Positions 1-36,608 of a stretch of DNA of 36,608 bases are shown here, piece by piece (position 1 is the stretch's first letter; each line of letters starts with the position of its first letter). The position numbers and the translations under genes were made by a program. The stretch comes from a bacterium. Lineage in GTDB: Bacteria > UBP14 > UBA6098 > JAFGQG01. The notes beneath the pieces are model-generated. The model worked only from the letters and a program-made list of their open reading frames with translations, had not been told where the DNA came from and made no database searches. The stretch covers positions 1 through 36,608 of the forward strand of contig JAFGGQ010000001.1 of NCBI GenBank assembly GCA_016930435.1. The letters are read 5' to 3'.

Positions 1-153
1 AAGGTTTTTAAATTTGCTAATAGTTTAATAAATATTCCAAAAAAAGGAAGGTTTATTTTTAGGAATGATATTTTTTTACAAAAATCTTTGTTCCAAAAAG
101 ATAAAATTCCTCTAATAACTATCTTTTGGGAATATAGAACAGAATTTACTTGA
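1..153 (+). CDS. possible 3' end of an unidentified gene (partial)
   Basis: Frame 1 is open from the window edge to a TGA at 151-153, about 50 codons, in DNA that is very rich in A and T, where stops should be frequent. The reading is basic and aromatic (it ends ...WEYRTEFT) and matches no family I recognise. The stop codon overlaps the -35 hexamer of the next gene's promoter, which would make a compact junction. Chance openness is quite possible; the 5' part is outside the window. Confidence 0.2.
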   Translation, partial: KVFKFANSLINIPKKGRFIFRNDIFLQKSLFQKDKIPLITIFWEYRTEFT

Positions 154-177
154 CAAACAGTGAAATCTACTTATAAT
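150..177 (+). promoter_or_regulatory. sigma-70 type promoter for the outer membrane barrel gene
   Basis: TTGACA at 150-155 and TATAAT at 172-177 are both perfect consensus hexamers separated by 16 bp. A transcript starting near 184 would have a leader of about 67 nt ending in the GGAGGG ribosome site at 241-246. This is the best promoter in the window. Confidence 0.75.
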
Positions 178-250
178 AATTGCAATTTTTATTTTTAGCG
201 GGTAAAACAAATTGATAAATATTTAACCACTAACTAAAGAGGAGGGAGTT

Positions 251-1456
251 ATGAAGAAAGCACTATTAGCCTTGTTGATCCTGGTCTGTTTTTCTACAGT
301 CCTGTTGGCTAATGAAGCGCGTTTGGAAGCTCTTGGTGAACCCAGTCCTTATCTCTGGGATTATCATGATTTCTTCTATAATCCGGCTGTCCTTCATATG
401 TACTCAGACTTTGTCTTTGTTGAATTCATGGATATGGGCGGCAACAACCAATTTGGTGGCGTAACTTACAGCCCTTTAGAGAACCTTACAGTCGGTGTTG
501 CGGTAAACCGTAAGTTTGGTGAGATTTACTCTATGATTGGCCGTTCAGATATATCCGATTTTTTACCTAATCCCGTGAATGGAGTGGATATCATCGGAGC
601 TTATAGCACCGGTACCATTGCCTTCGGTTTGGGTATTTTTAAATCCGGTTCCAAGGATTTCTCCGAGGTTACGGATTCGGATGGTGAAGTTACCTCCACA
701 TCTGAAGTTTCAGCAGGGGTTTTAGGGGTTAATTTGGGTACCACCATGATGATGGGTGAAACCGAGATTGATGCCCGGTTAAACTTGCGCTTTAACAGTT
801 ATTCCCGGGAAACCGAGACAAGTAGCGGGGTTGAAACATACGAAAATACTGGCGGTATGGGCATCACTTTTGGAGGTAGAGCATTCCTTCCGATGACCAG
901 CAAGATGAAGCTTATCCCAGCCATTTGGTTCAATTCCCATAGTTCCGGTGAAAAACTGACCAGCGATATCCGCGATGACACCGAGACCGGCGATTACAAA
1001 AATATGACATTAGGAGCCGGCGTAGGGGCAAATTACCAGTTAGAAAAAACCCTGATCATCGCTGGCGCATCCGTTGTTATCGATAAGTACACCGATGAAA
1101 GGGAAGAAGACTTCACCGAAACCACTACCTATACTTACCTCCCGGCGCTTAATCTTGCATTAGAACACACTATATGGAAAACCCTAGTAGGAAGAGTGGG
1201 TGTCTCGAAATATATGGGTACATATAAGGACTTATGGGAAAGCAACGAGAATGATTCCGCTTCCGAAACCAAATTAAGTCTGCCAATTGCCGGCGATGAA
1301 TCAAATATCGTATCCCTTGGACTGGGAGTCTCATTTGGGAATTTTACCCTCGATTGGAATCTATCAACCGCACTCATATTCAATAACCTGTACCTGATCT
1401 CTGGCACTGCTTCCGGATTCTCAAGCAATGTTACTGCCACCTATAACTTCGATTAG
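251..1456 (+). CDS. outer membrane beta-barrel protein (PorV/FadL-like)
   Basis: The 401-residue product starts with a clear signal peptide (basic MKK, then a hydrophobic stretch ending near residue 20 at LLA). The mature part is built of alternating hydrophobic/polar strands separated by short acidic loops, and it ends with an aromatic-rich strand (TATYNFD), as barrels inserted by the Bam machinery do. An early 'YNPAVL' resembles the N-terminal NPA region of PorV/FadL-type barrels of FCB bacteria. There are no catalytic motifs; the cargo or function is unknown. The start is well supported: GGAGGG 4 nt before ATG and a consensus promoter upstream. It is transcribed alone and ends at the hairpin at 1483-1519. 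The barrel call is from sequence pattern, not from recognition of a named family. Confidence 0.72.
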   Translation: MKKALLALLILVCFSTVLLANEARLEALGEPSPYLWDYHDFFYNPAVLHMYSDFVFVEFMDMGGNNQFGGVTYSPLENLTVGVAVNRKFGEIYSMIGRSDISDFLPNPVNGVDIIGAYSTGTIAFGLGIFKSGSKDFSEVTDSDGEVTSTSEVSAGVLGVNLGTTMMMGETEIDARLNLRFNSYSRETETSSGVETYENTGGMGITFGGRAFLPMTSKMKLIPAIWFNSHSSGEKLTSDIRDDTETGDYKNMTLGAGVGANYQLEKTLIIAGASVVIDKYTDEREEDFTETTTYTYLPALNLALEHTIWKTLVGRVGVSKYMGTYKDLWESNENDSASETKLSLPIAGDESNIVSLGLGVSFGNFTLDWNLSTALIFNNLYLISGTASGFSSNVTATYNFD

Positions 1457-1482
1457 AATCCTTACTATAATATAGTAACTTT

Positions 1483-1519
1483 AAGTGGGAGTTGTAGATT
1501 GCAGCTCCCACTTTTTTTT
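1483..1519 (+). terminator. Rho-independent terminator overlapping the hemW start region
   Basis: A 12-13 bp stem (AAGTGGGAGTTG paired with CAGCTCCCACTT, one G-U wobble) encloses a loop of about 5 nt and is followed directly by eight T residues at 1512-1519. This is a textbook intrinsic terminator for the barrel gene. It lies only 3 nt before the ATG of hemW (1523), and the only Shine-Dalgarno-like sequence ahead of hemW (GGGAG, 1487-1491) is inside its 5' arm. Confidence 0.85.
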
Positions 1520-1522
1520 ATC

Positions 1523-2668
1523 ATGAAACTGGCTCTATATATTCATATCCCATTCTGCATACGGAAATGTAAATATTGCGCTTTTTATTCTGTACCCTAT
1601 CAGGAGAACCTCGTCTCATATTACATCAGGGCACTATCCAAGGAAATTGAATTTTACCGGAAACATTTGTCAGAATCGGAAATCGTTTCAGTTTACATTG
1701 GCGGAGGTACACCTTCCCTTATATCCCCTGATTCTTTGGAAGAGATTATCGTGAAAATCAAAAAATATACTTGCTTAAGCCCTGGCATCGAATTTACAAT
1801 AGAAGTGAATCCGAAAACCCTATCCAGTGAATCGGCGAGTAGATACAGGTCTTTGGGTATAAATCGTTGTAGTGTAGGCATTCAAAGTCTAAATGATAAT
1901 GAGCTGAAGGTCCTGGGGCGACCTCATGATGCTCAGGAAGCCATGCAATGTCTGAACTTGTTAATGGCAAGCCAGTGGGAAAATATCTCAGTTGATTTGA
2001 TATATGGGATACCGGATCAGACCCTGAAGAGTTGGGGGGCTACCTTAAAGTTAATCGGGGGCTATGATATTCATCATATCAGCACTTATTGTTTGAGCTA
2101 TGAGCCCGGGACGGCTCTGAACAAAAATAAGGAGAACAACCAACTGCAGCCTCTTTCCCCTGAACTCGAAGAAGAGATGTACTTTTTTATGGTGGATCAT
2201 ATACAGGATTACGGTTATGAGCATTATGAAATTTCTTCTTTTGCACGCACTCCCGAATTCTATTCCAGGCACAACATTAATTACTGGTTGGGGAATCCTT
2301 ATCTGGGTTTCGGCCCGGCAGCGGTTTCAACCATTGATGATAAAGGAAGGCTGACCCGGCATACCAATTATAGCGATCTGGATAAATATATAAAGCAATT
2401 AGAAAGAGGACAGTTGCCCGTCCAATCAATGGAAATACTTGAACAGACTGAGCAAATCAATGAGTATATTATGCTTCACCTCCGGCTGATCGAAGGTTTG
2501 TCTTTAGCTGAATTTGAGCGTAAGTTTTCCCTATCATTCCAGGAATATGCGGGTGAAAGCTTGAAATATCTCCTGGACGATGGTTTCCTGGAGTTTAAGA
2601 ACAACTATATAAGGATTCCCAGCTCCAAGCTGTTTATTTCCAATTCCATCATTTCTGAACTTTTCTAA
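1523..2668 (+). CDS. hemW: radical SAM heme chaperone HemW
   Basis: The product (381 residues from ATG 1523) belongs to the HemN/HemW group of radical SAM enzymes. The N-terminus reads LYIHIPFC followed by the cluster motif CxxxCxxC (Cys12, Cys16, Cys19), then GGGTPSL, the SAM-binding glycine motif. HemW binds heme and a [4Fe-4S] cluster and delivers heme to membrane targets; older annotations call it an oxygen-independent coproporphyrinogen oxidase-like protein. Length and the N-terminal core are normal for HemW, and it lacks the N-terminal extension of true HemN. The start is uncertain: TTG at 1499 has GGGAG 7 nt ahead and would add eight residues, while ATG at 1523 fits the family N-terminus but follows a T-tract with no ribosome site. 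Convergent with the next gene. Confidence 0.9.
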   Translation: MKLALYIHIPFCIRKCKYCAFYSVPYQENLVSYYIRALSKEIEFYRKHLSESEIVSVYIGGGTPSLISPDSLEEIIVKIKKYTCLSPGIEFTIEVNPKTLSSESASRYRSLGINRCSVGIQSLNDNELKVLGRPHDAQEAMQCLNLLMASQWENISVDLIYGIPDQTLKSWGATLKLIGGYDIHHISTYCLSYEPGTALNKNKENNQLQPLSPELEEEMYFFMVDHIQDYGYEHYEISSFARTPEFYSRHNINYWLGNPYLGFGPAAVSTIDDKGRLTRHTNYSDLDKYIKQLERGQLPVQSMEILEQTEQINEYIMLHLRLIEGLSLAEFERKFSLSFQEYAGESLKYLLDDGFLEFKNNYIRIPSSKLFISNSIISELF

Positions 2669-2682
2669 TAATAACGTAAAAA

Positions 2683-2714
2683 AAAAGCCCCCTTCGAGAG
2701 CGAAGAGGGCTTTT
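2683..2714. terminator. bidirectional intrinsic terminator
   Basis: GCCCCCTTCG (2687-2696) pairs with CGAAGAGGGC (2701-2710) with one mismatch around an AGAG loop. The stem is flanked by A residues on the left and T residues on the right, so it gives a U-tract on either strand. It lies between the convergent ends of hemW (2668) and the large secreted-protein gene (2766) and can serve both. Confidence 0.85.
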
Positions 2715-2765
2715 AATCTGAACAGCATCTTAAGCCTTTAATGGCTTAATGCTTATCCGATATAT

Positions 2766-5700
2766 TTACTTCATCAAGATCATCTTCTTGACAAAGTTGG
2801 ATTTCTCGGTCTCCAAGCGATAGAAATACACGCCGGTATTAACCGGATTGCCATCGTCGGTATTGCCATTCCAGGTAATAGTCTTTCTTCCTGCAGTTTC
2901 AACTCCATCAACCAGTGTTTTCACTTTCTGACCCAGGACGTTGAAGACAGCCAGGCTGACTGTTCCTTCCTGAGGGACATCATAAGTGATTGTGGTGTTA
3001 GCGTTGAAGGGATTAGGAACGTTCTGGTAAAGGGCGAATGCAGTTGGAATAATAGGGGCTTCGCCTACCAGCTTGAGCATATAGGAACCAGGATTGAGGC
3101 TTACCGGTCCGTTGGAAAGATCGACAATATTCTGAGCGTTATAAAGAATCAACCTTTGATCATCAGGCAGGTTGCCGGTTCCGGTCAGGCTAATTTCCTC
3201 TTCACTTAGGATATTCAAGGTCCATTCTTTGTTCTCGCTGTTCCTGATATCGGTACTCAATCTGCCGATTTCGGCATCAACCAGGTAGGCGTCGAAGCCG
3301 GAGCCAGGAATAGCTGGAGGTAATGCCATATCCAAACCAACATCGTAAGCATCGGTAGCATTATCATCCAAACCCAGAGTAAGGACTGTATTGTTGATAT
3401 CGATAGAATAGGTCCAGTCAGCTTTTTGTCTGGGGACGAAAGAAGGAGTGCTTCTCATCAAACCGGCATCGACAGTGACCTCACAGAATGGCCATGGTGA
3501 AGGTACCCGGACATAAATGAAGTAACCTACTCCGGCTTTTACACTGTTGGCGCTCATATAGGTTCGGGCCTCAGCGTCATAGCAGAATAGCAGGCCTTCA
3601 TAGAGACTTCCGGTCGGATACTGAATAAGATCTGCAAAGGGAACACCGGCAAAGTTATATACTCCGCCAAAGGTATTCCATCCGGTTGGCATATTAACGG
3701 TAAGATTAGTGACCGGTACGCCGGGGATAGAATAAGAGACGGGATCGAGGTCCATAGAGAATACGAAGTAGGCAACGCCGGGTTCGATGATCTCCGGTAC
3801 CACATAACCAGCCATGGTGAACACGTATATCATATCCGGATCAACAGTGGGGAATACTCCTTCCAGAGAATTATCTGCGGGAACCACCGGGATAGCTACG
3901 AAGTTCCAGCCGGGATAGAGGGTTATGAAGCTTCGGGAAACACCAATATTGATGATCTCGGTTTCGCTAAATGCATACATATTGGTGGTTCGCATATCGA
4001 TCATGTCGTTGATAACGAAGATGTAACCTTCTGGCAGCATATCCGGATCCCAGTGGAGAATACCAGAATTTGCAGCAGTCCAGACGGTCCACAGCGGGTC
4101 AATATCTTCCAGGTTACGTAAATCGACCAGAAGCTTTCGGCTATCCAGAACGAAAGTAGGAAGGACGGAAGTAGGTACATCAACATCAATACCGAAATCG
4201 AACCCTGCGGTAGCTTCCAGATTAGCACCCATGCTGATAACCTGACGCAAGGTGTCCCAGGTAGAATCGGTGGAATCAACCATCTCGAAGAGCAGGTCAA
4301 CCATCCAGCCGGGATCTACGAAGAACTCGAAAGTGTAATCGAGGAAGTTAGGATCGGGACAGGCAAAAGGTACATTGTCAGCGACCCTCATGTTAACAAT
4401 AATGTTTCTGCCTCCCAGGAAATCATCGGCGAAAGTTGCGGTATTCAGATAAACGCAATTACCATCCCAGGTGACATCATCACTAAGGGCATCGAATACA
4501 TATAGGGTCAGGGTGTCGGTCCAGACATTGAATGTAACCGTATTCCAGTTGATACCCGAGGGGTCCGAAAGGCAAATTTCGATCTGGGTCAGGTTATACG
4601 AAACGGTTTCCCCATTCATAGGAACGCTATGATCGACTACAGGAGGAGTTAAATCAACATAAAACATTCCGATCAACGGGCTACCTGCAATCATATTTCC
4701 CAGCATATCAGACACCTGTACCAGGCTGAAGTGCACTACTTCGCCATCCATAAAGGGCGTAGTAGGGGTGAATATCATATGATTGAGAACATCATCATAT
4801 TCCAACTGAGGAGATGCCACATTGTATAACCGGCCCTGGCAGATGAATTGAATGGAAGCGGGGTCAATAGGATTGACATCGATCAACTCAATAATGATCT
4901 GCTGGTGAGCGCATGATGAGTAAGCGCCATAACCGGGTTCTACGATAGTGGGATTAGGAGCCGAACCGTCAATGGTAAATTCCCAGCAGAAGGGAGCATC
5001 CATTAGCGGGTTGGGATAAAGTGAGCATTTGTATTCGGGCATATCATAGGCATATACCACGCAAGCTTCCACGTGCTGTCCGTCACGGAATGTGCGGCCT
5101 ACTAATTCACCATCGAAAACCAATAGATTCCCGAAAAGGTCAATACCCACATCATGAGGGCTATAATAGATCCCATTAACCATAATATTGGTCAAATCGG
5201 GATCGACGCGTCCACATACTGCATCATGGAGCTCGATGCTGACAGTAGGATAGGGTCCCTTGCCAAAACCGCTGTCAGGCGGGAAGGGATTTTCAGGATA
5301 GGGTCCGGATAAATCTACAATGTATGACCATTCGATTGGGGAATGCTCCAGGGGGTTACCCAGGCCATCTTCAGCTGCTATGAGAACGATGTTAATTTCC
5401 TGTGCATCCCTGTATGGGGGCATATGAGTCGGGTCAAAGAATACCTCGGCTCCCTCCGGAGTGGGTACAACAACCAGTGGATTGTAAGCAAGAATAATTG
5501 GTCCGCCTGGTCCGGGTACTGTATAGTTATAAACGGTGGTGTTGTCGTAGATAACGCCTTCAACTTCCAGGAGAATCGTTCCAGAAGCAATCCCATTGGG
5601 ATCATCCAGATAGAAATGGATCATCTGGTGGTCACAGGCGCTGTAGGTGGCGTTAAGAGGATAATCGGGATTAAAGAATGGACCATTGGTTACGTAGAAC

Positions 5701-7142
5701 TGCCAATTAACCCTTTCCTGAAGATGATTGGGGTTACAGAAATCTATGTAATCTAAAGCATCCCAAACAGTTACGTAAATGGTATCACCCTGTCCAAAGA
5801 ATAAGCCAAAATCCTCAGGGATAAGCTCGTACTTGTTGGAATCAGGATACCATTGTAACCAGGGCCAGAAAGGATCGATCCCGAGAAATTCCCATCGGTT
5901 TCCGGAAGAGCTTTCCACGATGAGGAAGATGCTGAAAGGATCTACAAAACCATCATCGTCAAAAATAGTAAACCAAATACGTTCCTGATTATCGATTGTT
6001 GTATAATCATCAGGGGGATAATAATCCACTACGTACGGTCCGGTTTTATCCACAACAATAGTCCAGGCCAGGGTGTACATGGATGAATAAGCATTGTCAA
6101 AGCTATCGATCACTTCAATCAAGGATACATTAATAACTTGACCATCGTAGAATGGAGGGTTGGGAATGAATTCCAGTATTCCGGTAAATACATCAAAGTC
6201 CAGTTTTGGGCTGTCGATGGTGTAATTGACTCCATCGACGTTCAAAATAATGGAGCTTGGTACGATACCGTTAAAATCTTCAATAAAGAATCCGATATGC
6301 TGATCGAAACATGATGTATAGACGGTGTCATCATACCAGAAGTAAGGATACAGAGCTTCGACAGTAGGTGGCTGGGCATCAACCATGAAGTACCAATCAT
6401 TAATCGGGAGATTATCCATATCATTAGGTCTGTAACCGTAATCGGGGAGGTCTTTCATATCCCGAAGATCTACATCTACGCTATCCATTAGGCTATAGGT
6501 AATTCCTTCCAAAGCGGGGTAGAAGCTGATTAAATCAACTATCATGGTGTCATCCAATAAGGTATCGACGTACATGACATCTTCTTCAAAGAATAAACCG
6601 GGATTAGCGGTTGTATATAATACTCCGTTTATTTTCACCTCGATAGTAGCCGGGTTGATCTCGCCAAAATCATCGGTAACATAGATGAAGATGGGCTCTT
6701 CGATGTCCGTGGTCCAGAATGGGAAGAGTTCATATATACTGCCGGGCATGCGGCCAACCATATATGGTCCGCTGAGGTCAACTATAAAAGAACTTGTCAC
6801 TATAGTGTCCAGGTCAGTAGTATCATCGATATTGAAGGTGACGAAGAGAGAATCGTTCACCAGCAAACCATCAGTAAATGGAATGGAGGGCTGGAAGACC
6901 AAATTGGGCGCTACCCAGGTTAGTTCGCGGTCGGTCAATGTAAAACCAGTACCATTAACCTTCAATATGATGGAGCTTGGGTCAACCATAGCCGGTGAAT
7001 CGAAATTGTAACGAATCTGTTGTAGAGGATCCGAAGTGTTCGAGCCGTCAAAAGGCTCCACCAAGTTAATTCCCTGGGCTAATACCACGCAACTGAACAA
7101 TGCCACAAATAATAGCCCAACGATACTTCTTTGGATCATCAT
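2766..7142 (-). CDS. large secreted multi-Ig-domain protein with type IX-type C-terminal sorting domain
   Basis: The 1458-residue product has a signal peptide (about residues 1-23), then eight consecutive Ig-like modules of roughly 100-130 residues (about 23-943). Most modules close with a linker such as VDLSGPY, VDKTGPY or VDLTPPV, and each contains a 'PSSIILNVDG'-like strand and an 'F.DG..V...L' strand. Residues about 945-1370 hold a different beta-rich region with two tryptophan motifs (PGWNFVAIPV, TGWNTFGGVY). The last 89 residues are a FlgD-like/type IX sorting domain (YQNVPNPFN ... GVYFYRL ... KKMILMK). Inference: a cell-surface or released structural/adhesive protein; no catalytic motif is visible. 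AAGGAGG (7150-7144) is 1 nt from the first ATG and 4 nt from the second (7139), so the second is the likelier start. It ends at the bidirectional terminator. Confidence 0.82.
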   Translation of the reverse strand: MMIQRSIVGLLFVALFSCVVLAQGINLVEPFDGSNTSDPLQQIRYNFDSPAMVDPSSIILKVNGTGFTLTDRELTWVAPNLVFQPSIPFTDGLLVNDSLFVTFNIDDTTDLDTIVTSSFIVDLSGPYMVGRMPGSIYELFPFWTTDIEEPIFIYVTDDFGEINPATIEVKINGVLYTTANPGLFFEEDVMYVDTLLDDTMIVDLISFYPALEGITYSLMDSVDVDLRDMKDLPDYGYRPNDMDNLPINDWYFMVDAQPPTVEALYPYFWYDDTVYTSCFDQHIGFFIEDFNGIVPSSIILNVDGVNYTIDSPKLDFDVFTGILEFIPNPPFYDGQVINVSLIEVIDSFDNAYSSMYTLAWTIVVDKTGPYVVDYYPPDDYTTIDNQERIWFTIFDDDGFVDPFSIFLIVESSSGNRWEFLGIDPFWPWLQWYPDSNKYELIPEDFGLFFGQGDTIYVTVWDALDYIDFCNPNHLQERVNWQFYVTNGPFFNPDYPLNATYSACDHQMIHFYLDDPNGIASGTILLEVEGVIYDNTTVYNYTVPGPGGPIILAYNPLVVVPTPEGAEVFFDPTHMPPYRDAQEINIVLIAAEDGLGNPLEHSPIEWSYIVDLSGPYPENPFPPDSGFGKGPYPTVSIELHDAVCGRVDPDLTNIMVNGIYYSPHDVGIDLFGNLLVFDGELVGRTFRDGQHVEACVVYAYDMPEYKCSLYPNPLMDAPFCWEFTIDGSAPNPTIVEPGYGAYSSCAHQQIIIELIDVNPIDPASIQFICQGRLYNVASPQLEYDDVLNHMIFTPTTPFMDGEVVHFSLVQVSDMLGNMIAGSPLIGMFYVDLTPPVVDHSVPMNGETVSYNLTQIEICLSDPSGINWNTVTFNVWTDTLTLYVFDALSDDVTWDGNCVYLNTATFADDFLGGRNIIVNMRVADNVPFACPDPNFLDYTFEFFVDPGWMVDLLFEMVDSTDSTWDTLRQVISMGANLEATAGFDFGIDVDVPTSVLPTFVLDSRKLLVDLRNLEDIDPLWTVWTAANSGILHWDPDMLPEGYIFVINDMIDMRTTNMYAFSETEIINIGVSRSFITLYPGWNFVAIPVVPADNSLEGVFPTVDPDMIYVFTMAGYVVPEIIEPGVAYFVFSMDLDPVSYSIPGVPVTNLTVNMPTGWNTFGGVYNFAGVPFADLIQYPTGSLYEGLLFCYDAEARTYMSANSVKAGVGYFIYVRVPSPWPFCEVTVDAGLMRSTPSFVPRQKADWTYSIDINNTVLTLGLDDNATDAYDVGLDMALPPAIPGSGFDAYLVDAEIGRLSTDIRNSENKEWTLNILSEEEISLTGTGNLPDDQRLILYNAQNIVDLSNGPVSLNPGSYMLKLVGEAPIIPTAFALYQNVPNPFNANTTITYDVPQEGTVSLAVFNVLGQKVKTLVDGVETAGRKTITWNGNTDDGNPVNTGVYFYRLETEKSNFVKKMILMK

Positions 7143-7150
7143 ACCTCCTT
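7137..7150 (-). promoter_or_regulatory. ribosome binding site deciding the start of the 1458-residue gene
   Basis: AAGGAGG occupies 7150-7144 on the minus strand. The tandem start codons are ATG 7142 and ATG 7139; the spacing of 1 nt to the first is too short for efficient initiation, while 4 nt to the second is acceptable. Confidence 0.55.
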
Positions 7151-7174
7151 TTTAAACTCTAAATTATTATGGGT

Positions 7175-7202
7175 TTTCTACACTGCAAATATTTTGTGTC
7201 AA
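7175..7202 (-). promoter_or_regulatory. candidate promoter for the 1458-residue secreted protein
   Basis: On the minus strand, TTGACA (7202-7197) is followed after 16 bp by TAGAAA (7180-7175), a 6/6 and 4/6 match to the sigma-70 consensus. The leader would be about 25 nt. A second TTGACA about 30 bp upstream has no good -10 partner. Confidence 0.5.
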
Positions 7203-7348
7203 CTTAACCTTTTTAATATTATTGTCAAGGAAAATTTATAACTATCCATATATTTATTCAATGCTGTAAATAGAACCTTTTTGATGTGTTCTATTCAGGA
7301 ATTCATATTGCAATTTTGACAGCTCTTTTAACCCTAAAATGATAACGG

Positions 7349-10315
7349 TTAAGGAGCGATTCTCTCTAATTCCCCGGTCCCTTCTTTATCAAGGTAAAAT
7401 TCTATAACCACTCTACGGTTAATAGTTCTTCCTTCTGGAAGGTTATTATCACCTATTTCGTATGTTTTAAACTGGTTTTCTTCCCATCTATCAATAATAT
7501 ACGGTTTAGAATCCGCAAAACCCTTGGATGTTAAAGTAGTGTTATGTTCGGCTAACCAGGAATTCAATTCGCTGTTGGAGTTCAAGCCCAGCAGGTAAAC
7601 CAGGTACCTACGCAAGTTTTCCTCTTCTTTTTGGGCGCGGAATTCGGCCAGTTCTCGGTTCCGGCGATCCATTCCTATAACGTCGGTATGTCCGCCCACA
7701 ACTGCTACCAGTTTTTTCTTAGGTTGCTGCGCTTTCTCGATAAATTTTCGGGCAACGTATTCGATTCGGCTTTCTAGGAATTTGGATTCCGAAATTTTTT
7801 CATCGAAAGTGAATTGAACGATGATCAGGGTCTCTGTTTGCTGCATTCTACGGGTAACTTCAGCCCGGAGGGTGTCGGAAAAAGTAGTGAAAGTTTGGCC
7901 TAATTTATCCTTGATATCCATTCTGCAAATATATTTCTGGTTAGGATCGATCAGGTTACCATCCTCATCCTTCCAGTCCCACGGAATCCCGGTAGGAATA
8001 GCCCCGGAGCCTTCGGCAAGCACCTTGAAAAGCTGGCCATCCGGTTTAATTATAGAGACTTTGTAACTATCAACTCCGGCGGGAACATCGGATGTGATGG
8101 TCAGGAAATTAGCTTGTTCCTCTTCCAGTTCAAATTCCTTGGCGGCCATTATACCTTCCATGGGTCGATATGCTAATCCTTCTCCGGACATCCCAACCAC
8201 GACTTTGCCCTGGGCGGCAAAAGTATCGGTATTTCCCTTTATAAAGATTTTGTTGAAGTGCTTGCTGGTGAATTCATCTCCCAGGATAGACCCTAGTTGC
8301 TGTTTAAGATTGGAGGCGCGGTCAAAGGACAACTCTCCCAGTACACCCTCCTCTTCAGTGACAAAGCCCTCAATTAGCAGGATCATTTCGGGGTTATTCT
8401 CAAGTATTTCCTTGAATTCCGAAGCGTGTTCCCGAAGTTGGGAGATACCTGATGGATCGATCTCTGCGCTGTTATGATTGAAATAAATTGTATATTCCTT
8501 TTCTTCGTACTTTTCTATATTGGCCCGAATTTCAACCCTTCGGTTTTCGGCTTCTGCGAGGGGGACATCCTCTTCCTGGTGCTCCTCGGAGTAGCCTGCA
8601 CGGCGCCGGGATACATCGTAGGATTCTGTCGGTACGATACGGATTTGACCCCTTGCTCCAGGGACGTGCTTTAATAATGCTGATCTGACCGCAACTGCTC
8701 GGTCCTCGGCAATCTTGGCCCCAAAGAGATCGCTTCCTACCCCTTCCGATTCCGGGTTATAATAACCGTAAAGGTTTATGATCACATCCGGATTTTCCTC
8801 TAATCGTTTTGCAATAGTAGCCAAAAGGGGGTCAAAACGGTCTCCCACATCGGTATTACCAGGGTCAAAGAAGACCATCGGTACCAAGGGTTGTTCTTCC
8901 CGGACCAGAGTGATCTTGGAAATATTCAACACCGTTTCCCGTGGTTTGACAGTGCCCTTGGGGAACGGGAATACATCAACTTCAACCATACCCTTGTTGT
9001 TATCCTCATCGATCTCTTCGATTTCGCCGTTAAGTTCGGGGATCATTAAACCATCATCATCAACGGCGGCAAAAACCTGGTAGTGCCCTTCGGCGGGGGG
9101 AATCCACTGCCAGCTAACCTCTTTTCGCTCACCCGGTTTTATATCCGTTTCATCCAGAATAGGGGAAGCCAGTATCCAGCCCTGGTCAGCATTGTCATAA
9201 TATAATGAAACCTTATAATTGTCGATTTTTCGCTCACCCAGGTTCTCTATTATTGCCGTGATCGTAACCGGTTCGTCCACAATGGCGTTCTTCGGGTAGA
9301 TATCCATATCAGCGGATCTTAAAGCCAGATCATCCAGGGGCTGAGGGGGAGGCAAAAATCTCAGTGATGCGGAAAGCTTATGAGAAGTAGCTCCTACATC
9401 GGTTCCCAGTTCAGAAAGAGGATAAACAAAGGCGTAGTCGATCTGGAGATCTAAGCCCCTTTTAGCCCGATAGGAAAAACCGAAGGAATATTCCTCGGGA
9501 TTATAGCCGGTTCGGGCAGCTATGCTATTGTTCATGAACCACCATTCCAGACCAAGATGGGGTTTAAACTGATTACCCTCGTTGATCTCCTGGTTGACGT
9601 AGCGGAAATCGATAGAAGGGATCAAGAAATCGCGGTATCTGTAAGCGAATCCAAGCCGTACTGTAAGGGGATAGGCTTTGGCAGCATCGGTTACTCCGGC
9701 AAGTGTCATATTGGGTTCAACCAGGTTGGAGACTTGCAAACCGGTGGATAGATTCCGGTTAAAACGATAAAAGAGTCCAACATCTGCAGTGAACCCGATT
9801 TTATTCCATCCATTTTCCAGGAAAAGCGGGTCATCAAGCGGGTCGCCGATATCCGGTGGGTCTTCGTAGGGTGGATTGTAATCGATATTACCACTAACGA
9901 TCTCATATCGCAATAAACGTCCGCTTACTCCTAAAGAAACGCTTCTATGCAATGCCCTACTGTAGGACAATGTAACGTAAGTATCCCTTCTCAGGTTTGA
10001 AAACAATTGTCTTACGGAAAGGCCAGTGGAACCTAACTTTCGGAAATGATGTACGTATGCTAAAAACCCTTCACCGATAGCGTCGTTATTCACTCCCATG
10101 TAAAGCCTTGAAAACATACCAGTGAGAACTTGCTCGTTGTAAAAACTCATTCCGGCAGGATTCCAGAGGGGGGCATTACCATCATCGGCAATTGCGACAA
10201 AGGTTCTCCCCATTCCTAAGGGGCGCGCTCCGATATTATCCTGGGCAATTAAAGTGCTCGACAGGATCAACAAAGTAAATAGGCACCCTACAAAAAAACG
10301 AACTGGTCTGAACAT
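7349..10315 (-). CDS. PorV-like barrel fused to CARDB and three OmpA-like domains
   Basis: The 988-residue product has these parts in order: signal peptide (1-24); PorV/PorP-like outer membrane barrel (about 25-321, starting GARPLGMGRTFVAIADDGNAP and WNPAG); a CARDB-type beta sandwich (about 325-452); OmpA-like domain I (about 477-600, with NRRVEI); OmpA-like domain II (about 608-710); a FlgD-like Ig segment (about 735-818); and OmpA-like domain III (about 828-977). Domain III keeps the peptidoglycan-binding Asp and Arg of the family (GHTD with Asp878; RELAEFRA with Arg893) and ends NRRVVIEF. PorV barrels are outer membrane parts of type IX secretion and OmpA domains grip peptidoglycan, so I infer a protein tying the outer membrane, and perhaps the secretion shuttle, to the wall. 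AGGAGG lies 10 nt before ATG. It is probably transcribed alone. Confidence 0.85.
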   Translation of the reverse strand: MFRPVRFFVGCLFTLLILSSTLIAQDNIGARPLGMGRTFVAIADDGNAPLWNPAGMSFYNEQVLTGMFSRLYMGVNNDAIGEGFLAYVHHFRKLGSTGLSVRQLFSNLRRDTYVTLSYSRALHRSVSLGVSGRLLRYEIVSGNIDYNPPYEDPPDIGDPLDDPLFLENGWNKIGFTADVGLFYRFNRNLSTGLQVSNLVEPNMTLAGVTDAAKAYPLTVRLGFAYRYRDFLIPSIDFRYVNQEINEGNQFKPHLGLEWWFMNNSIAARTGYNPEEYSFGFSYRAKRGLDLQIDYAFVYPLSELGTDVGATSHKLSASLRFLPPPQPLDDLALRSADMDIYPKNAIVDEPVTITAIIENLGERKIDNYKVSLYYDNADQGWILASPILDETDIKPGERKEVSWQWIPPAEGHYQVFAAVDDDGLMIPELNGEIEEIDEDNNKGMVEVDVFPFPKGTVKPRETVLNISKITLVREEQPLVPMVFFDPGNTDVGDRFDPLLATIAKRLEENPDVIINLYGYYNPESEGVGSDLFGAKIAEDRAVAVRSALLKHVPGARGQIRIVPTESYDVSRRRAGYSEEHQEEDVPLAEAENRRVEIRANIEKYEEKEYTIYFNHNSAEIDPSGISQLREHASEFKEILENNPEMILLIEGFVTEEEGVLGELSFDRASNLKQQLGSILGDEFTSKHFNKIFIKGNTDTFAAQGKVVVGMSGEGLAYRPMEGIMAAKEFELEEEQANFLTITSDVPAGVDSYKVSIIKPDGQLFKVLAEGSGAIPTGIPWDWKDEDGNLIDPNQKYICRMDIKDKLGQTFTTFSDTLRAEVTRRMQQTETLIIVQFTFDEKISESKFLESRIEYVARKFIEKAQQPKKKLVAVVGGHTDVIGMDRRNRELAEFRAQKEEENLRRYLVYLLGLNSNSELNSWLAEHNTTLTSKGFADSKPYIIDRWEENQFKTYEIGDNNLPEGRTINRRVVIEFYLDKEGTGELERIAP

Positions 10316-10363
10316 TCCTTATTCCTCCTATGAACAAATTACAGTAAAATGCATACTTGTTCT

Positions 10364-10392
10364 TATTGTACAATAGCTTTGTTTACTTCTAA
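10364..10392 (-). promoter_or_regulatory. candidate promoter for the PorV-OmpA fusion gene, containing a palindrome
   Basis: Minus-strand TTAGAA (10392-10387), 17 bp, then TACAAT (10369-10364). The -10 lies inside a perfect 12-bp palindrome, TATTGTACAATA (10364-10375), which could also be an operator. Both readings are tentative. Confidence 0.35.
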
Positions 10393-10488
10393 TTCAGTTC
10401 TTATTATAATTATAATGTCAAATTAACATTATTAGTAGATACCGCAAGTATTTTTTTAATTTTTTCCATAAATTTCTTTGGATTTTTA

Positions 10489-10956
10489 TTAATTCTGTTC
10501 CCCGGCTTTCAGGATTTCGATTTTCACCGGGGCGGTGCCCTTTTCAATCATGCCCAGGGATTCCGCTGCTTTTAAGGATAAATCGATGATTCGGCCCTTG
10601 ACAAACGGACCCCGGTCATTAATCCGGACTTCAACAGAGCGTCCGTTATCCAGATTGGTTACCCGGACTATTGTATTGAATGGTAATGTTTTATGAGCAG
10701 CGGTAAGCTCGTACATATTGTAAATCTCCCCATTGCTCGTAGTCCTGCCGTGAAATTTATGGGCGTAATAAGAAGCAACGCCCTCCTGGATTTTAAAGGC
10801 AAAAGAACGTTCTGTTTCAGGGGGCACTTCGGCCTTATCATTTGGGGTAAGTTTGGCAGTTCGGAAACGGGGTTGATTAGAGCAACTGAATAAAAAGAGG
10901 ACTATTAATGCTTGACAAAGCAGGACTCTTTGCCAGTAATTTGGTGATTTAGTCAA
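10489..10956 (-). CDS. rlpA: RlpA family septal-ring lytic transglycosylase / lipoprotein
   Basis: The C-terminal two thirds is a typical RlpA double-psi beta-barrel: [48 protein letters not shown] and IDLS.KAAE.LG appear in the family order. RlpA proteins cleave peptidoglycan strands lacking stem peptides or bind denuded septal glycan. A hydrophobic N-terminus ending LFLFSC is a good lipobox, so it is an outer membrane lipoprotein. There is no C-terminal SPOR domain, which many RlpA proteins have. I prefer TTG at 10956, 6 nt after AAGG and overlapping the pyrD stop by 8 nt; ATG at 10980 (163 residues) has no ribosome site. It is the last gene of the run starting at glutamine synthetase. Confidence 0.92.
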
Positions 10957-11863
10957 TAATAACCTTGCCGACAATTTCATTTAAGGAGTTCAAACCTTTC
11001 CCGACTACAAACTCTTCCAATTTAGGGATAGCAATGATGGGCAATTTGGGGTTTGCAAAGAGGGCACTGCCGATTTGTACCAACTGCGCTCCGGCCAGCA
11101 TAAATTCCACAATATCCTGCCAGCAGCATATTCCTCCCATTCCCACAATGGGGATATTTACCGCCTGGTAAACATCCCATATTTTTTTAATTGCCAATGG
11201 CTTGATAGCGGGACCGGAAAGGCCTCCGATCACATTACCTAATTTGGGTTTGCCCGTGTTTATATCGATGGCCATTCCCTCGAAGGTGTTTACCAGGGCA
11301 AGTGCGTCCGCACCAGCCTCTTCGGCGACCCGTGCGATCAACCCAATATCGGTTACATTGGGGGTTAGCTTTACCCATAATTCCTTTCCGGAGACTGCAC
11401 GGATCCGGGAGACTACAGATTCTGTAAGATGGGGGTCTTTCCCGAAGAGTATTCCACCTTCCCTGACATTGGGACAGGAGATGTTTATTTCCAGGACACT
11501 GAAGAAATCCAGGGGTTCAATAGCCCGGGTTATTTCCACATAATCTTCGATTGAGGAACCTGCAATGCTGATGACCACATTTGTTTTTAATGTCTCTAAG
11601 AATTGTTTTTTTTCGGTCAGGAAGCGTTCTAATCCAGGGTTTTCCAAGCCGATGGAATTAAGCATCCCACAGGGGGTTTCCACGATTCGCGGGGGCTTGT
11701 TCCCGGGGCGAGGAAGCAGGGAAATGGATTTGGTTACGATACCCCCGACCCTTTCAAGATCGATCAATTCCCGGTACTCCTCCCCAAAGCCTACTATACC
11801 CGAGGCTAACAGGATTGGATTTCGAAAAATAACGGGGCCTAATTTGGTTTCTAAAATACTCAT
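10949..11863 (-). CDS. pyrD: dihydroorotate dehydrogenase B, catalytic subunit
   Basis: The 304-residue product is a class 1B dihydroorotate dehydrogenase, an FMN TIM barrel that oxidises dihydroorotate to orotate in pyrimidine synthesis in the cytoplasm. The active-site base of class 1 enzymes is present as Cys130 in [13 protein letters not shown] and [13 protein letters not shown] near the start and the FMN phosphate segment VGMGGI near the end are also present. Class 1B enzymes work with PyrK and use NAD+, and pyrK lies directly upstream with an ATGA overlap (pyrK stop 11860-11862, pyrD start 11863-11861), so the heterotetramer is encoded as one unit. Length is normal for the family. Confidence 0.96.
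10954..10966 (-). promoter_or_regulatory. ribosome binding site and TTG start of rlpA inside the pyrD end
   Basis: AAGG at 10966-10963, a 6-nt spacer and TTG at 10956-10954 form the best initiation site for rlpA. The alternative ATG 24 nt upstream is preceded by no purine-rich element. The TTG overlaps the pyrD stop codon region (stop at 10951-10949), which suggests translational coupling. Confidence 0.5.
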
Positions 11864-12639
11864 TGTTCTTCGAAAATATCGCTTAATTCAAAAATCGGGC
11901 CGTCCTTGCAGACCCTTTTATAACCATCTTTGGTCTTCAGGGAACAGCCATAACAAGCCCCGATTCCACAGGCCATATTTTCTTCAGCGGATATCTCGCA
12001 TGGGAAATTGTGGCTTTTCATGAAGGGGGCGAGGGATTTAAACATAGGTTGAGGGCCGCAGGCATAAAAACAGAATTCCCCGCTATTTTCAAAAATATGC
12101 TGGGGCAAAAGTTCACTGACCATTCCCTGTTTAGCAAAAGAGCCATCATCGGTGGCAAAGTAAACTTTGCAGCTGCTTATCAATTCCTTCTTTTTTAATA
12201 TCTCACTGCTGGTCCCGGCTCCATAAAAGAGAAGGGGTTCAAATCCCTCATTCAATAAACGGTTCAGTAAAAAGTAGATTGGTGCTATACCGATACCACC
12301 TGCGATCAGTACCGGGGTGCAGTTAGCGTTGGGCATAGTAAAGGGTTTACCGGAAGGTCCGATCAGACTGAGTTCATCCCCTATCTCTGAATCGCAGATC
12401 ATCTTAGTTCCTGTCCCTACCTTTTTTATAAGAAAGCAGACCTCTCCATTCACGGTAATATCATGAATGCTGATGGGGCGTCTCAAGAAAGGATGCGGGA
12501 GCTTTTCACTGACTTGAATATTAACAAACTGGCCGGGCAGACCATAGTCAGCTATTTCCGGAGCATCAAACCCTAATTCAACTACCCCGGAATTATGGAC
12601 TACCTTCTTGATTATTCTATATTTCAGGTTCGCTATCAA
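11860..12639 (-). CDS. pyrK: dihydroorotate dehydrogenase B, electron transfer subunit
   Basis: This is the 259-residue FAD and [2Fe-2S] partner of PyrD type 1B. It has the ferredoxin-reductase-like FAD motif RRPISI (about 53-58), the nucleotide-binding GGIGIAP segment (about 114-120), and four cluster cysteines at the C-terminus (Cys224, Cys229, Cys232, Cys244; CGIGACYGC ... C). It passes electrons from PyrD's FMN to NAD+. The start is TTG at 12639-12637, overlapping the dusB stop as TTGA, with GGAG 5-6 nt upstream; no ATG fits the family N-terminus. It is coupled on both sides (dusB stop, pyrD start). Confidence 0.95.
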   Translation of the reverse strand: MIANLKYRIIKKVVHNSGVVELGFDAPEIADYGLPGQFVNIQVSEKLPHPFLRRPISIHDITVNGEVCFLIKKVGTGTKMICDSEIGDELSLIGPSGKPFTMPNANCTPVLIAGGIGIAPIYFLLNRLLNEGFEPLLFYGAGTSSEILKKKELISSCKVYFATDDGSFAKQGMVSELLPQHIFENSGEFCFYACGPQPMFKSLAPFMKSHNFPCEISAEENMACGIGACYGCSLKTKDGYKRVCKDGPIFELSDIFEEQ

Positions 12640-13598
12640 AAAGTCTCCATTATGCTTTGTATCTCATCTTCAAGTTCTTCGTATGATGTCAACTTATTCA
12701 AATTCTGATGGATTTTTTTAGCAAATGGCAATCCTCTGGAATACCAGACAAAGTGTTTTCGCATCATTATCAATCCCTTTTTTGTTCCGAATTCCTGAAT
12801 GTTAGCAAGGGTGTGCTGTAACATTATCTGGAAGATTTCTTTAGGAGCAGGGGGCTGAAAAGAGGGGATGGGCTCTTTATATTGAGAGATATATTTTAGG
12901 TTCCAAGGTTTACCCAGTACGCCGCGGCCCACCATAATCCCATCGCATCCGGTCTGTTTGATCATTTCCCAGGCTGCTTGATGGGAGGAAACATCGCCAT
13001 TTCCAAAAACGGGGATGGTTACAGCTTTCTTGGTCCTTCTAAGGGCGGGGAGATCGATTTCACCCGCAAAGCGGTCGGATGTGTACCGGGCGTGCACGGT
13101 GATGGCATCTATGCCGCAATCTTGTGCTATTCTGGCTAATAATGGAGAGATTTCCTCCTCATGGCTCCAGCCTATTCTGGTTTTAAGGGTAACCGGGATA
13201 GACACCATTTCAGTAACTGCCTTAAAGATATTCTGGCATTTTGGGAGGTCTTTCAGAAGGGCGGAACCCTCTCCTCGTTTGACGATCTTGGGTGAGGGGC
13301 AGCCAAGATTCAGATCTACCAGGTCAAAACCACGGGACTCCACAAAAGCCGCAGCTTCGGCCATCGCTTGCGGATCGGAACCGAATATCTGAGCACCTAT
13401 AGGATGTTCATCAGGAGCAAACTCCAAAAGGGATAAAGTTTTTTTCTGTCTCTGTTTAATACCCATTGCGCTGACCATTTCAGTATAGACCAGCGCTGCT
13501 CCGTATGACCTTACAAGGGATCTGAAAACACGATTCGTTATTCCAGCCATAGGAGCCAGAAGAAGCCCGTCCCCTATGCTTAAATTGCCAATTCGCAT
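12636..13598 (-). CDS. dusB: tRNA-dihydrouridine synthase, DusB type
   Basis: The 320-residue product is an FMN TIM-barrel enzyme that reduces uridine to dihydrouridine in tRNA. Landmarks: LAPMAGITNRVFR at the start, the catalytic Cys100 in LNLGCPSPKIVKRGEGSALL, KTRIGW, ITVHAR, VFGNGDV and GIMVGRG.LGKPW. The set matches the bacterial DusB/NifR3 family and the length is usual. It is upstream of and overlaps pyrK; dusB with pyrimidine or other housekeeping genes is a common arrangement without known functional meaning. The region before ATG 13598 has no strong ribosome site, and the upstream TPR gene ends 12 nt away, so coupling is likely. Confidence 0.95.
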   Translation of the reverse strand: MRIGNLSIGDGLLLAPMAGITNRVFRSLVRSYGAALVYTEMVSAMGIKQRQKKTLSLLEFAPDEHPIGAQIFGSDPQAMAEAAAFVESRGFDLVDLNLGCPSPKIVKRGEGSALLKDLPKCQNIFKAVTEMVSIPVTLKTRIGWSHEEEISPLLARIAQDCGIDAITVHARYTSDRFAGEIDLPALRRTKKAVTIPVFGNGDVSSHQAAWEMIKQTGCDGIMVGRGVLGKPWNLKYISQYKEPIPSFQPPAPKEIFQIMLQHTLANIQEFGTKKGLIMMRKHFVWYSRGLPFAKKIHQNLNKLTSYEELEDEIQSIMETF

Positions 13599-13610
13599 TT
13601 TATCAAAGAG

Positions 13611-15659
13611 CTAATAGTCTGATTCCTGTTTTTTTTCCAGTTCATTGATCCTTTTCTGGTAATCTGCCTGTTCCTGTGGAGTAGCATCCAGCATTAACCT
13701 CTTGTAGATTTCAATAGCCTTATTATAATGTTTTTGCTCTGTATAGATTTCAGCCAGTGTTTCGGTTACAATTTCCGGCCCACCCCCCTCAAATTCATGT
13801 TTCTGCTGGATACCCTCTACCTCTTCAACCTCTACTTCTTCATCACTTCTAAAGGATTGAATATGGGTAAGACCTTCGATGTCTAAGCCTGATTCTGAAT
13901 CATCAGGGGGTTCTAAATCATCGGAACCAGAATCTTTTTTGGATGCTAATTCCTCTACACTGAACTCAGTTTTAGTAATTAATTCTTCTGTTGTTTCAGG
14001 TTTATCATCTAAAGGGATACCGGCATCTCGCTGCAATTTCCCCTCAATGGTTTCTGCGGGTTCCTCGAAATCCCTGTCGGGAAGCTCGTCGATAATGATT
14101 TCGGTAACCAGTTCCTCTTGTTCAGCTTCCGGTGCAGTAATTTCAAAAGGAGCATCCACGGTTTCAGCTTCCCCATAGGGTTCTATGCCTTCTTCCCTTC
14201 TCTTCGATTCCTCCGATTCATCCGGTTTTTCTGAATAGGACTTCTCACCGGGTAGGGAAAGCGTTGGCAATTCAATATTCGAGCTTTCATCTTGTTCTTC
14301 ACTTTCAGATGAACCGGTAGCAAGGTCATCTTCAACCGGGGCCGGGGCATCGCTTGGCTCTTTTGAAGAAAATTCAAGCCCTTCCTCCAATTTGGTTTTG
14401 TCTTCGGTATCCTGCAGGTCTTTTCTACCGGTAGAAGATGCATCCGGGCCTGCACCGGGGATGGATAATGACGGGATCTCCATTTCATCGAACTCCCCGA
14501 TATCTTGACCCTCTTCAATTTCATGGTCCGAAGCTTGATTATCTTTCTGCTCTTCTATGGTGAGATCCAAAATCGATTTTTCCAGGGGAGTTTGTCCCTC
14601 AAGAATACTAAAGGCCTCTGATATGGGTTGGTTATTGGTTTCCTTTTCTGCTGAACCCCAGGCCTCTTCAGGTTCACTGGTGAATTTGGATACTTTGTCA
14701 TCTTCATCACCATTATCATCAAGGGAGGATTCCGTGCCCCTGCTATCACGTCTTGAAATGCCCTTGGATTCATTTGTCAGGCCAGCTAACCCGAAGGTAT
14801 CCTCTTGAATAATAGTAAACTCCTCCGGGTTAGAATCGATTCCGGATAATTCAGATGTTGTTTCATCTTCATTCGAAGTTTCATCTTTATCAGGAATTTC
14901 AATGTCCCGGACCTCAACCTGCATTGCGTCTTCGTCCGTCTGATTAACAGGAGGGGTCAGTTCGGAAATTTCGTCTTCTTCGTCCCCTTGGGTTAGCCCT
15001 AAAAGTTTGGAAATTTCTCCTTCGGTATTATCTTCATCCTCTTCGTTAACCGATTTTAGGGCATAGTCATCAATTAGCGCTTCATTTTCGATTGGGGGTG
15101 CTATTTCCGGGACATTTTCGGTATCCTCTTTAAAGGGATTTTCCGGAGAAGTTCTTTCTATCGGCAGTGGAGGTATTTCTTCCGAACCAGTATAATCGAT
15201 CGGAATTTCTATCTCACTGGTTTTATCAATATCGTCCTCATTTTTCTCGGAAGCATATTCGGGACTTATTTCAAGGAGTTCATTTTTTATATAGCCGTAA
15301 AAGGGGGCTATCGTAATTATTTTTCTGAGATATGATGCAGCATCCTCAAGGTTGTTTTGGGTTTTGGCGATCTCGCTTAAAGCCTTCAAGGCTATTACAT
15401 TATTTGGATCAAGGGATAAAACCTTCAGGTATTCACTTTGGGCTTTGTCCAACTTATCGAAATGGACCAGTATTTTCCCCAGAACTATATGACCGGAAAT
15501 GTATGTGGGGTAGTTTTTAAGTCCGATCTTGAGGACTTTCAGGGCTTGATTATACTCTTTATTCTGAAAGAGAAGGTCTGCCAGCCTGGCAAAAACCTGG
15601 GAATCGGAATTCTGCTCAAAGAATGCCTGTAGTCTGGAAATTGTAGCCTGGTTATCCAT
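13611..15659 (-). CDS. TPR-repeat protein with a long acidic low-complexity middle
   Basis: The 682-residue product has no signal peptide. Residues about 1-135 form three to four TPR units (a pattern such as YNQALKVLKIGLKNYP and LDKAQSEYLKVLSLDPN), and residues about 625-675 form one or two more (YTEQKHYNKAIEIYKRLM). Between them lie about 480 residues dominated by Glu, Asp, Ser and Pro with short recurring motifs (for example EIPSLSIPG, ELPTLSLPG). This middle is probably disordered and strongly acidic. TPR units bind other proteins; a scaffold role is inference. It follows the GWxTD genes with an 18-nt gap and precedes dusB by 12 nt. Only a weak AGG lies 7 nt before the start ATG. Confidence 0.75.
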   Translation of the reverse strand: MDNQATISRLQAFFEQNSDSQVFARLADLLFQNKEYNQALKVLKIGLKNYPTYISGHIVLGKILVHFDKLDKAQSEYLKVLSLDPNNVIALKALSEIAKTQNNLEDAASYLRKIITIAPFYGYIKNELLEISPEYASEKNEDDIDKTSEIEIPIDYTGSEEIPPLPIERTSPENPFKEDTENVPEIAPPIENEALIDDYALKSVNEEDEDNTEGEISKLLGLTQGDEEDEISELTPPVNQTDEDAMQVEVRDIEIPDKDETSNEDETTSELSGIDSNPEEFTIIQEDTFGLAGLTNESKGISRRDSRGTESSLDDNGDEDDKVSKFTSEPEEAWGSAEKETNNQPISEAFSILEGQTPLEKSILDLTIEEQKDNQASDHEIEEGQDIGEFDEMEIPSLSIPGAGPDASSTGRKDLQDTEDKTKLEEGLEFSSKEPSDAPAPVEDDLATGSSESEEQDESSNIELPTLSLPGEKSYSEKPDESEESKRREEGIEPYGEAETVDAPFEITAPEAEQEELVTEIIIDELPDRDFEEPAETIEGKLQRDAGIPLDDKPETTEELITKTEFSVEELASKKDSGSDDLEPPDDSESGLDIEGLTHIQSFRSDEEVEVEEVEGIQQKHEFEGGGPEIVTETLAEIYTEQKHYNKAIEIYKRLMLDATPQEQADYQKRINELEKKQESDY

Positions 15660-15677
15660 AAATAAACCTATAATAAT

Positions 15678-17102
15678 CTAATCATAAATGCTTTCATCAA
15701 GGTTTTCCATAATATTGGAAGGATCATTAGTTATTTTTTTAATCCAGTTAGGGTCGTATTTTTCTCCGGTGGCTGTGGAATGAATCAAGGCAGGCTGACC
15801 TAAGCCAAAAAGGTCAGCGAAGATAAAATAAACACCGCTTTGTATGTTAAAATACTCCCATTTTTCCCACTCATTGCCGTATAAGCTGATGTTATTCCGT
15901 TCAATATTGTCGGGAGCCCCGTATTTGATATAGATCCTTCCCCGGTCTGATTCCCATCCATTGACCTGATCGTCTTTATGATCATCGAATTGGGTTACTG
16001 CATAATACCAGCGGTTAAGGAAGTCCTGTTTAAACTCGTTTTCAGGTGTTTCCGGGTCGCTATCCCGGCCCTTCCAGAATTCTAACATATATTGATATTT
16101 CCCATTATTAGTGAGACTTTCAAAAAGTTGTTGTTCTTTGGAAGTACCTATAAATTTTAACATCTGACCGAATTCACTGACCTGGGCTTTGATCTGAAGG
16201 GTGTCCTGACTATTGGAGGGCTGATCCTGAACTGTGAAGTTCTTAGAGGTGATGCTTTCCTGCTGTGAAGCAGGGTCGTAGGCCTTAATTCTCAACTGAT
16301 ATTGGCCGGGGGGGTAGTCTGAAGTTTTGATGCCATCGATTATAATGGCTGATGTTCCAGGTTTAAGCATTTTGACCTGGGGCATTATTCTGAAAAGCTC
16401 GCCACCTGGGTCGGTTACGAAATACTGGACCACGAATATTTCCTCTTCGGCTGAAGGGGGGAGCAAATTATAGACTTCAGCATAAAAATAGAGCTCTGAA
16501 CGATAATACCCCACTGTTTTGGAGGGATTAGGGAGGAGCTTCCGGCCATATTTAGTGAACTTTGAAGCGGAGCTATCGGGTTCAATGCTTGAGAGAAAGG
16601 CAATGTCGCTAAGTCTCAGATGGTCATCTAAAAAGGGTCCTAAATCAAGATATAGAATAGTACTGTCGCAAATAGTCTCTTTTGATAAGTTGCATAGTTT
16701 TATCAGGGCTTTGTAGTGGTCTGGTTTAAGCAGCAAGGGGATTTTATCGAAAATGAAGTAAATATCTTTCTTACTTTCTTGGGATGGGAGTACCAGTGTG
16801 GTACTGAATGAGAGCGATTCTGCAATCTCTGATTGCGGGTCAAGGAGTTTAAAGTTGAAAGAAAGTTCTGCATTATTTATTCCTGCGGATTCAAGGAACA
16901 CTAAGCTCGAACGATTGAACTCGTAATAAAACTCCACGAAGATCAGGGAATCGTAATCCATTGCTTTGTAGGCTGCCCAATCTGCGTGTAGATCGAAACC
17001 CCCGGCGTATGCAGGAATGGCCAATGAGACCAGGAATATCAAAGCCGGGAGTGCTAAACCCAGGAGGTTGACTTTATTCATAAAAGTCCGTGCAATGTTC
17101 AT
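15678..17102 (-). CDS. GWxTD domain-containing exported protein (first of two)
   Basis: The C-terminal third contains the signature of the GWxTD family: a DPETPENEFKQDFLNRWYYA segment followed by NGWESDRGRIYIKYGAPD (so GWxSD here). The family is defined only by this motif; its function is unknown and it occurs widely in FCB candidate phyla. The middle resembles a beta-sandwich with phrases typical of secreted proteins (YYRSELYFYAEVYNL; YPPGQYQLRIKAYD). An internal Met begins a good signal peptide ending AIPAYA. Candidate starts are ATG 17156, 17138, 17102 and 17081; none has a clear ribosome site, and the first two overlap the upstream gene's end without a leader function, so 17102 or 17081 is preferred. 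Confidence 0.82.
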   Translation of the reverse strand: MNIARTFMNKVNLLGLALPALIFLVSLAIPAYAGGFDLHADWAAYKAMDYDSLIFVEFYYEFNRSSLVFLESAGINNAELSFNFKLLDPQSEIAESLSFSTTLVLPSQESKKDIYFIFDKIPLLLKPDHYKALIKLCNLSKETICDSTILYLDLGPFLDDHLRLSDIAFLSSIEPDSSASKFTKYGRKLLPNPSKTVGYYRSELYFYAEVYNLLPPSAEEEIFVVQYFVTDPGGELFRIMPQVKMLKPGTSAIIIDGIKTSDYPPGQYQLRIKAYDPASQQESITSKNFTVQDQPSNSQDTLQIKAQVSEFGQMLKFIGTSKEQQLFESLTNNGKYQYMLEFWKGRDSDPETPENEFKQDFLNRWYYAVTQFDDHKDDQVNGWESDRGRIYIKYGAPDNIERNNISLYGNEWEKWEYFNIQSGVYFIFADLFGLGQPALIHSTATGEKYDPNWIKKITNDPSNIMENLDESIYD

Positions 17103-17127
17103 AAGGATAGTCCAGGGGGTTATTATT

Positions 17128-18351
17128 TCACTCCTCATAATACAAATAATATTCATTTATTCCATTTTTGTCAACGAAAATAAATTTACGGTTGATTTGG
17201 AAATAATACCATATTTCATAAGGTTTGGAATCGATGTCAAAGGGATGGGTTTCCACCTCGTCCGGTTCCCCGTATATAATAAAGATTCTGCCCCGGTCGG
17301 TTTGCCAGCCCTTTTTAATACCACTATATTTATCATTTACATGATCTACCCGACGGTAAAACTCTTCCTTTAACTCATTCTTATCAGTATCCGGAGTAGG
17401 GTCTTTGGCTTTCCAGAAAGCTTCCCAGAGAATGATTTTCTGGTCATCCGGAGCATTTTCCAATTTTTCAATCTCAGCTTTGTTGGCAATGTAGCGAAGC
17501 TGCCCGATAATCTCCTCATAATCCTGGTCTATCTGAAAAAGAGGAGACCATACTATCTTAAAATCATCTTTTTTAAGCTCTTTGAACTTGCCCTCGTGAA
17601 TGGTAATCTCCAGAAAGTATGAACCTGGTCCGATACTATTTAACGGTATTCTTTTCTGGATGTTACCGGTGCTGTCAAGAAATTCAGAATGAGTATAGAT
17701 GGTATCTTTCTCGGTATTCAAGATCAGATAACTTAATTCAAGTTTTTGAATCGAATCAGGAGGATATATTTCGAAATATAGGTATAGTGTTGTGTCATGA
17801 GCGAAATATTTTTTATCCGTAACCGTTTGCAGATTACTTTTGCTGGATTTCATGAACTTAAGAGAGCTTATGAATTCATCTACTCCAAAGAGAGGAAGTT
17901 TTAGTTTAGTGGAGCTTTTTCTGTTCTTTTTTGAATCCAGGTCTGTAAATTCTAAAATAGCCCTGTACTCACCTGGAGGGGCAGTGAAGAAAATTGCTTT
18001 TAGCATTACCGGAGTGGAGCTTCGCGTCTGGTTATAGTTGGTTACGACCATGGAATCCTGATAATTCTTATGAGTATAAAGGGTATCGCCTTTAAATATT
18101 GTCAATTGTACCTCAAAATGGGCCGTATAGTATGATTTTCTTTTGATGAATTGCAAATGTTCATTATCGGTTTGCAGATATATTTCAGTTCGCACCGAGT
18201 CGGATTGGGCAAAATAGAGATAGCTTGCATTGAAGGTTGGATATCCCAAGTCATAATTTTCAGCGCCTATATATATTTGAGCCCTGGCACAGATGGCCAT
18301 TATCAGTATTAGTATAAATTCTATGAAGCATTGGTGTTTTATTTTATGCAT
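17128..18351 (-). CDS. GWxTD domain-containing exported protein (second of two)
   Basis: The 407-residue product starts with a signal peptide (cleavage probably after ICARA, near residue 24). The N-terminal region has a 'YLYFAQSDSVRTEIYLQ' pattern like a beta sandwich, and the C-terminus carries the GWxTD motif as KKGWQTDRGRIFIIYGEPDEVE, preceded by DPTPDTDKNELKEEFYRRV. It shares the overall plan of the adjacent GWxTD gene but the two differ through most of their length, so they are old paralogues and not a recent duplication. It sits 12 nt after glutamine synthetase, with AGGT a few nt before the ATG. Function is unknown; envelope location is inferred from the signal peptide. Confidence 0.85.
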   Translation of the reverse strand: MHKIKHQCFIEFILILIMAICARAQIYIGAENYDLGYPTFNASYLYFAQSDSVRTEIYLQTDNEHLQFIKRKSYYTAHFEVQLTIFKGDTLYTHKNYQDSMVVTNYNQTRSSTPVMLKAIFFTAPPGEYRAILEFTDLDSKKNRKSSTKLKLPLFGVDEFISSLKFMKSSKSNLQTVTDKKYFAHDTTLYLYFEIYPPDSIQKLELSYLILNTEKDTIYTHSEFLDSTGNIQKRIPLNSIGPGSYFLEITIHEGKFKELKKDDFKIVWSPLFQIDQDYEEIIGQLRYIANKAEIEKLENAPDDQKIILWEAFWKAKDPTPDTDKNELKEEFYRRVDHVNDKYSGIKKGWQTDRGRIFIIYGEPDEVETHPFDIDSKPYEIWYYFQINRKFIFVDKNGINEYYLYYEE

Positions 18352-18363
18352 CGTACCTGATTT

Positions 18364-19773
18364 TTAGAGGTCGAAATAAAGGGTCATTTCGAGGGGGTTG
18401 GGCATTTTATTAAGTTGATCGATATCCTGGGTTTTCAATTGGATCCATGTATTAATAAGGGTTTCGCTGAACATTCCATTTTGGGTAAGAAAGGTATTAT
18501 CCATTTTGAGGTGTTGGAGTGCGCTTTCCAGGGAGCATGGGATGGATTTCAACTGGTCCAGTTTTTGCCGGGTCCATTTATCAATGTTTTCTACTACCGG
18601 CCCGAAACCCATTGCCTGGGGGTCCATTTTCTGGTCAATTCCCTGAAGACCCGCGAGGAGCATTGCGGAAACTGCGAGGTAGGGATTGCAGGTAGCATCC
18701 CCGGGCCGATACTCAAAGCGCTTTTTCTCCGGATTATTGCTGTATTTGGGGATACGAACAGTGGCGGAACGGTGTGCTTCACCAAAAAACAGGCGGGTAG
18801 GTGCTTCAAACCCGGGAACCAGCCTCTTAAATGAGTTAGTAGAAGGATTGGTAAAGGCTAATAGAGAAGGAGTGTTAACTATCAAACCAGCCAGATACTG
18901 CAAAGCTAATTTACTGAGATTGGCATATTCATTACCATAAAACAGGGATTTTTTATTTCTTTCAAGATACTGATGGAAATGGAGACCATTGCCCGGTTCG
19001 TCCAAAAAGGGCTTGGGCATAAAGGTGGCCTTTAAGCCATTTTTACGAGCGACCATCCTGACAAAGTACTTCGCAATCATTATTGCATCGCAGGTTTTCA
19101 CCAGGGGCATGAAATCAAGTTCAATTTCCATCTGGCCCATGGCTCCTGCCTCGTGATGATGGTATTTTACAGGTATGGCGGCCGATTCAAGCAGGTTTAC
19201 GATCTCCGCCCTAATGTTAAAAAAATGGTCTGCCGGAGGTATCTGATGGTAAAAATTGGAGTTTTGTAAAAGCCCACATGGTAGCGAATACTGGGAGTGA
19301 TCCCCGGCTGATTCCAAAGAATAATGGGAATAACCTTTCCCTACCGAAAAATCGGCTTCCTGTAAAAGATAAAATTCCAGTTCGGGTAACCAGAGACTTT
19401 TACCTATATCTTGCTGTTCTGTATAGTCCTCGGTTTTCAGGGCAATAGAACGGGGATCCAGGCTGAAAGGTTTTCCCGATTCGGCCTCGTGAATAGAGCA
19501 GATGAAGCTTAGGGTAGAATCCTGCCAGAATGGGTCTTCAAAACCAGTTTCAAGATCCGGGATTATTATCATATCTCCCGCTTCAACACCCTTGAAACCG
19601 GGAAGACTGGACCCGTCTATGCCGATACCCTCCACAAGCAAAGGGACCTTAACCGTACTGGCAGGGACGGTAACATGATGCCATTTCCCTAATAAATCCG
19701 AGAATTTGAAATCGATACCTTTGATCTTTTTCCGGGAAAGATAATCCAAAACCCCTTCGGGACTATTAAACAT
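18364..19773 (-). CDS. glnA: glutamine synthetase, type I, divergent
   Basis: The 469-residue product has the type I plan: the beta-grasp start with GIDGSSLPGF, then the catalytic domain with metal-binding Glu131 and Glu133 (LPELEFYLL), Glu208 and Glu216 (HHHEAGAMGQMEIE), His265 (GNGLHFHQ), the KRLVPGFEAP loop with Arg317, RSATVRIP with Arg335/Arg340, and FEYRPGDATCNPYLA. It makes glutamine from glutamate, ammonia and ATP. The adenylylation segment (usually NLYDLPP) is replaced by ENIDKW with no Tyr, so control by adenylyltransferase is unlikely. Several positions around conserved motifs are unusual, marking a divergent branch; a glutamine synthetase-like ligase for another amine cannot be excluded. 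AGGAGGT lies 4 nt before the ATG. It heads the minus-strand cluster and diverges from the symporter unit. Confidence 0.88.
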   Translation of the reverse strand: MFNSPEGVLDYLSRKKIKGIDFKFSDLLGKWHHVTVPASTVKVPLLVEGIGIDGSSLPGFKGVEAGDMIIIPDLETGFEDPFWQDSTLSFICSIHEAESGKPFSLDPRSIALKTEDYTEQQDIGKSLWLPELEFYLLQEADFSVGKGYSHYSLESAGDHSQYSLPCGLLQNSNFYHQIPPADHFFNIRAEIVNLLESAAIPVKYHHHEAGAMGQMEIELDFMPLVKTCDAIMIAKYFVRMVARKNGLKATFMPKPFLDEPGNGLHFHQYLERNKKSLFYGNEYANLSKLALQYLAGLIVNTPSLLAFTNPSTNSFKRLVPGFEAPTRLFFGEAHRSATVRIPKYSNNPEKKRFEYRPGDATCNPYLAVSAMLLAGLQGIDQKMDPQAMGFGPVVENIDKWTRQKLDQLKSIPCSLESALQHLKMDNTFLTQNGMFSETLINTWIQLKTQDIDQLNKMPNPLEMTLYFDL

Positions 19774-19950
19774 TGAACCTCCTGACCTTTCAAAAAATAT
19801 AGTCGTTAAACTATGTAAAATTCATCTAAAATATAAAAGGTTTTTGTTATAATGCAAATGTTAATTGTAATCGTTTATAAATATTGGTCTTGCGCAATTT
19901 ATTGTATATTCCACACTCCGGCAAGGGAAATTTAGAGGTTTAAATACTGC

Positions 19951-19978
19951 TTGACTAATAAATGAATAAAATTATCTT
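19951..19978 (+). promoter_or_regulatory. candidate promoter for the symporter unit
   Basis: TTGACT (19951-19956), a 16-bp spacer and TATCTT (19973-19978) match sigma-70 at 5/6 and 4/6. A start near 19985 would give a leader of about 39 nt before the small membrane protein. It lies in the 250-bp AT-rich region between the divergent glutamine synthetase and symporter genes; no clear promoter was found for the minus side. Confidence 0.4.
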
Positions 19979-20023
19979 AACCAATAAATTCAGGAGTAAT
20001 ACCACTAAAAAAGGAGGAATTCA

Positions 20024-20122
20024 ATGGGAAATTTCTCTTGGGGTTTCTGGGTAATGTACATTGCTTTTCCGATTTCTCTGCTGGCTTCTGTTTATTTCAT
20101 TTTTTTTAAGGAGAAGAGCTGA
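20024..20122 (+). CDS. 32-residue membrane peptide, putative symporter accessory subunit
   Basis: A very strong ribosome site (AAGGAGGAA at 20011-20019) precedes ATG 20024, and the reading ends at TGA 20122, one nucleotide before the ATG of the symporter (20124). The peptide (starts MGNFSWGFWVMYIAFP, ends FKEKS) is one transmembrane helix with a short basic end facing the cytoplasm. The arrangement of a tiny single-helix protein directly ahead of a sodium:solute symporter is known from the MetS-type and 'symporter small accessory protein' families of about 30-40 residues. I assign it to that class by position and shape, not by a sequence match I can verify. Translation is probably coupled to the symporter, since GGAG within its last codons serves as the symporter's ribosome site. 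Confidence 0.72.
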   Translation: MGNFSWGFWVMYIAFPISLLASVYFIFFKEKS

Positions 20123-20123
20123 T

Positions 20124-21614
20124 ATGGAAGGTTCGTTCTGGCTTATTTTTGTTTTTATAGTTTATATGATTGGTGTACTTGGGGTGGGAATAGTTGCTTC
20201 ACGTTTTACAAAAACGGTCAAGGATTTTTTTCTTGCCAACAGAAGCCTGGGCGCATTAGCCACCGGCATCAGTTCAGTAGCCAGTTCCGAGAGTGGCTGG
20301 GTTGTTCTGGGTATGGTCGGTGTAGCGTATAAGGAAGGAGCATCGGCAATTTGGATTGCCCCGGGCTGCTTGCTGGGATATCTCCTCAATTGGTATGTTA
20401 TCGCGCGTAAGCTAAGGAAATATACAGGTAAACTGGACTCCCTCACTATCCCCGATTTTCTGGAGGACCGCTTTGGGGATAAAGGCCATATTTTAAGGTT
20501 AACCGCAGCGATAATAATCTTTTTCTGCATGCTGGGTTATGTTGGAGCTCAATTCAATGCCGCAGGTAAAGCCTTTGATGCTATTTTCAAGATGGATTAT
20601 GTACAGGGAGTAATATTAGGCGCGGCAATAACCATTATCTATACCCTTCTGGGTGGATTCAGGGCAGTATCCTGGACCGATGTTTTACAGGGATTATTGA
20701 TGGTACTGGGCCTGGTTTTTCTCCCACTTTACGGGATCATTAAATTAGGTGGATTTGGAGTGCTGTTCAGCAGATTGGGCCAAATCGATCCCTATCTGTT
20801 GACTATCAGTGGGAAGAGTACCGGTTTTGCGCTGGTCGGGATGATCATTGGATATCTTGGCATCGGCCTGGGCTATCCCGGTCAACCACATGTTATAACA
20901 CGTTACATGGCCGCCAGGGATAATCAGGTGCTTCGGCGAGGAAAGGTCATCGCACTTACCTGGGGGGTGTTCTCCTATTATGGAGCAATCTTTTTAGGGC
21001 TTCTGGGCCGGGTAATACTTGGCAATATTGCTGACCCTGAATATACATTCCCTTATGTAGCAATGAAGCTTTTTCATCCTGCATTGGCTGGGGCTATGCT
21101 GGCGGCTATCCTTTCCGCTATCATGTCAACAGCGGACAGCCAATTGCTCGTTGCGGCTTCGTCCGTAGCCAGGGATGTTTACCAGAAGATCTTCCATAAG
21201 GAAGTGCACCGAAAATCCCTGGTTTTCATCAGCCGCCTGATCGTGCTCTCCTTAGGGTTACTTAGCCTGTTACTGGCAATGACCAGGTCCCGGGTTGTTT
21301 TCTGGTTCGTACTTTTTGCCTGGTCCGGGTTAGGGGCTTCGTTCGGGCCCTTAATTATACTCTCCCTTTTCTGGGACAGGGTCACCCGCTGGGGAGCTTT
21401 CGCAGGGATGGTCGTCGGCTTTTCGACTACCGTGATATGGAAAACTACCGGCTTGTCTAACCATGTTTATGAGCTTGTACCTGCCTTTATCATGGCAGCA
21501 ATAGCTATTGTTATTGTCAGTTTGTTGACCAGAAAAACTCTGGAAGAACAAAATATCTACGCGGAATTGAACAGTGAAAGTGAAACCCCCATTAAAACAG
21601 AGGTCGAAAACTAG
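20124..21614 (+). CDS. sodium:solute symporter (SSS family, PutP-like)
   Basis: The product (496 residues from ATG 20124) is a 12-13 helix LeuT-fold carrier of the SSS family. Family landmarks are the first-helix/loop region DFFLANRSLG and SSVASSESGWVVLGM, the GQPHVITRYMAARD loop near the middle that matches the PutP GQPH loop, and the sodium-site helix AILSAIMSTADSQLLVAASS. These place it near proline/pantothenate-type sodium symporters; the substrate cannot be read from the sequence. An upstream in-frame TTG at 20061 would add 21 residues overlapping the small membrane gene in another frame and is unlikely. The gene follows the 32-residue peptide by one nucleotide and precedes the EutN remnant by 3 nt. 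Confidence 0.9.
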   Translation: MEGSFWLIFVFIVYMIGVLGVGIVASRFTKTVKDFFLANRSLGALATGISSVASSESGWVVLGMVGVAYKEGASAIWIAPGCLLGYLLNWYVIARKLRKYTGKLDSLTIPDFLEDRFGDKGHILRLTAAIIIFFCMLGYVGAQFNAAGKAFDAIFKMDYVQGVILGAAITIIYTLLGGFRAVSWTDVLQGLLMVLGLVFLPLYGIIKLGGFGVLFSRLGQIDPYLLTISGKSTGFALVGMIIGYLGIGLGYPGQPHVITRYMAARDNQVLRRGKVIALTWGVFSYYGAIFLGLLGRVILGNIADPEYTFPYVAMKLFHPALAGAMLAAILSAIMSTADSQLLVAASSVARDVYQKIFHKEVHRKSLVFISRLIVLSLGLLSLLLAMTRSRVVFWFVLFAWSGLGASFGPLIILSLFWDRVTRWGAFAGMVVGFSTTVIWKTTGLSNHVYELVPAFIMAAIAIVIVSLLTRKTLEEQNIYAELNSESETPIKTEVEN

Positions 21615-21617
21615 TAC

Positions 21618-21721
21618 ATGCTTCTCGGAAGAGTTACCGGAAATGTGGTAAGCACGGTAAAGCACCCCTCTTACGAGGGCAAAAGTTGATGCTGGTGAAA
21701 ATAGATGATTCGGGCAATTAA
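21618..21721 (+). pseudogene. remnant of a microcompartment shell-vertex gene (EutN/CcmL/PduN family)
   Basis: ATG 21618 begins a reading that matches the N-terminal strand of EutN/CcmL pentamer proteins: MLLGRVTGNVVSTVKHPSYEGK. The frame then stops at TGA 21687-21689. In the neighbouring frame the family sequence continues at once with KLMLVKIDDSGN, as in EutN 'KLLMVEMIDPQGN', then hits TAA 21719-21721. A single missing A in the AAAA run at 21681-21684 explains the shift. Only about 34 of the usual 85-100 residues remain; the glycine-rich second half is absent. It lies 3 nt after the symporter stop and may once have been co-transcribed with it. A sequencing error could explain the shift but not the early end. 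Confidence 0.75.
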
Positions 21722-21767
21722 TAGTATCTAAAGGAAAATGCTAAGGTTATTTAAGGTTTAGATTGAA

Positions 21768-22991
21768 ATGGTTTTCAGCTGGATTATCGTTATAGCTGTG
21801 GTAGTAGGGCTTTATATGGCCTGGAATATTGGGGCGAATGATGTGGCAAATGCTATGGCTTCAGCGGTTGGAGCCAAGGCTATTACCTTGAAACAGGCCG
21901 TATTTATCGCCGCTATATTGACTTTTGCAGGGGCTTATCTGGTTGGGTCTCATGTATCCGACACCGTCCGAAAAGGGATTATTAATCCCCAGTTGTTGGC
22001 CGATCCTAAAACCTACATCACCGGTGCTTTGGCAGCCTTGATCTCGGCAGGATTATGGGTTACCTTCGCCACCTGGAAATCCATGCCGGTTTCAACCACG
22101 CATGCCATCGTTGGCGCACTTATCGGGTTCGGACTGATCGCTGGCGGACCACAGATTGTCAACTGGTCAAAACTGCTCCAGGTGGTATTGAGCTGGATCA
22201 TCTCCCCAGTGTTTTCGGGTTTGTCAGCCTTCTTTATTTTCAAAAGTATAAATAGATTTATTATTAATAGTAAAAAACCACTTAAAGCTTTCGAAAAAGT
22301 GTCTCCCATATTTGTGTTCTTCACAATTGCCGTAATAGGGTCTTCTCTTTTTCTTAAAGCTAATTTGGGTGAGCGGTTAAGATTTTCTGTTATAGACAGT
22401 TTGTGCCTTTCCATAAGTTTATCCTTAGTAATCGCCCTGGGTTATTTTTATTATATCAGGTGGAGAAAACTAACACACCGCAATCAAATCGATCAAATGT
22501 TCCGGAAACTCCAGATCATGACCTCCTGCTATGTAGCTTTTTCTCATGGGGCAAATGATGTGGCTAATGCTGTTGGTCCTGTAGCCGGTATATTTTCTGT
22601 ATTAAAGACCAATCAGCTAACAATGAAGGTAGCTATACCTACTTATCTTTTAGCCCTGGGTGGGCTTGGCTTGACACTGGGAATTGTGACCTGGGGCTAT
22701 AAGGTCATGGAAACCGTAGGTTCCAAGATCACAAAATTGACCAATATGAGAGGTTTTACAATAGATATTTCAGCAGCTACCAGCATTCTGGTAGCCTCTA
22801 AACTGGGGATGCCCGTCTCTACAACTCATGCCGTGGTCGGCGCGGTAGTAGGGGTGGGTTTTGCCCGTGGAATGGACGCACTGGACCTCAGAGTGATCCG
22901 GAATATCATCGGTTCATGGCTGTTCACCGTTCCGGTTGCCGCCATAACTACCATTCCTATATATTACCTAATATCCTGGCTGTGGAGGTGA
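21768..22991 (+). CDS. inorganic phosphate transporter, PiT family
   Basis: The 407-residue polytopic membrane protein has the duplicated PiT signature: GANDVANAMASAVGA near residue 22 and GANDVANAVGPVAG near residue 260, each followed later by MPVSTTHA(I/V)VGA. PiT carriers take up metal-phosphate complexes with protons, or phosphate with sodium. The length is shorter than Escherichia coli PitA but usual for this subgroup; a long cytoplasmic loop between the halves is reduced. The start ATG has only a weak AAGG 11 nt upstream. The next gene, 6 nt downstream, encodes its usual DUF47 partner, so the pair forms one unit. Confidence 0.95.
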   Translation: MVFSWIIVIAVVVGLYMAWNIGANDVANAMASAVGAKAITLKQAVFIAAILTFAGAYLVGSHVSDTVRKGIINPQLLADPKTYITGALAALISAGLWVTFATWKSMPVSTTHAIVGALIGFGLIAGGPQIVNWSKLLQVVLSWIISPVFSGLSAFFIFKSINRFIINSKKPLKAFEKVSPIFVFFTIAVIGSSLFLKANLGERLRFSVIDSLCLSISLSLVIALGYFYYIRWRKLTHRNQIDQMFRKLQIMTSCYVAFSHGANDVANAVGPVAGIFSVLKTNQLTMKVAIPTYLLALGGLGLTLGIVTWGYKVMETVGSKITKLTNMRGFTIDISAATSILVASKLGMPVSTTHAVVGAVVGVGFARGMDALDLRVIRNIIGSWLFTVPVAAITTIPIYYLISWLWR

Positions 22992-22997
22992 TTTTTT

Positions 22998-23678
22998 ATG
23001 AAAATATATTTTAGAAGCCCTATCCTGCTGGCTTTCCGCAAATCCCCGTTGGAAAATCTGGTAGCTCATTCAGCTAAAACAACGGAATGCCTTAAGGCTC
23101 TGGAAAAATCTGTCAAAGCTTATTGCGAAGAGGATTACGAAAATGCCTCGAAGTATGCGGAGATGGTCTCCAAAATTGAGCATGAGGGCGACCTGATCAA
23201 AGGAAATATCAGGAGCCACCTGCCCAAAGGGATCTGGATGCCTTTTGATAAGCGTGATTTTCTGACTTTGCTCAAAGAACAGGATTCGGTAATGGACTAT
23301 TCTGAAGATGTCGTTCAATGGCTTTGTATGAGAAAGACCAGGATCCCGGATGAGATTAAAGAACTTTTTCTGAAGCATTTGATGAAGGTACTTGAGACCG
23401 TAGAAGCCCTGGAGAAGGTGGTTAGCCATTCAAATGAGCTAATCGTTAATTCCCTTTCCAAAAAGAGGAGAGCATCAACTAAAAAAGCGCTTAAAGAGGT
23501 GCATAAACTGGAGGGGGAAGCCGATGAAATAAATAAGGAATTAACCCAGATGATCTTCAATCTGGATAAAGGACCACTTGAAATATTTATTCTTCTGAAG
23601 GCTGTAGATCTGATGGATCAGATCGCTAACCATGCTGAAAACGCAGGTGATATGATCCGGGCAATGATGGCTAAATGA
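22998..23678 (+). CDS. DUF47 / PhoU-like phosphate transport regulator
   Basis: The 226-residue, all-helical cytoplasmic protein belongs to the DUF47 (PhoU-like) family: an N-terminal LENLVAHSAKTTECLKALEK, a central IEHEGDLIKGNIRSHLPKG, LLKEQDSVMDYSEDV and a final DLMDQIANHAENAGDMIR, which are the metal-binding E..D and D..N.AE.A.D patterns seen in PhoU-like three-helix bundles. Such proteins sit next to PiT carriers and are thought to gate them, as PhoU does for Pst. It is 6 nt after the PiT gene, with GGAGGT overlapping the end of that gene as ribosome site. Convergent with the next genes; no terminator hairpin was seen after its stop. Confidence 0.92.
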   Translation: MKIYFRSPILLAFRKSPLENLVAHSAKTTECLKALEKSVKAYCEEDYENASKYAEMVSKIEHEGDLIKGNIRSHLPKGIWMPFDKRDFLTLLKEQDSVMDYSEDVVQWLCMRKTRIPDEIKELFLKHLMKVLETVEALEKVVSHSNELIVNSLSKKRRASTKKALKEVHKLEGEADEINKELTQMIFNLDKGPLEIFILLKAVDLMDQIANHAENAGDMIRAMMAK

Positions 23679-23690
23679 TCAACCTATATG

Positions 23691-23813
23691 CTATTCCGGG
23701 TTCTCCAATACCTTATTTGACTTGCTTCTTATAGCCCTTAACAGGCACCATAAAAAGCCTCCATAGAGTACTAAGATCCCAAAGCCCAGCATTATCCAAG
23801 CGCCAACTCCCAT
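23691..23813 (-). CDS. 40-residue membrane peptide, MetS-like (putative transporter small subunit)
   Basis: AGGAGA precedes ATG 23813 by about 6 nt and the frame ends at TAG 23691-23693. The product (MGVGAWIMLGFGILVLYGG..., then a basic tail LLRAIRSKSNK) is one transmembrane helix with a glycine-rich face. It resembles the MetS-type small subunits of sodium symporters, which begin in the same manner (a short start, then 'W/I-IM..FG..VLYGG'). This resemblance is from memory and could be convergence. The gene lies 15 nt after the stop of the Omp28-like gene (23829) and shares its strand, not next to a transporter; the symporter and PiT genes are on the opposite strand to the left. Confidence 0.6.
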   Translation of the reverse strand: MGVGAWIMLGFGILVLYGGFLWCLLRAIRSKSNKVLENPE

Positions 23814-23828
23814 AAATGCTCTCCTGTT

Positions 23829-25835
23829 TTATCGTAAATACAGTATTTTGTCAATATATTTCTGACCTTCGAATTCCAAAGTGACAAAGTACAAACCGCT
23901 TGATGCTGTAACTCCGGAAATATCTTTACCATCCCATGTGAAATGTACCCTGCCGTTATTATTACATATTCCCTGCAAACTGGTTAGTTTTTTTCCGTCA
24001 ATGCTGAAGATATCAACCAACGGAGTTTCTGATCTGTATTTGTCAGTGCCGTTGAATTCAATAGTTACACAGGAATTAAAAGGATTGGGATAGCTTTTTA
24101 AAACCTGATAATGTTCAGGCAGCATAGAGCTTTCGGACTCCCATATTCCTGTATATCCATACATCCATTCTATGGCTCTGCGCATCAGGTTGAATCGGTC
24201 GTATTCATCCATAATCGATTCAAAATTAAAGGATAGGAAGATGATTTTATTAAGTTCGGTTTCAACCCTTATGCCGCCGCATTTTGTGGAATCTCCACCG
24301 AATTTGAACATTTTCCAGGCATCTCCATCATAGGGATAGATTATATCCGGGTTGGAGCTACTGAGAATGCGCATAAACCGAAAGATATTAGCTATCTCGT
24401 CATCCTCAAATCCCTGTAACCAATATACACCAGCGGTTTCTCCATCGTAACGGGCATGCAAATAGTTGTTCATAAAGTCGTAATGGGAATGGGAATAAAG
24501 ATCGTCTGCGATGTTCTCACCAATGATAAAAAGGTTGCCGCCATTCTCAAGATAGCTGATGATAGCTTCCCTGTCATCACTGCGGAGTGTATTGGATGTG
24601 CTGCTTCCGGTGAACCAAATGAGCATATCATAATTGTGCATATATTCACCTTGCAGGGCGCCTTCTTCACGGCTAACAAAACCATAAGGTACATCCAGGT
24701 TATCTATAACACCTTTATATACAATCTCAGTCAAATCTCCTCCGTCATCATCGACCAGGAGGATAGGACCGCCGGTACTGGCTTCAAATAGCAGCGTGTC
24801 TGACGTCCCTGCCAGAAGGGATTGGACGATCATATATACTTTGGCTATGCCGAATGCCGTGGGGGCCTGCAGGTTAACATTAAGTTCCTCAGAATCACCT
24901 GCGGGAACATAGACAGTATCGGAGCTTTCATAGGTACTACCTCCCGCTGAAAAATTAACCAGCCAATCACCGGTAGATTCATATTCCAAATAGATAATAT
25001 AATAATCTTCGGAGTAGCCGATATTTTCCAGGGCTACATTGAAGGAAAAGGATGAATCTGGAAGCATCAAGGTGGTCAATCTATCCGTGGAAAGCTGAAA
25101 TTCCCGGTACATAGGTGGCAAGTCCCCCCGAAATGCCTGGAATACCTCATCAGTGGAAAGGTCCTGAACAAATACCACCAGTTGCAATTGTTCACTGTCC
25201 CACAACGGATTAGTGGTATATTCGGTTTTAAAGTAATAGGTTCCGCGGGATGAGAGATCGATCACGTCACCATCACAATCAACAAGCATATCCCTCATAA
25301 CGTCCATAAAATGTGTTTGGCCATTGGGTGCAGAATAAGCGATATTGTTTTCGATGATGGCATGTATCAACCGGAGGTTGGATGAACTAATCGGCTCTTC
25401 CACATTGATCTCCACCACGATAGTATCATCTATAACAGAAAAATCCAGTGTAATAGGAGCGTCATCATCTCTCCTATCCAGAATGGAAGATTCGTAAGCT
25501 TCATAATCAGACCCGATATTATAGCGTCCATCCAGCCGCAGATTGGGGACTCCTGAGACGCCGTAAAAGTATGTGCGGCATTCGTTTTCGAAGGTATTGG
25601 CAAGGTAGAAGGGATCATTGCCCGGTGAAGGCCACCAGACATGATAGCGGATCAGCACGAATTCATCATAATATGGTTCACGAAGGTTATCCAGTGCGCT
25701 ATTGGATGGGAGGCACGGACCGCAGGTCGTGCTAGTAAAAAGCTCTGCCAGCACCGTCCTTTCTGCGGCAATAAGGGTTCCTATCAGCAATGATAATAGA
25801 AATAAAAATACAAATATTGTTTTTAAGATTCTCAT
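23829..25835 (-). CDS. Omp28/thioredoxin-like surface protein with CGPC site and type IX-type tail
   Basis: The 668-residue product has a signal peptide (about 1-23) and a thioredoxin-fold start: VLAELFTSTTCGPC (Cys38, Cys41) with a cis-proline-like VPNLRLDG near residue 97. The first 240 residues resemble Omp28-related outer membrane proteins of FCB bacteria. Then come an Ig-like stretch (about 245-350), a Rossmann/GATase1-like domain (about 355-560, beginning ILLVDDDGG with WFTG and ENGGNLFIIGE), and a C-terminal sorting domain with YPNPFN and a final KILYLR. I infer a surface thiol-redox or disulfide protein delivered by type IX secretion. It is 22 nt after a paralogue (25858-27882). AAGG lies about 9 nt before ATG. 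Confidence 0.82.
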   Translation of the reverse strand: MRILKTIFVFLFLLSLLIGTLIAAERTVLAELFTSTTCGPCLPSNSALDNLREPYYDEFVLIRYHVWWPSPGNDPFYLANTFENECRTYFYGVSGVPNLRLDGRYNIGSDYEAYESSILDRRDDDAPITLDFSVIDDTIVVEINVEEPISSSNLRLIHAIIENNIAYSAPNGQTHFMDVMRDMLVDCDGDVIDLSSRGTYYFKTEYTTNPLWDSEQLQLVVFVQDLSTDEVFQAFRGDLPPMYREFQLSTDRLTTLMLPDSSFSFNVALENIGYSEDYYIIYLEYESTGDWLVNFSAGGSTYESSDTVYVPAGDSEELNVNLQAPTAFGIAKVYMIVQSLLAGTSDTLLFEASTGGPILLVDDDGGDLTEIVYKGVIDNLDVPYGFVSREEGALQGEYMHNYDMLIWFTGSSTSNTLRSDDREAIISYLENGGNLFIIGENIADDLYSHSHYDFMNNYLHARYDGETAGVYWLQGFEDDEIANIFRFMRILSSSNPDIIYPYDGDAWKMFKFGGDSTKCGGIRVETELNKIIFLSFNFESIMDEYDRFNLMRRAIEWMYGYTGIWESESSMLPEHYQVLKSYPNPFNSCVTIEFNGTDKYRSETPLVDIFSIDGKKLTSLQGICNNNGRVHFTWDGKDISGVTASSGLYFVTLEFEGQKYIDKILYLR

Positions 25836-25857
25836 GTTATTATTCCTTAAAGTAGGT

Positions 25858-27882
25858 TTATTTGGTTAGTATCATCTTGATCCTGGATTTTTCCCCGGGG
25901 TATTCCAATTGACCGATATAGATTCCGGCTGGTAGGGCTTGGCCTTCCTGATCAGTACCATCCCAGTATAGATGGTGGAATCCGGGTTTTAGAGATTTCC
26001 AGGTATAGCTTCTGACCTTTTGACCGGTCAAATTAAATATTTCAAATGAAATTTTTTCGTTCGCTGTAGAATTCAAATAGAATTCTATTGTAGTAAAGGG
26101 GTTGAACGGATTAGGGTAGTTTGGTTTAAGGGTAAACAAGCCGGGTATTTGGAAGGGGAGACCTTCTAAAATTTCGGTTTCAAGCCCGAGCCATTCCAGT
26201 ATTCTCCGCATCAATAATATGCGGTCATCGAGGTTGTTAATTGCCTCATAGGCAAAGGGTAGATAAACCACACGGTATTCGGCGGTTTCGATCTTTAAAC
26301 CGCCACAAAGGCTATCCCCGCCATGGTAGTAAAAAATGGGGGAGGCATATTCATCAACCGGTGCGATAACATCGGGGTATTCATTATTGTTAGCCCCATC
26401 CCCTCCTGAACAATCCAGTTCCAGAGCATCGGAAACCAAATCCCCATCAACCCCATGCAAAATATCGGACAGGGCATCGTCTTCAATAAATTCTGCATGC
26501 AGGTAATCTGAATAGAAATCTGTACGTCCTTCAAAACTTAATTCCCAACCTGTTTCACAACTGCAGAAGAATAAGCGGCCTCCCCCTCCCAGGAATGAAG
26601 CGAGGGCTTCCTCATCCTCAGGAACGATTGTGTTTTCGTAGGAATTTCCGGTAAACCATAGGGCTGCCTCGAAGTATTTGAGCTCGTTATAGGTTACAGG
26701 TTGCTGATCATGGTCGATTACACCATAAGAAACATCTAAGTTATCCAGCGCTTCAGTATAATAATCTTCGTAATCAAATCCCTGATCGTCGTCCACGACC
26801 AGTACCTGGAGTCCGCTCATAGCAGTAAAAACGGTAGTATCAGGTATTCGAAAATGTGAACCTGATATGATCATTGATATTCGCCCTGTTCCAGGAACTC
26901 CCAGGGGGTAGATATCTGCGGTTATGGTTTCTACTTCGGCGGGAGCCAGTGTAATTTCTGCAGTGAAGGGATAGCATCCGTCTTCGGTACAAAAGCTCCC
27001 GATCCAGCCCTCGGGGGCATCGATGCTGATCGAAACGGTGAATATCTCCGAAGAGCTTCCTTCATTGGTTAAAGTAGAAAAGAATTCCGCGGAGCTGTCC
27101 GGTTCGATTACCATGATACTTTGCTCATAATTATAGCTAAAATAATACTCTGGTGTCGGCAGGGCTGCCTTAGCAGCCTGAAGGATTTCTTTTGTATCCA
27201 TATCCTGCACCCATGCTACAAATTCAAGATTAATCCAGTGCCATTCGGTTGAAAGTGTATAGCTAAAAACCCTGCGCAGGGTGGTTATTGAAGAAATATC
27301 CACGGGTTCCCCTTCGGAAGCAGGAAGTATATGGCGCATAACCTGATTAAACTTCTTTTGGCCGTTAGGGGCTTCATAGTCTATACCGGATTCCACTATA
27401 GCGCAAAAGAGCCTGATATCCGAACTGCTTATTGGCTCTTCATTGGAGATAGTAATTTCAATGGAGTCCGTTTCGATGAAATTCAGGGTAATTTCCATAG
27501 GCGCATCCCGTTCCATTTCCGCGATAAGGGAATCTTCCAGGTCTTCAAGGTAATGGAAGCCGCCGGTTTCAATGGCGCCATCAAGGTAAAGTTTTGGAAT
27601 GAAATCATAACTATAAAACTCGCTTCTCGCCTGATTCTGCTCGGGATTAGCCAGATAAAACCTGTCACCGGGCAAGGGAAGGAGGGTATGATAACGAATC
27701 AATGCCAGTCTTTCCGGATACTCCGAAGCAAGGCTATCAAGTAAATATGCAGGGGTTGCGCAGGAGTTGGATAACCCGCTTGTAAAAAATTCTCCCAATA
27801 CGGTTCTCTCAGCTGGAAAAACAGAATGAACAAAAGCAATTAGCAAGATAAAAATCGCTATAATAAGTGGCTTTGCTTTCAT
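25858..27882 (-). CDS. Omp28/thioredoxin-like surface protein, paralogue lacking the first active-site Cys
   Basis: The 674-residue product has the same domain order as its downstream neighbour: signal peptide ending FPA, thioredoxin-like start (AERTVLGEFFTSG), Ig-like middle, GATase1-like domain (LVVDDDQG, WFTG, GGGGRLFFCS) and a type IX-type tail with YPNPFN and a final KMILTK. At the active site CGPC is replaced by SNSC (Ser38, Cys41), so the protein cannot form the usual intramolecular disulfide. The cis-proline-like IPKLYLDG is kept. It may bind rather than exchange thiols, or use one cysteine as in monothiol proteins; this is inference. It shares 'EEPISSSDIRL' and 'APNGQ' segments with the neighbour, showing common origin. 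A weak GGA precedes the ATG. Confidence 0.8.
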   Translation of the reverse strand: MKAKPLIIAIFILLIAFVHSVFPAERTVLGEFFTSGLSNSCATPAYLLDSLASEYPERLALIRYHTLLPLPGDRFYLANPEQNQARSEFYSYDFIPKLYLDGAIETGGFHYLEDLEDSLIAEMERDAPMEITLNFIETDSIEITISNEEPISSSDIRLFCAIVESGIDYEAPNGQKKFNQVMRHILPASEGEPVDISSITTLRRVFSYTLSTEWHWINLEFVAWVQDMDTKEILQAAKAALPTPEYYFSYNYEQSIMVIEPDSSAEFFSTLTNEGSSSEIFTVSISIDAPEGWIGSFCTEDGCYPFTAEITLAPAEVETITADIYPLGVPGTGRISMIISGSHFRIPDTTVFTAMSGLQVLVVDDDQGFDYEDYYTEALDNLDVSYGVIDHDQQPVTYNELKYFEAALWFTGNSYENTIVPEDEEALASFLGGGGRLFFCSCETGWELSFEGRTDFYSDYLHAEFIEDDALSDILHGVDGDLVSDALELDCSGGDGANNNEYPDVIAPVDEYASPIFYYHGGDSLCGGLKIETAEYRVVYLPFAYEAINNLDDRILLMRRILEWLGLETEILEGLPFQIPGLFTLKPNYPNPFNPFTTIEFYLNSTANEKISFEIFNLTGQKVRSYTWKSLKPGFHHLYWDGTDQEGQALPAGIYIGQLEYPGEKSRIKMILTK

Positions 27883-27985
27883 ATAATTCCAAAATTAAAG
27901 TTCAAAAAATACAGTACAATATGCGATAGTTTAAAACAAATGAAAGAATTTGCAAGCTGAAAATAAATAAAAATGAATATAATCA

Positions 27986-29167
27986 TCAAGGGTTGATGGA
28001 TTGCACCTGGACAATTTCCTTACTGGTTTCGTCTTGCAGGAAAGCAACGAAAATAATATCCTGCAGGGTCAGATCTGCAGGCAAGACATAACTGAAATGA
28101 AGATTTTCTTCTCCTGGCGTCAAATTCACCTCGGTTCCTTGATGGTTAGGCAGAAATCTCCTTATAATATGTTTGAATTCGGTCAATCCGTTGGAACCGG
28201 GTGGATTCTCGAAACTGCGTTGCTTTTCCAGCAAGGCAACGTATAGTTTACCCTGATAATCCACTTCGGAGAAGGCGGTCAGGTTCAGGGCGCTATCTCC
28301 CAGTACCTCGCCCCATAGAGCTATTTGAGCGGGTAAAGCCAGTTTTTCCTCAACCGAGGGCACTAAGTTCGCGGTATCATCCACATTTTCCAGGATTAAT
28401 TCGCCGTCAATGAACACATTAGGCGCATTAAGGACATTATAGAAAGAGACCCGGGCGTTATTTTCGGACGGGGCATTGAGAAACATGGGGTCGGTCGGCG
28501 AGGGCCAGCTGACATGATAAGAGATTATGATCAATTCACCATCGTAATTTCTTTCCAGGCTTTCCAGATATGGGTCCACGTCCCCGCAGGGATTACAGCT
28601 GACATTGGTAAAGTCCTCCAGCAGAACCTTTTTCCGGGGGTTCTCTACAGAGAAAGAAAGCTCAAGGGTATCATTCTCCAATATGGTAACTTCCTGCGGT
28701 TCCGAATCCTGAAAGCCATCCCGATGTACCCAGACCTGATGAGTGCCTACCGGTATCAGCACCATGCCGGGTGTAAGGAAACCGGTATTATGACAATTTA
28801 TCACGATCTCCACTCCGGGAGGGTTGGAGCTAACTTCAAGAATACCGTAATGCAGTGCGGAATCCAATTCAAAATCGATGGTGTAGGATTCACCTCCTTT
28901 CACTGAAAGGGTAGTTTCCGGGGGAAGATCATAAATATAAAGGGAAAGGTTAAATGAATATTCCCCTTCTTCCAGATCTAAAGTATAAGGAGTATTATGA
29001 TTGGTACATTCAGCATTAAGGATAATCGTAGCTCCGGATGGTTGGGAATTAATATTGACCGTACCAATATGGGGATCTTCCCCATTATTTCCCATACAAA
29101 CACAAAGAAATATCAAAGAGCAGATGATTATAGCTAAAATAACGAGTATGTTCTTCCTTGAGTTCAT
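27986..29167 (-). CDS. PEGA-domain / Omp28-type thioredoxin-like exported protein
   Basis: The 393-residue product has a hydrophobic N-terminal segment (about 8-25, with LCVC that may serve as a poor lipobox), two PEGA domains in tandem (about 35-100, with INSQPSGATIILN, and about 107-175, with VSSNPPGVEIVI), and a thioredoxin-like domain (VLLEDFTNVSCNPC, Cys191 and Cys194; cis-proline-like APNVFIDG near residue 250) of the same type as the two downstream paralogues. It has no type IX tail. PEGA domains are common on cell surfaces, so I infer a membrane-anchored thiol-redox protein facing the periplasm. GGAG lies about 6 nt before ATG. It starts 24 nt after the polyferredoxin gene, which suggests one transcript. 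Confidence 0.82.
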   Translation of the reverse strand: MNSRKNILVILAIIICSLIFLCVCMGNNGEDPHIGTVNINSQPSGATIILNAECTNHNTPYTLDLEEGEYSFNLSLYIYDLPPETTLSVKGGESYTIDFELDSALHYGILEVSSNPPGVEIVINCHNTGFLTPGMVLIPVGTHQVWVHRDGFQDSEPQEVTILENDTLELSFSVENPRKKVLLEDFTNVSCNPCGDVDPYLESLERNYDGELIIISYHVSWPSPTDPMFLNAPSENNARVSFYNVLNAPNVFIDGELILENVDDTANLVPSVEEKLALPAQIALWGEVLGDSALNLTAFSEVDYQGKLYVALLEKQRSFENPPGSNGLTEFKHIIRRFLPNHQGTEVNLTPGEENLHFSYVLPADLTLQDIIFVAFLQDETSKEIVQVQSINP

Positions 29168-29191
29168 GGTAACTCCTTTTCGATATGATGA

Positions 29192-30034
29192 TCAGGCTTC
29201 ATTCATTTGGGGGGATGATTCAGTATCCCGTGCTAAATAAGTACTTATCCTTATTGCCCCCGAAGGGCAGGCTTTTATGCATTCCATGCACCTGATACAA
29301 TTAGTATCATAGGGATTCAGGTGGATTTTAACGCCCATAGGACAGACCTCTTCACACTTCTGGCAGAGAATACAATGTTCTTTTTGGACTTTCAGTTGAA
29401 GCAAGCTGATGCGGTTGAAAAATGAAAGTATCGCTCCTACAGGGCAGATCATCCGGCAGAATATCCTTTGAGAAAGGAGCATCAGGATGATAAAGACGGT
29501 TAGGATTGCGATTTTGCTCCAGAACAGAATACCAAGGAGGGGACGCAGTTCGGGATGAAGTATGACCTGGGGAATTCCCCCCTCCAGAGCTCCTGCCGGA
29601 CAGAGTTTACAGAACCATGGATCCATGGTTATTATGGGCACTATAATCACCAGGCCTACCAGTACAAGATATTTGAAGTGTTTAAGTACAGATGGTATTT
29701 TTAAATCAGGCAAATGTAATTTTCTGCCGAGCTTAAATAGCAGATCCTGTAAGAAGCCGAAAGGGCATATCCAGCCACAGGTCCATCTCCCAAGAAAAAT
29801 CCCCGCAATCCCTAAAAAACCGATAAGGAAAAAGGGTACTGCCCGAATAACAGCAAAGTGAGCAAGGCTCCCTGCCGGGCAGGAAGTATAGGCACTCGGA
29901 CAGGCATAACAGTTTAAAACAGGCAAACAAAAACCCTTAAGAGGCCCCTGGTAAATATTCCCCTTTTCCCAGAATACCTGTAAATAACTATTAGGGATTA
30001 TGGTACCCAATATCTGGATAATGCGTCTTTTCAT
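29192..30034 (-). CDS. membrane 4Fe-4S polyferredoxin (NapH/NosR-like)
   Basis: The 280-residue product is a multi-helix membrane protein with many cysteine clusters: NCYACPSAYTSCPAG near the start, CGWICPFG (the NapH/CcoG-type motif), CKLCPAGALEG, CRMICPVGA, and a C-terminal cytoplasmic-type ferredoxin with two full sets (CILCQKCEEVCP and CIRCMECIKACP). Members of this group pass electrons from cytoplasmic donors or quinol to partners across the membrane. The partner is not encoded here as an oxidoreductase; instead thioredoxin-like exported proteins follow. It is preceded by a 50-residue CxxC protein ending 15 nt upstream. No clear ribosome site lies before ATG 30034, which suggests coupling to that gene. 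Confidence 0.92.
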   Translation of the reverse strand: MKRRIIQILGTIIPNSYLQVFWEKGNIYQGPLKGFCLPVLNCYACPSAYTSCPAGSLAHFAVIRAVPFFLIGFLGIAGIFLGRWTCGWICPFGFLQDLLFKLGRKLHLPDLKIPSVLKHFKYLVLVGLVIIVPIITMDPWFCKLCPAGALEGGIPQVILHPELRPLLGILFWSKIAILTVFIILMLLSQRIFCRMICPVGAILSFFNRISLLQLKVQKEHCILCQKCEEVCPMGVKIHLNPYDTNCIRCMECIKACPSGAIRISTYLARDTESSPQMNEA

Positions 30035-30049
30035 GATGAACTTTGGAAC

Positions 30050-30202
30050 TTAGCCAATACCGATACAGGATAAACAGAGGATGGTTCCATTAACGAAAAT
30101 CTCGATGACTTCCTTTAAACCAATACCCACCATCATCAGTATCAGGAATATCAGCGCTAAATCACCAAATATAAACCACTTGATAAGTTGTTTGCGGGTC
30201 AT
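30050..30202 (-). CDS. 50-residue membrane peptide with C-terminal CLSCIGIG tail (CD1871A-like CxxC protein)
   Basis: Minus-strand ATG 30202 to TAA 30050-30052 encodes a protein with a basic start (MTRKQLIK), one transmembrane helix (about 10-28) and a C-terminal ICLSCIGIG tail. Small proteins with a final '(I/L)CLECIG(I/L)G' are annotated as the CD1871A family of CxxC proteins, and I recall them beside 4Fe-4S polyferredoxins and thioredoxin-like proteins, exactly as here. The function is not established; the tail may donate or accept electrons or hold a metal centre. It starts 8 nt after the HU stop (30211) and ends 15 nt before the polyferredoxin. The upstream sequence has no strong ribosome site. 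Confidence 0.78.
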   Translation of the reverse strand: MTRKQLIKWFIFGDLALIFLILMMVGIGLKEVIEIFVNGTILCLSCIGIG

Positions 30203-30210
30203 ACCTAAAA

Positions 30211-30483
30211 CTAATCCAACATATCCTTAAAAAGTTTGGAAACCTTGAATACCGGTATTTTCCTGGTAGGTATTTTTACCGGATCACCAGTGCGGGGATT
30301 CCGGGCCATTCGACTCTTCCGCTCTTTAAGCTGAAATGTTCCGAATCTCCGTAATTCGATCTTTTCACCCTTCGCAACAGCCTCCTTGATGGTGTCAATT
30401 AGCTTGTCGCAAATCACGCCTGTCTCCGTCTTGGTAAAGCCTGTTTCATCAGCCACTTTCTCAACCAGGTCAGCCTTGGTCAT
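30211..30483 (-). CDS. HU family DNA-binding protein
   Basis: The 90-residue product is a standard HU/IHF-type nucleoid protein: MTKADLVEKVA, then helix-helix packing, IELRRFGTFQL, and the DNA-binding arm RMARNPRTGDPVKIP with the conserved RNP.TG and the intercalating proline. It bends or coats DNA as a dimer. GGAGGAATAAGG lies directly upstream of the ATG. It is 44 nt downstream of the lytic transglycosylase gene and 8 nt ahead of the CxxC peptide gene, so it may be co-transcribed with both; the link to redox genes is probably incidental. Confidence 0.95.
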   Translation of the reverse strand: MTKADLVEKVADETGFTKTETGVICDKLIDTIKEAVAKGEKIELRRFGTFQLKERKSRMARNPRTGDPVKIPTRKIPVFKVSKLFKDMLD

Positions 30484-30527
30484 CCTTATTCCTCCTTTTC
30501 AAAATAATTTATGTTATATCTTTATAT

Positions 30528-33407
30528 TTATGGAGTATAAACAGTTAATCGCGAACCTATCCTCAAGGATTTCGGATTACTGATACTGTTCAATTCAACC
30601 AGTTCCTCTGTAGTCATATTATGTAAGTTGGCAATTCCCCAAAGGGTATCCCCGCTCCTTACAACATATACTGATTTCTTCTTGTTGTTTAAGACCAATG
30701 ACGGCGAAGCAGCAGTATAAATGGTCAATTGCTCTCCAATCTGCAACCTGTCATTACTTTTACCGTTCCATGATTTCAAATCGGCGATAGTAACCCCATA
30801 GGAATTTGCGATTTTATACATGGAATCGCCTGACTTAACGGTGTAAACTGTTTTATCCTGAAATCCGGGAGACTCCTCATGTACATCGGCCAATACTGTC
30901 AAATGGTCCCCGGGTTGTAAAACATGGTCGTTACTGTAAATATTGTTCCAGCGTTTAAGGTCAGATACAGTCACCTTATATTTACCGGCAATAGACCACA
31001 GGGTCTCGCCGCTTTTAACAACATAGGTTAACTTGCCCTTGGGCTCGGTTATCAGCGGTTGGGAAGTAGAATTAACTATCAGTTGCTGCCCCGGGTAGAT
31101 CAGAGAACTTGCATCCAGATTATTCACGGATAACAACTCGTCAATACTAATCCCATATCTTTCTGCAATCTGTGAGGGAGTATCACCTACTCTTACGGAA
31201 TATTTGGTTACGGGTTGGATTTGGGTAACCATATTCTGGGAGGGTTCAACGAGGCTCAATTCCTGTCCCGGAAAGATCCTTGAATTATTATTTAATTTGT
31301 TGTAAGATAATAGATTGGATAATGTTAAGCCGTGTTTTTCGGCGATCTGGGAGGGGGTATCTCCTGCCTTCACCGTATATTTTGTTGGTATGGCTTTTAC
31401 ATCAGCTGCATCCTTTATTGAAGATGTTCCGGGCTGTATGAAGACCTCCTGGCCGGGATATATGGTGGCATTACCCTGAAGCTTGTTCAGGCTTAAAAAT
31501 TCGGATAGGGACATATTGTTTCTTTCAGCTATATGGGAAGGAGTATCCCCGGGTTTGACGGTATATTGGATCACAACCGGGATTTCAGAAGGACTGGCCG
31601 GAGATGATGGTGATGAAGAGTTGGATCCGGTTTTTATCTTAAGTTCCTGTCCGGGATATATTCGGGAGTTATTATTAAGGCTGTTAAGGGTCAGAAGCTG
31701 GGCTAAGGAAATGCCGCATTTAGAAGCGATACCGGAAGGTGTATCGCCTTTCCGGACGGTATAGCTGTTGCTGGAGTAACTTGCGGTTCCGGGTACCCTC
31801 AGTTGTTGGCCAGGGTAAATAGTGCCGTTGGCTGCCAGGCCGTTGGCCTTGCTTAATTCCCTGACAGAAATCCCATGGGTCTGTGCTATTTCACTTAAGG
31901 TGTCATTCTTCTTTACTGTATAAATTCCATTATAGGAAATACTGCTGTTGACGGTTGAAGATGATGAGGATAATGAGGAGGATGACTGGGCATAGTCCTT
32001 GTATTGGGAAGGCTGAATGGGGATCAGCAGGTTCTGTCCGATGCTAAGTTTGTTGATGTTACGGAGTTGATTGGCATCCACGATAGCCTGGACCGAAGTT
32101 CGATATCTCATCCCGATCTCGGAGAGGGTTTCGCCTTTTTTAACCACATGCTGAACCCATCCGGTTTTCTTGTCCTCGGGGATTTGAGAGTAACGTGGAT
32201 AAAATCCGTCCGCCTTGCCCCTGGGTACACGGATGGGGTAATTAGGGATATTGGGGGGAGTACACCATCGCAATATTTCAGGATTGATTGATTGAATGAA
32301 CTCGAAACTGGTATCCGTGCATTCAGCTACCAGTTTCAGGTTGGTTACTTCCTGGACTACTATAGTTTCATAATCCAATGGTGGGGCATATTCGGGAAGG
32401 AAACCGTAGCGTTCGGGGTTTTTTGCGATTATCACTGCGGCCATAAAAAGTGGCACGTAGTTTTCGGTTTGGCGGGGAAGGTCCAATTCCCAGTAGTTCT
32501 CAGTCCCCTGTTTTTTTATTTCCCTTTGGACCCGGCCTTCCCCGCAATTGTAAGCGGCTAAAGCCAGCTCCCAGTTATTGAATTTTTTATAGAGACTTTT
32601 CAGATATTTGGCCGCAGAATAGGTGGCTTTAATGGGATCACGTCGCTCATCCCGCCACCAGGATACCTCCATCCCGAACATTCGCCCTGTACTCTTTATG
32701 AACTGCCATAATCCTACCGCATGAGCCCAGGAATATGCATTGGGATCAAAACCGCTCTCAACCAAGGGTAAATAGGTAAGGTCCAGAGGCAATCCCTCCT
32801 CCTTGAATATCTTCTGAATAAGTTCAAGATAGGTGCCTGAAGCGGTTAGCCATCTTTGGAAAGGTATGTGGCAATCGGTCTGGAAAAAGATAACCTTTTC
32901 TTTAACCTTATCATTCCAGACGATTGGTATATCATAATCTACTTTCTGGTCTGAAGGGAGCTGGGAGATAAGCTTATCCAGTTGCCGATGGGTGGATTTG
33001 CTGAGGGCTTTTTCCTCAAGGGCGAGGGATAAGATCGCGGGGGCGCTGGAACCAACCAGATCGCGATTGGAAAGTAAAGTTATCTGATAATCATAAGCGA
33101 TTTCCCGGAGTAACTGGTCAATTTTCCCCACCAGGTGCGGGTCCCTTTCCTCATCAACATCGATCAGGGATATTATTTCCAAAGCTGTATCAAAATTTTG
33201 CTGAGCCTTATCCCATTCCTGTTTCATATTATGAATTACTCCATTTGCGTATGCCTGTTCCGCCTCCGATAGTTGACGGTAAGCCTCATCCACACCCTTT
33301 TTCTGGGCTTTTTCCTGATAGATATCCTGGGATTGGAAAAAATGGGAACAGCCACTGATAAAAAATAGTAATAGGAAGAATGATAGAATAAAATAATGTC
33401 TTGTCAT
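30528..33407 (-). CDS. MltD-like membrane-bound lytic transglycosylase with nine LysM repeats
   Basis: The 959-residue product starts with a lipoprotein signal (FFISGC, Cys20). The catalytic SLT domain (about 195-330) has the acid Glu217 in YLPLVESGFDPNAYS, then AVGLWQFI.STG, WWRDERRDP and ALAAYNCGEG, the usual order of MltD-type lytic transglycosylases, which cut the glycan strand to give anhydro-muropeptides. After a linker, residues about 417-957 hold nine LysM modules (pattern Y.V..GDT...IA......L...N......I.PGQ.L), separated by Ser/Pro-rich links. Ordinary MltD has two to four, so the tail is long. It acts in the periplasm, probably held in the outer membrane. A candidate promoter lies at 33451-33479. 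Confidence 0.93.
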   Translation of the reverse strand: MTRHYFILSFFLLLFFISGCSHFFQSQDIYQEKAQKKGVDEAYRQLSEAEQAYANGVIHNMKQEWDKAQQNFDTALEIISLIDVDEERDPHLVGKIDQLLREIAYDYQITLLSNRDLVGSSAPAILSLALEEKALSKSTHRQLDKLISQLPSDQKVDYDIPIVWNDKVKEKVIFFQTDCHIPFQRWLTASGTYLELIQKIFKEEGLPLDLTYLPLVESGFDPNAYSWAHAVGLWQFIKSTGRMFGMEVSWWRDERRDPIKATYSAAKYLKSLYKKFNNWELALAAYNCGEGRVQREIKKQGTENYWELDLPRQTENYVPLFMAAVIIAKNPERYGFLPEYAPPLDYETIVVQEVTNLKLVAECTDTSFEFIQSINPEILRWCTPPNIPNYPIRVPRGKADGFYPRYSQIPEDKKTGWVQHVVKKGETLSEIGMRYRTSVQAIVDANQLRNINKLSIGQNLLIPIQPSQYKDYAQSSSSLSSSSSTVNSSISYNGIYTVKKNDTLSEIAQTHGISVRELSKANGLAANGTIYPGQQLRVPGTASYSSNSYTVRKGDTPSGIASKCGISLAQLLTLNSLNNNSRIYPGQELKIKTGSNSSSPSSPASPSEIPVVIQYTVKPGDTPSHIAERNNMSLSEFLSLNKLQGNATIYPGQEVFIQPGTSSIKDAADVKAIPTKYTVKAGDTPSQIAEKHGLTLSNLLSYNKLNNNSRIFPGQELSLVEPSQNMVTQIQPVTKYSVRVGDTPSQIAERYGISIDELLSVNNLDASSLIYPGQQLIVNSTSQPLITEPKGKLTYVVKSGETLWSIAGKYKVTVSDLKRWNNIYSNDHVLQPGDHLTVLADVHEESPGFQDKTVYTVKSGDSMYKIANSYGVTIADLKSWNGKSNDRLQIGEQLTIYTAASPSLVLNNKKKSVYVVRSGDTLWGIANLHNMTTEELVELNSISNPKSLRIGSRLTVYTP

Positions 33408-33450
33408 GTTGATTATATTTTTATTTAATCTAACCTATCTAACTTGGTAA

Positions 33451-33479
33451 TATATAATAATATCCGCAATATTTGTCAA
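33451..33479 (-). promoter_or_regulatory. candidate promoter for the LysM transglycosylase gene
   Basis: Minus-strand TTGACA (33479-33474), 17 bp, TATATA (33456-33451): 6/6 and 4/6 to sigma-70. The leader would be about 37 nt. No ribosome site is clear before ATG 33407. Confidence 0.55.
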
Positions 33480-33508
33480 CAGTTTTTTTAAAAATTGCCA
33501 AAATAATA

Positions 33509-33595
33509 TTAAAGTTTAATGCTAATAATCATAAGGACATAGAGCATAATTCCTGAAATCAGAGGGACAATCAACCTTACATTATTAATACTCAT
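33509..33595 (-). CDS. possible 28-residue membrane peptide
   Basis: A frame from ATG 33595 to TAA 33509-33511 gives a short hydrophobic peptide (MSINNVRLIVPLISG..., ending SIKL) between the yifB-like gene and the transglycosylase gene. There is no ribosome site and the DNA is AT-rich, so it is weak. It is listed because other tiny membrane genes in this window are well supported. Confidence 0.18.
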   Translation of the reverse strand: MSINNVRLIVPLISGIMLYVLMIISIKL

Positions 33596-33624
33596 ATTGA
33601 TGTTTATTAGCAATAAAAGTTAGG

Positions 33625-35157
33625 TTAAACCCATAGTTTGCGGTCCAGGGTGCGGTACTGGATAGCCTCTGAAATGTGCTGGGGGAGTATCCGATCCGAG
33701 TTTTCCAGATCTGCGATGGTGCGGGATACCTTCAGTATCCGGTCGTAAGCCCGGGCGGATAGCCCCAGTTTTGTAATGGCCATTTTCATTAGCTGGTTAC
33801 TCTGCTCATCAATTGTACAGAATTTCCGGATAAGCTTTGTCTGCATATGGGCATTGCTGTATATGTTTTTATACTGTTCAAATCTATCTAATTGGATCTG
33901 TCTGGCACGATTAACACGCTCCCTTATAACCGGGGATTTTTCGCCGGTCGCCTCGGATGCCAATTCCTTGTATTTGACTGCGGGTACTTCGACGTGAATA
34001 TCAATGCGGTCAAGCAATGGACCGGAGATCCTGGACATGTAGCGTTGGATTTGGGAGGAAGTGCAGTTACAGGTATGAGTAGGATCGCTGTAATATCCAC
34101 AGGGGCAAGGATTCATGGCTGCAACCATAGTAAAACGAGCAGGATAAGAAAGGCTCATAGCGGCTCGACTGATGGTTACCACTCCATCCTCCAGGGGTTG
34201 GCGCAGCATCTCAAGAATATTCTTCTTGAACTCAGGAAGCTCATCCAGGAAGAGTACTCCGTTATGGGCTAAGCTAACCTCACCCGGCTTTGGGTAAGCA
34301 CCCCCTCCGATCAATCCGGCATCACTTATGGTATGATGGGGAGAGCGGAAAGGCCGTGTGGCTATCAGTGCGGTATCAGCAGGCAATTTCCCGGCTACAG
34401 AATGTATCTTGGTAGTTTCCAGAGCTTCCTCCAGGGTCAATGTAGGCAGTATAGTGGGATAACGCCGCGCTAACATTGTTTTGCCCGATCCGGGCGGGCC
34501 GATCATCAGCACATTGTGGGAACCTGCGGCAGCAACCTCAAGGGCACGCTTAACATGCTCCTGGCCACGTACATCCGAAAAATCTACTATATCCTGCTGG
34601 GCTTGTTCAAATAATTCCGCCAGGTTGATCTTGAATGGTTCGATATCCTCATTCTCAAGAAAGGATATGGTCTCGCGCAGGGATCGTACCGGGATAACTT
34701 CGATTTTTTGAACGGTAGCCGCTTCCTTGGCGTTTTCACGGGGCAAAATAAGCCCTCTATAACCCTTCTTTAAAGCCTCCACAGCAATGGGAAGGCTGCC
34801 GTGGATGGGCCGAACAGAACCGTCCAGGGAGAGCTCACCCAGGATCAGATAATCATTATAATTCTCCCGGCGGATCACCCCGCTGGCTGATAACACTCCA
34901 ATAGCAATAGGGAGGTCCAGCGCGCTACCCTCTTTCTTGACATCCGCAGGGGCAAGGTTCATGGTGATTTTTCCGCCAGGATAACGAATCCCGGAATTTT
35001 TGGTCGCGGACAGCACACGCGTATAAGCCTCCTTAACAGCATTATCCGGTAAACCAACCAGAAAAAATTGTGGAAATTCCTTCTTGAAGTCAGTCTCTAC
35101 CTCAATGATGTAGGCTTCAATACCAAGAAGAGCGCTGGAATACACTTTGGTTAGCAT
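33625..35157 (-). CDS. YifB/ComM family Mg chelatase-like AAA ATPase
   Basis: The 510-residue product starts with the family's N-terminal Lon-protease-like domain ([31 protein letters not shown]), followed by an AAA+ ATPase with Walker A GPPGSGKT (220-227), LFLDELPE as Walker B, a cysteine-rich [17 protein letters not shown] insert and a C-terminal helical segment ([22 protein letters not shown]). ComM of this family is a branch-migration helicase in natural transformation; other members are only known by sequence. The Lon-like serine-lysine dyad is not evident, as usual here. A good promoter lies upstream (35195-35223); there is no clear ribosome site before ATG 35157. Confidence 0.95.
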
Positions 35158-35194
35158 CAGTTAATTAAAAGCGTTAAGAAATTAAATTTGTTTA

Positions 35195-35223
35195 ATAATA
35201 ATCTAAGATGCTAAGGTTGTCAA
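35195..35223 (-). promoter_or_regulatory. promoter for the YifB-like gene
   Basis: Minus-strand TTGACA (35223-35218), 17 bp, TATTAT (35200-35195): 6/6 and 5/6 to sigma-70 with ideal spacing. Transcription would start near 35188, giving a leader of about 30 nt. Confidence 0.65.
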
Positions 35224-35339
35224 TTGTAAATTAATTATAAAAACAGATGATAATAGGATATAAATTCGCGAAAAATAATTCGGCTCAGTTTATCACCGGG
35301 GAAACTGTGGAAGGGGTCTGGATAACGCCCCTATATGTT

Positions 35340-36245
35340 CTATTTTTTTAGCCTCTTAGGAAACTTTTTCTCCCATCCTACTACTATAGGACTTACCACA
35401 TAAATAGAAGAATATGTACCCACGATGGACCCGATTATCAGAGTAAGGGAAAAGTCCCGTATCACCGGTCCTCCAAAGAAGAAGATAGCAAGTAGTACTA
35501 TAAGAACCACCAGTGAAGTAATGATAGTCCGTGAAAAGGATTGATTCAGACTGATATTGACCAGTGCATCAAATTTCTCCCGGTAAAGGATTCTGGTATT
35601 TTCACGGATACGGTCCGAGATAACAATTGTATCGTTAATGGAATAACCAACGATAGTCAATAATGCGGCTACAATGGAAAGTGAGATCTCTTTTCCCATC
35701 ATAGAGAATATCCCTACGGTGATCAGTACGTCATGGATCAGGGCAATGATAGCGGCTACTGCAAACCTGAATTTAAACCGGAAAGTCACGTAAATAAGGA
35801 TACCGACCATAGCGATTAGAACTGCCCATAAGGCTTTGCTCCGGAGTTCCTCACCGATTTTGGGTCCTACTGTCTCATCCCTGAGCAGGGTGAATGAAAT
35901 TTGCGGGAATTTTTCACGGAAATTTTCCAGGATAAGCTTGGTCAAATCACCTTCACCACTCATCTCGTTGAGGGTACGAATATAGAATATATTGCTACCC
36001 TGAACACTTTGAACCTCGCTTTCAGCTAAACCGAGGTCTTTTAAAGCATTCCTTATATCTAAAATTGCGATGGGTTCACTGGCTTTAAATTCGATAAACC
36101 TGCCCCCGGTAAAATCGATATTATACTGTAATCCGCCATGGAGCAGGATAGAGATAATACCCGCCAGTATCAATACACCGGAGATAGTGAAGCAGATCTT
36201 TGTTTTTCCCAGGAAATCCCAGTTCAAATTCCTAAATATTTGCAT
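35340..36245 (-). CDS. secF: protein translocase subunit SecF
   Basis: The 301-residue inner membrane protein has the SecF plan: one helix near the start, YNIDFTGGRFIEF at the first periplasmic domain, VGPKIGEELRSKA before five further helices, and the signature SIVAALLTIVGYSINDTIVISDRIREN. SecD and SecF use the proton-motive force to pull preproteins through SecYEG. AGGAGG lies 5 nt before ATG 36245. It follows secD by 54 nt, in the usual secD-secF order. Confidence 0.97.
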   Translation of the reverse strand: MQIFRNLNWDFLGKTKICFTISGVLILAGIISILLHGGLQYNIDFTGGRFIEFKASEPIAILDIRNALKDLGLAESEVQSVQGSNIFYIRTLNEMSGEGDLTKLILENFREKFPQISFTLLRDETVGPKIGEELRSKALWAVLIAMVGILIYVTFRFKFRFAVAAIIALIHDVLITVGIFSMMGKEISLSIVAALLTIVGYSINDTIVISDRIRENTRILYREKFDALVNISLNQSFSRTIITSLVVLIVLLAIFFFGGPVIRDFSLTLIIGSIVGTYSSIYVVSPIVVGWEKKFPKRLKK

Positions 36246-36299
36246 AATAGCCTCCTAATTATAATCAATATTTATAATGTTCACTTTTTTAATACTCAA

Positions 36300-36608
36300 T
36301 TAGATGCTCAATGTTTTAGGGCGGTATGTAGTGATTACCCAATCGAATATCATCCGTGTAACCACGATAGCGGTGAACATACTGATAACCAGACCGAATC
36401 CCAGGGTAGTAGCGAATCCGCGAATAGGACCGGTGCCGAAGTAATAGAGAATAATAGCGGTAATCAGTGTGGTCAGGTTCGCATCCAGAATGGTACGAAA
36501 TGCTCGTGAATATCCGGTATCAATCGCTGCCCGGAGGGTCTTGCCCGTAGCTAGTTCTTCACGGATCCTTTCAAATATAAGGACATTGGCATCGACCGCC
36601 ATACCGAT
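36300..36608 (-). CDS. secD: protein translocase subunit SecD (C-terminal part, cut by the window edge)
   Basis: About 102 residues of the C-terminal membrane region of SecD are present: [45 protein letters not shown] and a last helix. The matching segment is the inner-membrane half that pairs with SecF. The gene continues past 36608, so the start, the large periplasmic domain and the promoter are not seen. Its stop is at 36300-36302, 54 nt before secF. Confidence 0.95.

Follow-up and report, generated by a model that had tools for sequence, protein, structure and literature searches.

A small one-helix protein with a C-terminal CxxC motif (hereafter the mini-protein) and a membrane polyferredoxin (PFD), encoded side by side in a bacterial DNA stretch of 36,608 nucleotides (the window), form a pair that is conserved together almost obligatorily across genomes, normally as neighbours. 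The two probably constitute a transmembrane relay of the ferredoxin:thioredoxin-reductase kind, which would deliver electrons to exported thioredoxin-fold proteins. The computational basis for this reading consists of homology, the near-obligate pairing, gene order, natural gene fusions, in-frame TGA codons accompanied by a hairpin and SelB, invariant cysteines and the thioredoxin fold of the third protein of the locus. If true, the pair would provide a concrete route for keeping exported thiols reduced in bacteria that have no DsbD or CcdA, and it suggests a candidate role for NF040920, a widespread protein family of unknown function. We know of no earlier example of an Fe-S-to-thiol electron exporter, and the mini–PFD unit would be the first. 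Searches of an open-access library yielded no paper on the unit, and an earlier description elsewhere is possible.

The gene run in the window

The genes for the mini-protein, PFD and a PEGA-domain protein follow one another on the minus strand with intergenic gaps of 15 and 24 nt (Table 1). A preliminary description, made from the sequence letters, had reported this row and its redox cysteines, the 50-residue one-helix protein ending in CLSCIGIG, NapH-type clusters together with a two-cluster ferredoxin in the membrane protein, and CNPC in a thioredoxin-like domain of the PEGA protein. The coordinates and cysteines were confirmed, the small protein proved to be conserved in its class, the CxxxCP pairs and the dicluster domain are present in PFD, and an AF2 model and Foldseek agree on the thioredoxin-like domain. 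An HU gene lies upstream and ends 8 nt from the mini gene, so that the gene run begins at HU or further up.

Table 1. Genes of the redox locus and its surroundings in the window
Feature	Position	Strand	Description
Omp28-domain protein, T9SS-like tail	23829..25835	(-)	carries CGPC
Omp28-domain protein, FlgD/T9SS-like tail	25858..27882	(-)	CxxC degraded to SNSC
PEGA(x2)-Omp28 protein	27986..29167	(-)	393 aa; CNPC in exported thioredoxin-fold domain, about residues 165-393
Membrane polyferredoxin (PFD)	29192..30034	(-)	280 aa
Mini-protein	30050..30202	(-)	50 aa, one helix, C-terminal CxxC (CLSCIGIG-COOH), CD1871A-like; ends NGTILCLSCIGIG
HU-family DNA-binding protein	30211..30483	(-)	conserved upstream neighbour; context, outside the mechanism
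MltD-type lytic transglycosylase	30528-33407		nine LysM repeats

The order MltD, HU, mini, PFD and an Omp28-type gene is maintained in families f1, f2 and f4. HU, mini, PFD and Omp28 occur in this order in part of family f3, while other f3 genomes have unrelated genes after mini–PFD, and in some f3 relatives a dCMP-deaminase-like gene takes the place of the Omp28 gene next to the pair. The MltD-type gene upstream of HU, mini and PFD is kept in part of the window's class.

Conservation and pairing of the mini-protein

A homologue of the mini-protein was found beside the same PFD in 16 of the 17 genomes of the window's class, in each ending in CLSCIGIG or nearly so, and the open reading frame is therefore not a chance one; the exception is a genome 74% complete. 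The columns G26, C43, L44, C46, G48 and I49 are invariant in the class alignment, and the relatives of the class include 'candidate division Zixibacteria bacterium 4484_93'. With its single transmembrane (TM) helix and C-terminal CxxC, the window copy has the features of the CD1871A family, to which the preliminary description had likened it. The likeness holds for these features and for homologous relatives that pass the 32-bit cut-off of the NCBIfam model CD1871A_fam (NF040920), among them class relative L033 (32.1 bits) and the selenocysteine (Sec) forms L066 and L068, with distant relatives reaching up to 65.7 bits. The window copy itself stays under the cut-off (14.7 bits, E 0.02); judged by these profile scores, it is homologous to the family but outside formal NF040920.

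Across a panel of 386 genomes, the mini profile matched in 56, 49 of them at E 1e-4 or better, and a PFD profile cut-off of 1e-45 selected 60 genomes. Each of the 49 genomes with a clear mini-protein is among these 60 (Fisher p 9e-52 over the 386 genomes, kinship ignored). Ten of the 11 PFD genomes without a clear mini-protein carry a divergent one just upstream of PFD. It takes the form of a longer membrane protein with RICLSCIGIE (G045, G192, G327) or VCLECMGFK (G087) at its end, of a variant with NICMSCIGLYD plus an extension (seen in G108 and G246, and assigned in G375, of the same genus, from a matching upstream pattern), or of a segment of a fusion protein (G116, G254 and G382, the G382 sequence being nearly the same). 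None was seen in the inspected region upstream of PFD in G144.

PFD is well separated from its paralogues, scoring at least 279 bits in the 20 genomes checked in detail against at most 101 bits for the next one. Of 50 loci, 43 have PFD directly downstream of the mini gene, as identified by ORF in 39 and by tblastn in four, and in the remaining seven genomes it is found elsewhere in the genome. The mini gene adjoins a thioredoxin-fold gene, with PFD lying elsewhere, in G145, G282 and the f81 genomes. The conservation of all three genes together, which had been put forward as a check on the original proposal, thus holds for mini and PFD as a near-obligate pair, whereas the third gene is exchangeable and is absent in part of f3. 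A plasmid search gave no match. At three f96 loci (L155, L159, L162), a mini variant with a C-terminal extension after CMSCIGL occurs in a different context, downstream of a gene that by eye resembles a BadF/HgdC-type activator ATPase.

Anatomy of the polyferredoxin

PFD comprises three Fer4_5 stretches (PF12801, 63 bits) and a dicluster ferredoxin, its C-terminal part carrying two [4Fe-4S] ferredoxin motifs. The inner CxxxCP pairs, C86/C90 and C193/C197, correspond to both CxxxCP pairs of NapH, and together with the dicluster domain they give PFD the features of the NapH/MauN family, although its score against TIGR02163 (NCBIfam; 75.9 bits) misses the cut-off of 213. The match to TIGR02745 (CcoG-type) is weak, and Pfam searches of PFD itself found neither an FMN-binding domain nor a match to PF02683 (DsbD_TM).

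A further set of cysteines, C42, C45, C52, C142 and C145, is predicted to lie on the outer face. C42, C45, C52, C86, C90, C145, C193 and C197 are present in every covering PFD sequence (80 distinct rows), and residue 142 is Cys in 65 rows and Ser in 15; Escherichia coli NapH retains the inner pairs and is missing the outer set C42/C45/C52/C145. Loops 1 and 3 contain about 0.7 K+R per 10 residues, compared with 1.5-1.75 in loop 2 and in the segment that follows the last helix, and by the positive-inside rule these loop charges would make the outer set face outward. PFD cysteines are thus predicted on both membrane faces, and the four invariant outer ones would fit one [4Fe-4S] cluster. The proposed topology would follow from the charge rule and a natural fusion, and neither it nor the cluster geometry is based on a structure. 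An AF2 model of PFD from 21 sequences, with a pLDDT of 53, was discarded.

Selenocysteine forms of the mini-protein

In five families, an in-frame TGA replaces the first Cys codon of the CxxC motif, which is otherwise intact. This holds for all six mini matches in f138 (phylum of G150) and for nine of ten in f111 (phylum of G123), and TGA-type minis are also present in G324, G119 and G301. In each of the five Sec genomes found first, SelB scored over the cut-off (335-398 bits); among the five genomes of the window's class that were tested, it did so in none. A SECIS-like hairpin begins 15 nt after the first UGA base. Its six-base-pair stem is topped by a GGGU or GGUU loop, with the 3′ arm past or at the stop codon, and the two arms have undergone matched changes (e.g. 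GGAATC/GATTCC and GGGGTC/GACCCC). Stem pairing averages 5.65 of 6 in 17 distinct Sec genes versus 3.38 of 6 in 42 Cys genes (p 8e-8, kinship ignored), with the stem of Sec gene L066 pairing solely in a shifted register. This comparison of the arms is the SECIS evidence relied upon, in place of shuffle z-scores, which are unremarkable in several loci.

Because the in-frame TGA, the SECIS-like hairpin and SelB-bearing genomes occur together, the TGA-bearing relatives of the mini-protein, unlike the window copy, are predicted to be UxxC selenoproteins and hence redox-active. Sec in this motif would be more in keeping with thiol-disulfide chemistry than with metal binding. The prediction amounts to a selenoprotein family of roughly 45 residues that was not found in a 2026 compilation of 119 selenoprotein (sub)families, in which NF045500 is included and NF040920 is absent (PMC13188914).

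Two further observations concern these forms. In the Cys-type mini L081 (G084), the SECIS-like hairpin is still perfect (GGCGTC GGGT GACGCC), which would suit a recent loss of Sec. Ser occupies PFD residue 142 in 12 of the 15 PFDs that accompany a Sec-mini versus three of the 65 that accompany a Cys-mini, in a comparison whose loci include the Sec lineages L066-L070 and L174-L189, and both the Ser and Cys kinds exist within one genome (G324); the association was discounted as evidence, since the tree requires only about four changes, too few independent pairs.

Thioredoxin-fold partners

The PEGA protein consists of two PEGA domains (PF08308, 71 bits) followed by the Omp28/thioredoxin domain with CNPC. 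It scores 31.7 bits against Omp28 (PF11551), under the cut-off of 34.9 that the two downstream paralogues pass (40.8 and 41.7 bits). An AF2 model of the window Omp28 domain (pLDDT 91) assigns CNPC to residues 27-30, ahead of helix 30-43, and the best solved Foldseek matches are HBP35 (5y1a), Agrobacterium 2axo, Omp28 (2r2c) and many thioredoxins; according to the model, the protein has a thioredoxin fold whose CxxC sits where the first helix begins. The middle Omp28 paralogue has SNSC against CNPC and CGPC in its neighbours and has lost the first active-site Cys.

Omp28 is the type of third partner in the window's class, and TlpA or Trx7-like proteins take this position elsewhere. A same-strand thioredoxin-fold gene lies beside mini–PFD in 26 of 50 loci, with none detected in 24, and thioredoxin-fold matches occur at 0.169 per kb near the module versus 0.049 per kb farther off, both being descriptive figures since the thioredoxin HMMs were partly built from neighbours later found. 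All ten thioredoxin-fold neighbour proteins searched with Pfam matched AhpC-TSA/Redoxin or Thioredoxin_2/7. The Zixibacteriota locus L118 combines a Cys mini and PFD with two Omp28 genes behind them, both of which have an in-frame TGA at their own CxxC.

The clearest sign suggesting that the mini-protein works with thioredoxins comes from three f104 genomes (G116, G254, G382), in which a single predicted exported chain, TlpA(CGPC)-2TM-mini-Trx, is encoded immediately upstream of PFD. Its mini-like segment reads VLCTACVGIEE (CTACVGIE), and the second thioredoxin-like domain carries CKSC or CRSC. As an exported TlpA domain and a pair of TM helices precede the fused segment, the CxxC of this segment would be placed outside. 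The same side is predicted for the mini-protein in general by its N-terminal positive charges, the PFD loop charges and the natural fusions; a cytoplasmic CxxC tail, the outcome raised earlier as contrary to the proposal, was not borne out.

Proposed relay and alternative explanations

In ferredoxin:thioredoxin reductase, a one-electron Fe-S donor adjoins the cysteine pair that reduces thioredoxin. In the relay that we favour, single electrons from cytosolic ferredoxin or another low-potential donor would enter the two C-terminal [4Fe-4S] clusters of PFD and pass to an inner-face cluster (C86, C90, C193, C197) and on to an outer-face cluster (C42, C45, C52, C145). Beside the latter, the CxxC of the mini-protein (UxxC in some lineages) would take up a pair of electrons, becoming a dithiol or selenol-thiol, and pass them to exported thioredoxin-fold proteins through thiol-disulfide exchange, the targets in the window presumably being the PEGA-Omp28 protein and the Omp28 relatives encoded downstream of it. 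For this relay, we infer the cluster content, topology, mini–PFD contact, complex formation, direction of flow and substrates. A path from the polyferredoxin through the CxxC tail to thioredoxin-like proteins had been suggested in the preliminary description, and the pairing, the fusions and the Sec minis lend it sequence-level support. At L094 (G210), a gene that by eye resembles pyruvate:ferredoxin oxidoreductase (1178 aa) lies upstream of TlpA, mini and PFD on the same strand, about 290 bp from TlpA, which fits a ferredoxin donor.

PFD could also resemble CcoG/FixG and act in the envelope as a reductase of metal or heme or as an assembly factor, delivering electrons one at a time to Cu(II), Fe(III) or heme outside, with the mini-protein as a metal-handling CxxC chaperone and the thioredoxin genes as a general redox neighbourhood. 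We regard this as unlikely: the Fer4_5 and ferredoxin parts are indeed common to PFD and CcoG-type proteins (with the weak TIGR02745 match), and HBP35, whose solved structure comes nearest to the window Omp28 domain, is a known binder of hemin, but thiol chemistry better suits both the change of the first Cys to Sec, seen in five families, and the position of the mini segment between two thioredoxin domains of one chain. That PFD is instead a NapH-like, quinone-linked module, connecting the quinone pool to an exported reductase via the mini-protein with a donor other than cytosolic ferredoxin, appears very unlikely. The resemblance to NapH extends across the C-terminal two thirds of PFD (75.9 bits), and in many genomes exported flavoproteins receive electrons from NapH-like proteins (PMC8238504), yet PFD lies far under the NapH cut-off (213), possesses extra outer cysteines and has no FMN-binding domain.

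It is more improbable still that the mini-protein is a structural or assembly subunit whose cysteines complete a PFD cluster, the adjoining Omp28 genes being incidental. Such a subunit would agree with a near-obligate mini–PFD pairing whose third gene is variable or lacking; Sec, however, would be an unusual cluster ligand, the minis of G145, G282 and f81 adjoin a thioredoxin-fold gene with PFD at another place in the genome, and Trx–mini fusions exist.

Relation to DsbD and CcdA

DsbD_TM (PF02683) was detected in 31 of 60 PFD genomes versus 57 of 60 genomes without PFD, that is, it is absent from 29 and three, respectively (p 6e-8, kinship ignored), in a sample that mixes related genomes and lifestyles. 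No PF02683 match was found across the window genome, which extends genome-wide the earlier remark that DsbD and CcdA are missing nearby, but two proteins match the looser, DsbD_2-type PF13386, and one of their genes clusters with a CKAC thioredoxin-like gene and, by eye, an ArsR-like regulator. A CcdA-like route may therefore coexist with mini–PFD in this organism, where the pair is possibly not the sole route. The use of mini–PFD in place of DsbD is plausible across lineages and not established for the window organism itself. The chances are about even that the pair represents a distinct class of reductant conduit, ferredoxin-fed, with PFD clusters on both faces and a ~45-residue CxxC/UxxC exit port, which replaces DsbD/CcdA in diverse bacteria.

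Comparison with known systems

With soluble ferredoxin:thioredoxin reductase, the mini–PFD unit would share its chemistry, a one-electron Fe-S donor beside a redox-active cysteine pair, but it spans the membrane, is built from unrelated proteins and would act on exported substrates, so that the likeness is one of mechanism only. DsbD, CcdA and ScsB carry cytosolic reducing power to exported thioredoxin-fold proteins, the task proposed for mini–PFD, which differs from them in lacking PF02683, in its proposed Fe-S clusters as opposed to intramembrane cysteine relays and in having a separate one-helix CxxC/UxxC carrier. The CD1871A family (NF040920) and the minis have in common one TM helix and a C-terminal CxxC-IG(I/V)G, whereas the window copy scores 14.7 bits against a cut-off of 32, and the family name gives no function. 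Like the Omp28-related selenoprotein (NF045500), UxxC forms of which adjoin mini–PFD in L118, and Porphyromonas HBP35/Omp28, the window Omp28 protein has a thioredoxin fold followed by an Omp28 beta domain, but it is a PEGA fusion with CNPC and lies under the cut-offs. NapH and the NapH-like flavinylated systems, which supply exported flavoproteins in many genomes (PMC8238504), are likewise Fer4_5 polyferredoxins with two CxxxCP pairs, a dicluster ferredoxin domain and outward electrons; PFD, itself without an FMN-binding domain, adds the outer cysteine set and a proposed thiol/selenol output, so that family and outward direction are common to both while the output is different.
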